This document shows positions 1 through 64,000 of a DNA stretch of 64,000 bases, in pieces. The notes under the pieces were generated by a model, which was not told the DNA's origin, searched no databases, and worked only from the letters and a program-made list of their open reading frames with translations. A program made the position numbers and the translations under genes. Position 1 is the stretch's first letter, and each line of letters begins with the position of its first letter. The stretch is from Desulfuromusa sp. (GTDB lineage Bacteria > Desulfobacterota > Desulfuromonadia > Desulfuromonadales > Geopsychrobacteraceae), in NCBI GenBank assembly GCA_016744595.1, contig JADGEB010000013.1:1-64000 (forward strand). Direction: 5' to 3'.

Positions 1-364
1 AGTTTTCGATTATGTTTGAAGGGCGAATGCCACTACTCTGACCGGCGGGCCATTTACACAAAATACTTTACAGGCCCCACTGAACCGATAAGTATTTCTG
101 TTTCCAGATTGATTTATATATTCATTGCCAAAAGAACGGAAGATTGGTACGTTTCAAATCAGCAGATACTTGTTTGTATTTACGGGAAAAGGATAATTCA
201 ATGTATTACCAATCATCACCTCCCCCCCCTTCCATTCGTTAAACGAGGAAGGCTCTTCAAAAAAGTACCTGAACAACTCTTATCGAGAGTCATGTAAGGG
301 TGCATCTGGATTCTCTTCCTCGCTTGGATTTTGTTATTTATCAATCTAATCGAAGGGAAAAATC
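1..364. other. intergenic / unassigned left edge
   Basis: No gene is supported here. The longest forward frame (16-297) has no recognisable motif and no ribosome binding site, and its composition is not protein-like. The last 15 bases hold the ribosome binding site (GAAGGG) of the EamA gene that starts at 365. A promoter for that gene probably lies in this interval, but I could not pick out convincing -35 and -10 boxes. Confidence 0.5.
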
Positions 365-1288
365 ATGCGTTCTTCCACTCTACGTGCAGAGCCTCGGCGC
401 GGCATAACTTTTGTGTCAATTTCAGGAATTCTTTGGGGAACCATCGGAATTGCAGCTCAGGCAATTTATCAACAATCGGAAGTAAGCCCGCTTGCAGTGG
501 GTTTCTATCGGCTGGCACTTGGTTTTCCAGTTGTTGCGTTAGCTTGCTGGTATATTGTTGGTAAAGACACTTTTAAGGTCAAACGTCGACATTATCTGAA
601 GATGACTTTCATCGGGGTGATGCTTGCCCTTTATCAAGTCGCTTATTTCTCAGCAATAGGGTACATAGGTGTTTCAATTGCGACCCTTATTACCCTCTGT
701 ACTGCTCCTGTCATAGTTGCGCTGGCATCGGTTGTCTTTTTAAAAGAAGCACTCACGCAATACACTCTTGGAGCACTAACTTTAGCGGTTTTCGGCACCG
801 GTCTTCTTATTGGCACCCCTGAGGCGATCAGTAACCCTAATCATCTATACATCGGTATCGGTTTATCTTTTGTCTCCGCAATCGGTTATGCAACCGTTGC
901 CCTGCTCAGCAGATCATTAGCCGGAGACTGTCACCCAATTCACTCAACAACTGTCTCTTTTAGCGTTGGGGCATTGATTCTGCTACCGTTCGTGGGTTTC
1001 GGTGGAGAAACAATTCACTATTCAGTAGAGGTTTGGGGATTACTTTTATACCTTGGACTAGTTCCTACTGCCCTTGGATATATTCTATTTTTTCTGGGTA
1101 TTAACTATATCAAAGCCTCAACAGCTTCGATCCTCACTATGCTTGAACCTTTAGTGGCAATATGTTTAGCCTGGTTGCTGTTTTCTGAAAGGCTTAGCCC
1201 TGTCTCGACAATCGGAGGAGCTCTGCTTTTTGTCGCTATTGCAGTTTTATACAAAGGTGAAAAAGCGCTGCACAGTGGCAGGGGTTAG
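365..1288 (+). CDS. EamA/DMT-family membrane transporter
   Basis: A 307-residue, very hydrophobic protein with about ten predicted membrane helices arranged as two repeats (roughly residues 15-145 and 155-290). This is the usual layout and length of EamA (drug/metabolite transporter) exporters such as RhaT/YdcZ relatives. The first repeat opens with the typical SGILWGTIGI helix, and the second ends with LEPLVAICLAWLLFSE followed by a glycine-rich last helix, both common in the family. The substrate cannot be read from sequence; amino acids or other small metabolites are typical. The start is the ATG at 365, preceded by GAAGGG at good spacing. It is monocistronic and converges with the reverse-strand Nudix operon. 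Confidence 0.85.
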   Translation: MRSSTLRAEPRRGITFVSISGILWGTIGIAAQAIYQQSEVSPLAVGFYRLALGFPVVALACWYIVGKDTFKVKRRHYLKMTFIGVMLALYQVAYFSAIGYIGVSIATLITLCTAPVIVALASVVFLKEALTQYTLGALTLAVFGTGLLIGTPEAISNPNHLYIGIGLSFVSAIGYATVALLSRSLAGDCHPIHSTTVSFSVGALILLPFVGFGGETIHYSVEVWGLLLYLGLVPTALGYILFFLGINYIKASTASILTMLEPLVAICLAWLLFSERLSPVSTIGGALLFVAIAVLYKGEKALHSGRG

Positions 1289-1320
1289 CAAGAGGACTTG
1301 AATTTTCGTAGGCTTTTTAC

Positions 1321-1366
1321 CTCACAGCATGAATCTATGGTTCTGGGTGATGATTCATGCTGTGAG
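1321..1366. repeat. perfect 15-bp inverted repeat
   Basis: The arm CTCACAGCATGAATC (1321-1335) is repeated as its exact reverse complement at 1352-1366 around a 16-base loop. It lies between two converging genes (EamA and nudC). It has no T-tract on either side, so it is not a textbook intrinsic terminator, although it could still stop or stabilise transcripts from either side. It does not resemble a known operator that I can name. Confidence 0.5.
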
Positions 1367-1509
1367 TGCGTATCTACTGTTGCTCTGCTCGATGTTAAGT
1401 TGGTTTGAGAATGAATTTACTGCTCTGCCTAACATATATTTTATCAATATTTCTGTTGAAACTCACAACGGGACAACTAATTCTGCTGCAGTATTGGATG
1501 GTGAACCCA

Positions 1510-2391
1510 TTATGCCTCATTCTCAGACATAAATTCCCCGGCTCGGTCGATCAGGTGACGTGCAATGCTACGCTTCGGTGGCAGAGTGGGCAGTTGATCG
1601 AGCTTGCACCATCTGGCATCTGCTAATTCTTGATCCCGTAGTTCAATCTCACCTCCGGCGTATTCGGCAACAAAGCCACACATTAACTGACTTGGAAATG
1701 GCCAGGACTGGCTGCCGATATAGCGTATGTTTTTGATCTGGATATTTGTTTCTTCTGCAGTTTCTCGTACCATTGCTTCTTCCAGACATTCACCGAATTC
1801 GACAAAACCAGCGACCAGACTGTAGCGCCCGTCGGCCCATTCTTCTTTGCGGGCAAGCAGGATCTCATCTCCTTTGATAACCAATCCAATGACACAGGGA
1901 TGGATACGTGGGAAATGATGCTCATTACATGCCTGGCACTCTTTCCCCCATTCATTTGCGAGTCTTATTGTTTTATTTCCGCAGTTATCACAGTGCTTAC
2001 TGCTGTGTTCCCAATGAAGAATCATCTGTCCAATACCTGCGAGTGAAAGTAATTTTATAGGTAGTTTTGGTTCAGTTGCTCGCAGTGGCTGTTTGTGTAG
2101 CTGTGGAGGTAATGTCGTGCCATCAGGGATGTCTAAAATTCGACAAGGACGATCCTGCCATTGACCGATGTATAGAGGAGGGGAGGTCGTTGTCAAAAAA
2201 GGGCAATCACCATCCGGAAGTTCTGGTCCTTGTTCTCCATTAATCGTTAAAAGATTCATTCCCTGTAATGGTAGCCAGACTCCATCTCCTCCCGGGTCTT
2301 GATCTGGAGTCGCAGGCTGAAAATTGTTTCTTAAGCTGGCTCGGTTAAAGGGTAAATCAACTGGTGAAGGATAGTGATCGGAGAGTGACAT
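1510..2391 (-). CDS. nudC: NAD(H) pyrophosphatase NudC
   Basis: A 293-residue Nudix hydrolase that cleaves NAD(H) to NMN(H) and AMP and, in characterised homologues, can remove NAD caps from RNA. A four-cysteine zinc ribbon (C134, C137, C152, C155) precedes the Nudix box (about 195-217, GX5EX7REXXEE pattern). The family-specific signature SQSWPFPSQLM follows at 227-237 and distinguishes NudC from other Nudix enzymes. The N-terminal domain is divergent, as usual. It starts 5 bases after the upstream ADP-ribose pyrophosphatase gene ends, so the two are probably co-transcribed and share a role in nucleotide housekeeping. Confidence 0.92.
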   Translation of the reverse strand: MSLSDHYPSPVDLPFNRASLRNNFQPATPDQDPGGDGVWLPLQGMNLLTINGEQGPELPDGDCPFLTTTSPPLYIGQWQDRPCRILDIPDGTTLPPQLHKQPLRATEPKLPIKLLSLAGIGQMILHWEHSSKHCDNCGNKTIRLANEWGKECQACNEHHFPRIHPCVIGLVIKGDEILLARKEEWADGRYSLVAGFVEFGECLEEAMVRETAEETNIQIKNIRYIGSQSWPFPSQLMCGFVAEYAGGEIELRDQELADARWCKLDQLPTLPPKRSIARHLIDRAGEFMSENEA

Positions 2392-2396
2392 TTTTA

Positions 2397-2924
2397 TTAT
2401 TTATCTCTATCTAGCATGGCATAACGTAACAGAGAAATCTGGGTTTTAGCATCGGTGATTGTTCCACTTGATATCATTTCTAATGCTTCACTTAGAGTGA
2501 CAATCAACGGCTCGATAAATTCATCTGGTTCGTGGGCAGTTTGTGTTTGTTGCAATTCTGTTGCAATAAACAGATAAATTTTCTCATTACAAAATCCGAT
2601 ACTGCTATAGACGTACCCCAATGACTTAAGTTGTTGGGGGCGATACCCAACTTCCTCTTCTAATTCGCGTTCTACACAAGTGGCGGCATCCTCACCAACT
2701 TCTAGTCGGCCAGCTGGTATTTCATAGATGTAGTCCTGTGCTGCTGGTCGAAACTGACGGATCAACAATAAACGTCCATCATCTAGAACAGGGAGGGCAG
2801 CAGCTCCGCCTGGATGGCTAATTATTTCAAAGCCTGACTCTCTATTATTGGGCATACAATGGACTTCATTAGACAGGTCAAGGATGCGTCCGTGATAGAT
2901 AATTTCCTCTTTTACTTTGCTCAA
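2397..2924 (-). CDS. Nudix hydrolase, ADP-ribose pyrophosphatase type
   Basis: A 175-residue Nudix enzyme with a complete box at about residues 72-94 (GRLEVGE, then RELEEEVG). The preceding IRQFRPA segment and the acidic C-terminal half resemble ADP-ribose/nucleoside diphosphate-sugar pyrophosphatases (NudF/YqkG group), which hydrolyse ADP-ribose to AMP and ribose 5-phosphate. The start is TTG at 2924 with AAGGA nine bases upstream. It is the middle gene of the HAD-Nudix-NudC reverse-strand operon. The substrate assignment rests on family resemblance only. Confidence 0.85.
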   Translation of the reverse strand: MSKVKEEIIYHGRILDLSNEVHCMPNNRESGFEIISHPGGAAALPVLDDGRLLLIRQFRPAAQDYIYEIPAGRLEVGEDAATCVERELEEEVGYRPQQLKSLGYVYSSIGFCNEKIYLFIATELQQTQTAHEPDEFIEPLIVTLSEALEMISSGTITDAKTQISLLRYAMLDRDK

Positions 2925-2977
2925 TGGTTAAATCCTTTTATGGTTCTGAATATAAAATGAATACGTTGTGTTGCTTT

Positions 2978-3715
2978 TTATCCCAGCTGTTTCTGTAAGA
3001 ATTTCTGCAAGGAAGCGTGATCACCCCGATTCTCACAAGGCCATTCAGTGCCACCACGATCAATAAGCCAAGTATCGACCAGAAAGGTTTTCATTCCGGT
3101 CGCAACAGCAGCGAGGTCGTGGCTGAGATCGTTGCCAACCATCAGGCAGTTTGCTGGAGAAATATCAAGTTTCTCAGAAATTGCCTGAAAATATCCGGCA
3201 TGTGGTTTACAGTAATTGCTGTTTTCATAGCTGGTCAGATAGTCGAAAGTATCTTCTTTCAACCCCGCCCATTTCATCCGTGCCTGTATCATGAATTTGG
3301 GGAAAACCGGGTTGGTCGCTAATACTATGGGAATGCCAGTTTTCCGACAATCATTTACAATTTTTTGAGCTAAGGGAATGGGGTGAATGAAGTTTTTTAG
3401 TCCTTCAAGATCATTCTGCCTTAAGAGAGATAGACTTTCGCGCACAGCAGATTCTGGAATGGCAAGTTCCCGATGAAGTTTGGTATGAACACGTTGTTCA
3501 TTGGTCATGGAACCATCACCTTCGATATGAATCAGGTCGCGGATGGTTGCAAGCAATGTCTTTTTAAATTGTTCTGGGTCTGCCAAGTCCGCACAATATG
3601 AAGATAACTTGTGGATATACTGGGCAATAAATTCCCGCATATTTGCACGTAGCAATGTTCCGTCCAGGTCAAACAGTATTGCCTTGATGGTGTTATCTTG
3701 CTTCAAATCCGACAT
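2978..3715 (-). CDS. HAD-family hydrolase (phosphatase)
   Basis: A 245-residue haloacid dehalogenase-superfamily phosphatase. All four motifs are visible: the nucleophile motif DLDGTLLRA near the N-terminus, a threonine motif (VLATNP), the lysine (CKPHAGYF) and the acidic motif GNDLSHDLAA. The cap region between motifs I and II is helical, as in phosphoglycolate phosphatase-like enzymes, but the substrate is not evident. I chose the ATG at 3715 because GGAG sits seven bases upstream; an upstream in-frame TTG at 3727 overlaps that site. It is the first gene of the operon leading into the two Nudix genes. Confidence 0.85.
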   Translation of the reverse strand: MSDLKQDNTIKAILFDLDGTLLRANMREFIAQYIHKLSSYCADLADPEQFKKTLLATIRDLIHIEGDGSMTNEQRVHTKLHRELAIPESAVRESLSLLRQNDLEGLKNFIHPIPLAQKIVNDCRKTGIPIVLATNPVFPKFMIQARMKWAGLKEDTFDYLTSYENSNYCKPHAGYFQAISEKLDISPANCLMVGNDLSHDLAAVATGMKTFLVDTWLIDRGGTEWPCENRGDHASLQKFLQKQLG

Positions 3716-3927
3716 GTACAGCTCCAACTCTCGTAGTGGGTTTGTAGGTCAACTTTTACCATAGAGATAAATAGACGTCCAATACTCCGCTCCATAGGAT
3801 TGGTAGGTTTCATGGATTCTCTCGCGAAAGCGGTTGTTCGAGTGAAGGTTTCCTGTGATTTGAAATAGCCAGGCCGCTTCATGGTTATTTCAGGTGTCGT
3901 CCGGGAGGCTACTAATGCCATGAAAAC

Positions 3928-3956
3928 TTGACTGTTAAGCTAATGAACGTTAAAAG
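3928..3956 (+). promoter_or_regulatory. possible sigma-70 promoter upstream of XRE-cupin gene
   Basis: TTGACT (3928-3933) and TAAAAG (3951-3956) are separated by 17 bases and would start transcription about 25 bases before the chosen start codon. The match to the -10 consensus is modest, so this is a candidate only. Confidence 0.3.
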
Positions 3957-3987
3957 TCTATATCTACTTCTTGATCAAGGGATAGCA

Positions 3988-4581
3988 ATGAACGAATTTA
4001 GAAGTGAAGTCAAAGAATTGCAGATAGGTCAGAAGATCCGCGAGCTCAGACAGAAGCAACGGTTGACTTTGCAGGATCTTTCTCAGACAACCGAATTGTC
4101 CAAGCCGTTGTTGTCGCAGGTTGAAAACGACCAGGTGATTCCGCCTTTAGCAACACTACTTCGCATTGCTAAAGCTCTTCGAGTGCCATTGCAGACTTTT
4201 TTTGAGGAAGAAGCCAACACGCAAAAGTGTCTAATTGTTCGAGCTGATGATGCGGATCGTATGAATCGTCGTCCGAGTCATGGGGGTGCACCGCAACCCT
4301 ACTTCTACCATTCACTGGCTTATGGGAAAAAACATAAACATATGGAGCCATTTCTGGTGGAATTTGACCCAGCACAGACAGACCAAGCACAACCGGTGAG
4401 TCATCCCGGAGAAGAATTTTTCTATATCCTGGAAGGACAAGTTGAGTTAAAGCACGGAGTTGAAACCTACATTTTGAATCCTGGCGATTCGGTCTACTGG
4501 GATTCCAATGAACCTCATCAGCTTAAAGCACTTGGGACAAAAATTGCCCATGGAATTGCAGTTCTTTATCCCAGAAACTGA
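3988..4581 (+). CDS. XRE-family regulator with C-terminal cupin
   Basis: About 197 residues. An N-terminal helix-turn-helix of the XRE/lambda-Cro type (IGQKIRELRQKQRLTLQDLS, then SKPLLSQVENDQVIPPLATL) is followed by a small beta-barrel cupin (HPGEEFFYILEG, then LNPGDSVYWDSNEPH) likely to sense a small molecule. This HTH-plus-cupin layout is shared with PuuR/SutR-type regulators of amine, amino-acid or sulfur metabolism; the ligand here is unknown. The ATG at 3988 is preferred over an upstream TTG (3928) because AAGGG lies six bases before it and the family normally starts close to the HTH. It stands 89 bases upstream of elbB and may be monocistronic. Confidence 0.85.
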   Translation: MNEFRSEVKELQIGQKIRELRQKQRLTLQDLSQTTELSKPLLSQVENDQVIPPLATLLRIAKALRVPLQTFFEEEANTQKCLIVRADDADRMNRRPSHGGAPQPYFYHSLAYGKKHKHMEPFLVEFDPAQTDQAQPVSHPGEEFFYILEGQVELKHGVETYILNPGDSVYWDSNEPHQLKALGTKIAHGIAVLYPRN

Positions 4582-4670
4582 GAATTTCGAATTTATTCTG
4601 TTATGCTTTGTAAATATCTTTTTTTGATATCTGTTGATCCAGTTTAACAATAATTGATCCGGAGGTTGTC

Positions 4671-5336
4671 ATGGCAAAAGTAGGAGTTATTCTTTCAGGC
4701 TGTGGTGTCTACGACGGTAGTGAAATTCATGAGACCGTTATCTCTCTGTTAGCTTTTGACCGTGCTGGAGCAGATGTTGTGTGTATGGCTCCCGATATGG
4801 AACAAGCTGTTGTTAACCATTTGACGGGTGAGTCGGTCGATGGAGTCAATCGTAACGTATTGGAAGAATCGGCACGAATTGCACGGGGTGAAATCAGTGA
4901 TATTGTCAAGATTAAGGCTACCGATTTAGACGCATTGTTTATTCCCGGAGGGTTTGGAGCTGCAAAAAATCTCTGCGATTTTGCTTTCAAGGGTTCAGAC
5001 TGTGAAGTGCATCCTGAAGTTGCCAGGTTGATTCGAGAAATAGTTGCGTCAAAGAAACCTCTGGCAGCAGTCTGTATTGCTCCTGCACTTGTTGCCAAAG
5101 TTCTGGGTAGCGAAAAAATGGATCCTCAGGTTACGATTGGCACAGATGCCGAGACAGCAGGGGCTGTCTCTTCAATGGGAGCCACGCATGTTTCCTGTCC
5201 GGTTAGTGAGTTTGTTATTGATAAGGAAAACAAAATTATTACCTCTCCTGCTTATATGCTTGCGAGCAATATAAGTGAAGCGGCGGAGGGGATTGAGAAG
5301 ACCGTCAATGCGCTTATGGAAATGCTCGATGATTAA
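4671..5336 (+). CDS. elbB: ElbB-type DJ-1/PfpI glyoxalase-like protein
   Basis: A 221-residue class-I glutamine amidotransferase-like protein closely following the ElbB pattern: VGVILSGCGVYDGSEIHE at the N-terminus, ALFIPGGFGAAKNLCDFA, and the nucleophile elbow AAVCIAP with Cys135. E. coli ElbB has been described as an isoprenoid-biosynthesis-associated protein and as a weak glyoxalase III; the physiological role remains unclear. It is the same length as its homologues and has a strong ribosome binding site (CCGGAGG). It precedes the rubredoxin gene by about 110 bases in the same direction. Confidence 0.92.
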   Translation: MAKVGVILSGCGVYDGSEIHETVISLLAFDRAGADVVCMAPDMEQAVVNHLTGESVDGVNRNVLEESARIARGEISDIVKIKATDLDALFIPGGFGAAKNLCDFAFKGSDCEVHPEVARLIREIVASKKPLAAVCIAPALVAKVLGSEKMDPQVTIGTDAETAGAVSSMGATHVSCPVSEFVIDKENKIITSPAYMLASNISEAAEGIEKTVNALMEMLDD

Positions 5337-5446
5337 TTTTGCTTTGATCAGAAAAAAAATAACCACGTATTGTAATAGGTAGTCAAAACTGCTAAGTTTT
5401 AGTTTAGTGAACTTTTTACCATAGCATTTTAATCTAGGAGGCTCAA

Positions 5447-5605
5447 ATGAAGCAATATGTCTGTGTTGTGTGTGGTTATGTTTATGATCCGGCTGTAGGT
5501 GATCCTGATAGTGGTATTGCGGCGGGAACCAGTTTTGAAGATATTCCGGAAGATTGGGTCTGTCCACTTTGTGGAGTTGGCAAGTCTGACTTTGAAGAAG
5601 TATAA
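5447..5605 (+). CDS. rubredoxin
   Basis: A 52-residue one-iron electron carrier. Both CxxCG knuckles are present: [10 protein letters not shown] near the N-terminus and [12 protein letters not shown] near the C-terminus, with the usual acidic and aromatic residues (IPEDWVCP) between them. The length is exactly typical. AGGAGG six bases before the ATG is an excellent ribosome binding site. In anaerobes rubredoxins pass electrons to rubrerythrin, superoxide reductase or flavodiiron proteins for oxygen and peroxide detoxification; none of these partners is in the window. A strong terminator follows at once. Confidence 0.96.
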
Positions 5606-5631
5606 AATTTAGTCGTTTTAGGTTGAATTAT

Positions 5632-5675
5632 CAGAGCCCGATTGCATTAATGCAATCGGGCTCTGTTTTTTTTAT
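5632..5675 (+). terminator. strong intrinsic terminator after rubredoxin
   Basis: A perfect inverted repeat spans 5632-5665 (CAGAGCCCGATTGCAT and its reverse complement around a 2-base loop), followed by eight T residues. It ends the elbB/rubredoxin transcript and insulates lipA. Confidence 0.93.
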
Positions 5676-5750
5676 TCCGAAATTTTACCCAAGTTCGTAC
5701 TGCTGCTTGTTTCTCTATGTAATTTAATCGGCAGAAAAGGCAAAAGAAGG

Positions 5751-6632
5751 ATGCATCAAAACCATATTCGCAAGCCTGACTGGCTCAAAGTCAAGTTTCC
5801 TGCGGGGGCTAATTATACCAGGATAGATCGTTATCACCGTCTTAATGGTCTTAATTCTGTTTGTCGCAGCGCAGCTTGCCCGAATCAAGGTGAGTGTTGG
5901 AGCCAAGGTACAGCAACCTTTATGATCCTTGGCAATACTTGTAGTCGCCACTGCCGTTTTTGTAATGTGGCTAGTGGGCAACTTGAACGACCTGATCCAC
6001 AAGAACCGGCCAGAGTGGCAAAAGCTATTTATGAGCTGGAGCTCAAACATGCGGTTATCACCACAGTGACCCGAGATGATCTTGGCGATGGTGGAGCCAG
6101 TCAATTTGTAGATTTAATTAGAGAAATTCGTAAATTAACCAGCGAATGTCGGATTGAACTTTTGATTTCTGATCTACAGGGAAATCAGGAGGCTCTTGCC
6201 AGTATTGTGGCTGAGAAGCCCGATATTCTTGGGCATAATGTCGAAACTATTCCTCGGCTTTACTCGCAGGTGCGTCCTGAGGCTGAATACCGGCGTAGCC
6301 TGTCTCTACTGGCAGACATTCATCGGCTCGACCCTAATATTATTACCAAGTCAGGTCTAATGATGGGGATGGGGGAAACTGAAGAGGAAGTCCTGCGAGT
6401 GATGGTCGATTTGTGTGAGCATGACTGCAAGTTGTTGACCTTGGGACAGTATCTTGCCCCAACTCGGAACCACTACCCGGTTCAACGCTATGTATCACCG
6501 CAAGAATTTGCTGACTATGCCAAAAAAGGGCTTGCCCTTGGGTTTGCCCATGTAGAAGCGGGGCCACTGGTACGATCTTCATATCACGCAGAAGAGCAGT
6601 ATGATGCGAGCAAAGGGGAAGCTCATGGATAA
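5751..6632 (+). CDS. lipA: lipoyl synthase
   Basis: A 293-residue radical SAM enzyme that inserts two sulfur atoms into octanoyl groups on carrier proteins to make lipoate. It has the auxiliary cluster cysteines C38, C43 and C49 (VCRSAACPNQGEC) and the SAM-cluster motif C64, C68, C71 (CSRHCRFC). The C-terminal RSSYHAEE motif carries the serine that ligates the auxiliary cluster. Its context is coherent: the lipoyl-dependent 2-oxoglutarate dehydrogenase operon lies about 0.8 kb downstream. No lipB or lplA is in the window. Its last 8 bases overlap the start of the thioesterase gene, indicating translational coupling. Confidence 0.97.
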   Translation: MHQNHIRKPDWLKVKFPAGANYTRIDRYHRLNGLNSVCRSAACPNQGECWSQGTATFMILGNTCSRHCRFCNVASGQLERPDPQEPARVAKAIYELELKHAVITTVTRDDLGDGGASQFVDLIREIRKLTSECRIELLISDLQGNQEALASIVAEKPDILGHNVETIPRLYSQVRPEAEYRRSLSLLADIHRLDPNIITKSGLMMGMGETEEEVLRVMVDLCEHDCKLLTLGQYLAPTRNHYPVQRYVSPQEFADYAKKGLALGFAHVEAGPLVRSSYHAEEQYDASKGEAHG

Positions 6633-6984
6633 CTTCACTATAGTTCGTCCGGAACATTTGAATCACCATGGCTATCTGTTTGGTGGAGTGATGCTGAAAT
6701 GGGTCGATGAAAATGCTTGGATGGCGGCTTCGCGGGAATATTCTGCTTGTAATCTAGTGACTGTCGGAATGGATGCCTGTCGTTTCAAACATCGGGTTGA
6801 AAATGGATCAATCCTCCGTTTTCATACGGAAAAATTAAAGCAGGGCAGAACCTCTGCAACCTATTCTGTCGTGGTTTTTGCCGATGCACCCGGCGCTTCA
6901 CAGGAAAAAGAAGTCTTCAGTATTTCAGTGACATTTGTACGCTTGAATAAAAATGGCCGCCCTTGTGGGCTGACTATTGGGTAG
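6625..6984 (+). CDS. hotdog-fold acyl-CoA thioesterase (YciA-like)
   Basis: About 119 residues in a single hotdog domain. The N-terminal LNHHGYLFGGVMLKWVDENA matches the substrate-binding turn, helix and catalytic Asp of YciA/BFIT-type acyl-CoA thioesterases, and a VEVENG/GRTSATY-like strand pair follows. It should hydrolyse acyl-CoAs, releasing free CoA and acid; chain-length preference is unknown. The ATG at 6625 is chosen over two upstream ATGs (6601, 6604) because AAGGGGAAG precedes it and homologues start there. It overlaps the lipA stop codon. It ends just before a shared bidirectional terminator. Confidence 0.85.
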   Translation: MDNFTIVRPEHLNHHGYLFGGVMLKWVDENAWMAASREYSACNLVTVGMDACRFKHRVENGSILRFHTEKLKQGRTSATYSVVVFADAPGASQEKEVFSISVTFVRLNKNGRPCGLTIG

Positions 6985-6989
6985 GTATA

Positions 6990-7027
6990 AAAAAGCCCCA
7001 CATTGATGTATCACCAGTGCGGGGCTT
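6990..7027. terminator. bidirectional intrinsic terminator
   Basis: A 13-bp stem, imperfect at two positions (AAGCCCC on the left, GGGGCTT on the right), separates the converging thioesterase and small reverse-strand gene. Read on the reverse strand it is followed by six T residues, so it is strongest for the reverse gene. The forward tail is only TTCAAT. Confidence 0.85.
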
Positions 7028-7047
7028 CAATCGGAACTTGATGGGAG

Positions 7048-7236
7048 TTAGGCTTTGACGTCGAGGTTCAGTCCTTTTCCAGTTTGTTCTGCAATTTGCA
7101 GGCGCTGCTGTTCTCCAGTTTGCATCTGCTCGGTTTTTTGTAAGGTTTTTGTCAGAACATCAAATCCTGTTTGAGTTTTGTTGGTTGCCATTTCTTGAGC
7201 TGCAAAATTCGTAGAGCCAGAGATTTCCATTGCCAT
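7048..7236 (-). CDS. small uncharacterised protein (62 aa)
   Basis: I do not recognise this gene with confidence. It encodes 62 residues, rich in Gln, Thr and Glu, with a central amphipathic helix (VLTKTLQKTEQMQTGEQQRL) and the ending GKGLNLDVKA. It has no signal peptide or cysteine. The helix-then-LNLDV/NIDIKV ending is reminiscent of the small YjfB/putative motility protein family, but this is a recollection of pattern, not an alignment. Its reality is supported by AAGGAG seven bases before the ATG and by a terminator right after the stop. It is divergent from the sucA operon, 212 bases away. Confidence 0.75.
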   Translation of the reverse strand: MAMEISGSTNFAAQEMATNKTQTGFDVLTKTLQKTEQMQTGEQQRLQIAEQTGKGLNLDVKA

Positions 7237-7448
7237 GTTCTGCTCCTTTCGTTTGTTTATATCGCCCCCAGAATAGCAGTCCTGTTTATCTTAAGTCAAT
7301 GATTTGTTTGCGTATTTTAATTAAGTTGACTTTTTCTTTGTATGTCCTTTATTTTGTTACTTATATTGCAGACAACAACTGACTGCTTTATACTTTGTCT
7401 TGTTTCTTGAGTGACTAAACCATACACAGAATGAATTGAGAGTTATGT

Positions 7449-10127
7449 ATGAGTGTTATTGATAATGTCAGCCCTGAATGGATAGAAACTCAGTACCAGA
7501 TTTTTAAAGAAGAACCTCAACAGCTTCCAGACGAGTGGCGATCATTTTTTCAAGGGTTTGAGCTGGGCATGGAAAATGAATCCTCCACTGTTCCAGATCG
7601 AAAGCCTGCTGCAGTTCAATCGATGATCCGTCGCTATCGTGATATTGGTCATTTTTACGCTTGTGTTGATCCCTTAACTCCTTGTGAGCTAAATCACCCT
7701 CAACTTCAAATTTCTGAATTTGGGTTGGAAGAAAAAGATTTACAGCGCACTTTTGCTACAGATAATTTTATTCTTCCCGAAGCGCCCCTCAGAGAGATTG
7801 TTGATGTCTTAAAGCAGACCTACTGCCGTTCTCTTGGCCTTGAGTTTATGCATCTTACGGATCTCAAAGAGCGTCAATGGTTGCAACAGAATGCAGAAGA
7901 ATCACGTTTGCGTTCTGACCTGAGTCGTGAAAAGAAGCTCGCGACGATGAAAATGCTGCTTCAAGCGACTAAGTTCGAATCTTTTCTGCATCGCAAATTT
8001 GTTGGTCAAAAGCGTTTTTCTCTTGAAGGGGCGGAATCGGTGATTCCACTGCTTGACCATCTGGTTGAAAAAGCAGCAGAGCTTTCACTCCAGCATGTTG
8101 TTATTGGTATGTCACATCGTGGCCGGCTTAATGTCCTGGTGAATATTTTCAAAAAACCACTGGAGAATATGTTTGCAGAATTTGCCGATAATGCAGGATG
8201 TAAAATTGTTGGTGAGGGAGATGTAAAGTATCACAAAGGTTATTCCACAGACCGCTGCTTTAGCAACGGATGTGTTCGTGTCTCTCTTGCCTCTAATCCA
8301 AGTCATCTTGAAGCTGTTAACCCGGTTGTTGAGGGAAAGTGTCGCGCGCGACAAGATCGTCTTGACGGGGATGGTGAGCAATTAGTCATGCCCCTCTTAA
8401 TCCATGGAGATGCTGCATTTGCTGGGCAGGGAGTCGTTGCTGAAACTCTCAACTTGTCTCAACTTGCTGGATATAAAACTGGTGGCACCTTGCATCTGGT
8501 TATCAATAATCAGATTGGTTTTACCACCCTGCCAGTTGATGCTCGCTCCACTTGCTATTCTACCGATATCGCCAAAATGTTGATGGCACCCATCTTCCAT
8601 GTTCATGGCGACGATCCAGAAGCACTGATCCAGGCCGCAACGATGGCAATCGAGTTTCGTCAAAAATTCCGCAAGGATGTTGTTATCGAAGTGATCTGCT
8701 ATCGCAGGTATGGGCATAATGAGGGGGATGAGCCATTTTTCACCCAACCGTTGATGTACGAAAAAATTCGTAATCATCCACTGACCGCCGATATTTACAA
8801 AAACCAACTTCTTCTGGAAGGGTTCGCTGAAAAAGAATTTCAATCAATTGCGGACGACATTGATCAGAATCTGGAAGAGGCTTTGAGCCATGAAATCTGC
8901 CCGCTTCATGAAGAATTTATGCAGCAGTGGGTACATGTTTCACGGAAGTTCAGTTTTGATCCTGTCGAAACTGGTGTTGATAGGGAAATACTGCGGCAGT
9001 TGAGTGGTTCCCTGACGACTGTTCCTGATGATTTTTCACCGCATCGAAAAATAACAACACTCCTCAAAAAGCGCCATAAGGCTGTTGCAGAAGAGACAAG
9101 TATTGACTGGGGAACTGGTGAAGCTCTCGCTATGGCCAGTTTGGTGAACGAAGGCACTTCAATCCGTTTATCTGGCCAAGATTCCCGGCGTGGAACCTTC
9201 AATCATCGCCATGCGACTTTATACGATATAGCAACAGGTAGGGAGTATACTCCACTGGCAGATATTGCTAAGGAGTCTGGGTGTCGTTGTGATGTGTTTA
9301 ACAGTATGCTTTCAGAAATGGCAGTTCTTGGTTTCGATTATGGCTACGCTGTGGAGACACCGAATGATCTGACGATATGGGAAGCTCAATTTGGCGATTT
9401 TGCCAATGGAGCTCAGGTCATCATTGATCAGTTTATTGCCAGTAGTTTGGCTAAGTGGGATCGCCCGAGCGGAATTACGATGTTTCTTCCTCATGGTTAC
9501 GAGGGGCAGGGACCGGAACATTCCAGTGCTCGGATGGAACGCTATCTGCAACTTTGTGCTGACAATAATATGCAGATTGTCAATACCAGTACTCCTGGAC
9601 AATTATTCCACTTGTTGCGGCGGCAAGTTAAGACCCAACATCGTTGCCCGCTGATTCTTTTCACGCCCAAAGCATTGCTGCGTCATCCCGCTTGTGTCTC
9701 GACGGTGGAAGATCTGACCAGTGGTCATTTTCAGGAAGTTTTGGCCGATGATCTGGATGCCAAGAAATGTCGCCGGGTACTGCTTTGCTCTGGTAAGGTT
9801 TATTATGATCTGCTGCAGCAACGTCTAGATGACAAGCATAAAGATGTCGCAATTGTTCGTATTGAACAAATATACCCGCTGCATAAAGAATTATTGAAAA
9901 AAATTCTCAAACCATACAAAAAATCGGTTGAATATTGTTGGGTACAGGAAGAAATTGCCAATGCTGGAGGTTGGGATTACCTGCGTCCACAGTTGCGTGA
10001 ATTAATCGGTCGTGAACCCGAATATATCGGACGCAAGCGTTCTGCCAGTACCGCCGTTGGTTCAAACCGGATTCATCGAATTGAGCAGCAACATATTTTA
10101 GATAGTGCTTTTGCCCCCTCAAAATAA
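7449..10127 (+). CDS. sucA: 2-oxoglutarate dehydrogenase E1 component
   Basis: An 892-residue thiamine-diphosphate enzyme that decarboxylates 2-oxoglutarate and succinylates the lipoyl arm of SucB. The N-terminal SPEWIETQYQIF segment is the E2-binding region. The ThDP site includes GDAAFAGQGVVAETLNL followed by VINNQIGFT, and the C-terminal pyrimidine domain carries EAQFGDFANGAQ and HGYEGQGPEHSS. The length matches single-chain OGDH E1 proteins. It heads a tight operon with sucB (8-base gap) and lpdA. Its presence implies an NAD-linked oxidative TCA step, whereas many anaerobic relatives rely on a ferredoxin-dependent 2-oxoglutarate oxidoreductase. Confidence 0.97.
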   Translation: MSVIDNVSPEWIETQYQIFKEEPQQLPDEWRSFFQGFELGMENESSTVPDRKPAAVQSMIRRYRDIGHFYACVDPLTPCELNHPQLQISEFGLEEKDLQRTFATDNFILPEAPLREIVDVLKQTYCRSLGLEFMHLTDLKERQWLQQNAEESRLRSDLSREKKLATMKMLLQATKFESFLHRKFVGQKRFSLEGAESVIPLLDHLVEKAAELSLQHVVIGMSHRGRLNVLVNIFKKPLENMFAEFADNAGCKIVGEGDVKYHKGYSTDRCFSNGCVRVSLASNPSHLEAVNPVVEGKCRARQDRLDGDGEQLVMPLLIHGDAAFAGQGVVAETLNLSQLAGYKTGGTLHLVINNQIGFTTLPVDARSTCYSTDIAKMLMAPIFHVHGDDPEALIQAATMAIEFRQKFRKDVVIEVICYRRYGHNEGDEPFFTQPLMYEKIRNHPLTADIYKNQLLLEGFAEKEFQSIADDIDQNLEEALSHEICPLHEEFMQQWVHVSRKFSFDPVETGVDREILRQLSGSLTTVPDDFSPHRKITTLLKKRHKAVAEETSIDWGTGEALAMASLVNEGTSIRLSGQDSRRGTFNHRHATLYDIATGREYTPLADIAKESGCRCDVFNSMLSEMAVLGFDYGYAVETPNDLTIWEAQFGDFANGAQVIIDQFIASSLAKWDRPSGITMFLPHGYEGQGPEHSSARMERYLQLCADNNMQIVNTSTPGQLFHLLRRQVKTQHRCPLILFTPKALLRHPACVSTVEDLTSGHFQEVLADDLDAKKCRRVLLCSGKVYYDLLQQRLDDKHKDVAIVRIEQIYPLHKELLKKILKPYKKSVEYCWVQEEIANAGGWDYLRPQLRELIGREPEYIGRKRSASTAVGSNRIHRIEQQHILDSAFAPSK

Positions 10128-10135
10128 GGATTGAT

Positions 10136-11326
10136 ATGGACATCATAGTTCCTCAGGTTGGTGAGTCAATTGTCGAAGCGGAAATTGGTGAATGGTTCAA
10201 AAAAGATGGTGAATATGTCGAAAAAGACGACCTGCTCATGGAATTGGAAACTGAAAAGGTAAATGTTGAACTCAATGCTGAAGCTTCCGGAACGTTAACG
10301 GTTCTGGTCGGTCAGGGAGAAACGGTCAAAATTGGTGCTGTGATTGGCAAGATCGATGAAACGGCTACAACCGCCCCTGCAGCAGTAAGCAACAGTGAAG
10401 GGTTGGAGCCAGTTGACACTGCAACAGAGCCAGTATCGATGAATCCGGCGGTTCCAAAGTTGGTTGCAGAACGGGGTATAGATCTATCGACTTTAAAAGG
10501 TAGTGGCCGTGATGGCCGGATCCTTGTTGATGATATTCCCCCCGCTAAGGCAGAAGAAGTAAAATCGGCTCCGGTTGAGGCTCAGACAGCGCCAGTAATC
10601 CCGCCAGTCGTACCAGCTGAAACTTCTGAACGTATCACTCGGGTACCAATGTCACAGCTGCGTAAGAAAATTGCCGAACATCTTTTGCGTGCCAAGCAAG
10701 ACACCGCAATGCTGACTACATTTAACGAAATCGACATGAGCCGGGTCATGGCTCTGCGCAGCAACTATAAAGAATTGTTTCAAGAGAAACATGGTGTCCC
10801 TCTGGGCTTCATGTCTTTCTTTGTTAAGGCTTGTGCCGAAGCCTTGAAACCTTATCCGGAGGTCAATGGCAGTATTGATGGCAACGACATTGTCTATCAT
10901 AATTATTACGACATTGGAGTCGCTGTCGGCAGCAAGCGTGGGCTGGTGGTTCCAGTAATTCGGAATGCTGATACTCTACACTTTGATGAAATTGAAAAAA
11001 CTATTCGTGACTTTGCTCAGCGTGCCAGTGATGGCAAGCTGACTTTGGACGAACTGCAAAATGGGACCTTCACCATCAGTAATGGTGGAATTTATGGCTC
11101 AGTTCTTTCAACCCCGATTCTTAATCCACCGCAGAGTGCTATCCTGGGAATGCATGCTATACAAGATCGGGCTGTCGTTGTGAATGGTGAGGTGGTTATC
11201 CGCCCGATGATGAATATTGCTCTTAGTTATGATCATCGAATTATTGATGGACAGCAGGCTGTCAGCTTCCTTAAGCAAGTCAAAAGTTACATTGACAATC
11301 CGGAAACGCTGCTACTAAAAGTTTGA
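10136..11326 (+). CDS. sucB: 2-oxoglutarate dehydrogenase E2 (dihydrolipoyl succinyltransferase)
   Basis: A 396-residue core subunit that transfers succinyl from its lipoyl arm to CoA. One N-terminal lipoyl domain carries the modified lysine K41 in ETEKVNVEL. After an Ala/Pro/Val linker comes the peripheral-subunit-binding domain (about 104-140, PAVPKLVAERGIDL then GSGRDGRI). The C-terminal catalytic domain ends with the HxxxDG motif, H367 and D371. The lipoyl domain starts at the first residue, as in SucB, and the distance to E1 is 8 bases. K41 is the substrate of the LipA enzyme encoded upstream. Confidence 0.97.
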   Translation: MDIIVPQVGESIVEAEIGEWFKKDGEYVEKDDLLMELETEKVNVELNAEASGTLTVLVGQGETVKIGAVIGKIDETATTAPAAVSNSEGLEPVDTATEPVSMNPAVPKLVAERGIDLSTLKGSGRDGRILVDDIPPAKAEEVKSAPVEAQTAPVIPPVVPAETSERITRVPMSQLRKKIAEHLLRAKQDTAMLTTFNEIDMSRVMALRSNYKELFQEKHGVPLGFMSFFVKACAEALKPYPEVNGSIDGNDIVYHNYYDIGVAVGSKRGLVVPVIRNADTLHFDEIEKTIRDFAQRASDGKLTLDELQNGTFTISNGGIYGSVLSTPILNPPQSAILGMHAIQDRAVVVNGEVVIRPMMNIALSYDHRIIDGQQAVSFLKQVKSYIDNPETLLLKV

Positions 11327-11342
11327 GCTAAAAGGAGAAAGA

Positions 11343-12755
11343 ATGTCTGAACAGATATATGACCTGATAGTGATTGGTGCTGGTCCTGGCGGATATGTTG
11401 CGGCAATTCGTGCGGCACAACTTGGATTTTCTGTTGTTGTCATCGAAAAACGCTCAGCTTTGGGCGGTGTCTGTCTGAATGAGGGTTGTATCCCTAGTAA
11501 AGCGTTACTTGAATCGAGTGAACATTTTGCCAGGCTTGATCACGAATTGGCAGACCATGGAATTGAAGTCACTGGAGCCAAGCTGAATTTGGAACAGTTG
11601 ATGTCTCGTAAAACCGGGATTATCGATAAATTAACCAGTGGTATTGCCGGGCTGTTCAAAAAGAACAAAATAACTTCGATCACTGGACAGGCAGAGTTGT
11701 TGGAGAATGCCGGTTCAAATAAAAAAGTCAAGGTTACTAGCAGCAAAGGGTCTCAAGAGCTTTTTGGAAAAGTTATTCTTCTGGCGACCGGCAGTGAGGC
11801 GATTGAGCTGCCGCATCTGCTTTTCAATGGCAAATCAGTTATCAGTGCACGAGAAGCCCTCAGCTTGAAGGAAGTTCCGAAGCGCTTACTGGTTGTTGGT
11901 GGTGGAGTGATCGGTCTGGAGCTGGGTTCGGTCTGGAGTCGACTCGGTGCAGAAGTCACGGTCGTGGAAATGCTGCCGCAGATTCTTCCTCAAGCCGATT
12001 CCCAAGTAGCGCAAACATTACAGCGTAGCCTGAAGAAACAGGGTCTCGATATTTTGCTTAAAACTCGGCTTGATAAGATTGAAACGACTGACGTAGGTAT
12101 TTTGGCAACGCTGACAACTGCAAAAGGGGAACAGCAACTGGAGTGCGACAAGGTGTTGGTTGCCACCGGGCGGCGTGCTCAAACAACGGGACTCGGGCTT
12201 GAAGCTGTGGGCTTGCAGACAAATAAGCAGGGACAACTGGATGTTGACGAAAATTACCAGACCGCTGTTTCTGGGATTTATGCTATCGGTGACTTGATCC
12301 CCGGTCCGATGTTGGCTCATAAAGCCAGCGAAGAGGGTGTTGTCTTTGCGGAAAGGCTGGCGGGACAAAAATCGGCTCTCAACTATCAGGTTATTCCGGC
12401 TGTGACCTATACCTGGCCTGAAGTCGCAACAGTTGGAAAAAATGAAGCCGAATTGAAAGAAGAAAATATCCCCTATAAGGGAGGAAAGTTTTTCTTTGCT
12501 GCGAGTGGCCGTGCCCTTTGTACCGGTATGAGCGATGGCTTTGTCAAGATCCTGGCTGACCCAGATACAGGAAGAATTCACGGTATTCACATTGTTGGCC
12601 CACAGGCATCAGAACTGATTGCCGAAGCAACGACGGTGATGTCTTTTTCTGGTAGTGTTCATGATCTGGCAGTGACTTGTCATGCCCATCCGACCTTAGC
12701 AGAGGCGCTCAAAGAAGCTGCCCTGGCGGTGAACAAAGAAGCTATTCACGCTTGA
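11343..12755 (+). CDS. lpdA: dihydrolipoyl dehydrogenase (E3)
   Basis: A 470-residue flavoprotein disulfide oxidoreductase that reoxidises dihydrolipoyl groups with NAD. It has the FAD-binding GAGPGG (12-17), the redox disulfide C44/C49 in GGVCLNEGCIPSK, an NAD-binding GGGVIGLELGS segment, GIYAIGDL, and the C-terminal catalytic His449/Glu454 pair (HAHPTLAE). It lies 16 bases after sucB with AAAGGAG as ribosome binding site. It is the third subunit of the complex and could also serve pyruvate dehydrogenase or glycine cleavage encoded elsewhere. Confidence 0.97.
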   Translation: MSEQIYDLIVIGAGPGGYVAAIRAAQLGFSVVVIEKRSALGGVCLNEGCIPSKALLESSEHFARLDHELADHGIEVTGAKLNLEQLMSRKTGIIDKLTSGIAGLFKKNKITSITGQAELLENAGSNKKVKVTSSKGSQELFGKVILLATGSEAIELPHLLFNGKSVISAREALSLKEVPKRLLVVGGGVIGLELGSVWSRLGAEVTVVEMLPQILPQADSQVAQTLQRSLKKQGLDILLKTRLDKIETTDVGILATLTTAKGEQQLECDKVLVATGRRAQTTGLGLEAVGLQTNKQGQLDVDENYQTAVSGIYAIGDLIPGPMLAHKASEEGVVFAERLAGQKSALNYQVIPAVTYTWPEVATVGKNEAELKEENIPYKGGKFFFAASGRALCTGMSDGFVKILADPDTGRIHGIHIVGPQASELIAEATTVMSFSGSVHDLAVTCHAHPTLAEALKEAALAVNKEAIHA

Positions 12756-12799
12756 TTCGCTTGACAAATATGGGGTTACACCCGACAATCAATTTTTCC

Positions 12800-12833
12800 A
12801 TTCAGGGTAGCCAACCGGCTGCCCTGAATTTCT
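12800..12833 (+). terminator. probable terminator of sucA-sucB-lpdA
   Basis: A 13-bp stem (ATTCAGGGTAGCC and a reverse complement with one G-T pair) around a 4-base AACC loop lies 45 bases after the lpdA stop. The tail is short (TTCT), so termination may be partial and allow read-through into the M23 gene. Confidence 0.6.
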
Positions 12834-12889
12834 AAAAATACATACCTTTTCGATTGTCGGTCGAGATTTTCTATGAACGAGGTTTAGTC

Positions 12890-14188
12890 TTGAAAACACT
12901 GAAAAAATTATTTTTATTATTGATTGTTGTTGGCTTGGTTGCTGCTGGAATATTCTATTTTCGTGATACTGAAGCTCCACAATTGACTCTAACTCCAGAA
13001 AGCGGCTCAATTTCACATAATACGAAAACCGTTTTGAATATCAATGATTCTGGGATGGGAATCAAAAACGCTGAAGTCGTGGTGATTCAGGGCAGTAACA
13101 GGATCCCGCTGCTAAAGCGTGATTTTCCTTTGCAGACAGATACGACAACACTTGATCTTGACCTAGTTGGTTTGAAGTTGCAGCAAGGTATATTGCAGAT
13201 TGAGGTGACCACAACTGATCAATCGATATACCACCTTGGAAAAGGAAATACTAGCCAGCAGATATTTACTCTTACTTATGATAGCCGCCCACCAATTATT
13301 TCAGTTCTAAGCAAAGCCCACAACCTGACCAAGGGGGGAAGTGGGTTGGTTGTTTTTAACGTCAATGAAGATGTTGACAAGGCTGGTATCCAATTTGGTG
13401 ACTATTTTTTCCCTGCTTATCAACAGGAATCAGGGGAATATAATTGTCTTTTTGCTTATCCCTATAACGTAAAGGAAAAGGATTTTATTCCCCGTATAGT
13501 CGCCCGTGATCTTGCTGGAAACGAACGTCCTACCGGAATTTACTACCGTGCTAAAAATAAGAAATTTCGCCACAGAAAAATCAATGTTTCTGATGGTTTT
13601 CTCACCATGAAAGCTCCAGAGCTTGAATCTCAGGTGCCAAACCCCGGAACTCCACTTGAAATTTTTCTCTATGTTAATCAAACTATTCGCCAGGAAAATC
13701 GGGACAAAATTGCTGAGCTAGGTCAGAAGACCGCTGAGACACTTCTCTGGGATGGCGCTTTTCTCCGGCAACCTAAGGCGGCAACTCAAGCGGTGTTTGC
13801 CGACTACCGAACATATTATTACAAGGGGAAGGAAGTTGATCGGCAGGTTCATCTCGGTCATGACCTTGCCTCGGTCGCACAAGATGAGTTGGTTGCGGGT
13901 AATTCTGGCGAGGTTGTCTGGGCAGAGTACATGGGAATCTATGGTTTTTGTGTCGTCATAGATCATGGCCTTGGATTGCAATCGCTCTATGCACATATGA
14001 GCCAACTAGATGTGCAAAAGGGAGACATGGTGACACGGGGACAAGTTCTTGGCAATAGTGGTACAACCGGTTTGGCTGGCGGTGACCATCTTCATCTGGG
14101 GGTTTTTGTTTCTGGAGTTCCCGTTCAACCAATTGAGTGGTGGGATTCGCACTGGTTGCAGGATAATATCACTAGCAAATTACAATGA
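12890..14188 (+). CDS. M23/LytM-type metallopeptidase, membrane-anchored
   Basis: About 432 residues. An uncleaved or cleaved N-terminal hydrophobic segment (LFLLLIVVGLVAAGIFYF) directs it to the envelope. A beta-rich region of about 250 residues follows, then a C-terminal LytM domain with zinc ligands H321/D325 (HLGHD) and H400/H402 (HLHLG). Such proteins either cut peptidoglycan cross-links or activate amidases; all zinc ligands seem present, so catalysis is plausible. The start is TTG at 12890, seven bases after GAGG; an upstream in-frame TTG at 12854 would add 12 residues in front of the signal. It is probably expressed separately from the downstream importer operon. Confidence 0.85.
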   Translation: MKTLKKLFLLLIVVGLVAAGIFYFRDTEAPQLTLTPESGSISHNTKTVLNINDSGMGIKNAEVVVIQGSNRIPLLKRDFPLQTDTTTLDLDLVGLKLQQGILQIEVTTTDQSIYHLGKGNTSQQIFTLTYDSRPPIISVLSKAHNLTKGGSGLVVFNVNEDVDKAGIQFGDYFFPAYQQESGEYNCLFAYPYNVKEKDFIPRIVARDLAGNERPTGIYYRAKNKKFRHRKINVSDGFLTMKAPELESQVPNPGTPLEIFLYVNQTIRQENRDKIAELGQKTAETLLWDGAFLRQPKAATQAVFADYRTYYYKGKEVDRQVHLGHDLASVAQDELVAGNSGEVVWAEYMGIYGFCVVIDHGLGLQSLYAHMSQLDVQKGDMVTRGQVLGNSGTTGLAGGDHLHLGVFVSGVPVQPIEWWDSHWLQDNITSKLQ

Positions 14189-14274
14189 ATAAATCAGAGA
14201 CAGAGGGTCATTTTATTGTCTCAATGATTGAATATTGCATCATTACTCTTTGACTCAAGATTAACGGGGACTTC

Positions 14275-14303
14275 TTGACACTCTCGCTGGTCTAGTCTAA
14301 AAA
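14275..14303 (+). promoter_or_regulatory. candidate sigma-70 promoter for purine importer operon
   Basis: A perfect TTGACA (14275-14280) is followed after 17 bases by TAAAAA (14298-14303), about 48 bases before the BMP-protein start codon. The interval lacks the conserved purine-riboswitch core, so regulation by a guanine/adenine aptamer is not supported. Confidence 0.5.
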
Positions 14304-14350
14304 ATACTTTTTCAATCTACTTTCCCTTATCACGAGAAAGGCACAATCCA

Positions 14351-15427
14351 ATGAAGAAAGCTGCCCTGCTTCTGCTGGTCATTCTGGCCATCTGTTTTTC
14401 CGGCAATGTCTTTGCTGTTTCTGCCGTAAAAGAGATCAAGCCTGGTTTTATTTATGTCGGTCCTGTCGGTGATGCTGGCTGGACTTACGCCCATGACCAA
14501 GGACGTCAGGAGATGGAACAACTATCCTATGTACAACCTTCAACTTTTATTGAAACAGTTCCTGAAGGTGCGGAGTCAGCTCGCGTTATCAATGGCCTGG
14601 TACGCAAAGGTCACAATCTGATTTTCACTACCAGTTTTGGTTACATGGATGCAACTATTGATGTTGCAAAGCGGAATAAAGATGTTGTGTTTATGCATTG
14701 TTCCGGTTTTAAAACCGCAGAGAATGTTGGGACTTACTTTGGCCGGATGTATGAGCCTCGTTACCTGTCAGGTATTGTTGCTGGTAAAATGACCAAGAAG
14801 AATATTATCGGCTATGTTGCTGCCTTCCCGATTCCAGAAGTGATTCGTGGAATCAACGCTTTTACCCTTGGTGTACGAAGCATCAACCCAAAAGCTGAAG
14901 TCAAGGTCGTCTGGACTCAAACTTGGTTTGATCCAGGTGTCGAACGTGACGCTGCTGACAGCTTATTGGATGTAGGTGCAGACGTTCTCACCATGCATCA
15001 GGATGCTCCGGCAACGATGCAGGCTGCTGAAGCGCGTGGTGCCTACGTTATTGGTTATAACTCTGATATGCGCAGCTTTGCTCCCAATGCTTTCCTGACG
15101 GCTCCTGTCTGGAATTGGGGTTCTCTTTACACCAAGCTGGCTGAAGAAGTTCATAATGGTACTTGGAAGTCTGAGCAGATCTGGTGGGGTATGAAAGAAG
15201 ATCTGGTTCGATTGGCGGAGTTCAGCAGTGCGGTTCCTGCTGCTGTTCAGGCTCTGGTGGCAGAAAAGACGAATGCTATCAAGGCTGGATCCCTTCATCC
15301 CTTTGCTGGTCCGATCAAAGATCAGAGTGGCAAGATTGTTGTTGCTGCAGGCCAAACTCCCAAAGATGGTGAACTCCTTGGTATGAACTATTTTGTTGAG
15401 GGTGTTCAGGGAACAATTTCCAAGTAG
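14351..15427 (+). CDS. BMP-family periplasmic nucleoside/purine-binding protein
   Basis: A 358-residue solute-binding protein with a signal peptide (cleavage probably after NVFA). No lipobox cysteine is visible, unlike the lipoprotein BmpA/PnrA of Gram-positives and spirochaetes. Family motifs include FIYVGPVGDAGWTYAHDQGR and the later YFGRMYEPRYLSGIVAGKMT and WGSLYTKLAEEV segments. PnrA-like members bind purine nucleosides; members next to xanthine/guanine salvage genes may bind bases. It is the first gene of an importer operon ending in xpt, which supports a purine substrate. The ribosome binding site is GAAAGG. Confidence 0.9.
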   Translation: MKKAALLLLVILAICFSGNVFAVSAVKEIKPGFIYVGPVGDAGWTYAHDQGRQEMEQLSYVQPSTFIETVPEGAESARVINGLVRKGHNLIFTTSFGYMDATIDVAKRNKDVVFMHCSGFKTAENVGTYFGRMYEPRYLSGIVAGKMTKKNIIGYVAAFPIPEVIRGINAFTLGVRSINPKAEVKVVWTQTWFDPGVERDAADSLLDVGADVLTMHQDAPATMQAAEARGAYVIGYNSDMRSFAPNAFLTAPVWNWGSLYTKLAEEVHNGTWKSEQIWWGMKEDLVRLAEFSSAVPAAVQALVAEKTNAIKAGSLHPFAGPIKDQSGKIVVAAGQTPKDGELLGMNYFVEGVQGTISK

Positions 15428-15441
15428 ATTTAGTCAATCTC

Positions 15442-15474
15442 AAAAAGGGCACGCCTTACAGCGTGCCTTTTTTG
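15442..15474 (+). terminator. attenuating terminator between binding protein and ABC genes
   Basis: The GGCACGC/GCGTGCC stem with flanking A and T tracts and a CTTACA loop lies 15 bases after the binding-protein stop. As in many importers, it likely lets the binding protein be made in excess over the ATPase and permeases. Confidence 0.85.
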
Positions 15475-15528
15475 ATGGTGTTGTCATTTCATCATTCTTT
15501 GTGCGAAAGCATCTATATTGATTGTCAT

Positions 15529-17046
15529 ATGACTGATATTTTAAATTTCGAAAATATCCGTAAGACTTTTCCTGGAGTGATTGCTCTGGATGACGTCTCT
15601 TTTTCTGTTGCTCGTGGAGAGATTCATACTTTGCTGGGTGAAAATGGTGCTGGTAAAAGCACTCTGATGAATGTGCTGACTGGGCTCTATCATCCTGACC
15701 GGGGACAGATAAGAATTGCTGGGGAACAGATTCATTTTACCAGCCCGCGTGATTCTCTCGCCTGTGGTATTGGTATGGTTCACCAGCATTTTATGCTGGT
15801 TCCAGCTCACTCGGTTTTTGAAAACATCCTTCTGGCACTCGACAATATCCCCAATTTTTACAGCAGAAAAACCTATAAACAGAAAATCCAGAAACTTATT
15901 GACGAATTTGATCTTGATCTAGATTTAGATACTCCTGTCTGGAGGCTCTCCATTGGGGCACAGCAGTGGATTGAACTGATAAAATTATTGATGCGTGATT
16001 GTCAGTTGCTGGTTCTGGATGAACCGACCGCTGTTCTTACTCCCCAAGAAGCAGATCGACTCTTCAATGTCTTGAGAAAATTAAAACAACAAGAAAAAAG
16101 TATTATTTTTATTTCTCATAAAATGCGTGAAGTGATGGAGATCTCTGATCGTGTGACCATCCTTAAGAAAGGGCGAAGTATTGCCACCCGGACTCGCGGT
16201 GATTTTGATGAATCAACGCTTGCATCTTTGATGATTGGTAGGGATAAAGTCCCTCAATGGCAGAAAACATTGCAGATGTCCGATGAAATTGTTCTTGATA
16301 TTCAGAACTTATCGGTTCGCAATGATCGTGGCATGTCTGATCTGGATGATTTTAATCTGCAATTGAAAAAAGGTGAAATTCTCGGCATCGCAGGTGTTGC
16401 CGGAAATGGTCAAAAAGCGTTAGCTGAAGTCTTGACTGGGCTGAAAAATACCAATCAGGGGCGTATCTTGGCAAGACAGAAAGATATTACGAACAGTAAT
16501 GCCAGGTATTCCTACATTGCTGGTATTGCACATATCCCAGAAGACCGTAAAAGTATTGGCATTGCTCCCGATATGAGTGTTGACGAAAACCTCATCATGA
16601 AGAGTTTTAAGAGTGGTTCCTTCCGCAACTGGATCTTTCAGAATAAAAAAGCGATCCGGCAGAATGCGGAAGAGAAAATTGAACAATTTGCCATCAAAAG
16701 TGGTCCTGATGGGACACCGGTTCGCTATTTATCGGGTGGAAATATACAAAAAGTTATTATTGCACGAGAATTGTCTGAACATCCGGCGGTTCTTGTTGCT
16801 CTATATCCGACCCGTGGTCTCGATATCGGCAGTGCAGGATATGTTCACAAGGTGATTGCTGATGGTGCTGATCGAGGCATGAGTACAATCCTGATCGCCG
16901 AAGATCTTGATGAGCTACTCAAGCTCAGTGACCGGATTGCTGTGATGTTTCGTGGGAAGCTGATTGGCTATGTTAATCCGCGAAAAACTACCCGGGAAGA
17001 AATTGGTTTAATGATGAGCGGAGAAACTCCAGGAGATAAAGCATGA
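15529..17046 (+). CDS. ABC importer ATPase, double-NBD (nucleoside type)
   Basis: A 505-residue protein with two fused ATP-binding halves, as in RbsA/NupO-type importers. The first half has Walker A GENGAGKST (37-45), an atypical LSIGAQQ signature and Walker B LLVLDEPTAVLT. The second half has a degenerate Walker A (GVAGNGQKALAE), signature YLSGGNIQK and PTRGLDIGS without a catalytic Glu, which is normal for this family. I start it at ATG 15529, although the ribosome binding site is weak, because the upstream extension overlaps the terminator hairpin and has no homologous character. It overlaps the next permease gene by 4 bases. Confidence 0.92.
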   Translation: MTDILNFENIRKTFPGVIALDDVSFSVARGEIHTLLGENGAGKSTLMNVLTGLYHPDRGQIRIAGEQIHFTSPRDSLACGIGMVHQHFMLVPAHSVFENILLALDNIPNFYSRKTYKQKIQKLIDEFDLDLDLDTPVWRLSIGAQQWIELIKLLMRDCQLLVLDEPTAVLTPQEADRLFNVLRKLKQQEKSIIFISHKMREVMEISDRVTILKKGRSIATRTRGDFDESTLASLMIGRDKVPQWQKTLQMSDEIVLDIQNLSVRNDRGMSDLDDFNLQLKKGEILGIAGVAGNGQKALAEVLTGLKNTNQGRILARQKDITNSNARYSYIAGIAHIPEDRKSIGIAPDMSVDENLIMKSFKSGSFRNWIFQNKKAIRQNAEEKIEQFAIKSGPDGTPVRYLSGGNIQKVIIARELSEHPAVLVALYPTRGLDIGSAGYVHKVIADGADRGMSTILIAEDLDELLKLSDRIAVMFRGKLIGYVNPRKTTREEIGLMMSGETPGDKA

Positions 17047-18113
17047 AACTGGTGATTGAACGCCGGGAAATTTCTTCCGCCTTGCTCCGTTTCAGCGCAC
17101 CGATTGCATCAATTGGAATTGCGTTGTTTGTTGCTGGCTTTTTGTTACTTGCCAGTGGTGTCAGCCCTCTGGATGCCTACCGTGAAATTATCATAGAAGC
17201 GCTCGGCTCTGTTTATGGTTTGTCCGAAACTCTGGTCAAAACCACCCCGCTGATTTTTGCTGGACTAGGAGTCAGTCTGGCTTTCCGGATGCAGATCTGG
17301 AATATCGGTGCAGAAGGGCAAATTTATATTGGTGCCATGGGGGCGACCTGGGTGGCTCTTTTCTCTGGGATTCAAAACCACTGGATAATGATGACAGCAA
17401 TGTTTTTTGCGGCATTTTTCTGTGGAGGTATGTGGGCCGGAGTCGCAGGTTTTTTACGTGCGCGCTGGCAAGTCAATGAAGTTATTGTCACTTTGTTGAT
17501 GAATTATATCGCTATTCTCTGGGTTGATTACCTGATTTATGGTCCCTGGAAAGATCCAAAGGGGTTCAATTTTCCTTTAACAGCTCAATTCAGTGATACT
17601 GCCCGATTGGCCGAGTATTTTGATACCCGGATGCACAGTGGTTTTTTTCTCGCTCTATTTTGTGCTTTGGTTCTTTATCTGTTCATTGAACGAACTGTTT
17701 GGGGGTATGAAATAAAAGTCATTGGCAGCAATCAAAGGGCGGCAAAATATGCCGGGATGAATACCGGAATGGCAATCTTTTTTGTTCTGTTTCTCAGTGG
17801 CGCTATTGCTGGTATTGCCGGGTTCAGTGAAGTTGCAGGATTGCAGCATCGCCTGCAACATGGCATATCTCCAGGCTATGGCTATACGGCAATCATTATT
17901 GCCTGGTTGGCCAAGCGTAGTGCTATCGGGGTTGTTATCGTTTCTTTCCTGATGGGGGTGTTGCTGGTCGGTGGTGATAGTTTACAGCTTTTATGGCAAT
18001 TGCCTGTCGCTTTTGTGTACGCTTTTCAGGGGTTGATTCTATTTTTCCTTCTTGCCTCAGATTTTTTCATCATTTATCGGGTTAAGTTAATCAAGGGGGT
18101 TGTTCATGCTTGA
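17043..18113 (+). CDS. ABC importer permease (nucleoside/BMP type), first subunit
   Basis: A 356-residue membrane protein of the BPD_transp_2 (branched-chain amino acid/ribose/nucleoside) family, about eight to ten helices, corresponding to YufP/NupP. The typical GLGVSLAFRMQIWNIGAEGQ loop is the ATPase-coupling region, followed by NEVIVTLLMNYIA and a C-terminal YGYTAIIIAWLAK segment. The ATG overlaps the ATPase stop (ATGA). Together with the next gene it forms the heterodimeric channel of the importer. Confidence 0.92.
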   Translation: MKLVIERREISSALLRFSAPIASIGIALFVAGFLLLASGVSPLDAYREIIIEALGSVYGLSETLVKTTPLIFAGLGVSLAFRMQIWNIGAEGQIYIGAMGATWVALFSGIQNHWIMMTAMFFAAFFCGGMWAGVAGFLRARWQVNEVIVTLLMNYIAILWVDYLIYGPWKDPKGFNFPLTAQFSDTARLAEYFDTRMHSGFFLALFCALVLYLFIERTVWGYEIKVIGSNQRAAKYAGMNTGMAIFFVLFLSGAIAGIAGFSEVAGLQHRLQHGISPGYGYTAIIIAWLAKRSAIGVVIVSFLMGVLLVGGDSLQLLWQLPVAFVYAFQGLILFFLLASDFFIIYRVKLIKGVVHA

Positions 18114-19026
18114 GATATTACTTGATGCAACCGTACGAGCTGGAACCCCGATTTTGTTTGCCACCTTGGGTGCGATTATCAATGAACGTGCCGGGATTAT
18201 TAATCTTGGTATTGAAGGGCTGATGTTGATTGGTGCTTTAGCTGGGTTTTCTGGGACTTATCTCAGTGGTTCGCTTCTGATTGGGGTGCTGGCAGCTTTC
18301 TGTGCAACCTTTATTGCTGGAAGTATTCATGCCTTGATTACTGTTCAGTTGCGTGGCAATCAAATTGTCAGTGGACTCGCCTTGACGATGTTTGGGGTCG
18401 GGGTGACCGCACTGTTTGGTAAGGGAATGGTTGGTTTGACCATTGTTGGGTTTAAGCGAGTTGCAATTCCAGGATTAAGTCAACTTCCCATCGTTGGCAA
18501 AGCTTTTTTCAATCAAGATGTGTTGATCTATTTCAGCTTTCTGTTGGTTTTTCTGATCTGGTTCTTCTTTTATCGAACCCGCTGGGGATTGGGAGTTCGT
18601 AGTGTTGGAGAAAATCCTGCGGCAGCAGATACTTGTGGTTTTTCGGTCAGTAAATACCGATTTTTTGCGGTGACTGTTGGATCTGGCTTTGTTGGTATTG
18701 GCGGCGCCTACTTGAGCCTTGCAAGCACCCCGATGTGGATTGAGAATATGTCGGCAGGGCGTGGCTGGATTGCAGTGGCTTTGGTTATTTTTGCTGGATG
18801 GTCAAGTCCGCGAGCGATGTTGGGAGCCTATCTATTTGGTGGGATTACGGCAATGCAGTTACGCTTTCAGGCGATGGGAACAACGATTAGTGCACATATT
18901 CTGCAGATGTTACCCTACTTTTTCACGATTCTGGTTTTGGTTATTTCTACTCAGCGATTACAAAAAGGAGCCAGTCAGCAACCGGAAGGGTTGGGTCTGC
19001 CCTATGATCGGGAGGATCGAAAATGA
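18106..19026 (+). CDS. ABC importer permease (nucleoside/BMP type), second subunit
   Basis: A 306-residue membrane protein corresponding to YufQ/NupQ, with the family coupling motif INERAGIINLGIEGLMLIGA near the N-terminus and a GVRSVGENPAAADTCG loop in the middle. I prefer the ATG at 18106, six bases after AAGGGGG, over an in-frame TTG at 18100. Its first 8 bases overlap the end of the first permease gene and its last 4 overlap xpt, so the operon is translationally coupled throughout. Confidence 0.92.
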   Translation: MLEILLDATVRAGTPILFATLGAIINERAGIINLGIEGLMLIGALAGFSGTYLSGSLLIGVLAAFCATFIAGSIHALITVQLRGNQIVSGLALTMFGVGVTALFGKGMVGLTIVGFKRVAIPGLSQLPIVGKAFFNQDVLIYFSFLLVFLIWFFFYRTRWGLGVRSVGENPAAADTCGFSVSKYRFFAVTVGSGFVGIGGAYLSLASTPMWIENMSAGRGWIAVALVIFAGWSSPRAMLGAYLFGGITAMQLRFQAMGTTISAHILQMLPYFFTILVLVISTQRLQKGASQQPEGLGLPYDREDRK

Positions 19027-19559
19027 GTGCTGCTGAGGTTTTGCTGGAGCGTATTCATCAGGATGGCGAGATAAAGGGGCAGATCGTCAAAGTTGATCAG
19101 TTTCTCAATCATATGGTCGATCCGGTTTTGGTTCACCTGCTGGGTGATGATATCGCTGCTCGTTTTTCTAATTCCTCAATCACCAAGATTCTCACGGCAG
19201 AAACCAGCGGCATCATGTTGGCTCAAGCCGTTGCTTTAAAACTGGAAGTTCCATTTGTCTACGCTAAAAAGAAGCGACCCATCACCATGCCCGAATATTT
19301 TGCAGCTGCCAGTTATTCTTTTACTAAGCAGGAATCGACCACGTTGTATGTTTCCAGAGAAGTCTTGGATCAAGAAGATCAAGTTTTGTTTGTCGATGAT
19401 TTTTTTGCTAAAGGGTCAACCCTGAAAGCGATTGAAGAAATCCTCTCCCAAGCTGGAGCAACTCTTGTGGGGGCTGCTGTGATCATCAATAAATCGCAGC
19501 GGCGGGATATTGAAGCTATTCTGACCTTGGATGATTTGCATGCTACCGTTTCAAATTAA
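19023..19559 (+). CDS. xpt: xanthine phosphoribosyltransferase
   Basis: A 178-residue type-I phosphoribosyltransferase converting xanthine (and often hypoxanthine or guanine) with PRPP to the nucleotide. It follows the Bacillus Xpt pattern: KVDQFLNHMVDPVL near the N-terminus, ITKILTAETSGI, the SYSFTKQEST loop and the PRPP motif VLFVDDFFAKGST. It overlaps the second permease gene by 4 bases. The gene at the end of a purine importer operon indicates import followed by immediate trapping as a nucleotide. A few residues shorter at the C-terminus than the Bacillus enzyme. Confidence 0.92.
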   Translation: MSAAEVLLERIHQDGEIKGQIVKVDQFLNHMVDPVLVHLLGDDIAARFSNSSITKILTAETSGIMLAQAVALKLEVPFVYAKKKRPITMPEYFAAASYSFTKQESTTLYVSREVLDQEDQVLFVDDFFAKGSTLKAIEEILSQAGATLVGAAVIINKSQRRDIEAILTLDDLHATVSN

Positions 19560-19594
19560 GTGATGCCCTCTCTTGTTACGGAGAGACAAGGCTA

Positions 19595-20350
19595 TTATTG
19601 ATTCATCCAACGACTCATATTATCAACCAACTTTTCATTCTCCCCTTTGAAGAAATTATTTTGGAACATTGCATCATCGGCAAAGACAGCAAATTGTCCT
19701 TTACCCATCGTACCGGCGACAACAAGTCCAAATTCCTGAACGGCATCTTTTGCTGAAAGAGAATTGTCTCGATTAAGATCGACCCAAGCAGTGGGGCTGG
19801 TGCTGGCAATAATCTGCACTCCATCACGTAGAGGGAGTAGTGGCCAGCTGCCGTACAATGAAAGGTGTGATAGCCCTTTAGTTAAGGGATGCTCTTTCAG
19901 TGTTGTGGTTTTGAAATTGAGGGGCTGGTCGTTGATGACTTGTTTTTTTTCATGTTCCCGGACAACCCCGTTTGCTGAGGCGACTCCAAGGGTTTCTAGT
20001 AATGGAATAAGTGGGGTAGCAATATGCAACATAACAACAAGATTCCCGCCTTGTTCAACAAACCCTTTGACTGCCTCAATTTCGCTTTTCTGAAGAGGGT
20101 GGAAGGCTCCTGATATGACCAAGGCCTTGACGTTTGTCAGTGTTTGCGAAGTCAGCAGTGTATCCGTTGAGTCGACCTGCCAGCCACTGTTGCGAAATTT
20201 AGCAGCGAATTGACTGAGTTGTAATGGTCCACTCTTTTCAACTGTAAAAGCTTGTTTGTGTCCTTGGTCGAAAAGAACTCGCGGTGTTGAAGCTAAACTG
20301 ATGTTACAAAATAACAGAGAAAGTAGTAATAACGACAGGATCATACGCAT
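19595..20350 (-). CDS. exported DUF4350-like protein
   Basis: A 251-residue protein with a clear signal peptide (LLLLSLLFCNISLAS). The mature part resembles DUF4350/GATase-like domains: LFDQGHKQAF, an ALVISGAF turn, EIEAVKGFVEQGGNLVVML and, near the end, GKGQFAVFADDAMFQN. Such proteins look like periplasmic class-I amidotransferase folds without the catalytic cysteine and have no assigned function. GAGG eight bases before the ATG supports the start at 20350. It converges with xpt across a 35-base gap without a convincing terminator. Confidence 0.75.
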   Translation of the reverse strand: MRMILSLLLLSLLFCNISLASTPRVLFDQGHKQAFTVEKSGPLQLSQFAAKFRNSGWQVDSTDTLLTSQTLTNVKALVISGAFHPLQKSEIEAVKGFVEQGGNLVVMLHIATPLIPLLETLGVASANGVVREHEKKQVINDQPLNFKTTTLKEHPLTKGLSHLSLYGSWPLLPLRDGVQIIASTSPTAWVDLNRDNSLSAKDAVQEFGLVVAGTMGKGQFAVFADDAMFQNNFFKGENEKLVDNMSRWMNQ

Positions 20351-20500
20351 GTAAATAGCCTCACAGAATTGGTGTTGAAAGGGGTTTAACTGTTAGTCTG
20401 AAGGTGGCATTTGCCAAAAAAATGGTTATACCAAAATGATTTGAAGATTGTAGCATATCTACAATTTTTTTTGCTCGGATGTTGTGCCAACCAACTCATT

Positions 20501-20893
20501 TTATGGGTTTTCGCAAGAGTTATTAAGCCTTGTTTGAGGAAGGCTGCGGGTTGCAATGACTGCTACCCCTGTTTTTGCAACATTTTCCATAATCACTTGT
20601 CCCAGCTGAACGGGAGCTTCCACCTCAACACCATGCAAAGCTCTGACAACGTGGGCGACTTTATCCTTCGGTACTGCTGCGACGGTTTTGACTGGAAGTC
20701 GAGGCCAAAGACCAGAATGACAGGCGACAGTTGTTGTAACTACCCTTTGAGGATTAGTGAATTCTTGCCTGGCATAGGTTTCTCCATTTTTACACCCGTT
20801 CCCGGTAATTTGCAGAATTTCCCCATTGTCAATTGTGAGCTCCAATTGACAGCTCATCGGACAGCTAATACAGGTGAGATTCTTTTTTATCAT
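20501..20893 (-). CDS. DUF1667 protein, partner of GlpA-like oxidoreductases
   Basis: A 130-residue protein with an N-terminal cysteine cluster (CISCPMSC and a further GCKNGETYA Cys) that probably binds a metal or iron-sulfur cluster, followed by RVVTTTV and a PVKT-KVAHVV-like domain. DUF1667 genes are regularly found directly after GlpA-like and FAD/NAD oxidoreductase genes, as here, and are thought to be a third subunit. The ATG overlaps the upstream stop as TAATG, so translation is coupled. Its exact role is undetermined. Confidence 0.85.
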   Translation of the reverse strand: MIKKNLTCISCPMSCQLELTIDNGEILQITGNGCKNGETYARQEFTNPQRVVTTTVACHSGLWPRLPVKTVAAVPKDKVAHVVRALHGVEVEAPVQLGQVIMENVAKTGVAVIATRSLPQTRLNNSCENP

Positions 20894-22152
20894 TATTCAG
20901 CCTCCCCAGATGACACTTCAATCCTCAGCCTTTCACCAAAAAAATGGTCTAGAATCTTGGGAGGGAGAGTCAGTTTGACCATTTCTGAGGGGATTAATCT
21001 TTTGAATTTTTTTTCGTATCGATCTCCAATTGACAAGGTGGCGTTTTTTACTGGTTGTTTGACACGCAGATAAATTATTTGTTCTCTGTCAGAAGAAAGG
21101 GAGTGGGGGACACAGGATGCGATATTCTCTCCAGGATAAAGAGCAATATTATCACCGGGACGACGCATTCCAAGTGCGAGCTCTGCTGCAAATCGGCCGG
21201 CACGTAGAGATTCTTCTGAAACAAAATCGACAATGTCATGCACGTGAAGAACATTGCCGCAGGCAAAAACTCCGGGTAAAGATGTTTCCATGGTGCTGTT
21301 GACCTGAGGACCACCGGTTGATGGATCCATTTTTATGCGGAGTCTGGCTGAAAGTTCATTTTCTGGAATCAGGCCAATGGAAAAGAGCAGAGTGTCACAT
21401 TTGACATCCCATGATTGATTGAGATTGGGAACATATTGAGTTGTGACCGGTGCAATCGTCAGGTGTTCCACACGCTTTCGTCCATGAATAAAAGCGACCG
21501 TGGTTGAAAGGTGCAGCGGGATATCAAAATCATCCAGACATTGAACTTTGTTTCTGCTCAACCCACTTGAATAAGGATGTAGTTCAAAAACACCAACAAC
21601 CTGACATCCTTCCAGAACCAGTCGGCGTGCCATGATCATCCCTATATCTCCCGATCCGAGGATTGCAACCCGTCGACCGGGGAGAACTCCTTTCATATTG
21701 ACCATCTTTTGTGCCAGTCCTGCTGTCATGACTCCGGCAGGTCTGAATCCAGGTGTCCGAATAGCTCCACGGGTTCTTTCACGGCAACCCATGGCCAGAA
21801 CCACGGCTTTGGCTTGCAGATTCAAATATCCATGGTTTCTGCTGATAACTTCGAGCTTTAAATCTGGGGTAATATTGAGTACGTAAGAATCGGTGAGGAG
21901 TTCAATTTTGCTTGATAGAACTTGTTGGCTGAATCGTTCCGCATATTCAGGGCCTGTCAACTCTTCTTTGAAATAGTGTAATCCAAAGCCACTGTGGATA
22001 CATTGGTTAAGGATCCCGCCGGTTTCAACTTCACGGTCAATAATCAGAACGTGTTCTGCTCCGGCCTCACGTGCACCGAGTGCCGCAGCAAGTCCGGCTG
22101 GACCTCCGCCAATGATGACCACAGCATAGTTTTTCTGCAATTGATTTTTCAT
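20893..22152 (-). CDS. FAD/NAD(P)-dependent oxidoreductase (GlpA-operon partner)
   Basis: A 419-residue flavoprotein with an N-terminal FAD fold (VVIIGGGPAGLAAALGA), the family motif VLAMGCRERTRGA, a second nucleotide-binding fold (RVAILGSGDIGMIMARRL) and a GVFACGNVLHVHD segment closing the FAD site. It is the usual second gene of the GlpA-like/oxidoreductase/DUF1667 set and probably passes electrons between the flavoenzyme and NAD(P) or a carrier. GAGGATC precedes its ATG, which overlaps the upstream stop codon as ATGA. Confidence 0.9.
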   Translation of the reverse strand: MKNQLQKNYAVVIIGGGPAGLAAALGAREAGAEHVLIIDREVETGGILNQCIHSGFGLHYFKEELTGPEYAERFSQQVLSSKIELLTDSYVLNITPDLKLEVISRNHGYLNLQAKAVVLAMGCRERTRGAIRTPGFRPAGVMTAGLAQKMVNMKGVLPGRRVAILGSGDIGMIMARRLVLEGCQVVGVFELHPYSSGLSRNKVQCLDDFDIPLHLSTTVAFIHGRKRVEHLTIAPVTTQYVPNLNQSWDVKCDTLLFSIGLIPENELSARLRIKMDPSTGGPQVNSTMETSLPGVFACGNVLHVHDIVDFVSEESLRAGRFAAELALGMRRPGDNIALYPGENIASCVPHSLSSDREQIIYLRVKQPVKNATLSIGDRYEKKFKRLIPSEMVKLTLPPKILDHFFGERLRIEVSSGEAE

Positions 22153-23594
22153 CTGTGATCCTCTATGGGAATGATATCATGGCGTGGGATGCAAATCTCT
22201 GAGCCTGACCCGCGTTTGGTGATTTCAGTCAGGGGAACCCCTGATTCCTGAGCAAGAAGATCCATAATCCGCGTTGTGCAGAACCCTCCCTGACAGCGCC
22301 CCATTCCAGCTCGAACCCGAAATTTTACTCCGTCAAGGGTGCGTGCACCATGCTTGATTGCGTAAAGAACTTCGGCTTCTGTCACTAATTCACAGCGGCA
22401 GACAATTCGGCTATATGCCGGGTCTTCACCGATAGCTGCTTCACGTTCTTCGGGTGACATTGCAGCAAAATGGGGAGGACCATCAATATTTGCCTTCCAG
22501 ATCTGTTTTCTCACTAGAGACAGTCCGTTGTCTCGGAGTATTTCGGTGACGTATATCGCAATTGCTGGTGCTGCGGTCAGCCCCGGAGATTGAATCCCGA
22601 CAATATTGTAGAAATTTATGACAGGTGATAACTCGATAATAAAATCGTTGTTTTCCGATACAGCTCGCAACCCGGCGAATTCGGTAATTGTGTCTCGTTC
22701 AGAGATCGACGGGCACGATTTAAGAACCGCTGCGAAGACTTTATCTGCTCCGGAATAGCTGGTCGACAGGTCTTCACGATTATCGATGTCTTCTGCCGTG
22801 GGACCAACCATGATTGGACCATCGACTGTCGGAATGATGAGAACACCTTTGCTGGTTGTTGAGGGGGGTGGAAAAATTAGATGGGTGACAATTCCCTGAA
22901 GACGTCTGTCGAGGAGGTATTCTTCTCCTTTGCGAGGTGAAATTGAAAAATTATTCGCCTCGACCATTGCTGCGATACAGTCGGCAAATAAACCCGCAGC
23001 ATTCAAAATGATGCGGGTTGTGAAATTTTTCTGTGGTGTTTCAAGGGAAAAGTTGTTCTTTCCCTTCTTGATAGATAGCACGGGGTGGTTGCAGAAAAGT
23101 TCAAGTCCATTTTGTCTGGCACATTCAATCAGACCAAAACAGGCTTCATAAGGGTTGATAACGGCAGCTGTCGGAGCGTGGAGAGCTTTAAGTATGGTAT
23201 GGCTGAGATTGGGTTCCTCTTTTCGTATCCGTTTTTGTCCCCAGATTTCAAGGCCGGTCACACCTCTGGCATCCCCTTGCTTTTTCAAGTCTTCCAAATA
23301 TTGCAAATCCTCATGCTTATGAGCAATGAGTAATTCACCAATCTGTTTAAAGCCGAACTTCAACTCTTGGGCAAGATCAGCCCATTGTTGGTTTCCAGAC
23401 CATTCAAATTGTCCTTTCAAGGTGTCGGGCGGGGAATGGTGTCCCGCATGGATAATTCCCGAGTTGGTTTTGCTGGTTCCAAAGCCGACCTCAACTTCTT
23501 TTTCAAGGAGGGCAAGACGTAGATTATAGCGAGATAACTCACGAGCCAGTGCACATCCAACGATTCCACCACCGATGATGATGACGTCATACAT
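22149..23594 (-). CDS. GlpA-like FAD-dependent glycerol-3-phosphate dehydrogenase
   Basis: About 481 residues. A DAO-type FAD domain (VIIIGGGIVGCALARELSRY, then SGIIHAGHH) is followed by a C-terminal BFD-like [2Fe-2S] domain with four cysteines (CRCE and CQGGFC). This matches anaerobic GlpA-type enzymes that oxidise glycerol 3-phosphate, although 2-hydroxyglutarate-type oxidases share the first domain. I place the start at ATG 23594 (GGAG nine bases upstream) rather than 23618, since the FAD motif normally begins within a few residues. No glycerol kinase or facilitator gene is nearby, so the substrate is inferred from architecture only. Confidence 0.85.
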   Translation of the reverse strand: MYDVIIIGGGIVGCALARELSRYNLRLALLEKEVEVGFGTSKTNSGIIHAGHHSPPDTLKGQFEWSGNQQWADLAQELKFGFKQIGELLIAHKHEDLQYLEDLKKQGDARGVTGLEIWGQKRIRKEEPNLSHTILKALHAPTAAVINPYEACFGLIECARQNGLELFCNHPVLSIKKGKNNFSLETPQKNFTTRIILNAAGLFADCIAAMVEANNFSISPRKGEEYLLDRRLQGIVTHLIFPPPSTTSKGVLIIPTVDGPIMVGPTAEDIDNREDLSTSYSGADKVFAAVLKSCPSISERDTITEFAGLRAVSENNDFIIELSPVINFYNIVGIQSPGLTAAPAIAIYVTEILRDNGLSLVRKQIWKANIDGPPHFAAMSPEEREAAIGEDPAYSRIVCRCELVTEAEVLYAIKHGARTLDGVKFRVRAGMGRCQGGFCTTRIMDLLAQESGVPLTEITKRGSGSEICIPRHDIIPIEDHR

Positions 23595-23743
23595 TTCTTG
23601 CGATCTCCGTGAATTCAAGTGTTTTGATGGGGTGAAAAATATGAGCCATAACTATAGTTAATCACCAATTATCCGGAAAACAAGTGGATAATTCGGGAGT
23701 CACGGAAGGTGTGATGTTCTGGAGGTGAGAGGTGAAATGAGCT

Positions 23744-23784
23744 GCGGTAGATATTGAAGGTATTTTTGAGCTAATATCTACCGC
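23744..23784. repeat. 12-bp inverted repeat between osmC and glpA-like operon
   Basis: GCGGTAGATATT (23744-23755) and its exact reverse complement (23773-23784) flank a 17-base loop. It sits between the osmC stop and the GlpA-like start on the reverse strand. Without a T-tract it could be a weak terminator for osmC or an operator for the downstream operon. Confidence 0.45.
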
Positions 23785-23820
23785 TAGCAGTTTGTCGGGC
23801 TATTAATGAACTGGCTACTT

Positions 23821-24213
23821 CTATTCTGTGATGAGCTCAAATTCTGGTGGATCTGCAATTGCTTTTTTGACCGAACACATTCCGGCGGCGCGAATAATGG
23901 CTTTTTGGTACTTTTGCGGGAAACCGTCAGGAAGTTGGATAGCCATTTTTACTTTTTCCAGGCGGCGTGTTTCTGGATTACGTTCAATATCCAAAGACAT
24001 GGTCATCCCTTCTGTGGAGATTTCACGCTGGCGGCAGAAGCTTTGTGCATAAAAACCGGCACAGGTGACGATGGAGGATAAAAACAACATGTAGGGTTCC
24101 GGGGCACTTCCCATTCCCCCCTCATCTGTTGGCTGGTCAGTTGCAACTTCGAAATTTTCAAAATTTGCTGTGACCTTTGTTCCACCAGGAAAAGTAACTT
24201 TAATCATTGACAT
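23821..24213 (-). CDS. OsmC-family protein
   Basis: A 130-residue OsmC/Ohr-fold protein. Two reactive cysteines occur in the usual places (SSIVTCAGFYAQSFC and GMCSVKKA), the first on the buried helix and the second in the later loop, the layout of thiol-dependent peroxide-reducing members. It belongs with the YhfA/general OsmC group rather than Ohr; its natural substrate is unknown. GAGGAG before the ATG supports the start. It lies 35 bases after the helicase gene stop on the same strand but is read upstream of the GlpA-like operon. Confidence 0.85.
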   Translation of the reverse strand: MSMIKVTFPGGTKVTANFENFEVATDQPTDEGGMGSAPEPYMLFLSSIVTCAGFYAQSFCRQREISTEGMTMSLDIERNPETRRLEKVKMAIQLPDGFPQKYQKAIIRAAGMCSVKKAIADPPEFELITE

Positions 24214-24248
24214 AATTTTTCTCCTCTTTGTATTTCTTTTTCAATCAA

Positions 24249-26288
24249 TTAATCGCCGAACATCTGACCGATATTATCGAAAAAGCTGTTGGCACTTGCT
24301 GCTTCCTCATCTGGATTACTGCTACGTGGTTTCTCCCCCGTGGATTTCTGCAGCAAATCCTCTGGAATTTCACTAAGGAAGCGACTTGCTTCGCGTTGTT
24401 CAAGTTTTCCGTATTTGCGCCGCTGTTGAGCTCCCAGGAGAAATAGCTGTTGTTTCGCTCTGGTTATTCCGACGTAGCAGAGACGTCGTTCTTCATCAAT
24501 ATCAAAGGTTTCATAGATCGATTTTTTATGCGGTAGAAAACCCTCTTCCATCCCAGTTAGAAAGACAACTGGAAATTCAAGGCCTTTGCTTGAATGTAAA
24601 CTCATCAAGGTCACGGCATCAAGTTTCAGCTTGCTCTCTTTGTCGTTTTTTCCGAGGTTCTCATCATCAAATAGAGAAATTCTGTCCAAAAAACCAGCAA
24701 GATCCGGTTGCGGGGTTCGTTCCAGATAGACTGACATGCTGTTCAACAACTCTTCCTGATTCTCTACCCGACGTTTGGCAACCTGAGGATCTTTTTCTTG
24801 CCGATAGATCTCAGCAGCCAATTTAAGCTCAATCAAGAATTCCTGAAGGGTTTCGAGTAGCCGGAGTGGTTGCTTAAAGTGTTTTCGGTAGCGCTGGATC
24901 AGGTCGACAAATGAGCCACATGCCGTTGCGGTTCGATCATTCATCTCGGGAACTTGATTAACCTGTTGCAGGACATTCCAGAGAGAAATATTTTTATCAG
25001 ATGAATAGCGGATAATTCGGTCAATACTGCTTTCGCCAATGCCACGCTTAGGGTAATTGAGTATTCGCAGCAAGTTAACCTCATCTGCCGGGTTCTGAAT
25101 CGTCTTCAGGTAGGCAACAACGTCTTTGATTTCTTTGCGATCAAAAAACTGCTGACCACCGATCAGAACATAAGGGATATTTTCGTAGCGCAGCTGTTCT
25201 TCAAAGGCACGTGACTGGCTATTAGTACGGTAGAGAATCGCAAAATCGCCGTAGTTGAGGTTGCGTCGATATTTTTCTGCATGGATTTTCTCCATGACTT
25301 GACGGGCTTCATCCTCGCCATCTTCACAAAGTAGATATTCGATTTTGGCTCCAGCACCACTATCGGTCCAGAGTACCTTTTCTTTTCGTTTCTGGTTGTT
25401 TTTTATGACAGCATTGGCAGCAGCAAGAATATTTCCGGTTGAGCGATAATTCTGCTCTAGTTTGATCACCTTGGTGTCAGGGAAGTCGTGTTCGAAATCG
25501 AGAATGTTAGCGATATCGGCACCGCGAAAAGCATAGATCGATTGATCATCATCACCAACGACGCACAAGTTGCTGTGACCACCTGCCAGTAATTTTAATA
25601 ATCGATATTGAACCGGGTTGGTATCCTGATACTCATCCACCATTTGATACTGAAAACGCTCACAATAGTGTTTTTGCAGATCAGGGTACTGTTCTAGAAG
25701 CTGTACCGTAAACATCAATAGATCATCAAAATCTACGGCGTTGAAAGCTTTAAGGGATTTCTGATAGCGTGGATAAATTGTGGCGACCAGAGATGAGATT
25801 GGGTCTCGGCCATCGGGCTGATACTGATCTGGAAATATCAGGTGGTTTTTTGCTGAACTAATTCGCCAGAGAACTTGATCGGCATCGGAGGAACCGTTTT
25901 CTGCACCAATTTCACGTAGTAAGTCTCGCACTAGACGTTGCTGGTCGGCGGCGGCATAGATGGAAAAATTCTTTTTGAATCCCAGCCGGTTGATATGGGT
26001 TTTGAGAATTCTGACACACAGGGAGTGAAAGGTTGCGATCACCATTCCTTTGGCAGAGCTTCGGCCTATCATTTCCTGCACCCGTTCAGCCATTTCTCGG
26101 GCTGCTTTGTTAGTAAATGTGACAGCAAGAATTTGTTCAGCGGGAACTCCCTGTTGTCTCAGGTGGGCGATACGGCAGGTAATAACCCGGGTTTTCCCAG
26201 ATCCGGCTCCGGCCAAAAGTAGCAGAGAACCTTTATTGTGGGTGACGGCTTCACGCTGTTGCGGGTTGAGACTGTTGAGATCGAACAT
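24249..26288 (-). CDS. UvrD/Rep-family ATP-dependent DNA helicase
   Basis: A 679-residue superfamily-1A helicase: motif I LAGAGSGKTRVI, motif Ia AVTFTNKAAREM, motif II VDEYQDTNPVQ, motif III VVGDDDQSIYAFRGAD, motif IV LEQNYRS, motif V LMSLHSSKGLEFPVVF and motif VI YVGITRAKQQL. Length and internal segments (ATFHSLCVRILK, SQSRAFEEQLR, FFDRKEIKDVVAYL) look closer to E. coli Rep than to UvrD, since it lacks the longer C-terminal tail of UvrD/PcrA. It would translocate 3' to 5' and assist replication past bound proteins or repair. Starts at ATG 26288. Confidence 0.92.
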   Translation of the reverse strand: MFDLNSLNPQQREAVTHNKGSLLLLAGAGSGKTRVITCRIAHLRQQGVPAEQILAVTFTNKAAREMAERVQEMIGRSSAKGMVIATFHSLCVRILKTHINRLGFKKNFSIYAAADQQRLVRDLLREIGAENGSSDADQVLWRISSAKNHLIFPDQYQPDGRDPISSLVATIYPRYQKSLKAFNAVDFDDLLMFTVQLLEQYPDLQKHYCERFQYQMVDEYQDTNPVQYRLLKLLAGGHSNLCVVGDDDQSIYAFRGADIANILDFEHDFPDTKVIKLEQNYRSTGNILAAANAVIKNNQKRKEKVLWTDSGAGAKIEYLLCEDGEDEARQVMEKIHAEKYRRNLNYGDFAILYRTNSQSRAFEEQLRYENIPYVLIGGQQFFDRKEIKDVVAYLKTIQNPADEVNLLRILNYPKRGIGESSIDRIIRYSSDKNISLWNVLQQVNQVPEMNDRTATACGSFVDLIQRYRKHFKQPLRLLETLQEFLIELKLAAEIYRQEKDPQVAKRRVENQEELLNSMSVYLERTPQPDLAGFLDRISLFDDENLGKNDKESKLKLDAVTLMSLHSSKGLEFPVVFLTGMEEGFLPHKKSIYETFDIDEERRLCYVGITRAKQQLFLLGAQQRRKYGKLEQREASRFLSEIPEDLLQKSTGEKPRSSNPDEEAASANSFFDNIGQMFGD

Positions 26289-26351
26289 TATTTATTCACA
26301 ATGACCTATATATGGTTGATTCAGGTTATTTCTTCTGCTAGGTTGCGCGCT

Positions 26352-26477
26352 ATGTTTCGTTTGATGATTTTACTCATTAGTATTGTTTGGGCATCGTTAA
26401 TGCTGATTTCCTGGAGTGGGGCAACCCCACCTGTGGAGAGTTCAGATATCGAAGTGTCCACCTCAATCCGCTCCTGA
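26352..26477 (+). CDS. possible small membrane or exported peptide (41 aa)
   Basis: A candidate only. In the 235-base gap between two reverse-strand genes, a forward frame encodes 41 residues: a 20-residue hydrophobic segment (MILLISIVWASLMLISWSGA) and then a short polar tail. Its stop codon lies inside a small forward-oriented terminator hairpin, which would be unexplained if nothing were transcribed in this direction. Against it: the ribosome binding site is poor and there is no homologue I recognise. It could instead be a leaderless gene or chance. Confidence 0.3.
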   Translation: MFRLMILLISIVWASLMLISWSGATPPVESSDIEVSTSIRS

Positions 26478-26487
26478 GCGGTTTTTG
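26468..26487 (+). terminator. small forward-oriented intrinsic terminator
   Basis: CCGCTC-CT-GAGCGG followed by TTTTT. The stem is only 6 bp with a tight loop. The T-tract is on the forward side, although the annotated neighbours on both sides are reverse-strand genes. Confidence 0.45.
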
Positions 26488-26523
26488 GTAAGATCCATCT
26501 CCGCTACTGTGGAGCGTACGCCC

Positions 26524-27441
26524 CTACTCCTTGTATTTGTCTCCTTGGTTTGACCCACGTCGTTCTAATTCATCATCAATGGCATTGAGGACTTCCCACT
26601 TATTTATCGACCAGATTGGTGCCAGCAAGATATCACGTGGGCCATCGCCAGTCAGCCTGTGGATCAACGTTTCTGGAGGCAACCGTTCGATGAAATCAAC
26701 GACCAGTTCAACGTACTCTCCCATTTCCAATATCGGAACCTGACCCTGTTTGTATAATTCACCCAAGGTGGTTCCATTGAGAACATGGAGGAGATGGAGC
26801 TTGATCCCATCAACCTTCAACCGTGCAACCTCATCAGCTGTTGCCAGGATATCTTCGCGATTCTCGCCGGGGAGTCCAAGTATTACATGGGCACAAACGC
26901 GTATGTCTCGCTGCTTGGCACGTTGATAAGCATCGAGAAAACAAGCGTAATCATGTCCGCGTTGTAGATAGTCGAGAGTTTTGTCGTGGATGCTTTGGAG
27001 ACCCAACTCTAGCCATAAGTCGGTTTTCTGGTGATATTCTTCCAGAAGATCTATAACTGGTTCTGGTAGACAATCGGGACGAGTGCCGACTGCTAGCCCG
27101 ACAACATCTTCCACTGCCAGAGCCTGATCGTAGCAGTCACGCAGGTGAGGGACTGGAGCAAAGGTATTGGAAAAGGGTTGAAAATAGGCGATGAACCACT
27201 TGGCGCGGTATTTTCTCCGCATTAACTCTTTTGCACGCTCGACTTGTACCGTGATCGGTTCACTGCGTTCGATTCCAACTGAACCTGAGCCATTGGGATC
27301 ACAGAAGATGCAGCCATGAGCATCGCGCCCGCCTTGACGGTTTGGGCAGCCGAAACCGGCATCAATTGAAATTTTGTGTACTCTCCCACCAAAATGTTTC
27401 TTCAGGTGGGTTGAGTAGAGATTGAACGCTTTTTTTCGCAT
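26524..27441 (-). CDS. TIGR01212/YhcC-type radical SAM protein
   Basis: About 305 residues. The cluster cysteines C32, C44 and C47 form a CX11CX2C motif (GCPNRQGG...GCIFC) rather than the common CX3CX2C, a hallmark of the YhcC/TIGR01212 group. WFIAYFQPFSNTFAP, VVGLAVGTRPDCLPE, WLELGLQS and GVDGIKLHLLHVL-like segments match E. coli YhcC closely. The reaction is not established. I use the ATG at 27441; an upstream in-frame TTG (27477) adds 12 residues without a ribosome binding site or family similarity. Confidence 0.88.
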   Translation of the reverse strand: MRKKAFNLYSTHLKKHFGGRVHKISIDAGFGCPNRQGGRDAHGCIFCDPNGSGSVGIERSEPITVQVERAKELMRRKYRAKWFIAYFQPFSNTFAPVPHLRDCYDQALAVEDVVGLAVGTRPDCLPEPVIDLLEEYHQKTDLWLELGLQSIHDKTLDYLQRGHDYACFLDAYQRAKQRDIRVCAHVILGLPGENREDILATADEVARLKVDGIKLHLLHVLNGTTLGELYKQGQVPILEMGEYVELVVDFIERLPPETLIHRLTGDGPRDILLAPIWSINKWEVLNAIDDELERRGSNQGDKYKE

Positions 27442-27614
27442 GGGCGGGACTATGCCAGTTGCTGGGCAGCAGGGCAAGTGACTTTATCATGGGGCAGCAT
27501 CAACTGTGCAAAGCTGATATAATTTTATTACTCAACTGACAACTTCTGGCTATAATTATGTTTATAGTTCACTATTAACGACTTGTCGATGACATAGAAG
27601 AAAAAGGAAATAGA

Positions 27615-29756
27615 ATGGCAGCTGTTGCCGCTAAAACTGAAGATACTAATCCCCTTAAAGTTTGTATTCTCTGGCATATGCATCAACCCGACTATCGGGA
27701 TCCGGTGAGTGGGCAGACCCTGCTTCCCTGGACTTGGTTGCACGGAGTGAAGGATTACGGGGAAATGCTGGAGACGATTGTTGAGACCGATGCCAGAGTC
27801 ACGGTCAATCTGGTACCATCCTTGCTGGAGCAACTGGAACGTTATGCAAACGGGGATGATCGAGATCGCTGGTTGGAGTTGCTTTCCCGATCTCCGAAAG
27901 AACTATCTGACCCTGAGCGTCAGTTTATGGTCGAGCAGTTTTTCTCTGTTAACGAAGAAACACAGATTTTTGCTAACCGTCGTTATCATCAACTTTATCA
28001 ACTCCGTGGTATTGGACCCCAGCCCGATGCACAGAGTTTCAGCGAACAAGATCTGCTTGATCTTCAGGTTTGTTTTCTGCTTGCCTGGACAGGTTCTCAT
28101 CTGCGGAGAAAGTCGACTGTTGTGGCTGCTTTGTTACAGCAGGGAGAGTATTTTCACGAAGAGCAAAAACAGCAGTTGTTGATGTGTTGTAACGATGAAT
28201 TGAAACGGGTTATCGGTTTCCATCGCCAATTGGAAGAGACGGGCCAGATCGAAATTTCTGTCACCCCTTATGCCCACCCAATTTTGCCACTGCTCTGCGA
28301 TCTACACACGGCTCAGGAACCCAGCCCCGGGTTGCCACTTCCAGCCGCTGATTTTCGCCACCCAGAAGATGCCCGGTTGCAGGTTCGTGAAGGCTTACGG
28401 ACTGCCGAACGAATTTTTGGTGAGCGCCAACGCGGCATGTGGCCTGCTGAAGGTGGCGTCAGTGCCGATGCGGTAAAGTTGTTGCAAGAAGAGGGCGCCC
28501 TCTGGGCGGCAACGGATGAAGATATTCTGGCACGGAGCCTTGATGGCGGGCTGACAATGCGCAGCAATCTATATAAAATCTATCAATACAATGATTTACC
28601 TTTATTGTTCCGGGATCGTGAGTTGTCTGACCGGATTGGTTTTCTTTACGCTGGATGGGAGACAGCTGAAGCAGTCAATGATTTGATGAGACGGTTGCAA
28701 CGGGTTGCCAGGCAGGCTCCCGGGGGGACTGTGGCGATTATTCTCGATGGTGAAAACTGTTGGGAGCGATATCCTGACAATGGTTATCCGTTCCTGCGTG
28801 ACTTTTACCTTGCTTTACAACAGGATCCACTGCTGGAGATGGCGACGATTCAGGGTGCTTTGGCCAAGAGCCAACCGATTCCCTTGAACCGGTTAGCCGC
28901 AGGATCCTGGATTCGCTCAGACTTTACCACCTGGATTGGGCACCCTGAGGAAAACCGTGCCTGGGAATTATTGCAGCAGACTCGGAAAGGGGTTCTTGGT
29001 GATGAAGTCAATTATGCCCTAGCACATCCTGAAGAGCCGTTAAGTGAACTGGTACGTGAACTTCTGCGGGCAGAAGGAAGTGACTGGTTCTGGTGGTTCG
29101 GTGATGAACACGCGACGGCTCAGGCTGATATATTCGATCGATTATTCAGGCTCCATCTGGAAGGGTTATATCACCTGAAGGGATTGCCTGTCCCAGCGCG
29201 TTTGCATCAGGCAATTAAACCAATACAGAAGAAAGTGGTTGGGTTTGAACCAACGGCCTGTTTTACCCCGCAGATTGATGGCCGAATGGGAGATTATTTT
29301 GAGTGGCTGGCTGCCGGGCGCATTGATCTTGCTGTTGGTGGAGCTATGCATGCCAGCGGAGAAAGTTTGGAGGAGCTATATTATGGCTATGATCAGGAAC
29401 AGCTATATTTCCGTTTTGATCAGCCAAAGTTATTAAAGCACCTCTGCGGCAAGGGGGGCTGTTTCGAAATTCGTTTGATAGTGAAAGAACTTTTTCAGTT
29501 GCGTTACAGTTTTGCCGATGGAACACTCGAAATCTGGTCTGATGGAAAGACAATTAAAGCAGGGATTGGCGTTTGTGGGCAGATTCTGGAATTAGCAATT
29601 CCATTATCCGCATTGCATTTGCAGGTAGGAGATATTGTTAACTTAAGTTGCCATGCCCTGCAAAACAGGCGTGAAAATGGTCGTTGGCCAACAGAAGGAA
29701 ATGCGAGTTTCTGTTTTCGTGGCTCTGTTCTTGATGAAGATAACTGGATTATTTGA
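27615..29756 (+). CDS. glycoside hydrolase family 57 protein
   Basis: A 713-residue retaining GH57 alpha-glucan enzyme. The N-terminal LWHMHQPDYRDP is the family opening. The predicted nucleophile is E279 in MWPAEGGVS, and the acid/base region is DGENCWERY (D378-E384). The C-terminal 200 residues form an additional domain with beta strands, possibly DUF1926/1925-like. Members are alpha-amylases, amylopullulanases, 4-alpha-glucanotransferases or branching enzymes. The neighbouring galT and amylase-glycogen synthase genes argue for storage glucan metabolism. AAGGA before the ATG supports the start. The stop codon is followed directly by a large palindromic repeat. Confidence 0.9.
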   Translation: MAAVAAKTEDTNPLKVCILWHMHQPDYRDPVSGQTLLPWTWLHGVKDYGEMLETIVETDARVTVNLVPSLLEQLERYANGDDRDRWLELLSRSPKELSDPERQFMVEQFFSVNEETQIFANRRYHQLYQLRGIGPQPDAQSFSEQDLLDLQVCFLLAWTGSHLRRKSTVVAALLQQGEYFHEEQKQQLLMCCNDELKRVIGFHRQLEETGQIEISVTPYAHPILPLLCDLHTAQEPSPGLPLPAADFRHPEDARLQVREGLRTAERIFGERQRGMWPAEGGVSADAVKLLQEEGALWAATDEDILARSLDGGLTMRSNLYKIYQYNDLPLLFRDRELSDRIGFLYAGWETAEAVNDLMRRLQRVARQAPGGTVAIILDGENCWERYPDNGYPFLRDFYLALQQDPLLEMATIQGALAKSQPIPLNRLAAGSWIRSDFTTWIGHPEENRAWELLQQTRKGVLGDEVNYALAHPEEPLSELVRELLRAEGSDWFWWFGDEHATAQADIFDRLFRLHLEGLYHLKGLPVPARLHQAIKPIQKKVVGFEPTACFTPQIDGRMGDYFEWLAAGRIDLAVGGAMHASGESLEELYYGYDQEQLYFRFDQPKLLKHLCGKGGCFEIRLIVKELFQLRYSFADGTLEIWSDGKTIKAGIGVCGQILELAIPLSALHLQVGDIVNLSCHALQNRRENGRWPTEGNASFCFRGSVLDEDNWII

Positions 29757-29873
29757 TGGCATCGCGAAAAGTCCGCCCTGCTGTGTTGCAGTATTTTTTC
29801 AGGATTTCGACATACTGATGTATGCCTACACCTCTGAAAAAACACTACGCCTTGCTGGACGAAATTTTGCTTA
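29757..29873. repeat. long imperfect palindrome, dispersed intergenic repeat copy A
   Basis: Begins on the base after the GH57 stop codon. The left arm (GCGAAAAGTCC ... TTTTTTCAG ... CGACATAC) is mirrored by the right arm (GTATGCC ... CTGAAAAAAC ... GGACGAAATTTTGC) around a TGAT centre, giving a roughly 110-base imperfect hairpin. The centre and inner arms match a shorter copy at 49617-49676, and the first bases match those after the proC stop (60118). It probably is a miniature dispersed palindromic element; transcribed, it could also act as a terminator or 3' stabiliser. Confidence 0.65.
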
Positions 29874-29953
29874 ACCATCTATTTTGAATTATTTCAATCT
29901 AACATCACATTTTATGAGTAAATCATTGTTAGGGGCACTGAAAGGATAGAATT

Positions 29954-30991
29954 TTGTCTGAATTTCGTTGGGATCCACTGAAAAATAACTGGGCAATTAT
30001 CGCAAAAGGGCAAAGTCGTCGTCCACAGGATTTTTTACAGCAGCGGGAAAAAATCGAAATATCTTCCTGCCCGTTTTGCAATGAAAATGAAAGTAAGACT
30101 CCGCCGGAAATTTATGCACATCGCCCTGATGGAAGTGGGCCAAACCAGCCCGGTTGGCAAGTCAGAGTTATCCCCAATAAATTTCCTGCTTTGCGTATTG
30201 AAGGAGAACTGGACAACCAGGCCGAGGGACTTTATGACCGGATGAATGGAGTCGGTGCCCATGAGATCATTATTGAAACCCCAGATCACGAGAAATGTTT
30301 GGTGGACTTGTCGGTAGAACAAATTGCTGAAGTGCTCAAAGCTTATCGGGCTCGAATGCTTGATCTACGTAACGACAGCCGTTTTCGTTACATTTTTATA
30401 TTCAAAAATCACGGGATCGAGGCGTCTGCCAATATCCCTCATCCCCATTCTCAATTGATTGCGGTTCCCCTGATTCCACCTCTTGTCGCCACAAAGTTAA
30501 ATAGCTCGCGCGAACATTTCCAGAGGAAGGAACGGTGCCTGATCTGCGATCTGATCAGACAGGAAAAAAACTCGAAGATCAGAGTTGTTCGTGATGATGG
30601 AAATTTCCTTGTTTATGCCCCTTATGCTGCCAGATTTCCGTTTGAGCTGATGATTGCTCCGCAGGAACATAGTCACGATTTCACCCTCCAGACAGATCAA
30701 AAACTACTTCTGTTGGCGGAGACTTTGCGTAATACATTGCAGCGTATGCGAGCAGTGTTGAAAGATCCTCCTTATTCGTTTATTTTGCATAATGCACCGC
30801 CGATGCATTTACGCTGGGGGCGTCCAGACTACTGGGCCTCTTTCCCTTCCGATTATCACTGGCATATTGAGCTGGTACCAAAGTTGACACGGACAGCAGG
30901 TTTTGAATGGGGATCCGGTTTTCATATTAATCCAACCCCTCCAGAAGAAGCCGCTGAGTTTTTACGCTGTGCCGATCTGAGTGGCAATTGA
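29954..30991 (+). CDS. galT: galactose-1-phosphate uridylyltransferase-like protein
   Basis: A 345-residue HIT-superfamily nucleotidyltransferase. One zinc-binding pair is C39/C42 (CPFC), the nucleophilic His is H165 in IPHPHSQ, and the second half repeats a CLIC motif and ends with YHWHIELVPK, as in bacterial GalT. The canonical enzyme swaps UMP between UDP-glucose and galactose 1-phosphate. Next to glucan genes and without galK or galE nearby, it may act on glucose 1-phosphate with another nucleotide, as in ADP-glucose phosphorylases, which share the fold. The start is TTG at 29954, eight bases after AAAGGA. It is followed 32 bases later by the amylase-GlgA fusion. Confidence 0.85.
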   Translation: MSEFRWDPLKNNWAIIAKGQSRRPQDFLQQREKIEISSCPFCNENESKTPPEIYAHRPDGSGPNQPGWQVRVIPNKFPALRIEGELDNQAEGLYDRMNGVGAHEIIIETPDHEKCLVDLSVEQIAEVLKAYRARMLDLRNDSRFRYIFIFKNHGIEASANIPHPHSQLIAVPLIPPLVATKLNSSREHFQRKERCLICDLIRQEKNSKIRVVRDDGNFLVYAPYAARFPFELMIAPQEHSHDFTLQTDQKLLLLAETLRNTLQRMRAVLKDPPYSFILHNAPPMHLRWGRPDYWASFPSDYHWHIELVPKLTRTAGFEWGSGFHINPTPPEEAAEFLRCADLSGN

Positions 30992-31023
30992 TCTTCTAAC
31001 TTTTTATAAAAAGTAGTCCAAAT

Positions 31024-34000
31024 ATGTCGACTGATTTCTCAAAGAAATATTATCCGCTGGGGGTACAGTGCGGTCGCAGAGCCTGGGATGAGGTGGAGTT
31101 GAATCAGCAGTTCAAGAAAGATCCGCTGCCTGAACCAACCTTTTTCAGACATTTGCTGGCAGATTACCTGCACCAATTTTCAAAGACAGCATTGAGTGCA
31201 GCTGAATTGGAACTTCTGGCGACTTTAAATTTAGTGTTACGGAAAATAGCAGATGAATTTCTGCGTACTCGGAACTGCCAAATTCTAAGAAAACAGATTG
31301 TAATCTCCGGACAAACAGTTGACTTGCTGGACATGGAAGGAACCTTTCATGCCTTTGTAAAGTATTTTCCCGTGGCTCCCATTGAGCTGGAGATCACCGA
31401 TGCGGCGCAGATGATTTCATCTCTGGAAGAAGATGAGCAGGTCAAAGAATTGTTGCTTGAAATCATTCTTCTGGCGACTCAAAGTCAAAACCCGGCTCTG
31501 AAGCTGACTCAGGAATTGTTTTTTGCTGAGGAACACAAGTTGCAAAAACTCACCGCTTATCGACAGCAGCTAGAGCGCATTGACCAAGCGCTGCCGGAGA
31601 CGGATGATAATTTTCCTCAGCAGCCACAATCTCTTTTGCGCCGACTACTTGAACCGCTGCAGACGGCTGAGACCCTTTATGACCAGCTCCAATTGTTACG
31701 GAAAACCTGGGCAGGGATATTACCTGCAGAGTTGTTGGATAGAATCTCTTCTGCTTTTGAGCAGTTTGAACAGGAAGGTTTTCAGCCGGATTTTCCGGGA
31801 GAGCCGGAAACGACTCCCCTTGATCCTGCTCTGTTTTTAGATGAAGAATATGCCGATTTCACGGTTGATCTTGACTGGATGCCGCGAACCGTTCTGCTGG
31901 CTAAATCTACTTATGTCTGGCTGGAGCAGTTATCACAAAAATATCGACATCATATTGTTCGGCTCGATCAAATTCCAGATGAAGAGTTGGATGAGCTGGC
32001 AAGTTTTGGATTTACCAGCCTTTGGTTGATTGGAATTTGGGAACGTTCAAAGGCATCACTAAAAGTAAAAAACCAAAGTGGTCAAGTCCAAGTTGCAGCA
32101 TCGGCTTATGCTATTGATGATTACCGGATTGCTGCTGATCTTGGTGGTGACGCTGCTCTGGAAAATTTGCGTTCCCGCTGCCGACAACGTGGTCTCGATC
32201 TGGCCTGTGATGTCGTTACTAACCATACCGGGATAGAGTCTGCCTTGTTGCGTGAACATCCCGATTGGTTTGTCCAGCTTCCACATCCACCCTATCCGGG
32301 GTACCGTTTCAGTGGCTCTGATCTAAGTGAAGACCCCGAATACTCCATGCAGATTGAGGATGGCTATTTTGATCACAGCGAGGCCGCGGTTGTTTGTCGT
32401 TATCAACATCGGCATAGCGGTGAGGTGCGTTTCATTTACCACGGCAATGATGGAACTCATCTGCCTTGGAATGATACGGCTCAATTGAACTATCTGTTGC
32501 CCGAAGTTCGTGAAGCGATGATCAGGCTGGTCATTGATGTCGCAAAGCGCTTTCGGATCATTCGTTTTGATGCTGCTATGACGTTAGCAAAAAAGCATTT
32601 TCAACGTCTCTGGTTCCCATTGCCGGGTGGTGGTGCCGGTGTTCCATCACGCAGTGATCATGCCATCAGTCAGGAAGAGTTTAATCGTCATTTCCCTGTT
32701 GAATTTTGGCGCGAACTGGTTGATCGAATTCAGGTTGAAGCGCCAGATACTTTGTTGGTTGCTGAGGCGTTCTGGTTGATGGAGGGGTATTTTGTTCGTA
32801 CCCTGGGGATGCATCGGGTCTATAACAGCGCTTTCATGAATATGCTGAAAAAGGAAGAAAATGGTAAATATCGGCAGACACTGAAAAATATTCTGGCGTT
32901 TGATCCTGCAATTCTTCAACGTTTCGTCAACTTTATGAGCAATCCGGATGAGAAGCCGGCCATTGACCAGTTTGGTGACGGCGATAAATATTTCTGTATC
33001 GCAACGATGCTGGCGACGATGCCGGGATTACCCATGTTCGGCCATGGTCAAGTTGAAGGACTACACGAAAAGTATGGCATGGAATACTTGACCCCACGGT
33101 GGCAGGAACAACCTGACCGGCAATTGGTTGAGCGGCATGAAAAACAGATTTTTCCTCTACTACGCAAGCGTGCTTTGTTCAGTGGTGCCGAAAAATTTCA
33201 GCTTTACGACTTTATTTCTGCTTATGGAGTTGAAGAGGACGTTTTTGTTTATAGCAATAGCTTGGCAGATCTCAGTGTTCTGATTCTCTGTAACAACTCC
33301 TCAAAACAGATTGTCGGCAAGATTGGTCTCCCCGTCTTGATGGCTGATAAGGAAAGAATAGAATATCACCATGCTTGCGATATAAATGTTTCTGGTAGTT
33401 TTATTTTGATGACGGATCTCAGCAGTGGTTTGCAATTTCTCCAGCCATCAGAAGGATTGCCTTCAGGGGGGAATTTTCAACTTGATCCTTACTGTCATCG
33501 GGTTTTAACAGAGTTTCAAGCTCTTGATGATGAAGATTGTCGTTGGCTGCAACTTTGGCAACGTTATGGTGATAGTGGCCGTAGAGACTTTTTTCTCGAC
33601 CATGCTGCGATCCTGATGGAATCAACACTGGAACCGGTTACAGAATTGCTGAAGATAGCCCGACCCGACCGCGCTAAACGCCAGATAGCACAGCTATTAA
33701 AACAGCTTCGTGCTGTGTCTGCTGCTCCAGTGCTGGCCACGATGGCTCCTGAGCGTTTTCTTGAGATATTGGTACAGATTGTTTATCCGGAGAATGGTTT
33801 GGAAAAACAGTCTTTTCTTGATTTATCTCAGTTGCTGACATCTGAGGCACCGGATTTCAGACAGCAGCTATTCAAGGTTCTGGATCGTTTTTTTAATCAC
33901 CGTCAATTGCGGAGATTACTTGAGTGTAACTATTACGAAACGATTGACTGGTTTGGACAGCAGGAATTTGAAAGACTCTGCCTGGTTATTCTTCATTTCT

Positions 34001-35670
34001 ATATTTTTTCCACAACTGAACCTGCTGACTCAGGTTGCAGTGATTTAAAGAACGAGATCATGGTGTTGCTTGGGCAGTTTAAAAAAACGATTAAACTTGC
34101 AGCAAGTTCAGAATATCGAGTCGATGAATTCCTCCAACGTTTGGATCAAGCTCCAGCAGCCGAAAAGATCATCCCGGTCAAAGGGGAGGAGGGGATGAAA
34201 ATTCTCTTTGTTGCTTCAGAGGCAACTCCCTTTGCCAAGTCTGGCGGTCTGGCAGACGTTGCTGGTTCATTACCGCGAGCATTGCGTCAGTTAGGGCATG
34301 ATGTTCGGGTCATTCTTCCCTGTTATCGAATGGCAGAGCAGGGCGAGACGAAACTTTCCAAAGGGAATCACAGTGTTGAGATAGGATTACCAGAAGCGAC
34401 TTATCGTGCCAGCTTGAAACAGGCGGTATATGACGGTGTGCCGTACTGGTTTATCGATACTCCAGAGTTTTTTGATCGGGAAGAGCTCTATGGAACTGCT
34501 GCGGGCGATTATCCCGATAATGGACTTCGGTTTGGTTTCTTTGCTCGGGCGGTATTGGAGATGAGCAAGAGTCTCGATTTTAAACCGGACTTGATTCATC
34601 TCAACGATTGGCAGGCTAGTCTTGTTCCTGCGTTATTGAAGAGCTGCTATGCCGATCAGGTTTTTTTTGCAAAAACAAAATCCCTGTTAACTATTCATAA
34701 TCTCGGTTATCAGGGGATGTTTTCTCCTGACCTACTCAATACTCTCAATCTACCTCATGAGTTGGGATATCCCGATGCGTTGGAATATTATGGCCGGCTG
34801 TCGATTCTGAAGGGTGGAATCAATTTTGCTGATTTAATCACTACGGTTTCACCGACCTATTGTCATGAAATTCAGATGCCTGAACGAGGGCAGGGGTTTG
34901 ACGGGCTACTTCGTTCACGCAGGAACGTTCTCACTGGGATTATTAACGGTCTGGATCAACGGGTCTGGAACCCGGAAACAGACCGGCATCTGGCAATAAA
35001 TTATTCTGCTACTCAGTTGCGCGGGAAAGGACGCTGTAAAGAAACTGTGCAGCAAGAGTTGGGACTTGAACTGAAAAAGGTAACACCAATGGTCGTCGTT
35101 GTCAGTCGACTTGACTATCAGAAAGGAATCGACCTGATCGAGACTATCTGGCCACAGTTGCTGGAACGGGATATTCAGTTTGTTCTGCTTGGTTCCGGTA
35201 ACCAGCAGGCGATGCAATTCTGGCAGGCACAGCAGGGCAGATATCCGGGGCAGGTGTCGATCAATCTCACCTTCAATGAATCCCTCTCGCATCGGCTATA
35301 TTCTGCTGCCGATATTCTCTTGGTTCCCAGCCTTTACGAACCCTGTGGCTTGACCCAGATGATTGCATTAAACTACGGTGCTTTGCCGGTTGTGCGCCGA
35401 ACCGGCGGCTTGGCAGATACGGTCGTTGATGTGAATGAAAAGCCCAAGTCGGGATACGGTTTTGTCTTTGACAGCTTTGACCCGAAAGAACTGTTGCAGT
35501 CTATTGATCGAGCTTTGGAGCTCTATTCTCATCGGCGGCGGTGGTTGGCTGTGGTTAAGCGGGGAATGAATCAAGATTTCAGTTGGGGAAATTCTGCTGA
35601 ACAATATCAAGATTTGTATCAGCAGGTGTTAGCTGATTTTTTGGATTTAGATGCTATATTTCACTTATGA
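31024..35670 (+). CDS. fusion protein: GH13 alpha-amylase-like domain plus GlgA glycogen synthase
   Basis: A 1548-residue two-enzyme protein. Residues 1-290 are helical and unassigned. Residues about 290-800 are a GH13 barrel: region I CDVVTNHTG (about 396), region II RFDAA with the nucleophile Asp near 516, region III VAEAFW with Glu581. Region IV reads NPD (640-642) where a typical NHD is expected. From residue 1058 it is a complete GT5 glycogen/starch synthase (VASEATPFAKSGGLADVAGS, then SLYEPCGLTQMIALNYG and RRTGGLADTV), which elongates alpha-1,4-glucan from ADP-glucose. An internal ATG with GGGGAGGAGGGG upstream at 34195 could also start a free GlgA. Such fusions are, to my knowledge, present in relatives of Geobacter. 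The ribosome binding site at 31024 is weak. Confidence 0.92.
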   Translation: MSTDFSKKYYPLGVQCGRRAWDEVELNQQFKKDPLPEPTFFRHLLADYLHQFSKTALSAAELELLATLNLVLRKIADEFLRTRNCQILRKQIVISGQTVDLLDMEGTFHAFVKYFPVAPIELEITDAAQMISSLEEDEQVKELLLEIILLATQSQNPALKLTQELFFAEEHKLQKLTAYRQQLERIDQALPETDDNFPQQPQSLLRRLLEPLQTAETLYDQLQLLRKTWAGILPAELLDRISSAFEQFEQEGFQPDFPGEPETTPLDPALFLDEEYADFTVDLDWMPRTVLLAKSTYVWLEQLSQKYRHHIVRLDQIPDEELDELASFGFTSLWLIGIWERSKASLKVKNQSGQVQVAASAYAIDDYRIAADLGGDAALENLRSRCRQRGLDLACDVVTNHTGIESALLREHPDWFVQLPHPPYPGYRFSGSDLSEDPEYSMQIEDGYFDHSEAAVVCRYQHRHSGEVRFIYHGNDGTHLPWNDTAQLNYLLPEVREAMIRLVIDVAKRFRIIRFDAAMTLAKKHFQRLWFPLPGGGAGVPSRSDHAISQEEFNRHFPVEFWRELVDRIQVEAPDTLLVAEAFWLMEGYFVRTLGMHRVYNSAFMNMLKKEENGKYRQTLKNILAFDPAILQRFVNFMSNPDEKPAIDQFGDGDKYFCIATMLATMPGLPMFGHGQVEGLHEKYGMEYLTPRWQEQPDRQLVERHEKQIFPLLRKRALFSGAEKFQLYDFISAYGVEEDVFVYSNSLADLSVLILCNNSSKQIVGKIGLPVLMADKERIEYHHACDINVSGSFILMTDLSSGLQFLQPSEGLPSGGNFQLDPYCHRVLTEFQALDDEDCRWLQLWQRYGDSGRRDFFLDHAAILMESTLEPVTELLKIARPDRAKRQIAQLLKQLRAVSAAPVLATMAPERFLEILVQIVYPENGLEKQSFLDLSQLLTSEAPDFRQQLFKVLDRFFNHRQLRRLLECNYYETIDWFGQQEFERLCLVILHFYIFSTTEPADSGCSDLKNEIMVLLGQFKKTIKLAASSEYRVDEFLQRLDQAPAAEKIIPVKGEEGMKILFVASEATPFAKSGGLADVAGSLPRALRQLGHDVRVILPCYRMAEQGETKLSKGNHSVEIGLPEATYRASLKQAVYDGVPYWFIDTPEFFDREELYGTAAGDYPDNGLRFGFFARAVLEMSKSLDFKPDLIHLNDWQASLVPALLKSCYADQVFFAKTKSLLTIHNLGYQGMFSPDLLNTLNLPHELGYPDALEYYGRLSILKGGINFADLITTVSPTYCHEIQMPERGQGFDGLLRSRRNVLTGIINGLDQRVWNPETDRHLAINYSATQLRGKGRCKETVQQELGLELKKVTPMVVVVSRLDYQKGIDLIETIWPQLLERDIQFVLLGSGNQQAMQFWQAQQGRYPGQVSINLTFNESLSHRLYSAADILLVPSLYEPCGLTQMIALNYGALPVVRRTGGLADTVVDVNEKPKSGYGFVFDSFDPKELLQSIDRALELYSHRRRWLAVVKRGMNQDFSWGNSAEQYQDLYQQVLADFLDLDAIFHL

Positions 35671-36707
35671 GCGATATGATGAAGGCAATGCTGTTGGAAA
35701 AAATAGCTGATCTGCGGGTTGAAAACGAACCCTTAAGGTTGGTGAATTATCCAATTCCAGAGCCAGGTTCAGGTGAAGTGCGAATTCGGGTGGCGGTCTG
35801 TGGAGTTTGTCATACCGAACTGGATGAGATTGAGGGACGTACTCCTCCTCCACGACTTCCGGTGATTCTTGGGCATCAGGCCGTTGGTCAGATTGATAAA
35901 GTTGGAACCAACGTCAACACAAGACAGCTTGGAGAGCGAATTGGTGTTGCCTGGATCTATTCAGCCTGCGGACAGTGCCGATGGTGCCTGCAGGGCCTGG
36001 AGAACCTCTGTCCTGAATTTAAAGCGACCGGAAGAGATGTCGACGGTGGTTATGCTGAATATATGGTGGTTCCGGCAGACTTTGCCCATCCCATTCCTGA
36101 TGCTTTCAGTGCTGCTGAAGCGGCACCGTTGCTCTGTGCCGGGGCAATCGGCTATCGTTCCCTTTTCCTTGCTGAACTTGGTTCGAGGGGGCCGCTAGGT
36201 TTGACTGGATTTGGAGCCTCTGCCCACCTGGTATTAAAGTTGGTACAGCATCAATATCCCGACCTTCCCGTTTACGTCTTTGCCCGTAGTGAAAAAGAGC
36301 AGAAGTTTGCTCTGGAACTTGGCGCTACCTGGGCAGGTGGTACGGAGGATACTGCTCCAAAACTGATGGAAGCGATTATCGATACCACCCCGGCCTGGCG
36401 TCCGGTTGTTGCAGCTATGCGGCAATTGGAACCTGGTGGGCGCCTCGTGATCAACGCTATCCGAAAAGAGAATTATGACCGCGATCTGCTTGCTGGGATC
36501 GATTACCCGCGTGACCTGTGGATGGAAAAAAACATTAAAAGTGTTGCCAATGTCACTCGTAATGACGTGACTGAATTTCTTAAATTGGCAGCAGAAATAC
36601 CACTCCATCCGACTTATGAAGAATTTTCTCTGACAGATGCCAATCAGGCATTGATGGAACTCAAAAACCGTAAGATTCGTGGAGCCAAGGTTCTGAGGAT
36701 CAATTGA
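35667..36707 (+). CDS. zinc-dependent alcohol dehydrogenase
   Basis: A 346-residue medium-chain dehydrogenase/reductase. The catalytic zinc site includes C48 (CGVCHTELD) and H70 (LGHQAVG). The structural zinc site is intact with C101, C104, C107 and C115 (CGQCRWC...NLC). The cofactor fold is LTGFGASAHLVLKL, a slightly altered GxGxxG, preceding a VYVFARS strand that suggests NADP or NAD cannot be separated by eye. It resembles the AdhA/YogA-like group. Its ATG overlaps the stop of the amylase-GlgA gene (ATGA), so it is co-translated with it, although a link to glycogen metabolism is not obvious. Confidence 0.9.
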   Translation: MSDMMKAMLLEKIADLRVENEPLRLVNYPIPEPGSGEVRIRVAVCGVCHTELDEIEGRTPPPRLPVILGHQAVGQIDKVGTNVNTRQLGERIGVAWIYSACGQCRWCLQGLENLCPEFKATGRDVDGGYAEYMVVPADFAHPIPDAFSAAEAAPLLCAGAIGYRSLFLAELGSRGPLGLTGFGASAHLVLKLVQHQYPDLPVYVFARSEKEQKFALELGATWAGGTEDTAPKLMEAIIDTTPAWRPVVAAMRQLEPGGRLVINAIRKENYDRDLLAGIDYPRDLWMEKNIKSVANVTRNDVTEFLKLAAEIPLHPTYEEFSLTDANQALMELKNRKIRGAKVLRIN

Positions 36708-37004
36708 TTGACAAATACCATGTTGATCAAAGATGTTAATGACCGCGAAGAAGATTTATCGAGTGCCGCCAAATTTTCAGTCAACATACCATTCTTGAAT
36801 ATTTGAGAAATATTGATGCTTTTTTATAAAGCAAGTTTCAAGAGAGAGAATCTCTTTCATACTTCTTTTTTAGACCGACGTAAACCGAGATAGGGACAGT
36901 GGGAAAACCACTTCAGGAGCAACTTGAAATGAGTTTATTGACCCAATATTTATCATTTTGAGTCTCATTTTGTGCTTATTTTCAATCATCAGGGGTAAAA
37001 AAAT
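36708..37004. other. intergenic region between adh and cheW
   Basis: About 300 bases between converging genes. I see no gene. A 28-codon forward frame at 36720 has no ribosome binding site, and a 10-codon frame (ATG 36929, AGGAG upstream) has no downstream forward gene to regulate. GGGACAGTGGGAAAACCACTT (36893-36913) contains a short AGTGG/CCACT hairpin of unknown meaning. Confidence 0.4.
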
Positions 37005-37047
37005 AGGAAATGTGGGGGGGGGACTATTTGCCCCCCCCACATTTCCT
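37005..37047 (-). terminator. very strong terminator of the MCP-cheW operon
   Basis: A perfect 17-bp stem (AGGAAATGTGGGGGGGG with its reverse complement at 37031-37047) around a 9-base loop, lying 5 bases past the cheW stop on the reverse strand. On the reverse strand it is followed by ATTTTTTT. The run of G/C is unusual for this otherwise AT-leaning sequence. Confidence 0.92.
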
Positions 37048-37052
37048 GCCTT

Positions 37053-37541
37053 TTACGCTAAAGCCACATCTGCTTCTGCAACAAAAGACTCAATATCAAG
37101 AAGAATTTTCACCTCATCATCCATTTTGCCCATGCCTCTGATATGGCAGTTTTCTTCACCATGCTTTGGTGGCGGTTCAATCTGTTCTATTGGAATTTCA
37201 ATAACTTCTTTAACGCGGTCAACCACCAACCCTGTAGTTTGGTCGTTTACTTCAACAACGATGATACAGTTACGCTCATCATAGTCACGCCAAGGTAGGC
37301 TGAATCGGAGCCGGACATCCATGACCGGAATAACCCGACCACGTAAATTGATGACTCCTTTAATAAATTCTGGCATATCTGGAACATTGGTGATTTTCTG
37401 AACACCAATGATCTCAGTGACATTACTGATGGCAATGCCGTAGTCTTCATTATCCAGAAGAAATGTCAGAAACAGGTCTCGCTGCGAGTCTTCAATGATC
37501 TGATCTTCCGCCATATCAATTGCAAGTGCTGTATTTGCCAT
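37053..37541 (-). CDS. cheW: chemotaxis coupling protein CheW
   Basis: A 162-residue CheW-domain protein that couples chemoreceptors to the CheA kinase. Visible features: FLLDNEDYGIAISNVTEII, ITNVPDMPEFIKGVINLRG, RVIPVMDVRLRF and the later NDQTTGLVVDRVKEVIEI. The chosen start, ATG 37541, has GGAAGGAG nine bases upstream; an ORF extension to 37595 overlaps the preceding gene stop and lacks such a site. It follows the chemoreceptor by about 35 bases and is last in the transcript. No cheA, cheR or cheB occurs in the window, so it must feed a remote array. Confidence 0.93.
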   Translation of the reverse strand: MANTALAIDMAEDQIIEDSQRDLFLTFLLDNEDYGIAISNVTEIIGVQKITNVPDMPEFIKGVINLRGRVIPVMDVRLRFSLPWRDYDERNCIIVVEVNDQTTGLVVDRVKEVIEIPIEQIEPPPKHGEENCHIRGMGKMDDEVKILLDIESFVAEADVALA

Positions 37542-37575
37542 AAGTATTGCTCCTTCCAATGGCTTCGAATGTATA

Positions 37576-39774
37576 TTAATATCTGCCCAAATCATTATCG
37601 TTTAAAGCGATCTGTGGTTGCTCTTGCCTCGGTGTAGCTGTTACTTGCTCTGATATGTCCTTCCAGCTATTGGTATCTGCTTTTGCCACATGTGGTCGAA
37701 TGTTCTGTTCTTTATCGACCACATTCCGTCCCTGATGTTTCAAGGTGAAACGCTGCAACATATGGCTCAGTTGGACTGCTTGTGCCGACATTTCTTCAGC
37801 GGCTGCGGCACTTTCTTCAGCATTGGCCGTATTTTGTTGGGTTACGCTATCAATCTGTGAAATTCCCTGATTTATTTCAGCAACCCCCTGAGCCTGTTCT
37901 TGGCTTGCAGCAGCAATCTCAGCAACCAGATCGGTGACTTTACCGACACCGACAACAATTTCCTGTAAAGCTTCTGCTGTCTGGTTGGCAATGACACTAC
38001 CGTTCTCAGTTTTTGCTACCGAACCTTCGATTAACTCTGAAGTTTCTGCCGCAGCTTTGGCACTGCGGGCGGCAAGATTACGCACTTCTTCGGCGACCAC
38101 AGCAAAACCTTTGCCATGTTGACCGGCACGAGCGGCTTCAACTGCCGCATTGAGAGCAAGCAGGTTGGTTTGGAAAGCGATTTCATCAATTGTCTTGATG
38201 ATCTTGGAGATATTCTGCCCTGCCTCATTGATTTCAGCCATAGCTGAAACCATTGTCTGCATTTGACCACTGCCTTTTTCTGCTGCATGCTTGGTTTCTG
38301 TTGATAAGCAGTTGGCTTTTGTCGCATTTTCTGCATTGAGAGTTGTTTGTGAGGAGGTTTGATTGAGGGATGCCGAAATTTCTTCAAGAGAAGCTGCTGA
38401 TTCGGTCGCTCCCTGAGAAAGTGATTGGCTCGAATCAGCAATCTGACCTGAAGCAGATGAAATTTCTTCCCCAGATACCAGAATTTGTCCCATGATGTCG
38501 TTCAGGTCGTCGCCGAGCTGCTTGATTGCATTGCGCAACTTGTCCTGCTCATCTCGTGGAACCACTTCAAAGGTCAGATCTCCTTTAGCAAGTTTTTGCA
38601 GGGAATCAACCATTTCATTTTGTAAGGAATCGGCAAACTGATCCATCGATTCAGCCATCTGACCAATTTCATCTTTCCGGTTCAATTGCAGACGATTGTC
38701 CAGATGTCCATTTCCCAGTTCTTCAAGCATCTCAACCGTCTTACGCATCGGAGCTGTCATAGACCTACTGATTAAAATTGCGATAATGCTGCCAAGGAGC
38801 AGGGCGATGATACCGACGGAGACAACGGTTGCCTTCTGGGTTTTAATAGCACTTGCACTTTCTGCTAACAAAATTTCTTTACGTGCTTCAACACTCTCTC
38901 TAATTTGTTCAAGTTGGTGCTGTACCTTTTGCAGGTTTGGTTGGGTCACTGAAGTGAAAATCTGTGTTGCTTGCTGCTTCCCTTTAAGAGCAGCCTGAGC
39001 TATCTGCCCAGATTTATGGACAATCTGACTCACTTTCTCTAATGTCGGAGTGACTTTTGTGGCAAAATAAGCTGTGGCTCCGCTGTAATCACCAGATCTC
39101 AGGAGGTGGTTGATTTTTCTACCTTGATTATGCAGTTGCTCATGAGGCTCTTTGAGCCCTTCGAATGCCTTTGCTAGCTCAGGATTTGCTGCCGTTACTT
39201 TTTTTCCTTCTTCTCCATAGATAAATTTCCCAAGTGAGCACTTGGTGTGGTCAAACTCTACATCTACTCCACTTTCATTTGCAATAATCGCCTGTTGAAT
39301 CTTAAATGCCCAATGAGTGTGATCCAGTTCTTTTTCGGTTAAAAATAGTGGGAGATCTGGATCTGCTGCACGGTAGACGGCTTTGATTTGTTTTGCTGAA
39401 GCATGGAGTTTTGCATGCGGACTTTCAATGGCCTGCATGGCACTGCGGATTTCAGGTACCATCAGCTCCGCGTGTTGTCGACCTTCGCCATAATACCATT
39501 TACCAAAACCACATTGTTCATGATCCATCTGGACATTAAGCTCATTAATCTTGTCGTCATTGAGGAATGTGGCTACCTGTCCCGCCCAGTTCAGATGATC
39601 TATTTCTAATTGTGCCACATTACTGTTAAGGAGTTGGCCATCTGCAACCTCTTGACCTTTTTTTACTGTATTAGACAGCCCATATAACCCTATAGACAGG
39701 ACTATCAGGAGCAGGCTAAGAATGGTTCCTGAAAGTAGCAGCATTTTTTTTCCAATTTTTAAGTTGTCAAACAT
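37576..39774 (-). CDS. methyl-accepting chemotaxis protein with two tandem CZB domains
   Basis: A 732-residue chemoreceptor. TM1 is at about 11-33 and TM2 at about 316-336, leaving a 280-residue outer region. That region contains two chemoreceptor zinc-binding (CZB) repeats, each with the His-Cys-His-His ligand set: H60, C88, H120, H124 and H152, C179, H211, H215, with the typical CxxGKW/F core. A HAMP domain follows (about 337-390), then the signalling domain with the hairpin tip [25 protein letters not shown] domains usually sit in the cytoplasm at the C-terminus and sense zinc or hypochlorous acid through the zinc-bound Cys. AAAGGAAA precedes the ATG. Operon with cheW. Confidence 0.92.
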
Positions 39775-39808
39775 TTTTTTTCCTTTCTTTGAAGTGGATA
39801 AAGATCAT

Positions 39809-39834
39809 GCCGCTTTGCTTTGAAAGCGGCTTTT
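39809..39834 (+). terminator. hairpin upstream of the chemoreceptor gene
   Basis: GCCGCTTT and AAAGCGGC form an 8-bp stem around GCTTTG, with a TTTTATTT tail only on the forward side. The flanking genes are on the reverse strand, where it lies between the receiver gene and the chemoreceptor. It may limit read-through despite the missing reverse T-tract, or end an antisense transcript. Confidence 0.45.
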
Positions 39835-39917
39835 ATTTAAACTTTCTGGATGCAGTCAAGCAGAGCAAATTCAGGAAAAAGTCAATAAGAAGACTTACTG
39901 AATTCATTGTGTTTATT

Positions 39918-40307
39918 TCATGCTGCAGAACGTAACGCACCATCCGCAAACTTTTTAAGATAAGCCAACAGGGCATGAAGATCACAAGATTTGCTAAGAC
40001 AATGTTCAACCGTTCCAGTGATGAGACCTAGTTTAATTTTTACATCCTCCTTGCCATCGCTTAGCATGACACGACAAACATCGGGGTAGACCAGCTGGAT
40101 TTTTTTGAAAAACGCAATACTGCTCATGTTAGGTTCTTTCAGATCACTATCACAAATCGCAATATCGATTTGATGACGGCGCATATGATTGAGTGCGTCT
40201 TTTGTCCTTGTGAAATGTGCAGCCTCAACATCTGACCTGTGAATATCCCCATTGTGTGATTTCCAAACACATTCCTCATCATTAATAAAAATAATCCTCG
40301 ATTTCAT
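39918..40307 (-). CDS. single-domain response regulator receiver
   Basis: A 129-residue CheY-like receiver. The acidic pair is D10/E11 in FINDEE, the likely phosphorylation site is D53 (IAICDSDLKEPNMSS), the switch Ser is in VMLSDG, and the conserved Lys is in CLSKSCD. The pattern is intact but divergent, and it has no output domain. Start ATG 40307 is preceded by AAGGAG; an in-frame upstream ATG at 40328 overlaps that site. It lies between the intact chemoreceptor and a decaying one, hinting at a chemosensory role. A small kinase partner is not next to it. Confidence 0.75.
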   Translation of the reverse strand: MKSRIIFINDEECVWKSHNGDIHRSDVEAAHFTRTKDALNHMRRHQIDIAICDSDLKEPNMSSIAFFKKIQLVYPDVCRVMLSDGKEDVKIKLGLITGTVEHCLSKSCDLHALLAYLKKFADGALRSAA

Positions 40308-40324
40308 GTGGTTCTCCTTTTCAA

Positions 40325-41282
40325 TCATCCATTGAGAGTATTGATTATATCGACCCTGTTCTTCACCTTAAATGATCCGACACCCTTCTCCGATTGGCTA
40401 ATAGTTCGCAGTTTCGTATCAACCTTTGTTATGAATACATCTCTTGCCGACCAGTTGATGTTGATGAGGGCGACCCTGTTTTGCTGGTTTTTGTTGCTGT
40501 TCCTGTACTGACCATCTCGATGGTTTTTCAGTGTTTGTTTCACCGATACCCCTTGTGCCTTTATTGCTATCAAGCAGGTCAGTAACCAGTTCTGTTAGTT
40601 TTTCAATGCGAACAATAATTTCCTGTAAACCCTCTGTAGCTTGATGAATAAGAGCATCGTCGACATCAGTTTTATGTGCCGACCTTTCAATTAGCTCTGA
40701 TGTGTCGGCGGCCACTCTTGTCCCAATTTCAGCCAGATGACGTACTTCTTTTGCGACCACTGAAAAAACATTTCCGTGCCAACCACCACGAACTGCTTCC
40801 ACTTCAGCATTCAGGGCAGTTAGGTTAGTATGGAAAGCGACACCGATGACAATTTTTGAGATATTTTGTTGTGCTGACAGGTTGTTAAGCTGAGGTATGT
40901 TTTTTTTATTGGGGGATATTTGTGACTCAATTTGATGGGGAATTTTTGCTATTTTTTCTGATAAAGTCACCGATTCAATTGCTTTTTGACAAGAAAGCTG
41001 ATTGGTAATATCAGCTTGATTCGGCATTGTTGCTATCTTATCTCCTGACAATAGAATTTGACTTTTGATTTCATTCAGGTCGATGCTAATTTTTTTAAGA
41101 TTGGTGCAGAGGGTGTTGCGTGCGGTCGCAGAGGACGCGTCTAAGGTTCTAGAACCAAACCAATGGATCACTTTGCCGAACCTCTGCGAAATAGAGTTAT
41201 TGATTCTTAGTTTAGGTAACCCTATGTTGATCTCGCCAATTTTAATTACCTGGTTCCACCGCATAGAATACGCTCCATTCAC
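40325..41282 (-). pseudogene. decaying, frameshifted chemoreceptor (MCP signalling domain remnant)
   Basis: A 287-codon frame (41282-40419) aligns by eye with the signalling half of the adjacent intact receptor: DLNEIKSQILLSGDKI versus [16 protein letters not shown], and FHTNLTALNAEVEAVRGG versus [18 protein letters not shown], then DTSELIERS versus ETSELIEGS. Many invariant tip residues are altered. Near 40500 the similarity moves to another frame (WSARDV versus MSAQAV), which ends at 40325, so at least one frameshift has occurred. It has no transmembrane or sensor part and no evident start signal. It is best read as a paralogue of the intact neighbour now in decay. Confidence 0.8.
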
Positions 41283-41337
41283 GTGAGTGTTGAATTGAAA
41301 GTTACAATAGAAAAATTACTCTCTCGTATTTGATGAG

Positions 41338-41703
41338 CTAATAGACACAATTGAATCGTTCTATTAATTTAACGTCAAAATCAATGACATGAAGTTTTAG
41401 AGTTTTCTGAACCGCTGCAGTAAATTGACAACCATTTCTCTTGCCTTGTTGCCAATCAACTTCATAAGATCGCAATAGAATCGAAAGCCTTTGATGTTCC
41501 CTCTTGTGATTATCGGGAAATACCGAGCCCATACGTTCAATAATTTTTTCTTCATGGTTAATATGTGCAAGAAAGGCAGGAACAACATGGTGGAGAGAGG
41601 TCGCAGATGCTTGCCCATCGTTATATTGGCGCAGCATCTGACTAATATTGGCGTGATCCAAATCAATTTCCAGATTACGAGCAGTAACAATGCTGTGCCA
41701 CAT
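41338..41703 (-). CDS. single-domain bacteriohemerythrin
   Basis: About 121 residues forming a four-helix hemerythrin-like di-iron protein. The ligand pattern is visible: MWHSIVTARNLEIDLDH at the N-terminus (His), FLAHINHEEKIIE (His and Glu), NHKREHQRL (two His) and LKLHVIDFD (His and Asp). Such proteins bind O2 for sensing, storage or protection. The chosen start, ATG 41703, has GAGGGA upstream; the longer ORF adds 19 residues lacking similarity. It lies 55 bases upstream of the decaying chemoreceptor on the same strand and may once have worked with it. Some substitutions make full function uncertain. Confidence 0.75.
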   Translation of the reverse strand: MWHSIVTARNLEIDLDHANISQMLRQYNDGQASATSLHHVVPAFLAHINHEEKIIERMGSVFPDNHKREHQRLSILLRSYEVDWQQGKRNGCQFTAAVQKTLKLHVIDFDVKLIERFNCVY

Positions 41704-41810
41704 AAATTGTCCCTCGATAAAAGTGCAAAAGCTTATTTCTCTGCAGAAAAACCACGGCAATGGTTTCTATGTTGCGGCACATGATAGTTTTTTAATTTAT
41801 AAACATCAAT

Positions 41811-41871
41811 TCGGGGTGTGTCTGAAAATAAAGTCGGGGTGTGTCTGAAAATAAAGTCGGGGTATGTCTGA
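41811..41871. repeat. 23-bp tandem repeat, about 2.6 copies
   Basis: The unit TCGGGGTGTGTCTGAAAATAAAG occurs exactly at 41811-41833 and 41834-41856, followed by a partial third copy TCGGGGTATGTCTGA (41857-41871) leading into CTACCGTG. The GGGGTGTGTCTGA core looks like ends of REP/RAYT-associated sequences in related genomes, but no transposase is present here. Too few and too short units for CRISPR. Confidence 0.85.
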
Positions 41872-42108
41872 CTACCGTGTCCATGGCAAAAAAAATGCAG
41901 TTATGGACAGGCTATTTTTTCTAGGTATCGATAGAAAAATTCCCATTAGAAACTCAGGAATGATCATCTATCGTATAGATTGCTACCAAGTCAGTTGTGC
42001 TAAAGTTTCTGGGGAAAACGCTCACTCATTGAGATGAAATTGACTGAGAATTATAACTGGAACTTTTCCTCAAATGGAGCAAGTAAATAAAATTATTAAG
42101 GATATAGG

Positions 42109-42136
42109 TTGACATTCAAAAAGAAATGCATAAGAA
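42109..42136 (+). promoter_or_regulatory. candidate sigma-70 promoter for the NarL-type pair
   Basis: TTGACA (42109-42114), a 16-base spacer and TAAGAA (42131-42136), about 125 bases before the kinase start. The -10 element is a partial match. Confidence 0.35.
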
Positions 42137-42261
42137 TTTCCAAACTACCAAAGCTGTAAAAGTAAACCCTAGTTGGTAACTGTTCTTACTCACATCGCTC
42201 AATTATAGCCCAAAGTCAGCATCGACTTTGTCCTCTGCTTGCAGAGATGAAGGGTGAATAA

Positions 42262-43440
42262 ATGCTACAAGAGGATGACCCTAAGCTGTTTAGTCAATTA
42301 GAATTACAGAATACTGAACTTTTACGCGCTAAAAAACAACTCCAGACTACTGCGGATGAATGGTCCCGCACCTTTGATTCAACCACAGATCTGATCTCTA
42401 TTATCGGCAATGATTACCGCCTGATCCGTGTCAACCGTGCTATGGCTGAGGCTATCGGACGTTCTCCTGAGGACTGTGTTGGGTTGAATTGCTATACAGC
42501 TATCCACGGTAGGGTTACCCCACATGATTTTTGCCCCCACAAGCGCACGCTGAACACTCTACAATCTGAAAAAGCCGAGTTTTACGAACCGCACTTGGGT
42601 ATGCATCTACAGGTAGCAACGACTCCTTTTTTTTCAACGGATGGAATATTGGCCGGATCTGTACATGTGGCTCACGATATCACCACCCATGTGCAGGATT
42701 GCAAAATAATTACAGAGAAGAAAGAGCAGCTGAAGGTTCTTAACGAGACACTGGAAGCTCGCATCGCTTCGGCTACATGCGAATTGACTGAAGCAAACCT
42801 GAAATTACGAACCCTCTCTCATCGGATGGAAAAAGTGCGTGAGAATGAGCGCAAAGAGCTCGCCCGGGAAGTACATGATGAGATTGGTCAAATGCTGGTT
42901 GCGATTAAATTTGAATTGTCCCGATTGTGTAAAGATAATAACCAGTCTCTAGAAGCGATTGAAATTATTGCTACTATTGATGAGGAAATCTCTTTTGTTA
43001 CGAACAAGGTTCAGCAAATTATTTCGAAATTGCGACCTGCTGCGTTAGATTTCTTGAGTCTCTGTGATGCCATTAAGTGGGTGGCAGAGGAGTTTACCAG
43101 TCGTACGAGTATTCCCTGTGAAGTGAAGTTATGCACTCTTCCGCCGCTATTGACCAAAGAACAAGAAACCTCCTTGTTTCGTATTGCCCAAGAAGCGCTG
43201 AGCAACATCTCGCGACATGCTGCAGCTCAACTCGTGACTATTGGGAGTGAGAGGAGAGAACAGTGTTATACGTATTTCGTTGCTGATAATGGCCGAGGTA
43301 TTTCCGATCAAGAACTTCTAGCACCTGACTCTTTTGGTATAATGGGAATGTATGAACGTGCTGAACAGATTGGCGCAACTGCTGAAGTATCAGCACTTCA
43401 AGATAAAGGAACGATTGTTCGTGTCCATATCCCGCTTTAA
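42262..43440 (+). CDS. PAS-domain sensor histidine kinase, NarX/DesK type (HisKA_3)
   Basis: A 392-residue soluble kinase with no membrane helices. An N-terminal PAS domain (about 28-145) contains CYTAIHGRVTPHDFCPHKRTL, a cysteine-bearing loop common in PAS domains of related bacteria. After a coiled coil comes the HisKA_3 phosphoacceptor H205 in AREVHDEIGQML. The HATPase has the N-box EALSNISRHA and G1 box VADNGRGIS. The ligand is unknown; cytoplasmic PAS suggests redox, gas or small-molecule sensing. GAAGGG precedes the ATG. The cognate regulator starts 16 bases downstream. Confidence 0.92.
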   Translation: MLQEDDPKLFSQLELQNTELLRAKKQLQTTADEWSRTFDSTTDLISIIGNDYRLIRVNRAMAEAIGRSPEDCVGLNCYTAIHGRVTPHDFCPHKRTLNTLQSEKAEFYEPHLGMHLQVATTPFFSTDGILAGSVHVAHDITTHVQDCKIITEKKEQLKVLNETLEARIASATCELTEANLKLRTLSHRMEKVRENERKELAREVHDEIGQMLVAIKFELSRLCKDNNQSLEAIEIIATIDEEISFVTNKVQQIISKLRPAALDFLSLCDAIKWVAEEFTSRTSIPCEVKLCTLPPLLTKEQETSLFRIAQEALSNISRHAAAQLVTIGSERREQCYTYFVADNGRGISDQELLAPDSFGIMGMYERAEQIGATAEVSALQDKGTIVRVHIPL

Positions 43441-43455
43441 CCCTATGGGGGCAGT

Positions 43456-44097
43456 ATGTATAAAATTCTGGTGGTGGATGACCATTTCGTTGTCAGACAT
43501 GGAATTATTCGCATCCTTGAAGAAAGGCGAGGACTGGAGTTGATTTGTGAGGAGGCCTCTACCTCCGAAGAAGCTTTACAGAAACTGTCGAATTGCCAAT
43601 ATCAAGCTATCCTTTTGGATATTTCTCTGAATGATGAAAACGGTCTCGACTTGCTCCCTAAACTAAAACAGATCCAGCCCTCTATTCCCATCTTGATTGT
43701 TTCAATGCACCCGGAGGAGCTGTATGCCATTCATGCCCTCAGCTTGGGTGCTGCAGGATACCTCACAAAAAACAGTGCTCCCGACATTTTAGTTGATGCT
43801 GTTAGCAATGTCTTATCGGGGCAGCGCTTTATCTCAGCTTCACTAGCCAGTAGCTTAGCTGATCATCTCGCGGGAGATCAAGGGATGCCCTCAGCAGTAC
43901 ACGATCAACTCTCGCCAAGGGAATTTCAGATTTTGCGTAAAATTGGTAGTGGAAGAACACCTACAGAAATCAGCAAAAGTCTCTTTTTAAGTGTCAAGAC
44001 GATCAGTACCTACCGAGTACGAATTTTGAAGAAAATGGGCATGCGCACATCGGCTGAATTGATGAAATATGCGATCACGCAAAAACTGGTAGATTAG
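43456..44097 (+). CDS. NarL/FixJ-family response regulator
   Basis: A 213-residue DNA-binding regulator. The receiver has the DDH acidic pocket, phosphorylation site D55 (ILLDISLNDENG) and conserved Lys in YLTKNSA. A C-terminal LuxR-type helix-turn-helix follows (LSPREFQILRKIGSGRTPTE then LFLSVKTISTYRVRILKKMG). GGGGGC stands before the ATG. It is the partner of the upstream HisKA_3 kinase. Its regulon cannot be read here; neither the decayed chemotaxis genes nor amrS shows an obvious operator. Confidence 0.93.
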   Translation: MYKILVVDDHFVVRHGIIRILEERRGLELICEEASTSEEALQKLSNCQYQAILLDISLNDENGLDLLPKLKQIQPSIPILIVSMHPEELYAIHALSLGAAGYLTKNSAPDILVDAVSNVLSGQRFISASLASSLADHLAGDQGMPSAVHDQLSPREFQILRKIGSGRTPTEISKSLFLSVKTISTYRVRILKKMGMRTSAELMKYAITQKLVD

Positions 44098-44336
44098 AAG
44101 TTACCGTTGAGCCAAGAAAAGCTTGAACCTACTCAGAAATATTTCTACTAATTCAGAGCGCCATTTTTATTTTGAAACTCTGACAACGGATTTTCGTCCT
44201 GGTTGCTATGCTTTCCATGTAATCGTTGCACGTATCTTATGTGATGGATTGATTGAACCTCCCGCTTAATCAATCTCCTGAGGGAGAGGGAAAACCCAAG
44301 ACATAGCAAAAAATCTATAAGAAAAGAAAGTTGGTA

Positions 44337-45359
44337 ATGAAAGAAGCATTACTCTATCAAAAACTGGCTGGAACTAAGGTTCAGTGTCGACTCTGTGCTC
44401 ATTATTGTGTCCTTGACAACGGTAGAAAAGGGTTGTGCCAGGTGCGGGAAAACCGGGGTGGGATCCTTTATACTTTGGTTTATGGGCGAACCATCACGCA
44501 GAATGTTGACCCAATCGAAAAGAAACCACTCAACCATTTTTATCCTGGCAGTCGTTCTTTTTCAATTGCCACTCCTGGCTGCAATATGCGTTGTACATGG
44601 TGTCAAAATTGGGAAATATCACAAATGCCACGGGAACAGCATTTAATTGCCGGTCATGAGTTATCTCCGGCAGATGTTGTTTCAGCCGCTCAAAGGTTCG
44701 CCTGTCGTTCGATTGCCTATACTTACACTGAGCCAACCATTTTTTTTGAATACGTCTATGACACTGCCCGTTTGGCAAGAACGGTAGGGATTGCTAATGT
44801 CTGTGTCAGCAATGGCTATATGTCGGCAGAGATGCTGAAATTGTTTCACCCGTATCTGGATGCGGCAAATATTGATCTGAAGGCTTTTCGGGATGAGACT
44901 TACCGTAAATATGCTGGAGCTGGTTTGCAGCCGGTGCTGGACAGTTTAAAAAGGCTTTCTGATTATGGTGTTTGGATCGAAATTACGACTCTGGTGATTC
45001 CCGGAGTAAATGATGACCCGCATGAATTACAGGAAATCGCCGAGTTTATTGCCACCGAACTGGGAACCGAAACCCCTTGGCATCTTAGCCGATTCTTTCC
45101 TCAGTATCAAATGCAACAGACGCCTGCAACTGCACCCGCCACTCTTCATCGAGCTAAAGAAATCGGGCATGCCGCTGGTCTCAAATATATATATCTGGGC
45201 AATTTGGCTGAAGAGACAGACACTTGTTGTTCTACGTGTGGAAAGTTGTTGATTCGACGCAGTGGATTTGGGGTTAGCAGCACTCAGGTGGATAGTGATG
45301 GTTGTTGCCCCGGTTGTGGTGTGAGGGTTGCCGGGGTGGGAATGGGGTATAAGGGCTAA
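44337..45359 (+). CDS. amrS: AmmeMemoRadiSam-system radical SAM enzyme AmrS
   Basis: About 340 residues. An N-terminal cysteine-rich segment (CRLCAHYC, GLCQVREN) precedes the SAM-cluster motif C82/C86/C89 (PGCNMRCTWCQNWEIS), and a C-terminal zinc-ribbon-like pair (CCSTCG and CCPGCG) ends the protein. This is the pyruvate formate-lyase-activating-like protein of the AmmeMemoRadiSam system, whose role is not fully established. The usual partners (Memo and AMMECR1 proteins) are not adjacent. I use ATG 44337; the ORF opens six bases earlier at a TTG. Confidence 0.9.
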   Translation: MKEALLYQKLAGTKVQCRLCAHYCVLDNGRKGLCQVRENRGGILYTLVYGRTITQNVDPIEKKPLNHFYPGSRSFSIATPGCNMRCTWCQNWEISQMPREQHLIAGHELSPADVVSAAQRFACRSIAYTYTEPTIFFEYVYDTARLARTVGIANVCVSNGYMSAEMLKLFHPYLDAANIDLKAFRDETYRKYAGAGLQPVLDSLKRLSDYGVWIEITTLVIPGVNDDPHELQEIAEFIATELGTETPWHLSRFFPQYQMQQTPATAPATLHRAKEIGHAAGLKYIYLGNLAEETDTCCSTCGKLLIRRSGFGVSSTQVDSDGCCPGCGVRVAGVGMGYKG

Positions 45360-45393
45360 AGCTGTGGTTTTTCAGTAAAAGGTGTGATGACGA

Positions 45394-45684
45394 TTATTCC
45401 TCTAGTCGCTGTAGATATTCTTTCCATTCCATCGGAAGTAGATTTTTCTTTTGATTGTTGCAATCTTTACAAGCAGGAACACAGTTTCCTTTAGTCGTGC
45501 GACCACCCCTGGCTACGGGAACGACATGGTCGAGGGTTAGCTCCTTAGGTGGAATTGATTTGTTGCAATAGTGACAAATTCCCTTGGCGATCCGATTTTT
45601 CCACCAGTTCTGCTTGCGTAGTTCTCTAGCTTTCACTCGTTCCTTGCGGATTTGTTCTTCATCAATGTCGATTTCCCAGTCCAT
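45394..45684 (-). CDS. small HNH endonuclease-domain protein
   Basis: A 96-residue protein consisting of a charged helix and one HNH domain: CHYCNKSI, LTLDHVVPVARGG, GNCVPACKDCNNQK. The four cysteines bind a structural zinc and the DH..N..H set the catalytic metal. An excellent AAGGAG site precedes the ATG. Small stand-alone HNH proteins are widespread; they may nick or cut DNA in repair, restriction or phage contexts. No restriction, toxin or phage gene is adjacent. It lies between amrS and trkA, divergent from trkA. Confidence 0.85.
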   Translation of the reverse strand: MDWEIDIDEEQIRKERVKARELRKQNWWKNRIAKGICHYCNKSIPPKELTLDHVVPVARGGRTTKGNCVPACKDCNNQKKNLLPMEWKEYLQRLEE

Positions 45685-45787
45685 CTCTTCTCCTTGAGCT
45701 TCGACGGATTATTGCACAATTTGCCAAATTATGCGATCTTGCTGAGTTGTTGTTTGCTGTTAATTACCTATGTGGAAGAGATAACTT

Positions 45788-47140
45788 ATGAAAATCCTTG
45801 TCGTTGGTTCTGGTCAGGTCGGCTTCTTTTTGTGCGACCGGCTTTCCCGCGAGGGGCATGAAGTCACTCTGGTTGATCGGGATGAAGTGGTTGTTGAGCG
45901 GGCTCAAGATCGTTTGAATGTCCTTGGTGTCGTCGGCAATGGAGCCAGCGCTGAAATTTTAGAACAAGCCGGCATTAAAGATGTGGATATTTTTATTGCC
46001 GTCACCAATATGGATGAAGTCAATATTCTCGCCTGTCTGTTGGCCCGTGAATACCAGGTTGAAATACTGATCGCCCGCACCAAAAACATTGAATACACAA
46101 GTCAAAAAGCTGTTCTTTCCAAAGAAAAATTGGGCATTGATTTGCTGATCAATCCCGATGATGCTGTTGCCGAGGAGCTCTCCAAATTGGCTTGTAACTC
46201 CAAGGCCTTTGATGTTGCTGAGTTTGCAGATGGACAAATTTTGTTTCAAGGCTATCGGATCGAGCCGGGAAGTCCCCTTTGTGATTTAACTTTGGCCGAG
46301 TTGGGCGAATTGCGGGGTATGTACCGCTTTGTTGTTGTTGCTATAAATCGGGGCAATACGACGATTATTCCACGTGGTGACGATATGATTCAGGCGGGCG
46401 ACCGGATCTATATATTTGCTCCGCAGCAGGAGCTTCCTGCAATAAACTATCTTTTACAGTCGGAGCAGTTGGAGAAAAAATCGAACCATAGGGCGTTTAT
46501 TCTGGGGGGAAGCCGTATCGGGTTGCAGGTTGCCCAGAATATGGAAAAACTTCATTTCCACACCAAGTTAATTGAGAGAAGTGAAGAGCGCTGCTATAAA
46601 CTGGCCGAATTGTTGAATAAGGCAGTTGTTATTAATGCTGAAGGTCTGGATGTGCAGACTCTTGTGGATGAAGGATTGGCTGAAGCTGATGTCTTTATTG
46701 CGGTGACGGGAAATGACCAGACAAACATTCTGACCTGTCTATTGGCTCGACAGCATAATGTACGGCGAACGCTGGCACTTGTGAGCCAACCGGAATTAAT
46801 CGGGCTGGCATCCGACTTGGGAATCGATGCTTGCATTTCTCCGCGGTTGGCCGCTGCCGGAGCGATCCTTAAATTTGTGCGCCGGGGCGATATTATCTCA
46901 CTTACTGCTGTTGAAGGGAGTAACTCCGAGGTTTTGGAGCTGGAAATCAGCAAGGACAGTGGGCTGTTAACCACACCTCTAAATGCTTTACATTTTCCAC
47001 GTGGGGCAATCATCGGTGCGATTGTGCGAGGGAATAACTATGAAATCCCGACGGGTGAGAGTATTTTGGAAGAGGGAGATCGGGTCGTTGTTTTTACCCT
47101 TCCTGAAGCGTTGCAGAAGGTAGAAAGGTTTTTTGCCTGA
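45788..47140 (+). CDS. trkA: Trk potassium uptake regulatory subunit TrkA
   Basis: A 450-residue cytoplasmic gating protein made of two tandem RCK units, each a Rossmann NAD/ATP-binding fold (VVGSGQVGFFLCDRLSREG at the N-terminus; ILGGSRIGLQVAQNMEK at about 240) followed by a TrkA-C domain. This is the TrkA of proteobacteria, as opposed to single-unit KtrA. It opens the TrkH channel in response to nucleotides. GGAAGAG precedes the ATG. It is directly followed by trkH with no gap. Confidence 0.95.
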   Translation: MKILVVGSGQVGFFLCDRLSREGHEVTLVDRDEVVVERAQDRLNVLGVVGNGASAEILEQAGIKDVDIFIAVTNMDEVNILACLLAREYQVEILIARTKNIEYTSQKAVLSKEKLGIDLLINPDDAVAEELSKLACNSKAFDVAEFADGQILFQGYRIEPGSPLCDLTLAELGELRGMYRFVVVAINRGNTTIIPRGDDMIQAGDRIYIFAPQQELPAINYLLQSEQLEKKSNHRAFILGGSRIGLQVAQNMEKLHFHTKLIERSEERCYKLAELLNKAVVINAEGLDVQTLVDEGLAEADVFIAVTGNDQTNILTCLLARQHNVRRTLALVSQPELIGLASDLGIDACISPRLAAAGAILKFVRRGDIISLTAVEGSNSEVLELEISKDSGLLTTPLNALHFPRGAIIGAIVRGNNYEIPTGESILEEGDRVVVFTLPEALQKVERFFA

Positions 47141-48586
47141 ATGAACCTGATTCTGACATTACGCATCCTTGGTTCGCTCCTGTTGTTTCTTGGGGCAGCT
47201 CTTTTTGCTCCGCTGCCGTTCTCTTTTTATTATGGTGACGGTGTTTGGTCTGCCTTTGTCCTCTCAGCGGTCATCTGTTTTATGGTTGGTGGCTTACTGT
47301 TTACACTTTGTAAAAGTCCCAAAGAATTGACGGTTCGAGAAGGGTTTGCCGTGGTCACCTTCGGATGGACGGTGTTTGCGGTTTTTGGTGCGCTACCGTA
47401 TCTGCTCTCCGGTGCTATTTCCTCACCACTGGATGCCATATTTGAAACTATGAGTGGTTTTACCACGACCGGCTCAACCATCCTGACTGAGATTGAAGCG
47501 TTGCCACAAAGTCTTTTGTTCTGGCGTTCGTTGACCCAATGGCTTGGTGGAATGGGGATCATTGTTCTATCTCTTGCAATCCTGCCGATGTTGGGAGTTG
47601 GTGGGATGCAGTTATTTAAAGCAGAGGTTCCTGGGCCGACGGCAGATCGATTGAAACCCCGAATACAGGATACAGCTAAAATGCTCTGGGGGGTTTATTT
47701 TCTATTGACCATGCTTGAAACACTGCTGTTGGTATTTGGGGGAATGAGCTTTTTCGATGCCCTCTGTCATTCATTTGCGACTTTAGCGACCGGTGGCTTT
47801 TCAACTAAGAACAGTTCTGTCGCAGCGTATGATAGCAGTTATATTGATGGCGTAATTACCTTGTTTATGATCCTTGCTGGAATTAACTTTGCGCTACATT
47901 TTCAAATACTTCGTGGTAAGGCCAGAGAGTTCTTCCGCAGTGAAGAATTGCGTGTCTATCTGGGGATTATCTTGGCTGCGACTGTTGTTATAATGGTCTT
48001 TAATCGGTCTGGTGGGATCTATCAGTCATTCGGGGAAAACCTGCGCTACTCCATATTTCAAGTCTCTTCAATCATGACAACAACTGGATTTGGAACTGCT
48101 GACTTTGAGCTTTGGCCGGTGTTGCCTCAGTACCTTCTTGTCCTATTGATGTTTATTGGTGGTTGTGCTGGTTCTACCGGTGGTGGAATGAAAGTTGCGC
48201 GGATTCTACTGTTGTTTAAGCATGCTCAGGTACAGGTGTTTCGTTTGATTCATCCACGTGCGATCAGGCTGGTTAAACTGGGAAATCGTCCAGTTGATAA
48301 GGACGTGTTGCAATCAATCTTGGGATTCTTTGCCTTGTTTATTGGTGTTTTTGTGGTTGGATCACTCTTGGTCGCTGCTAGTGGAATGGATTTGGTGTCT
48401 GCTGGAGCTGCTGTAATCGCCTGCCTGTCCAATATTGGGCCTGGCCTTGGAACTGTTGGACCGATTGATAATTTTTCCCATGTTCCGGGTTTTGGTAAAT
48501 CGGTTCTGATTGTTTGTATGCTGATGGGTCGTCTGGAACTATTTACTGTTCTGGTTCTGTTTTTTCCATCATTCTGGCATAAATAA
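47141..48586 (+). CDS. trkH: Trk potassium uptake channel subunit TrkH
   Basis: A 481-residue membrane protein of the TrkH/TrkG family with about ten helices and four P-loop repeats. Recognisable selectivity segments include ETMSGFTTTGSTIL, FATLATGGFSTKNSS, SSIMTTTGFGTADFE and CLSNIGPGLGTVGP. Together with TrkA it takes up potassium driven by the proton or membrane potential. The ATG follows the trkA stop without spacing; the ribosome binding site is within the end of trkA. A perfect hairpin follows 20 bases later. Confidence 0.95.
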   Translation: MNLILTLRILGSLLLFLGAALFAPLPFSFYYGDGVWSAFVLSAVICFMVGGLLFTLCKSPKELTVREGFAVVTFGWTVFAVFGALPYLLSGAISSPLDAIFETMSGFTTTGSTILTEIEALPQSLLFWRSLTQWLGGMGIIVLSLAILPMLGVGGMQLFKAEVPGPTADRLKPRIQDTAKMLWGVYFLLTMLETLLLVFGGMSFFDALCHSFATLATGGFSTKNSSVAAYDSSYIDGVITLFMILAGINFALHFQILRGKAREFFRSEELRVYLGIILAATVVIMVFNRSGGIYQSFGENLRYSIFQVSSIMTTTGFGTADFELWPVLPQYLLVLLMFIGGCAGSTGGGMKVARILLLFKHAQVQVFRLIHPRAIRLVKLGNRPVDKDVLQSILGFFALFIGVFVVGSLLVAASGMDLVSAGAAVIACLSNIGPGLGTVGPIDNFSHVPGFGKSVLIVCMLMGRLELFTVLVLFFPSFWHK

Positions 48587-48605
48587 TAGTAACCCTGAAA
48601 TACGA

Positions 48606-48638
48606 AAGCCCCCATCGTCCTGTGGACGATGGGGGCTT
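48606..48638. terminator. perfect 15-bp hairpin after trkH
   Basis: AAGCCCCCATCGTCC, a TGT loop and the exact reverse complement. Neither side has a T-tract (forward tail TCCCCCC), so it is a strong secondary structure rather than a textbook terminator; the C-rich tail is unusual. It separates trkH from the converging pgeF gene. Confidence 0.6.
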
Positions 48639-48767
48639 CCCCCCTCCGGAACCTGCTTTCAAACAAACAGGCAATTGATCCAATGTTTCTAGAGTATACA
48701 TACACGATCTGACAAAAATCTGAAATTTTCATCAAAACTTGAAAAAAAATCTAAAAAAAACATTTTT

Positions 48768-49559
48768 TTACGTCAACTGCATAAAACCGAGTTGTCTTCC
48801 GGTAATTCCGTTATCTCGTCGGTGTGAGAAAAATAATTCTGGATGGCAGCAGGTGCATTCCTCGGTAATCTCTATATTTTGTGGTTTTAAGCCCGACTGT
48901 TCCAATTGCAATTGGCAGCTAAGTGGTATATTTAAGTGCCAATGCCCAAGTCTTGTCTCTTTTGAAATTTGATTCCAAAACCCGGTTCCCTGCCTGAAAG
49001 CATCGCGTACCGGGCGATCTACTTCATAATTGTGTGTACCAATTCCTGGGCCGACAGCGGCTTGGAGTTCTGCTGTTGGGCAGCAGAAATTGGTGTGAAT
49101 TGTCTGTATTACTTTTGCAATCAATCCATTTGCTGCCCCGCGCCAACCAGCATGGATTACTGCGATAATTTTTTTCTCACCGTGCCAAATCAATAGCGGA
49201 AAGCAATCAGCGGTCAGAACGCCGATCATAATATCTGCTTGATTGGTCACAATGGCATCAACTTCCACGGTCAAGAAATGGCTCAGATCAGGATTTGGCT
49301 CATCAATTAGAAGGATGTTTTCGCCATGAACCTGTTTGACTGTCAACAGTTGATGGGGCGAAATGTCAAATGCGCGGGTAAAAGCCGCACGGTTTCCTTC
49401 AATGCTTGCCACCTGATCGTCAGTACCCAAACCCAGGTTCAAAGAGTTGTAAGGAGGGCGACTGACCCCCCCATTGCGCGTACTAAATCCAGCACTCAGA
49501 TTCTCTGGCAATTGTTTCGGTTGCAGATACGAGATTTTACCTTTGCGGACAAGCTTCAT
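48768..49559 (-). CDS. pgeF: peptidoglycan editing factor PgeF (YfiH/DUF152)
   Basis: A 263-residue protein of the laccase-fold DUF152 family. Key segments: GFSTRNGGVSRPPYNSLNLG, the metal-binding TADCFPLLIW and IHAGWRGAANGLI, and the C-terminal CTCCHPELFFSHRRD. Homologues hydrolyse misincorporated amino acids from peptidoglycan precursors, though they were earlier called polyphenol oxidases. Conserved Cys and His zinc ligands appear intact. It follows the pseudouridine synthase on the same strand after 160 bases containing a palindromic repeat, so co-transcription is uncertain. Confidence 0.92.
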   Translation of the reverse strand: MKLVRKGKISYLQPKQLPENLSAGFSTRNGGVSRPPYNSLNLGLGTDDQVASIEGNRAAFTRAFDISPHQLLTVKQVHGENILLIDEPNPDLSHFLTVEVDAIVTNQADIMIGVLTADCFPLLIWHGEKKIIAVIHAGWRGAANGLIAKVIQTIHTNFCCPTAELQAAVGPGIGTHNYEVDRPVRDAFRQGTGFWNQISKETRLGHWHLNIPLSCQLQLEQSGLKPQNIEITEECTCCHPELFFSHRRDNGITGRQLGFMQLT

Positions 49560-49616
49560 TGAAAAACTCCATAATTGATGATGTCATCGTATTAAGTATC
49601 ACTCTACTACTTATAC

Positions 49617-49676
49617 AGTATTTTTTAGAACTGCGACATACTCGATCTATGTACGTCTTCACCTCTAAAAATCACT
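49617..49676. repeat. palindromic intergenic repeat, shorter copy B
   Basis: AGTATTTTTTAGAA ... GCGACATAC on the left and GTACGTC ... TCTAAAAATCACT on the right form an imperfect hairpin around TCGATCTAT. Its arms align with copy A at 29757-29873 (shared CGACATACT.GAT.TATG core and CACCTCT.AAAAA). It lies downstream of rluD and upstream of pgeF. Confidence 0.6.
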
Positions 49677-49720
49677 TTATTTTTGTAGTAAAGCCCTTTT
49701 TATAATTCTATACGATTATA

Positions 49721-50686
49721 TCATTGAGATGTTTGATCTAAATAGGTGATGATGTCGCTAAGAGTTTCCGGTATTTCGCTGAAAAATTCCAGATATTTTC
49801 CACTTGTGGGGTGAATAAATCCAAGTTTTTGCGCGTGGAGTGCTTGCCCGGGGAGTTGGTCAATCAATCGTCGCAATTCCATATCCTTGAGTGCTGTGGC
49901 TCTGGATCTATTTCCGTAGAGTGGATCTGCGACCAGGGGACAATTTATTTCAGCAAAATGGACTCTGATCTGATGGGTGCGTCCTGTTTCGAGTTGCAGT
50001 TCGATCAGACTTAATCGATTGACATTGTATTGCTTCAGTGTTTTCCAGTGGGTTACCGCTCGTTTGCCGTTTCTGGCTTTACCACTCATCTTTTTACGTT
50101 GAGTCGGGTGGCGCCCAATCGGTTGATCTATCTTTCCAGAATTTCTTCCTGGGTCGCCATGAACCAGTGCGAGATAGCGTCTATTAATGGAATGATCCTT
50201 AAATTGATCAGCCAAATGTTGATGGCTTTGATCGTTCTTGGTGACAACGATGACACCTGAGGTGTCTTTGTCGATTCGATGTACAATCCCGGGACGTAAT
50301 TCACCACCAATTCCGGCCAGATCATTACAATGGTAGAGTAGGGCATTGACAAGAGTTCCTTGGGAATGCCCTGCTGCCGGATGAACAACCATTCCTGCCG
50401 GTTTATCAATGACAATCAGGTCGTGATCTTCATAAAGGATGTGCAGGGGGATGTCTTCGGGAAGAGCTTTAGTTGGTTCAGGCTCAGGCAGGCTGACCTG
50501 AATTGATTCACCACCTTTGAGCTTGGTGCTTGCCTTGGTTGGTTCGCCATTCAGAGTGATCAGTCCACTATCAATCAATTTTTTCAGTTGTGATCGGCTG
50601 ATATCTGTCAGACATTCAGACAGAAAGGTATCCAGTCGTTCCGCAGGGCGGTCTTCTGGAAAGAACAGTTGTTGGTGTGAATCCAT
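49721..50686 (-). CDS. rluD: RluA/RluD-family 23S rRNA pseudouridine synthase
   Basis: A 321-residue enzyme with an N-terminal S4 RNA-binding domain (about 15-65, RLDTFLSECLTDISRSQLKK) and the catalytic HRIDKDTSGVIVVTK motif containing the catalytic Asp. The LVNALLYHC and TGRTHQIRVHF segments are typical. The domain order and length match RluD, which modifies U1911/1915/1917 of 23S rRNA helix 69, though RluC cannot be excluded by eye. It starts directly next to the small 94-residue protein gene upstream (0-base gap), so the two are coupled. Confidence 0.9.
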   Translation of the reverse strand: MDSHQQLFFPEDRPAERLDTFLSECLTDISRSQLKKLIDSGLITLNGEPTKASTKLKGGESIQVSLPEPEPTKALPEDIPLHILYEDHDLIVIDKPAGMVVHPAAGHSQGTLVNALLYHCNDLAGIGGELRPGIVHRIDKDTSGVIVVTKNDQSHQHLADQFKDHSINRRYLALVHGDPGRNSGKIDQPIGRHPTQRKKMSGKARNGKRAVTHWKTLKQYNVNRLSLIELQLETGRTHQIRVHFAEINCPLVADPLYGNRSRATALKDMELRRLIDQLPGQALHAQKLGFIHPTSGKYLEFFSEIPETLSDIITYLDQTSQ

Positions 50687-50971
50687 TTACCAGATCTGAC
50701 TTTCAATCTTTCCCGCCTGTTTAATCATGACATCAACAATCGCCCGCTCGTAGAGGTGATCACGATTTTGCATCTCAGGAGAGACTCGGGTAAAGAAGTG
50801 TTCGCGTCCTTCTTCCAGCTCTTCATCTAGTAGCTCAAAAATACTGTCACTTTTGATTCCCTCTGAGACTTTGTCCTGATTGTATAGAGCGATATCGGAC
50901 ACAATTGCGCGAGCCAAGCGAAACGCGAGATCGGGATTTTCTACCATTCTTGCCATGGGATCAGCCTCCAA
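50687..50971 (-). CDS. conserved-looking small protein upstream of rluD (94 aa)
   Basis: I do not recognise a named family. It is 94 residues, acidic, largely helical and without signal peptide or cysteine. Notable segments are ARAIVSDIALYNQDKVSEGI, the acidic LLDEELEEGREHF and VSPEMQNRDHLYERAIVDVM. It lies on the same strand immediately before rluD with no gap, so it is probably the first gene of that transcript. Its ribosome binding site is GGAGG, well placed before an internal or first ATG (50971 or 50956). Possibly an RNA- or ribosome-associated helper, but only by location. Confidence 0.75.
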   Translation of the reverse strand: MEADPMARMVENPDLAFRLARAIVSDIALYNQDKVSEGIKSDSIFELLDEELEEGREHFFTRVSPEMQNRDHLYERAIVDVMIKQAGKIESQIW

Positions 50972-51081
50972 GCCACTGATAAATGAGTATTCATTTCCTT
51001 TGTGGGTTTGAGTTTATTAATTTTTGTTCAATATAGCAAGGGTTAATCTTGATTTTGGGCGATTTTGGGAGATATATTGTT

Positions 51082-51110
51082 TTGTTTTAATAAGAAAATC
51101 ATGTTAATAT
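51082..51110 (+). promoter_or_regulatory. candidate sigma-70 promoter for the HDOD operon
   Basis: TTGTTT (51082-51087) and TAATAT (51105-51110) are separated by exactly 17 bases in a very AT-rich divergent region, about 65 bases upstream of the HDOD start. Confidence 0.45.
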
Positions 51111-51175
51111 GCCCATTCTTATTATTGAAATCAAAGGAGAAATATATACAGCTCAACTTCTAAGGGGAAATACTG

Positions 51176-52021
51176 ATGGGTGGAAAATTTCAAAATATAA
51201 ATTTTGATCTGGATAATTTGCCAACGATGCCTTTAGTTGCATCCCAGATGATGCATTTAATAAATAAACCTGAAACCTCTGCAGCGGCATTGGCGAAGGT
51301 CGTCTCTAAGGATCCTGCCGTTGCTGCGCGGGTGTTAAAAATTGCAAACTCCTCCTTCTATAGTATGTCCCGCCAGGTGACAAGTCTGTCAACGGCCATT
51401 GTTGTTCTTGGTGAGCGAACCTTGAAGGGGTTGGTGTTAGCTGCAAGCATGCGTGGAATGAATCAATCTTTTGGTAAGATTGAGCAAATGCTCTGGGAAG
51501 ATTCTATGGTTTGTGCACTTGGTTCCAAATATCTTGCACGAAAATTGGGGCTGGCTGATCCGGAAGAGGCTTTTATGGCGGGTCTGTTCAGACACATTGG
51601 GTTGGTTGTTCTTAATACTCAGGAGGATAAAGCAAGTGACTTTATCGTTAAGTTGATGGGGTCTGGTATTTCAAACATTGCAACGCAAGAACTGGAAATG
51701 TTTGGTGCGACCCATGCTGAGATTGGCGCTGCAGTGTTGGAACATTGGAAGCTTTCTGAGGCCCTTTCACTGGTGGCACTGCATCACTCTGATGTAGCTC
51801 TTGATAAAGGGGCAGATAGGAGCTCGGTGAATCTTGTCTGTGTGGTGAATATTGCTGGTCAAATGCCTGGTTATTTTGGAATTTTTGAAAAACAACGTGA
51901 ACTGAATCTGGACAATTCTCGTGGAGTAAAACAGCTTGGTTTAGAGCAGGAGCGAGTCGAGGAAAGTATCGAGGAGTTTCATAGTATCTTTAAGGAAAAC
52001 CGTGGTGATTTTCTTTCCTAA
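51176..52021 (+). CDS. HDOD-domain signalling protein
   Basis: A 281-residue protein consisting mainly of an HDOD domain (about 15-215): LPTMPLVASQMMHLIN, SKDPAVAARVLKIANSSFYS and LSTAIVVLGERTLKGLVLA. HDOD is a catalytically silent relative of HD phosphohydrolases that acts as a protein-interaction platform in second-messenger and chemosensory signalling. AAGGGG precedes the ATG. It is the first of five consecutive genes and precedes the kinase by 9 bases, suggesting it is a partner of the same pathway. Confidence 0.92.
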   Translation: MGGKFQNINFDLDNLPTMPLVASQMMHLINKPETSAAALAKVVSKDPAVAARVLKIANSSFYSMSRQVTSLSTAIVVLGERTLKGLVLAASMRGMNQSFGKIEQMLWEDSMVCALGSKYLARKLGLADPEEAFMAGLFRHIGLVVLNTQEDKASDFIVKLMGSGISNIATQELEMFGATHAEIGAAVLEHWKLSEALSLVALHHSDVALDKGADRSSVNLVCVVNIAGQMPGYFGIFEKQRELNLDNSRGVKQLGLEQERVEESIEEFHSIFKENRGDFLS

Positions 52022-52030
52022 GGTGAGCAG

Positions 52031-53323
52031 ATGAACAAGGGAATACAAAAAGTATTTGGTGAATTAGATTCTCAGGTTGATCCAATATTGTTATTGAGGG
52101 CAGTGGAGCAAAATTCTGCCACAATTGCAATTGTAATTACAGATTCTGAGGGAACAATTATATACGTAAATCCAAGATTTACCGAAATGACCGGATATAC
52201 AAAAGACGAAGCACTGGGTCAAAATCCACACATTCTAAAAGGTGAGGACGGCCTGACTAATTACGCGGATATGTGGCAGACTCTTTTAGCCGGACGACAA
52301 TGGCGAGGTGATTTTCATAATAAAAGAAAAAATGGTGAATTCTTCTGGGAACGGGCAGCAATTTCACCAATTCTAGATGAGGCGGGAGAGATTACCCATT
52401 TCCTCGCAATTAAGGAAGATATAACAGAGCGTAAAGAGATTGAGCAAGAGCTGGAACGGTCAGTTGCCGAATCGGTTCAAATGGCGACCACTCTGGAGTT
52501 TGTTAATGCAGAGTTGAAGGCAGCCCAATCACAGATGTTACAAAGGGAAAAGATGGCATCTATCGGGCAGCTGGCTGCTGGAGTGGCACATGAGATCAAC
52601 AATCCTATTGGTTTTGTCTCAAGTAACTTGCGTAGCTTGGATAAGTATCTAAAAAAATTGACCGATTACTTGAAAATATTGGAAAGAAAAATTAAAGAAC
52701 AGGCTCCAGATGCCTGGCAGGAGGTCATGCCTGAGCGCAAGAAAATGAAAGTCGATTTTTTGCTGGAGGACTGTGATGATCTGATTGCAGAATCTCTTGA
52801 TGGTTCCGAGCGGGTTCGAAAGATAGTACAGAATTTGAAAACATTCTCGCGAGTTGATCAGGCCGAAGCGCAATCAGCCGATTTGAACGAGTGCCTGGAA
52901 AGTACCATCGATATCGTCTGGAATGAGATTAAGTATAAATCAACACTTGAGAAGAATCTGGCAGAACTTCCTGACTTATACTGTAGCCCTCAGGAATTAT
53001 CACAGGTTTTTACCAATATTCTGATCAATGCTGCACAAGCCATTGAAAAGGATGGTTTGATCAGGATATGCAGCTGGCTGGGGGGTGATTCAATCTTTAT
53101 CAGTATTCAGGATAACGGCAGTGGAATTGCCGAGGAGAATCTGGAGAAAATATTTGAACCTTTCTTTACCACTAAGCAGGTTGGTGACGGAACTGGGCTG
53201 GGGATGAGTATCAGCTATGAAATTGTTAAAAAACATGGTGGGAAGATTGTCATTGACTCAGAGTTAGGCAAGGGAACCACTTTTACAATTGAATTACCTC
53301 TTGATCGTGAGGGAGATGAATAA
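52031..53323 (+). CDS. PAS-domain sensor histidine kinase (soluble)
   Basis: A 430-residue kinase without membrane helices. One PAS/PAC domain (about 25-145, [20 protein letters not shown], then [20 protein letters not shown]) is followed by a coiled coil, the HisKA phosphoacceptor H187 ([18 protein letters not shown]) and a complete HATPase ([42 protein letters not shown]). It should phosphorylate the receiver proteins encoded directly downstream. The stop is followed at once by the next ATG. Confidence 0.94.
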
Positions 53324-54142
53324 ATGATGGATATGATTAAAATCCTCTGTGTTGATGATGAAAGAAATGTTCTGAAAGCTCTCAGACGTTTATTTATGGA
53401 TGAGGATAGCTATGAAATTTTTGTCGCAGAATCGGGTGCTGAAGGTTTGGAAATTTTAGAGACGGAGGGTGATATACGGATGGTAATATCCGACTACCGG
53501 ATGCCCGAAATGACTGGAGTCGAGTTCTTACGCCAAGTTTATGATAAATGGCCAGAAGCGATGCGGATCGTGCTGTCTGGATATGCTGATACAGCTGCGG
53601 TTGTTGAGGCCATCAATTTAGGTCAAATCTATAAATTTATTCCCAAACCCTGGAATGATGAGGAATTATTATCGACAATTTCATCAGCTTTAGATCACCA
53701 GGAATTGCAATGGGAAAATAAAAAATTAAATGAGCAGTTACAGAAGAAAAATGACGAGTTGCGGGAAGTTAATGAAAACTTGGAAGATCAGGTGATAAAG
53801 AGAACCGAAGCTTTAGATATCCGCAATCGGATTTTGCAGGTGTCTCAGGGGGTTCTGGATGTTATCCCGGTCGTTGTTTTTGGTATTGATCCAGAGCAAT
53901 TGATCGTTCATTGTAACGAATATGCGCGTGATTTGTTTCCCTATGGTGGAATCGGTCCATTAGGGAATGATCGAGGGGATGTTTTTCCCCCTGAGATCAA
54001 TGACTTGATTGATCGGTTAGAGCATGAGCGTTTGCCAAAAGCGGTTATTGAAGTACATAGTCAGAAGTTTCGTGGTGAAGTCAGGCGCTTACATGAGACC
54101 CAGTTGCAAGGCGTTGTTCTGGTTCTGATTCCAGAATCTTGA
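53324..54142 (+). CDS. receiver protein with coiled coil and PAS-like C-terminus
   Basis: A 272-residue protein. The N-terminal receiver has the DDE pocket, D57 (VISDYRMPEMTG) and the conserved Lys in FIPKPWNDEEL; the KPW motif is typical of HupR/RpfG-like receivers. A long coiled coil (about 125-165, ENKKLNEQLQKKNDEL) and a C-terminal 100-residue region resembling a PAS fold (VVVFGIDPEQLIVHCNEYA) follow. No DNA-binding or enzymatic output is present, so output is probably through protein contacts within this operon. It begins directly after the kinase stop. Confidence 0.88.
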   Translation: MMDMIKILCVDDERNVLKALRRLFMDEDSYEIFVAESGAEGLEILETEGDIRMVISDYRMPEMTGVEFLRQVYDKWPEAMRIVLSGYADTAAVVEAINLGQIYKFIPKPWNDEELLSTISSALDHQELQWENKKLNEQLQKKNDELREVNENLEDQVIKRTEALDIRNRILQVSQGVLDVIPVVVFGIDPEQLIVHCNEYARDLFPYGGIGPLGNDRGDVFPPEINDLIDRLEHERLPKAVIEVHSQKFRGEVRRLHETQLQGVVLVLIPES

Positions 54143-54176
54143 TTTTTATGGTTAAGGATTGTTTGAAGGATCGTTT

Positions 54177-55514
54177 ATGAATGAGATGCTGATCTCTGAA
54201 GATGAAATTAAGATTCTTCTGGTTGATGATGAAGTCAATATCACTAAGGCGCTACGTCGATTGCTGATGGATAATGATCAATATGATGTCCATATTGCTA
54301 ATTCAGGCCGGGATGCGTTGGATTTATTGGCTGAAGAAACCGATATTGGAGTTATTGTTTCTGATCAGCGGATGCCAGAGATGACAGGGGTGGAGTTTTT
54401 GAGTAAGGCACGCGACTTAGTGCCAGATGCGGTTCGAATCTTGCTGACTGGATATGCCGATATAGAAGCATCAATTGATGCTATCAATGAAGGGGCGGTA
54501 TTCCGTTATCTGACTAAACCATGGGAAGATGAACCATTACTCCGGGCAATTTCCGAGGCTGCATGTAACTATCGGTTGATTGCTGAAAATAAACGTTTAA
54601 ATGCTCTGGTTTTAAAGCAGAAAGAAGAGCTACAAGAGTGGAATAATCGCCTTAAACAGCGGGTTCTTGATCAGACCTCGCATATTCGTAACAAAAGTGA
54701 TGACCTGGCTAATGTTAATCTGCAGTTGCGAAATAGTTTTGCTGAGACGATTGAATCTCTCGCCGGGTTGATTGAAATGCGTGATCGGAGAGCTCCCGGA
54801 CATAGCCGTAATGTTGCTGAATTAGTGACGGCAATGGCTGAAAACATGAACTTTTCAGTCGAAGAGAAAAGCCAAATACGTTCTGCAGGTTTATTGCATG
54901 ATATTGGTAAAATTGGGATGTCGGACAGATTGCTTGAAAAATCGTTACAAGACTATAGCAGCAAAGAACGTCAGGAATATAGAAATCATGTCGTGCGTGG
55001 TCAAGCGGCAATTGACATGGTTCCAGCTTTGCGTGAAATTGGTGTGTTAATCCGCCATCACCATGAACGATTTGATGGGCGAGGTTTTCCAGATCAGTTA
55101 AAAGGGAATGCGATCCCTCTTGGTGCGCGGCTCATCTGTGCAGCCGATATGTTTGAGCGTAAACTGATTCAATTTCCAGAGTCTGATGCTCTCACTTCTG
55201 CTCTGACTGAGTTAGAGTGTGAATGGGGAAAGTCTCTCGACCCGAAGGTACGCTTGGCATTGGAAGAGGGAGCCCAGCAGGTTTATTGTTCCCTGGATAT
55301 TTCTGTCGAAGTGTTGGAGGCCAAAGTTTCTCCGACAGAGTTAGAGGTTGGAATGCAGCTCGGAGATGACCTTTACAGTGGAACCGGAGTTCTGTTGTTG
55401 AAACAGGGAACCTTTTTTGATGAAAATGCGATTGCTGCGGTTAAGCGTTGTTTTATGATTGATCCCTTTGAACGAGATATACGTGTATTGTTGAAGCGTA
55501 CTGAACTTGATTAA
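54177..55514 (+). CDS. response regulator with HD-GYP domain (c-di-GMP phosphodiesterase)
   Basis: About 445 residues. The receiver (D63 in VSDQRMPEMTG, and a TKPWEDEPLL lysine) is joined by a coiled coil to an HD-GYP domain: GHSRNVAELV, the metal-binding HD pair at 241-242 (LLHDIGKIGM), HHERFDGRGFP as a variant of HHExxDGxGYP, and DMFERKL. A C-terminal module of about 65 residues ends it. HD-GYP enzymes hydrolyse cyclic di-GMP. Start ATG 54177 has GAAGGA upstream; an in-frame TTG at 54159 lies before that site. It should be controlled by the upstream kinase. Confidence 0.92.
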   Translation: MNEMLISEDEIKILLVDDEVNITKALRRLLMDNDQYDVHIANSGRDALDLLAEETDIGVIVSDQRMPEMTGVEFLSKARDLVPDAVRILLTGYADIEASIDAINEGAVFRYLTKPWEDEPLLRAISEAACNYRLIAENKRLNALVLKQKEELQEWNNRLKQRVLDQTSHIRNKSDDLANVNLQLRNSFAETIESLAGLIEMRDRRAPGHSRNVAELVTAMAENMNFSVEEKSQIRSAGLLHDIGKIGMSDRLLEKSLQDYSSKERQEYRNHVVRGQAAIDMVPALREIGVLIRHHHERFDGRGFPDQLKGNAIPLGARLICAADMFERKLIQFPESDALTSALTELECEWGKSLDPKVRLALEEGAQQVYCSLDISVEVLEAKVSPTELEVGMQLGDDLYSGTGVLLLKQGTFFDENAIAAVKRCFMIDPFERDIRVLLKRTELD

Positions 55515-55524
55515 AGTGAGTGAT

Positions 55525-55926
55525 ATGTCTGAAGAACTATGTTCAAAAATCGGTAAAAAAATTCTATTTGTTGACGATGAAGAGAGTCTTGCATTGCTTG
55601 GAGCCGATTTGTTGGGAGATTTTGGCCATCGGGTAACCTGTGCGTTCAATGGGGAAGAGGCATTACAATTGTTTCAGCAGGAGTCCAACTGTTTTGATCT
55701 GGTGATCACCGATGTCTCTATGCCGGGAATAAGTGGAATTGAATTGGCGCAGGCAATATTTCGTCTTTCACCAGAGACACCGGTCATTCTCTGTTCAGGT
55801 CACATGCTGACAATGCAGGAAGAGGGGATGGACAAAACAAACATCTCAGCTGTGCTGGCTAAAACATCTGTTTGTAATAAATTGCCGGAAATGATCGCAG
55901 ATATATTCTTTGCCAGAAAAAGCTGA
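55525..55926 (+). CDS. single-domain response regulator receiver
   Basis: A 133-residue CheY-like receiver: ILFVDDEESLALL, phosphorylation site in LVITDVSMPGISG, ILCSGHM switch and AKTSVCNKLPEMI with the Lys-Thr in place of the usual Lys-Pro. There is no output domain. The chosen ATG (55525) follows AAAGTGAG; the ORF begins at a TTG overlapping the preceding gene. Last gene of the five-gene operon; it may compete for or relay phosphate from the PAS kinase. Confidence 0.88.
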   Translation: MSEELCSKIGKKILFVDDEESLALLGADLLGDFGHRVTCAFNGEEALQLFQQESNCFDLVITDVSMPGISGIELAQAIFRLSPETPVILCSGHMLTMQEEGMDKTNISAVLAKTSVCNKLPEMIADIFFARKS

Positions 55927-56037
55927 TCCTGATTTAGTATTTTGCCATGCTTTATCTTCCGCGCCTTATTAACGCACAAGTTCCAATGCCATTTTATGTA
56001 TTTTCCACACACAACAGGACACAAAACTAATTTTAGG

Positions 56038-56361
56038 TTAGATCATGTAGGTGGCGAGCATCAGCAATACCACAAATGTAATAATGATAATTGATAGTAG
56101 TGGCATTCCGGTGGTTGTTTCTTTTGCTGGAACCACATTTTTTTCAATCTTTCCAACAATTGGAAAGCGTTCCACCACGGCTCTGACGTGTGGTGCCGTT
56201 TTTAGTTCTTCAGTTAAATTTTGTCCCGCTTGATGCGCCCCTTCATGGTGGCCATCTTTCCAGAGCATGCTGTCGCTTACATCGTAAATCACGTTATTGA
56301 CTGCAATATAGGCGGCTCGATCCTCTCGGCCATCAAATCTGGCCAGCTCTTCAATGGTCAT
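56038..56361 (-). CDS. membrane-anchored cytochrome b5-like heme-binding protein
   Basis: About 107 residues. A cytochrome b5/steroid-binding domain (1-75: YIAVNNVIYDVSDSMLWKDG, heme-ligand region HHEGAHQAGQNLTEELKTAPH) is followed by a C-terminal membrane anchor (LLSIIIITFVVLLMLATYMI). It would face the cytoplasm or periplasm as an electron carrier or heme-dependent helper. AAGGAG seven bases before ATG 56361 decides the start; that start lies within the last 11 bases of speA, so the two are coupled. The link to polyamine synthesis is unexplained. Confidence 0.85.
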   Translation of the reverse strand: MTIEELARFDGREDRAAYIAVNNVIYDVSDSMLWKDGHHEGAHQAGQNLTEELKTAPHVRAVVERFPIVGKIEKNVVPAKETTTGMPLLSIIIITFVVLLMLATYMI

Positions 56362-58285
56362 GTTTTCTCCTTGTGCTATTAAAGTAGGTCTGATCATTCA
56401 ACCGCTCAGAAAATTGTGCCAATATTTGCTGGCGCTCAGTCACGTTGATTTTGCCCTGCTTTACAGCAAGTTCAATTTTGTCACGAAACCCGGTAAAAAA
56501 AGAAGTTGGGTTATATTCCAACATGCTTAATACTTCGGAGACAGTATCTCCGGATTGTTCTTTAATGATATCGAAGCTGGCATCATCATTGACCCGGACG
56601 CTGATCACGTTGGTATCACCAAACAGATTATGTAGATCGCCCAAAGTTTCTTGGTATGCTCCCATCAGAAAAACTCCAAGAATATAATCTTCTGAGGTTT
56701 TGAGTGGATGTAGGGGGAGGGTGCTACTCTCCCCGGAAGAAAGGATGAAATGATCAAGCTTACCATCACAATCGCAGGTGAGATCTGAGATGCTGGCATT
56801 TCGTTCCGGAAATTCGTTGAGTCGGTGAATCGGCAATACCGGGAAGGCCTGTCCTATGGCCCAAGTGTCAGGTAGTGATTGAAAAACACTGAAGTTTCCA
56901 TAGTAAATATCGGCTAAACTTTGTTTCACTCCGGTCAGGGATAGTGGTATTTCTTTTTGCCAATCGAGTTTTTCGATCACGGCTTTAGCAATTGCAAGAA
57001 ACAGATTTTCTGCCAGTGATCGTTCTCGAACCGTGATTGTTCCACTGCGAAATAAATTCCTGATTTTGTCACGTCTGGTGATTGCTTGTGTATAGACATC
57101 GACTAATTCGATTTTAGAAATCTCATGATGGAGTTGATATTGTTCAGTAACCAGAGGATGAATGTCTTTGGGGCAACTTTCCGGGAGCGAAATTGGTTCG
57201 TAGCGCATTACGTCGAGGATGTTAAACAGTAAAATGGAAGTATGAGCGACGGTGAAGCGTCCAGATTCGGTGATGATTGTTGGATGGTCGATTTGTTGTA
57301 GTGCCAGGGTTTCTTTGATTGTTGTCACCAGGCATTGGCAATAATCGCTTAAATTATAATTGCAAGACTGGCTATGTTTTGATTGATTGCCAATATAATC
57401 AACGGCTAATCCCCCGCCCAGATCAAGGTATCGTAACGGGATCCCTTCAGCAGTTAGGTCAGCGTAGAAGCGGCTGGCCTCTTGTACTCCTGATTGGATT
57501 TCTTTGATGTCCGGGATCTGTGATCCTAGGTGGCAATGGAGCAGCTGGAGGCAATCGGTCATCTTCTCGTCTCGCAGCTGATCAACTGTTGCGACCAACT
57601 GTGCCGTACTGAGGCCAAAGCTGCTGCGATCACCGCTGGTTTCAGTCCAGAGACCACTGACTTTTGCAGAGACTTTAATGCGTAGGCCGATCAAGGGTCT
57701 GATGTTTAGTTTCTGGCTGCGTTCAATAATCAGTGGCAATTCAGCTACAGATTCAATGACAAAAAAACAGCGGTAGCCAAGCTTTGTTGCCCAAAGACCC
57801 AAATCGATATAATCCTGATCTTTGTAGCCGTTGCAGATCAATAACCCATCTTCATTCAGGTTTGCCAGGCAGAGGAGTAGCTCTGCTTTGCTCCCGGCTT
57901 CCAGGCCATGTCCATAATTTGCACCAAACTGACTGATCTCTTCAATAACCGCACATTGCTGGTTAACCTTGATCGGAAAAACTCCATTATAACTTCCGCG
58001 ATATTCAGCTGTGCGGATCGCTTTTCGGAAAGTCTCATTGATCAGGGAAATTCTCGCATCAAGAAGATTTTCGACACGCAGCAATAGTGGTAGGTCATAA
58101 CCGCGCTCACGGGCTGCTTGAATAATATCGGTTAGCGGAACAGCAACTTGCCCTGTTGGAAAGGGGAGAGAGATAGTCACTTCTCCGGTACTGGAAACAG
58201 AAAAATCCCCGCCACCCCAATTTTCGATTCCATAGAGTGCCGCTGAGTCCTTAACAGACCAGTTTTGTTTGGCAGGAGTGGTCAT
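56351..58285 (-). CDS. speA: biosynthetic arginine decarboxylase
   Basis: A 644-residue PLP enzyme that turns arginine into agmatine, the first step of the agmatine route to putrescine. The PLP lysine lies in GVFPIKVNQQ, followed by GLEAGSKAELLLCLA, LLHCHLGSQI, YLDLGGGLAVDYIG and the substrate region ITESGRFTVAHT. The catalytic C-terminal half contains LTCDCDGKLDHF. Length and order match SpeA of proteobacteria. Its ATG overlaps the speE stop (ATGA), so the two are translated together; speB is not in the window. Confidence 0.96.
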   Translation of the reverse strand: MTTPAKQNWSVKDSAALYGIENWGGGDFSVSSTGEVTISLPFPTGQVAVPLTDIIQAARERGYDLPLLLRVENLLDARISLINETFRKAIRTAEYRGSYNGVFPIKVNQQCAVIEEISQFGANYGHGLEAGSKAELLLCLANLNEDGLLICNGYKDQDYIDLGLWATKLGYRCFFVIESVAELPLIIERSQKLNIRPLIGLRIKVSAKVSGLWTETSGDRSSFGLSTAQLVATVDQLRDEKMTDCLQLLHCHLGSQIPDIKEIQSGVQEASRFYADLTAEGIPLRYLDLGGGLAVDYIGNQSKHSQSCNYNLSDYCQCLVTTIKETLALQQIDHPTIITESGRFTVAHTSILLFNILDVMRYEPISLPESCPKDIHPLVTEQYQLHHEISKIELVDVYTQAITRRDKIRNLFRSGTITVRERSLAENLFLAIAKAVIEKLDWQKEIPLSLTGVKQSLADIYYGNFSVFQSLPDTWAIGQAFPVLPIHRLNEFPERNASISDLTCDCDGKLDHFILSSGESSTLPLHPLKTSEDYILGVFLMGAYQETLGDLHNLFGDTNVISVRVNDDASFDIIKEQSGDTVSEVLSMLEYNPTSFFTGFRDKIELAVKQGKINVTERQQILAQFSERLNDQTYFNSTRRKHDH

Positions 58286-59127
58286 TTAGCTATATTGTCC
58301 CGAGCAAAGGTTGGCAGCATAAAGGCACCAAGGTGAAGATCCTCATTGTAGTAGTGGGTATGAAAGTTTCGCTTGGCAGAACGATCACGATCAAAATCGG
58401 TGATTGGGTGATATGCTTTACTGGCAAAAGCAAAGCTCCAGAAGCCGCTTGGGTAGGTTGGAACGAATGCTTGATACATCTCTACAATTGGAAATACTGC
58501 ACGCAGACTTTGATACATGTTTTTCTGAATTTTTGCGTGATAAAAGGGAGATTCGCTTTGTGCGATCATGATCCCATCATCTTTTAATGCCGTAAAAACC
58601 AACCGATAAAAATTTTCTTCAAACAAGCCGACCGCAGGTCCAATTGGATCGGTTGAATCAACCAGGATGATATCAAATTCTTTTTGGTGATCACGGATAT
58701 AGGCAAGTCCGTCATCTACATGCAATTTGACCCGGGGATTGTTACCATCTATTTCAACCGCCATGGAGGGGAGGAATTCGATCGATTTCTCAATTACCAA
58801 TCCGTCAATTTCACAGAGTACTGCAAGTTCAACTTCCGGGTGCTTCATGATTTCCCGAATACTGCCGCCATCACCTCCCCCGATCACCAGAACTTTCTTC
58901 GGGTTGGGATGGGTGAATAGTGCCGGGTGGACGATCATGTCATGATAAATAAACTCATCACGTTCCGTGACCATAACTAAGCCGTCAAGAAGCATCATTC
59001 GCCCAAATTCGAGAGTGTCAACAATGTCTAATTGTTGGTATTTGCTTTTCCCGGAAAAGAGAGTCTCGGTGGTTTTTATGGTGATACCAGCGTTGTCAGT
59101 ATGTTTTTCAGTATACCAAAGATCCAT
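58282..59127 (-). CDS. speE: spermidine synthase
   Basis: About 281 residues. An aminopropyltransferase with the N-terminal small barrel (WYTEKHTDNAGITIKT, FGRMMLLDGLVMVTERDEFI), the decarboxylated-SAM site VIGGGDGGSIREI and the catalytic/gatekeeping region DIILVDSTDPIGPA. Start ATG 59127 has AAGGAG nine bases upstream; an upstream in-frame codon at 59172 adds a non-homologous tail. It heads the polyamine operon speE-speA-cytochrome b5, divergent from proC. Confidence 0.95.
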   Translation of the reverse strand: MDLWYTEKHTDNAGITIKTTETLFSGKSKYQQLDIVDTLEFGRMMLLDGLVMVTERDEFIYHDMIVHPALFTHPNPKKVLVIGGGDGGSIREIMKHPEVELAVLCEIDGLVIEKSIEFLPSMAVEIDGNNPRVKLHVDDGLAYIRDHQKEFDIILVDSTDPIGPAVGLFEENFYRLVFTALKDDGIMIAQSESPFYHAKIQKNMYQSLRAVFPIVEMYQAFVPTYPSGFWSFAFASKAYHPITDFDRDRSAKRNFHTHYYNEDLHLGAFMLPTFARDNIAK

Positions 59128-59304
59128 ATTTGTGCTCCTTGTCACGGTGGAAGGCGAATAATTCACCAGCAATTTACTTTTCTACTGATGAATTTTTTAC
59201 CCCGCTGTGCTAAACAAATCAAGTCTGATGGCTTAACCTGCAGATCTTTTTTTTGTGAAGTCAGGCTGATTATGTTTCATTTAACAACGATAAAGGGGTA
59301 AACG

Positions 59305-60117
59305 ATGACAAATACACAAAAAATTGGATTTATCGGTGGCGGTAATATGGCAGAAGCCCTGATTAAAGGTTTGCTGGCTGGAGCATTTCCTGCTGATAAG
59401 ATTATGGCATCTGAACCAAGTGAACTGCGCCGAGAACATCTGGTTGAAACATTTGGGATTGAGATGGCTGATACTAACGTCACCCTGATGGAAAAGTGTG
59501 ACATTGTCGTTTTATCAATTAAACCGCAGATTGTGGCTGAAGTTCTTGAAGAAATTGCTGGTGCTTACAGCAATGGGAAGCTGATTATCTCAATACTGGC
59601 TGGGGTTACGACTGCATTGATTGAGAAATTCTTTCAAGGGGCGCCCCGAGTGGTTCGGGTGATGCCAAATACTCCGGCTTTGGTTGGAGAGGGTGCCAGC
59701 GCAATTTGTCAAGGTCATTATTCCAGTCAGGAAGATCTTGCTGTCGTGAAACAATTGTTAGATTCAGTTGGCAAGGTGCAGTTAATTGATGAACGGCAGA
59801 TGGATGCTGCTACTGGTCTGTCTGGATCTGGCCCTGCTTACATTTATACTGTCATCGAAGCCCTTGCCGATGGCGGGGTGCGCGAAGGGTTAAGGCGTGA
59901 TATTGCTCACGCTTTAGCGGTACAGACAGTGGTTGGTGCGGCGTTGATGGTGCGTGAGACTGGTGAGCATCCAGCTATTTTGCGAGATCAGGTCTGTTCT
60001 CCTGGAGGGACAGCGATTGCCGGTATCAGTACACTGGAAAAAAATGGGCTGAGAACAACCCTAATGGAAGCTGTTTCTGCTTCAGCAGCTCGTTCCCGTG
60101 AACTTGGTGGAAGTTGA
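59305..60117 (+). CDS. proC: pyrroline-5-carboxylate reductase
   Basis: A 270-residue enzyme making proline from pyrroline-5-carboxylate with NAD(P)H. It has the dinucleotide fold GFIGGGNMAEALIKG, the VVLSIKPQ strand, RVMPNTPALVGEG, GLSGSGPAYIYTVIEALADG and the C-terminal DQVCSPGGTAIAG signature. AAAGGGG precedes the ATG. It is separated by 178 bases from divergent speE and by 134 from the LysE-type gene, with which it may be co-transcribed. Confidence 0.96.
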   Translation: MTNTQKIGFIGGGNMAEALIKGLLAGAFPADKIMASEPSELRREHLVETFGIEMADTNVTLMEKCDIVVLSIKPQIVAEVLEEIAGAYSNGKLIISILAGVTTALIEKFFQGAPRVVRVMPNTPALVGEGASAICQGHYSSQEDLAVVKQLLDSVGKVQLIDERQMDAATGLSGSGPAYIYTVIEALADGGVREGLRRDIAHALAVQTVVGAALMVRETGEHPAILRDQVCSPGGTAIAGISTLEKNGLRTTLMEAVSASAARSRELGGS

Positions 60118-60140
60118 TGGCGTTGTGAAAAATCCGTGCA
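60118..60140. repeat. possible fragment of the dispersed palindromic repeat (copy C)
   Basis: TGGCGTTGTGAAAAATCCG immediately after the proC stop matches TGGCATCGCGAAAAGTCCG immediately after the GH57 stop (copy A). Only the outer left arm is recognisable here, so this is a weak third instance. Confidence 0.3.
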
Positions 60141-60251
60141 ATGACTTCTATCTTTGCAAAGGGGGACTTGGTCTTGCGGAAGATCGGTGTTAATCAGGTT
60201 ATCTCATATTTTATGGTGAAAATATCAAGGGTGATTGGTGCCTAAATCGTC

Positions 60252-60890
60252 ATGATTGATCAATTCTGGACATTTTTTATTGCGATAACTTTATTAACTC
60301 TGTTCCCTGGTGTTGATTCGCTGCTGGTTGTCAAGAATTCTTCGCGGGGTGGTTGGAAGGATGGATGTGCCACCAGCACTGGAATTTGTCTCGGGTTGTT
60401 TGTGCATGCGCTGGTGTCTGCATTTGGTATCTCAGCTTTATTGTTGCAGTCAGCGGTTGCATTCAATGCTCTTAAATTGATTGGTGGCGGTTATCTTCTC
60501 TGGTTGGGTGGCGGTAGTCTTTGGCGGGCTATGCGCAGAAAGAATCCGGCAGCATTGGATATCTCTCCAACCGTTGTGCGACAATTTTATCTGCTTCGTT
60601 CTTTGCGAGAGGGGTTTGTCTGTAATGTATTCAATCCCAAAGCATTGCTTTTTTATATGGCTTTTTTGCCACAGTTTATCGATCCTGCGCGCTCTCCGAT
60701 TCTACAATCTTTGTTTATGGCAGCGGTTCATTTTGTTATTGCAATGATTTATCAAGGGGTGCTGACGTTGCTGGTCTGTCGGGTGAGTATTTGGTTTAAA
60801 GGAGGGCCATGGGGACGTCTACTAGAGGGAGTGGCTGGGACAGTTCTGGTCTCATTTGGGTTGCGAATCTTTCTGGAAAAAAGGATCTGA
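60252..60890 (+). CDS. LysE/RhtB-family amino-acid exporter
   Basis: A 212-residue membrane protein with five to six helices. It has the family N-terminus FFIAITLLTLFPGVDSLLVV, with the conserved Pro-Gly-x-Asp, followed by GICLGLFVHALVSAFG and ALKLIGGGYLLWLGGGSL. The NVFNPKALLFYMAFLPQFID segment is diagnostic. RhtB/LeuE relatives export threonine, homoserine or leucine; substrate unknown. The ribosome binding site is weak. A terminator follows. Confidence 0.9.
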   Translation: MIDQFWTFFIAITLLTLFPGVDSLLVVKNSSRGGWKDGCATSTGICLGLFVHALVSAFGISALLLQSAVAFNALKLIGGGYLLWLGGGSLWRAMRRKNPAALDISPTVVRQFYLLRSLREGFVCNVFNPKALLFYMAFLPQFIDPARSPILQSLFMAAVHFVIAMIYQGVLTLLVCRVSIWFKGGPWGRLLEGVAGTVLVSFGLRIFLEKRI

Positions 60891-60922
60891 AAGTGTTGAA
60901 TAGGCATATCCTTATTTGATCG

Positions 60923-60951
60923 TAGGGCGTGTTTGTAACGCCCTATTTTGT
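60923..60951 (+). terminator. intrinsic terminator after LysE-type gene
   Basis: TAGGGCGT and its exact reverse complement ACGCCCTA (8-bp stem, 7-base loop) followed by TTTTGT. It sits between converging genes. Confidence 0.8.
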
Positions 60952-60958
60952 AATCCCG

Positions 60959-62089
60959 TTAAAGCAGTTTCCCCCGATTGGTAAAATAGCGATTATAGAG
61001 ATTGAAAGTTCTGCGGTACTGGTGGATTTCAATGAAGATGATATTGACGATACTGGCAATTGGGACACCGATGATCATCCCCATAACCCCATAAAGTTTT
61101 CCACCCATAATAATAGCAAGAATGACCCAGAGGGGGTGCAGGTTGGAAACCTTGGAGATAAGGATCGGGATAAGGATGAAATTATCGAGAATAATTTGGG
61201 CAATCAGTATATAAACGCAGAGAATCCACCAGAACTGTCCACCCATTCCCAAATCGACCAGCGCAATGACCAATCCGGGAATCATTCCGATGAGTGGGCC
61301 AATATAGGGAACCAAGTTGGTCGCACCGGCAATGACGGCTAGAATTGGAGCATAACGGATGTCGGTCAAAGAGAGTCCCAACCAGACAACGATCCCGATG
61401 ATCAATGCTTCGAGAATTCTACCCCTGATGAAATGTGATAACTGCCAGCTGACATGCGCATAAATATCGAGAACCATTTCAAAATATCGATTCGGAGTCA
61501 AAGAGATCAAGCTGCGCATGATGTGACGGCTGTCGCGCAGAAAAAAGAAAGAAAAAAGAGGAACCAATAATAAAAGGCTGCCAATTTTGATAGCAGAGCG
61601 GGGGGTTTCCATCAAAATCAAACCGAAGAAAGATTGTGAGGCCGACCGTAAACGTTCAGTAAGGTCATAGTTTGTGATAAATGGAAAGTGCTGTTGGGCA
61701 ACTGCCAGCAAGCTGCTTAACCATTCAATGGCTCGACTGATGTAGCGCGGAAAATCGGCTTTTAGCGCATTTATCATCCCCTCCCAGTTGGGTGGTCCGA
61801 CAATCAATAAAAGCAGAAAAATAAGAGAGGACATTAGGGCATAGACGATAAAGATACTCAGCGTACGGTTGATTTTTTTACCTTCAAAGAACTGTACGGC
61901 AGGGTCGAGTAGGAACGAAACAATGAGCGAAAGTAACAGAGGTAGAAACAGTCCGGTTGTTGCCGTCTTAAGCAGCGCTGTTACCGTGGACGCCGAGGAA
62001 TAGATTGCAATTCCCGATGCAATTGAGGTTGTCAGTATCAGATAAAGAACTGCAACCTGCGCACGACTCATCCCGCTCTGGCTATTCAT
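60959..62089 (-). CDS. AI-2E family transporter (YdiK/PerM-like)
   Basis: A 376-residue membrane protein with about eight helices: paired N-terminal helices, a hydrophilic segment after VGPPNWEG, then YIGPLIGMIPGLVIALVDLG and a C-terminal GVMGMIIGVPIASIVNIIF. This is the AI-2E/UPF0118 family, described variously as autoinducer-2 exporter, Na+/H+ antiporter or bicarbonate-related; the substrate here is unknown. It overlaps the upstream cNMP-binding gene by 8 bases on the same strand, so the two are coupled. Confidence 0.9.
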   Translation of the reverse strand: MNSQSGMSRAQVAVLYLILTTSIASGIAIYSSASTVTALLKTATTGLFLPLLLSLIVSFLLDPAVQFFEGKKINRTLSIFIVYALMSSLIFLLLLIVGPPNWEGMINALKADFPRYISRAIEWLSSLLAVAQQHFPFITNYDLTERLRSASQSFFGLILMETPRSAIKIGSLLLLVPLFSFFFLRDSRHIMRSLISLTPNRYFEMVLDIYAHVSWQLSHFIRGRILEALIIGIVVWLGLSLTDIRYAPILAVIAGATNLVPYIGPLIGMIPGLVIALVDLGMGGQFWWILCVYILIAQIILDNFILIPILISKVSNLHPLWVILAIIMGGKLYGVMGMIIGVPIASIVNIIFIEIHQYRRTFNLYNRYFTNRGKLL

Positions 62090-62612
62090 CGGTTTGCTTC
62101 TTTTGGTTGTCAGTTAACTGTTTTTTCAATTTTTCAAGCTGGACGCTGATTTGCAATAGCCGGTCACTGATCACGCGGTTTAAGCCCAGCATGATCTTTG
62201 CGGCCGGTGCAGGATGGCGACGTACCGCTTCCAACATGTCGGAGCGAAATAGTCCGATCAAAACCGTGGGTTCTGTGGTACGAGCTGAGGCACAGCGGGG
62301 GCGTGATGCTGTTAAAGCAATTTCACCAAAAAAATCACCTGCCTCCAGCATAGCTTGTTCCGTTTCTTGTCCCTGCTCGTCACGGTTGAAAATCTGCACT
62401 TGCCCCGAACGGATAGAATACATGCCTGACCCGATATCACCTTCGTTAAATACTATTTCATCGGTTCCGTAGTTCCGCACATGGACAATATTTTCTAAAA
62501 ATCCCAGTTCACGGTCATCCAATTTTTTGAACATCGGCATGGTGCTGAGAAAGTAGGTTAAGGTCTGCTTATAGCCGCTGCTACGGAAAATATTGCTCCA
62601 GAATGGATTCAC
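62082..62612 (-). CDS. cyclic nucleotide-binding domain protein
   Basis: A 176-residue protein with one cNMP-binding domain (about 25-145): FKKLDDRELGFLENI, VFNEGDIGSGMYSIRSGQV and the phosphate-binding cassette GDFFGEIALTASRPRCASA. A short C-terminal coiled coil (LLQISVQLEKLKKQLTDNQK) follows and there is no DNA-binding domain, so it is not a CRP/FNR regulator. It is translationally coupled to the AI-2E transporter and might gate or modulate it, by inference from context only. Confidence 0.88.
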   Translation of the reverse strand: MNPFWSNIFRSSGYKQTLTYFLSTMPMFKKLDDRELGFLENIVHVRNYGTDEIVFNEGDIGSGMYSIRSGQVQIFNRDEQGQETEQAMLEAGDFFGEIALTASRPRCASARTTEPTVLIGLFRSDMLEAVRRHPAPAAKIMLGLNRVISDRLLQISVQLEKLKKQLTDNQKKQTDE

Positions 62613-62776
62613 AGTTTTACCTTTTGTTGAAAATATGGAGGCTTTTAGCCCTGATTTTCCAATGGCCTATATGATTGAAACTGAATCATATCCAATAAGT
62701 TCGGTGAGTACCAGACAAAAAGTCTCCGTTGTAAACAGTCCTTTATCTGACCTCTGTTCTTGGCTATGATCATACG

Positions 62777-64000
62777 ATGATTGCTATTGATTTTAAAAAA
62801 TATCCATTGGCTCCTGGTGTCTACCAGATGTTTGGTGAAAAGGATGAGGTTCTTTATGTTGGCAAAGCTAAACAACTTCGTAATCGGTTGCGCAGTTACT
62901 TCTCTGCCAGTGGTGACGGACGGCTCCATATTCCTTTATTGATGGAGAAAGTTCTGCGGATTGAGGTTATTATTACCGATACCGAAAAAGAAGCTTTGTT
63001 GTTGGAAAATACTCTGATTAAGAAATATCGACCACGCTACAACATCGATCTTCGCGATGATAAAACCTACGTTTCAGTACGAATTGACCTGAATGATCCT
63101 TTTCCAATGATGCAAGTGGTAAGACAGGTCAAGAATGACGGTGCCCACTACTTTGGACCCTATTCTTCGGCGTCCTCTATCCGTGAAACGATCAAAGAGA
63201 TATACCGGATATTTCCTCTACGTCATTCATCCATTGCGCGCTGCAGTAAACGTAGTCGCCCCTGTTTGTTTCATCAGATTGGTCAGTGCAGTGCCCCTTG
63301 CCATGGGAAAATTAATCAGTCAGATTACCGCCAATTAGTGGATGGAGTGATTCAATTGTTGGAAGGGCGAGAATCGGAAGTTATCGCCCGCTTACAGCAA
63401 CGGATGGCTAAAGCTTCTGAAAGTATGCGTTTTGAAGATGCTGCGCGGTTACGTGATCAGATCTCTGCAATTGAAAAGAGTGTAGAAAAGCAAAAAGTAA
63501 CTGAGTATGGTGGTGGTAACCAGGATGTTATTGGCTTACATCAGGATGGCGGTGAAGTTGAAGTGACGTTGCTGTTCATCCGCCAAGGCCGCTTGATTGG
63601 TCGCCGTAGCTATCCTGTCGAGTGGAAGCTTGACCTGCCCGAGTTGCTTAGTGGTTTTCTTCAGGAATATTATTCCAATAACGTGATTTTGCCCGATCAG
63701 CTGTTACTCCCATTTTCTTTGGAAAGTGCTGATTTGCTCGGTGAGTGGTTAAGTGAAAAACGAGGGAAAAAAGTTCGTTTGATGACTCCACAGCGTGGTG
63801 AAAAGAAGCGTCTCTGCCTCATGGCACAAAAAAATGCGGAGGAATCTTATCGTCAGAGAGGGCAACGGCAAAAAGCACGTGAACAGTTACTTGAAGAATT
63901 ACGGCTCAAGTTTCACTTGCCTCGTTTGCCTGAACGGATTGAATGTTATGATATCTCAAACGTTCAGGGAAACCATTCGGTTGGCAGCATGGTGGTCTTG
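62777..64000 (+). CDS. uvrC: excinuclease ABC subunit C (3'-truncated by window end)
   Basis: The first 408 codons are open to the last base of the window; UvrC is normally about 600 residues. The GIY-YIG nuclease domain is recognisable at the N-terminus (PGVYQMFGEKDEVLYVGKAK, then LLLENTLIKKYRPRYN), with the iron-sulfur/cysteine region CLFHQIGQCSAPC at about 165-180, a UVR motif (MRFEDAARLRDQI) that binds UvrB, and the start of the RNase H-like domain (ECYDISNVQGNHSVGSMV). It makes the two incisions around DNA lesions. Start ATG 62777 follows the family pattern, but its ribosome binding site is weak. Divergent from the cNMP-binding gene. Confidence 0.96.
   Translation, partial: MIAIDFKKYPLAPGVYQMFGEKDEVLYVGKAKQLRNRLRSYFSASGDGRLHIPLLMEKVLRIEVIITDTEKEALLLENTLIKKYRPRYNIDLRDDKTYVSVRIDLNDPFPMMQVVRQVKNDGAHYFGPYSSASSIRETIKEIYRIFPLRHSSIARCSKRSRPCLFHQIGQCSAPCHGKINQSDYRQLVDGVIQLLEGRESEVIARLQQRMAKASESMRFEDAARLRDQISAIEKSVEKQKVTEYGGGNQDVIGLHQDGGEVEVTLLFIRQGRLIGRRSYPVEWKLDLPELLSGFLQEYYSNNVILPDQLLLPFSLESADLLGEWLSEKRGKKVRLMTPQRGEKKRLCLMAQKNAEESYRQRGQRQKAREQLLEELRLKFHLPRLPERIECYDISNVQGNHSVGSMVVL

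Follow-up and report, generated by a model that had tools for sequence, protein, structure and literature searches.

The minus strand of the window, a stretch of 64,000 nucleotides from a Desulfuromusa genome (contig JADGEB010000013.1), carries the gene of a chemoreceptor followed by a gene for CheW (Table 1). The receptor is arranged in the order TM1 – CZB1 – CZB2 – two strap repeats – TM2 – HAMP – MCP signalling domain, and shows the characters of an MCP: a signalling domain, two flanking transmembrane helices and a HAMP domain after TM2. Pfam and hydropathy agree that a duplicated CZB lies between two transmembrane helices and ahead of HAMP, as proposed in the initial annotation.

The PF13682 (CZB) profile matches two stretches of the whole protein, with 98.7 bits in all and an E-value of 2.5e-28. 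The initial annotation had left the profile check to be done, and both repeats pass it, since CZB1 (61.2 bits) and CZB2 (50.9 bits), scored separately in the genome, each exceed the Pfam cut-off of 29.4 bits. Only two of 14 control genomes, those of E. coli and Caulobacter, contain a match above this cut-off, which together with the scores of both repeats rules out chance matches. The eight His and Cys residues that had been assigned as ligands, 60/88/120/124 and 152/179/211/215, are exactly in place. A Pfam search of the protein gave no match to the HBM domain, and its best score for 4HB_MCP_1, over residues 4–49, was 16.9 bits, below the cut-off of 27.

Table 1. Features of the tandem-CZB receptor locus, and the CZB receptors of the same genome. 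Positions are those of the window unless a contig is named.
Feature	Residues	Position	Strand	Basis and remarks
Chemoreceptor gene	732 aa	37576..39774	minus	ORF and Pfam; ATG start at 39774
TM1	7–37	39664..39756	minus	hydropathy; AlphaFold
CZB1	60–130	39385..39597	minus	PF13682, 61.2 bits; predicted ligands H60, C88, H120, H124
CZB2	152–221	39112..39321	minus	PF13682, 50.9 bits; predicted ligands H152, C179, H211, H215
Strap repeat B2	228–263	38986..39093	minus	36-residue self-similarity; consensus
Strap repeat B1	264–299	38878..38985	minus	single-strap profile match
TM2	313–343	38746..38838	minus	hydropathy; within one AlphaFold helix 230–354
HAMP	334–385	38620..38775	minus	PF00672, 51.3 bits
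MCP signalling domain	491–645	37840..38304	minus	PF00015, 166.8 bits, E 5.3e-49
CheW		37053..37541	minus	PF01584, 139.2 bits; directly downstream of the receptor
Tandem-CZB receptor, same genome		C17 near 105 kb
Tandem-CZB receptor, same genome		C17 near 187 kb
Tandem-CZB receptor, same genome		C23 near 2.5 kb
Tandem-CZB receptor, same genome		C23 near 7.5 kb
Single-CZB receptor, same genome		C7 near 57 kb		C-terminal hemerythrin domain

The longest reading frame of CheW begins at position 37595, within the receptor gene. Comparison with a Desulfuromusa relative, the metagenome-assembled genome of locus L009, suggests that the true start is at 37541; the receptor of this relative is 70% identical to that of the window and is also followed by CheW on the same strand. 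Among the collected loci a CheW-like neighbour was found in 17 and a CheA-like one in 9. No zinc- or redox-linked genes recur near the collected receptors, and the neighbourhood was dropped as a clue to the ligand because its recurrent genes all belong to chemotaxis.

Several loci show signs of local duplication or decay. Upstream of the tandem-CZB gene lies an MCP-like ORF of 287 residues (40419–41282, minus strand) that has no match to HAMP and only a weakly matching signalling domain; it resembles the remnant of a receptor gene in decay. In L121, two near-identical CheW genes (6376–6927 and 10507–11058), placed behind a 4HB-type and a tandem-CZB receptor, respectively, are a recent local duplication. 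In L123, a similar long protein comes after each of two neighbouring tandem-CZB paralogs (4493–6454 and 9527–11491); by Pfam the first of these proteins is PAS-GGDEF-EAL, and the second is apparently its duplicate. This arrangement suggests a link to c-di-GMP.

Membrane side and predicted zinc sites

The initial annotation had placed the CZBs on the periplasmic side, and the prediction is upheld by the only two hydrophobic segments in the protein, which flank the CZB pair, and by the distribution of charge. Among 86 tandem relatives, the fraction of Lys and Arg is 0.23 N-terminal of TM1 and 0.15 C-terminal of TM2, compared with 0.09 on the two sides facing the CZBs, a pattern that fits CZBs located outside. 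A cytoplasmic location, with both hydrophobic segments misread, would match the majority of CZBs in the 2021 survey (PMC8262984), but is hardly credible here: both flanking helices are clear, the charge pattern of the relatives places the stretch outside, and HAMP and the MCP domain, which are necessarily cytoplasmic, come directly after TM2.

The receptor is not of the soluble TlpD-like kind, having two transmembrane helices and CZBs (residues 60–221) N-terminal to the MCP domain. With its CZBs N-terminal and between TM1 and TM2, it corresponds to the periplasmic subgroup outlined in the survey by Perkins et al., which counts 384 putative periplasmic sequences, about 3.9% of its collection (PMC8262984). 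An outer CZB had been presented in the initial annotation as a departure from the typical case. The contrast with cytoplasmic TlpD and the duplication both stand, but a periplasmic CZB as such was already published in that survey. Like the present one, its receptors are membrane-bound chemoreceptors with a CZB enclosed by two transmembrane helices; in the portions of the survey consulted, nothing is said of tandem or triple CZBs, a strap repeat or stacking, nor is any biochemistry given for this group.

The only Cys residues between TM1 and TM2 are C88 and C179, both of them predicted ligands. In the 86 tandem relatives, the pattern of His, CxxG and HxxxH is kept in 84 first and 83 second CZBs, and the outer part contains exactly two Cys in 76. 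This conservation fits two metal sites under selection, and from their sequences both CZBs of the window receptor would be occupied by zinc. In the sample compared, the residues D, H, W, C, G and K and the HxxxH motif are invariant among first, second and third CZBs. A Trp three residues past the first zinc His, which the survey reports as a feature of the cyclase group (PMC8262984), is present in both CZBs (H60/W63 and H152/W155). The residue following the ligand Cys is G89 or S180 in the window receptor and mostly A, G or S in doubles. The same source gives Ala or a variable residue, mostly not Arg, for the periplasmic subgroup (PMC8262984); as a marker of the periplasm this position does not discriminate, because C-terminal CZBs in the sample likewise have mostly A (10/21). 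A search of the open-licence literature found no zinc measurement, ligand or behaviour for any periplasmic CZB.

Relatives and the predicted nested tower

The genome encodes six CZB receptors, five tandem and one single. The initial annotation had called for a count of family members with tandem CZBs between TM1 and TM2. Relatives were gathered from roughly ten phyla, about 100 of them tandem and nine triple. When GTDB genomes were scanned with the tandem sensor, 79 loci came up, nearly all tandem and two triple, and their spread over about ten phyla rules out that the arrangement is unique to this genome. The hosts, mostly bacteria of sediments and redox gradients, belong to Desulfuromonadales, Desulfobulbaceae, Desulfobacterales, Magnetococcales, SAR324, Gammaproteobacteria, Nitrospirota, Planctomycetota, Spirochaetota, Latescibacterota, Zixibacteria and Krumholzibacteria. 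Some relatives lack HAMP.

A CZB is present in 96 of 297 genomes of the phylum of the window, and in each of the 48 genomes searched within the class to which a magnetococcal locus (L014) belongs. Among the best 122 CZB proteins listed for the phylum, 22 are double and three triple by coordinates alone. Sequences were read for 116 listed proteins, of which 48 contain one periplasmic CZB, 19 two and six three, in 16 the CZB follows the MCP domain, and the others are soluble, cut or unclear; as the list is ranked by Pfam score, these counts do not amount to an unbiased census. The periplasmic CZB is the commonest kind among the best-scoring Pfam matches of the phylum.

Some proteins depart from the common plan. 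The paralog on C17 near 187 kb (L122:7773–10139; also L001) carries within HAMP, on the cytoplasmic side, an insert with at least seven Cys in about 50 residues, possibly a second metal or an iron-sulfur site. The single-CZB receptor with hemerythrin (L124:7579–9753; also L004) is predicted to carry metal sites on either side of the membrane and adjoins genes for CheA, CheW, CheR and a CheB-like protein. An ORF of 361 residues on the minus strand of L052 (offset 3672) contains two weaker CZB matches behind a single hydrophobic segment, and no MCP tip motif was seen in it; it is possibly a tandem CZB protein that is not a receptor.

The spacing of the outer part is rigid. The midpoint of TM1 lies 37.6 ± 1.5 residues from CZB1 in 86 doubles and 36.7 ± 1.0 in the nine triples, and one CZB follows another at 91–92 residues among the listed phylum matches. 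The distance from the last CZB to the midpoint of TM2 is mostly 58–68 residues in singles with a TM1-adjacent CZB, 98.9 ± 1.9 in doubles and 136 ± 3.6 in triples, and each extra CZB therefore adds about 92 residues on the way up and about 36 on the return. The stretch past the last CZB is self-similar at an offset of exactly 36, with z = 34 in the 86 doubles, 19 in triples and 2.4 in singles, and triples show a second peak at offset 72 (z = 11). The repeated unit, the strap, has a consensus of roughly A..IY..ET.PaL..VQ..L. In 81 of 100 doubles and eight of nine triples, the best match to a profile of the single-CZB strap falls at the TM2-adjacent end, which indicates the nested order CZB1-CZB2-strap2-strap1. 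By this comparison the membrane-proximal repeat B1 appears equivalent to the strap of single-CZB receptors, and B2 would belong to the upper storey, paired with CZB2.

The outer sensor is predicted to have the shape of a tower. In the AlphaFold2 model of the window receptor, run on an alignment of 42 relatives (mean pLDDT 90.7), helix 7–72 joins TM1 to CZB1 and a single helix, 230–354, extends from the end of CZB2 through TM2. The AlphaFold model of a triple-CZB protein from Desulfatibacillum alkenivorans (mean pLDDT 87.0) contains a return helix at 321–425, continued at 429–510. Taken together, the CZB spacing, the strap repeats and the long return helix of the models indicate that a CZB with its strap is a nested, stackable storey, with one more strap for each extra CZB. 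Thirty-six residues correspond to ten turns of a helix, so an extra storey would keep the return helix in register. A Foldseek comparison with the CZB structure of DgcZ (3T9O) gave a probability of 0.99 and a TM-score of 0.54 by target, but an E-value of 0.39; no Foldseek match was found with the window sensor model at E 0.001, and a sequence search of the PDB for a CZB structure also returned no match.

A tree of CZB units places the second and third CZBs, which come from about ten phyla, together in a single clade (98/98) that excludes most first CZBs; within it the third CZBs are a subclade (93/89). A few rows are misplaced, the units are short, the root is arbitrary and the bootstrap values were still unsettled. 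The simplest reading is one old duplication followed by spread. Many recent independent duplications are mostly ruled out by the single clade of second and third CZBs.

The storeys also vary in kind. Fourteen receptors have a CZB about 138–153 residues from TM1 and 94–101 residues from TM2, the latter as in doubles, and in the two of them checked by Pfam (L076:3654–5882 and L172:1705–3831, minus strand) a 4HB/TarH module forms the lower part beneath a single CZB. The return length of two storeys therefore seems independent of what the lower storey is. CZB2 of L216 (ORF from 2277) is interrupted by a single Cache domain, which separates its first zinc-ligand His from the Cys, and another Cache domain lies between the CZB and TM2 in L173 (ORF from 2722). 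Judged from these domain arrangements, the CZB tower is modular.

Proposed zinc sensing and its alternatives

The H. pylori TlpD and Salmonella McpA receptors likewise have a CZB with three His and one Cys that controls an MCP signalling domain, but they are soluble with one C-terminal CZB, whereas the window receptor has two, predicted outside and N-terminal, coupled through transmembrane helices and HAMP. DgcZ of E. coli (CZB-GGDEF) shares the N-terminal position of the CZB and differs in being cytoplasmic, with one CZB and an enzymatic output. The TorS sensor and the HBM domain of McpS, which are weak Foldseek matches, also extend away from the membrane as stacks of long helical bundles; no CZB Pfam match is reported for them, and the modules of the present family are, in contrast, homologous repeats of up to three. 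No paper describing tandem, double or repeated CZBs was found in the open-licence literature, and no description of the strap repeat or of mixed 4HB/CZB and Cache/CZB towers was found there either; domain databases such as InterPro may list the architecture. The stacking of up to three CZBs with a matching strap repeat appears to be new.

To our knowledge, the working cases of CZBs are all cytoplasmic. On balance we favour, as a working model, a transmembrane chemoreceptor with a periplasmic tower of stacked CZB zinc sites that serves as a sensor of zinc availability. TM1 would rise into CZB1, with CZB2 on top, and a long helix would return to TM2 with one 36-residue strap per CZB. Each CZB would hold Zn(II) by three His and one Cys, and loss of periplasmic zinc, or attack on the Cys-Zn bond, would rearrange the affected storey and shift the return helix against TM1. 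HAMP would relay this shift to the MCP tip, with CheA controlled through the adjacent CheW, and swimming would follow the zinc availability outside, a proxy for oxidant, oxygen or sulfide. By analogy with the cytoplasmic relatives and from the anatomy of the receptor, a helix movement that alters TM2, HAMP and CheA is likely; the zinc occupancy, the stimulus, the direction of the signal and any cooperation between storeys are inferred. As possible stimuli the initial annotation had named zinc, oxidants or sulfur species of the envelope. Other CZB receptors, TlpD and McpA, answer to zinc and oxidants (PMC6715182, PMC13370339), and a 2026 preprint proposes that CZBs read the outside redox potential via soluble zinc (PMC13370339).

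Zinc could instead be structural, stapling a stiff scaffold in a receptor that responds to something else, be it a small ligand bound in a cleft or a binding protein acting as its partner. A scaffold would agree with the very high conservation and the rigid geometry. Cache, a typical small-molecule sensor, is found in or after the CZBs of L216 and L173, and a 4HB/TarH module can form the lower part. The zinc affinity of CZBs is also reportedly extremely tight, as quoted in the survey (PMC8262984), and zinc might never leave if an outside CZB binds as tightly as DgcZ. We nevertheless hold this rather unlikely: almost every copy retains the Cys, beyond what a pure scaffold needs, the cytoplasmic CZBs are regulators, and most towers lack an added sensor domain. 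Less probable still is a direct sensor of oxidants or reactive sulfur, in which periplasmic modification of the Cys thiolate in each storey would not depend on the zinc supply. HOCl does oxidise the zinc-bound Cys of TlpD and DgcZ (PMC6715182, PMC8262984), and the outer part has no Cys besides its two ligands; yet for the bacteria that carry these receptors, mostly from sediments and redox gradients, no source of HOCl is known, and the 2026 preprint argues that McpA reads soluble zinc and not Cys oxidation (PMC13370339). Zinc as a variable read outside is judged more likely than a purely structural role, and the receptor probably serves to guide cells by the zinc or redox conditions around them.

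For the family as a whole, it is a tentative idea that extracytoplasmic towers of metal sites grow outward by nested duplication, with one to three zinc sites at fixed heights reading zinc or redox jointly or over a wider range. What CZBs sense is contested between cytoplasmic zinc, direct oxidation and outside redox through zinc, and a CZB outside would separate these options, as it is exposed directly to the zinc and oxidants of the environment and escapes the zinc buffering of the cytoplasm. The series of one, two and three storeys, of which this genome alone has five doubles and a single, is a natural set for the effects of extra zinc sites. Nested duplication would also offer a transmembrane receptor a way to lengthen its sensor with its signalling helix kept in register, because each added strap makes ten helical turns.
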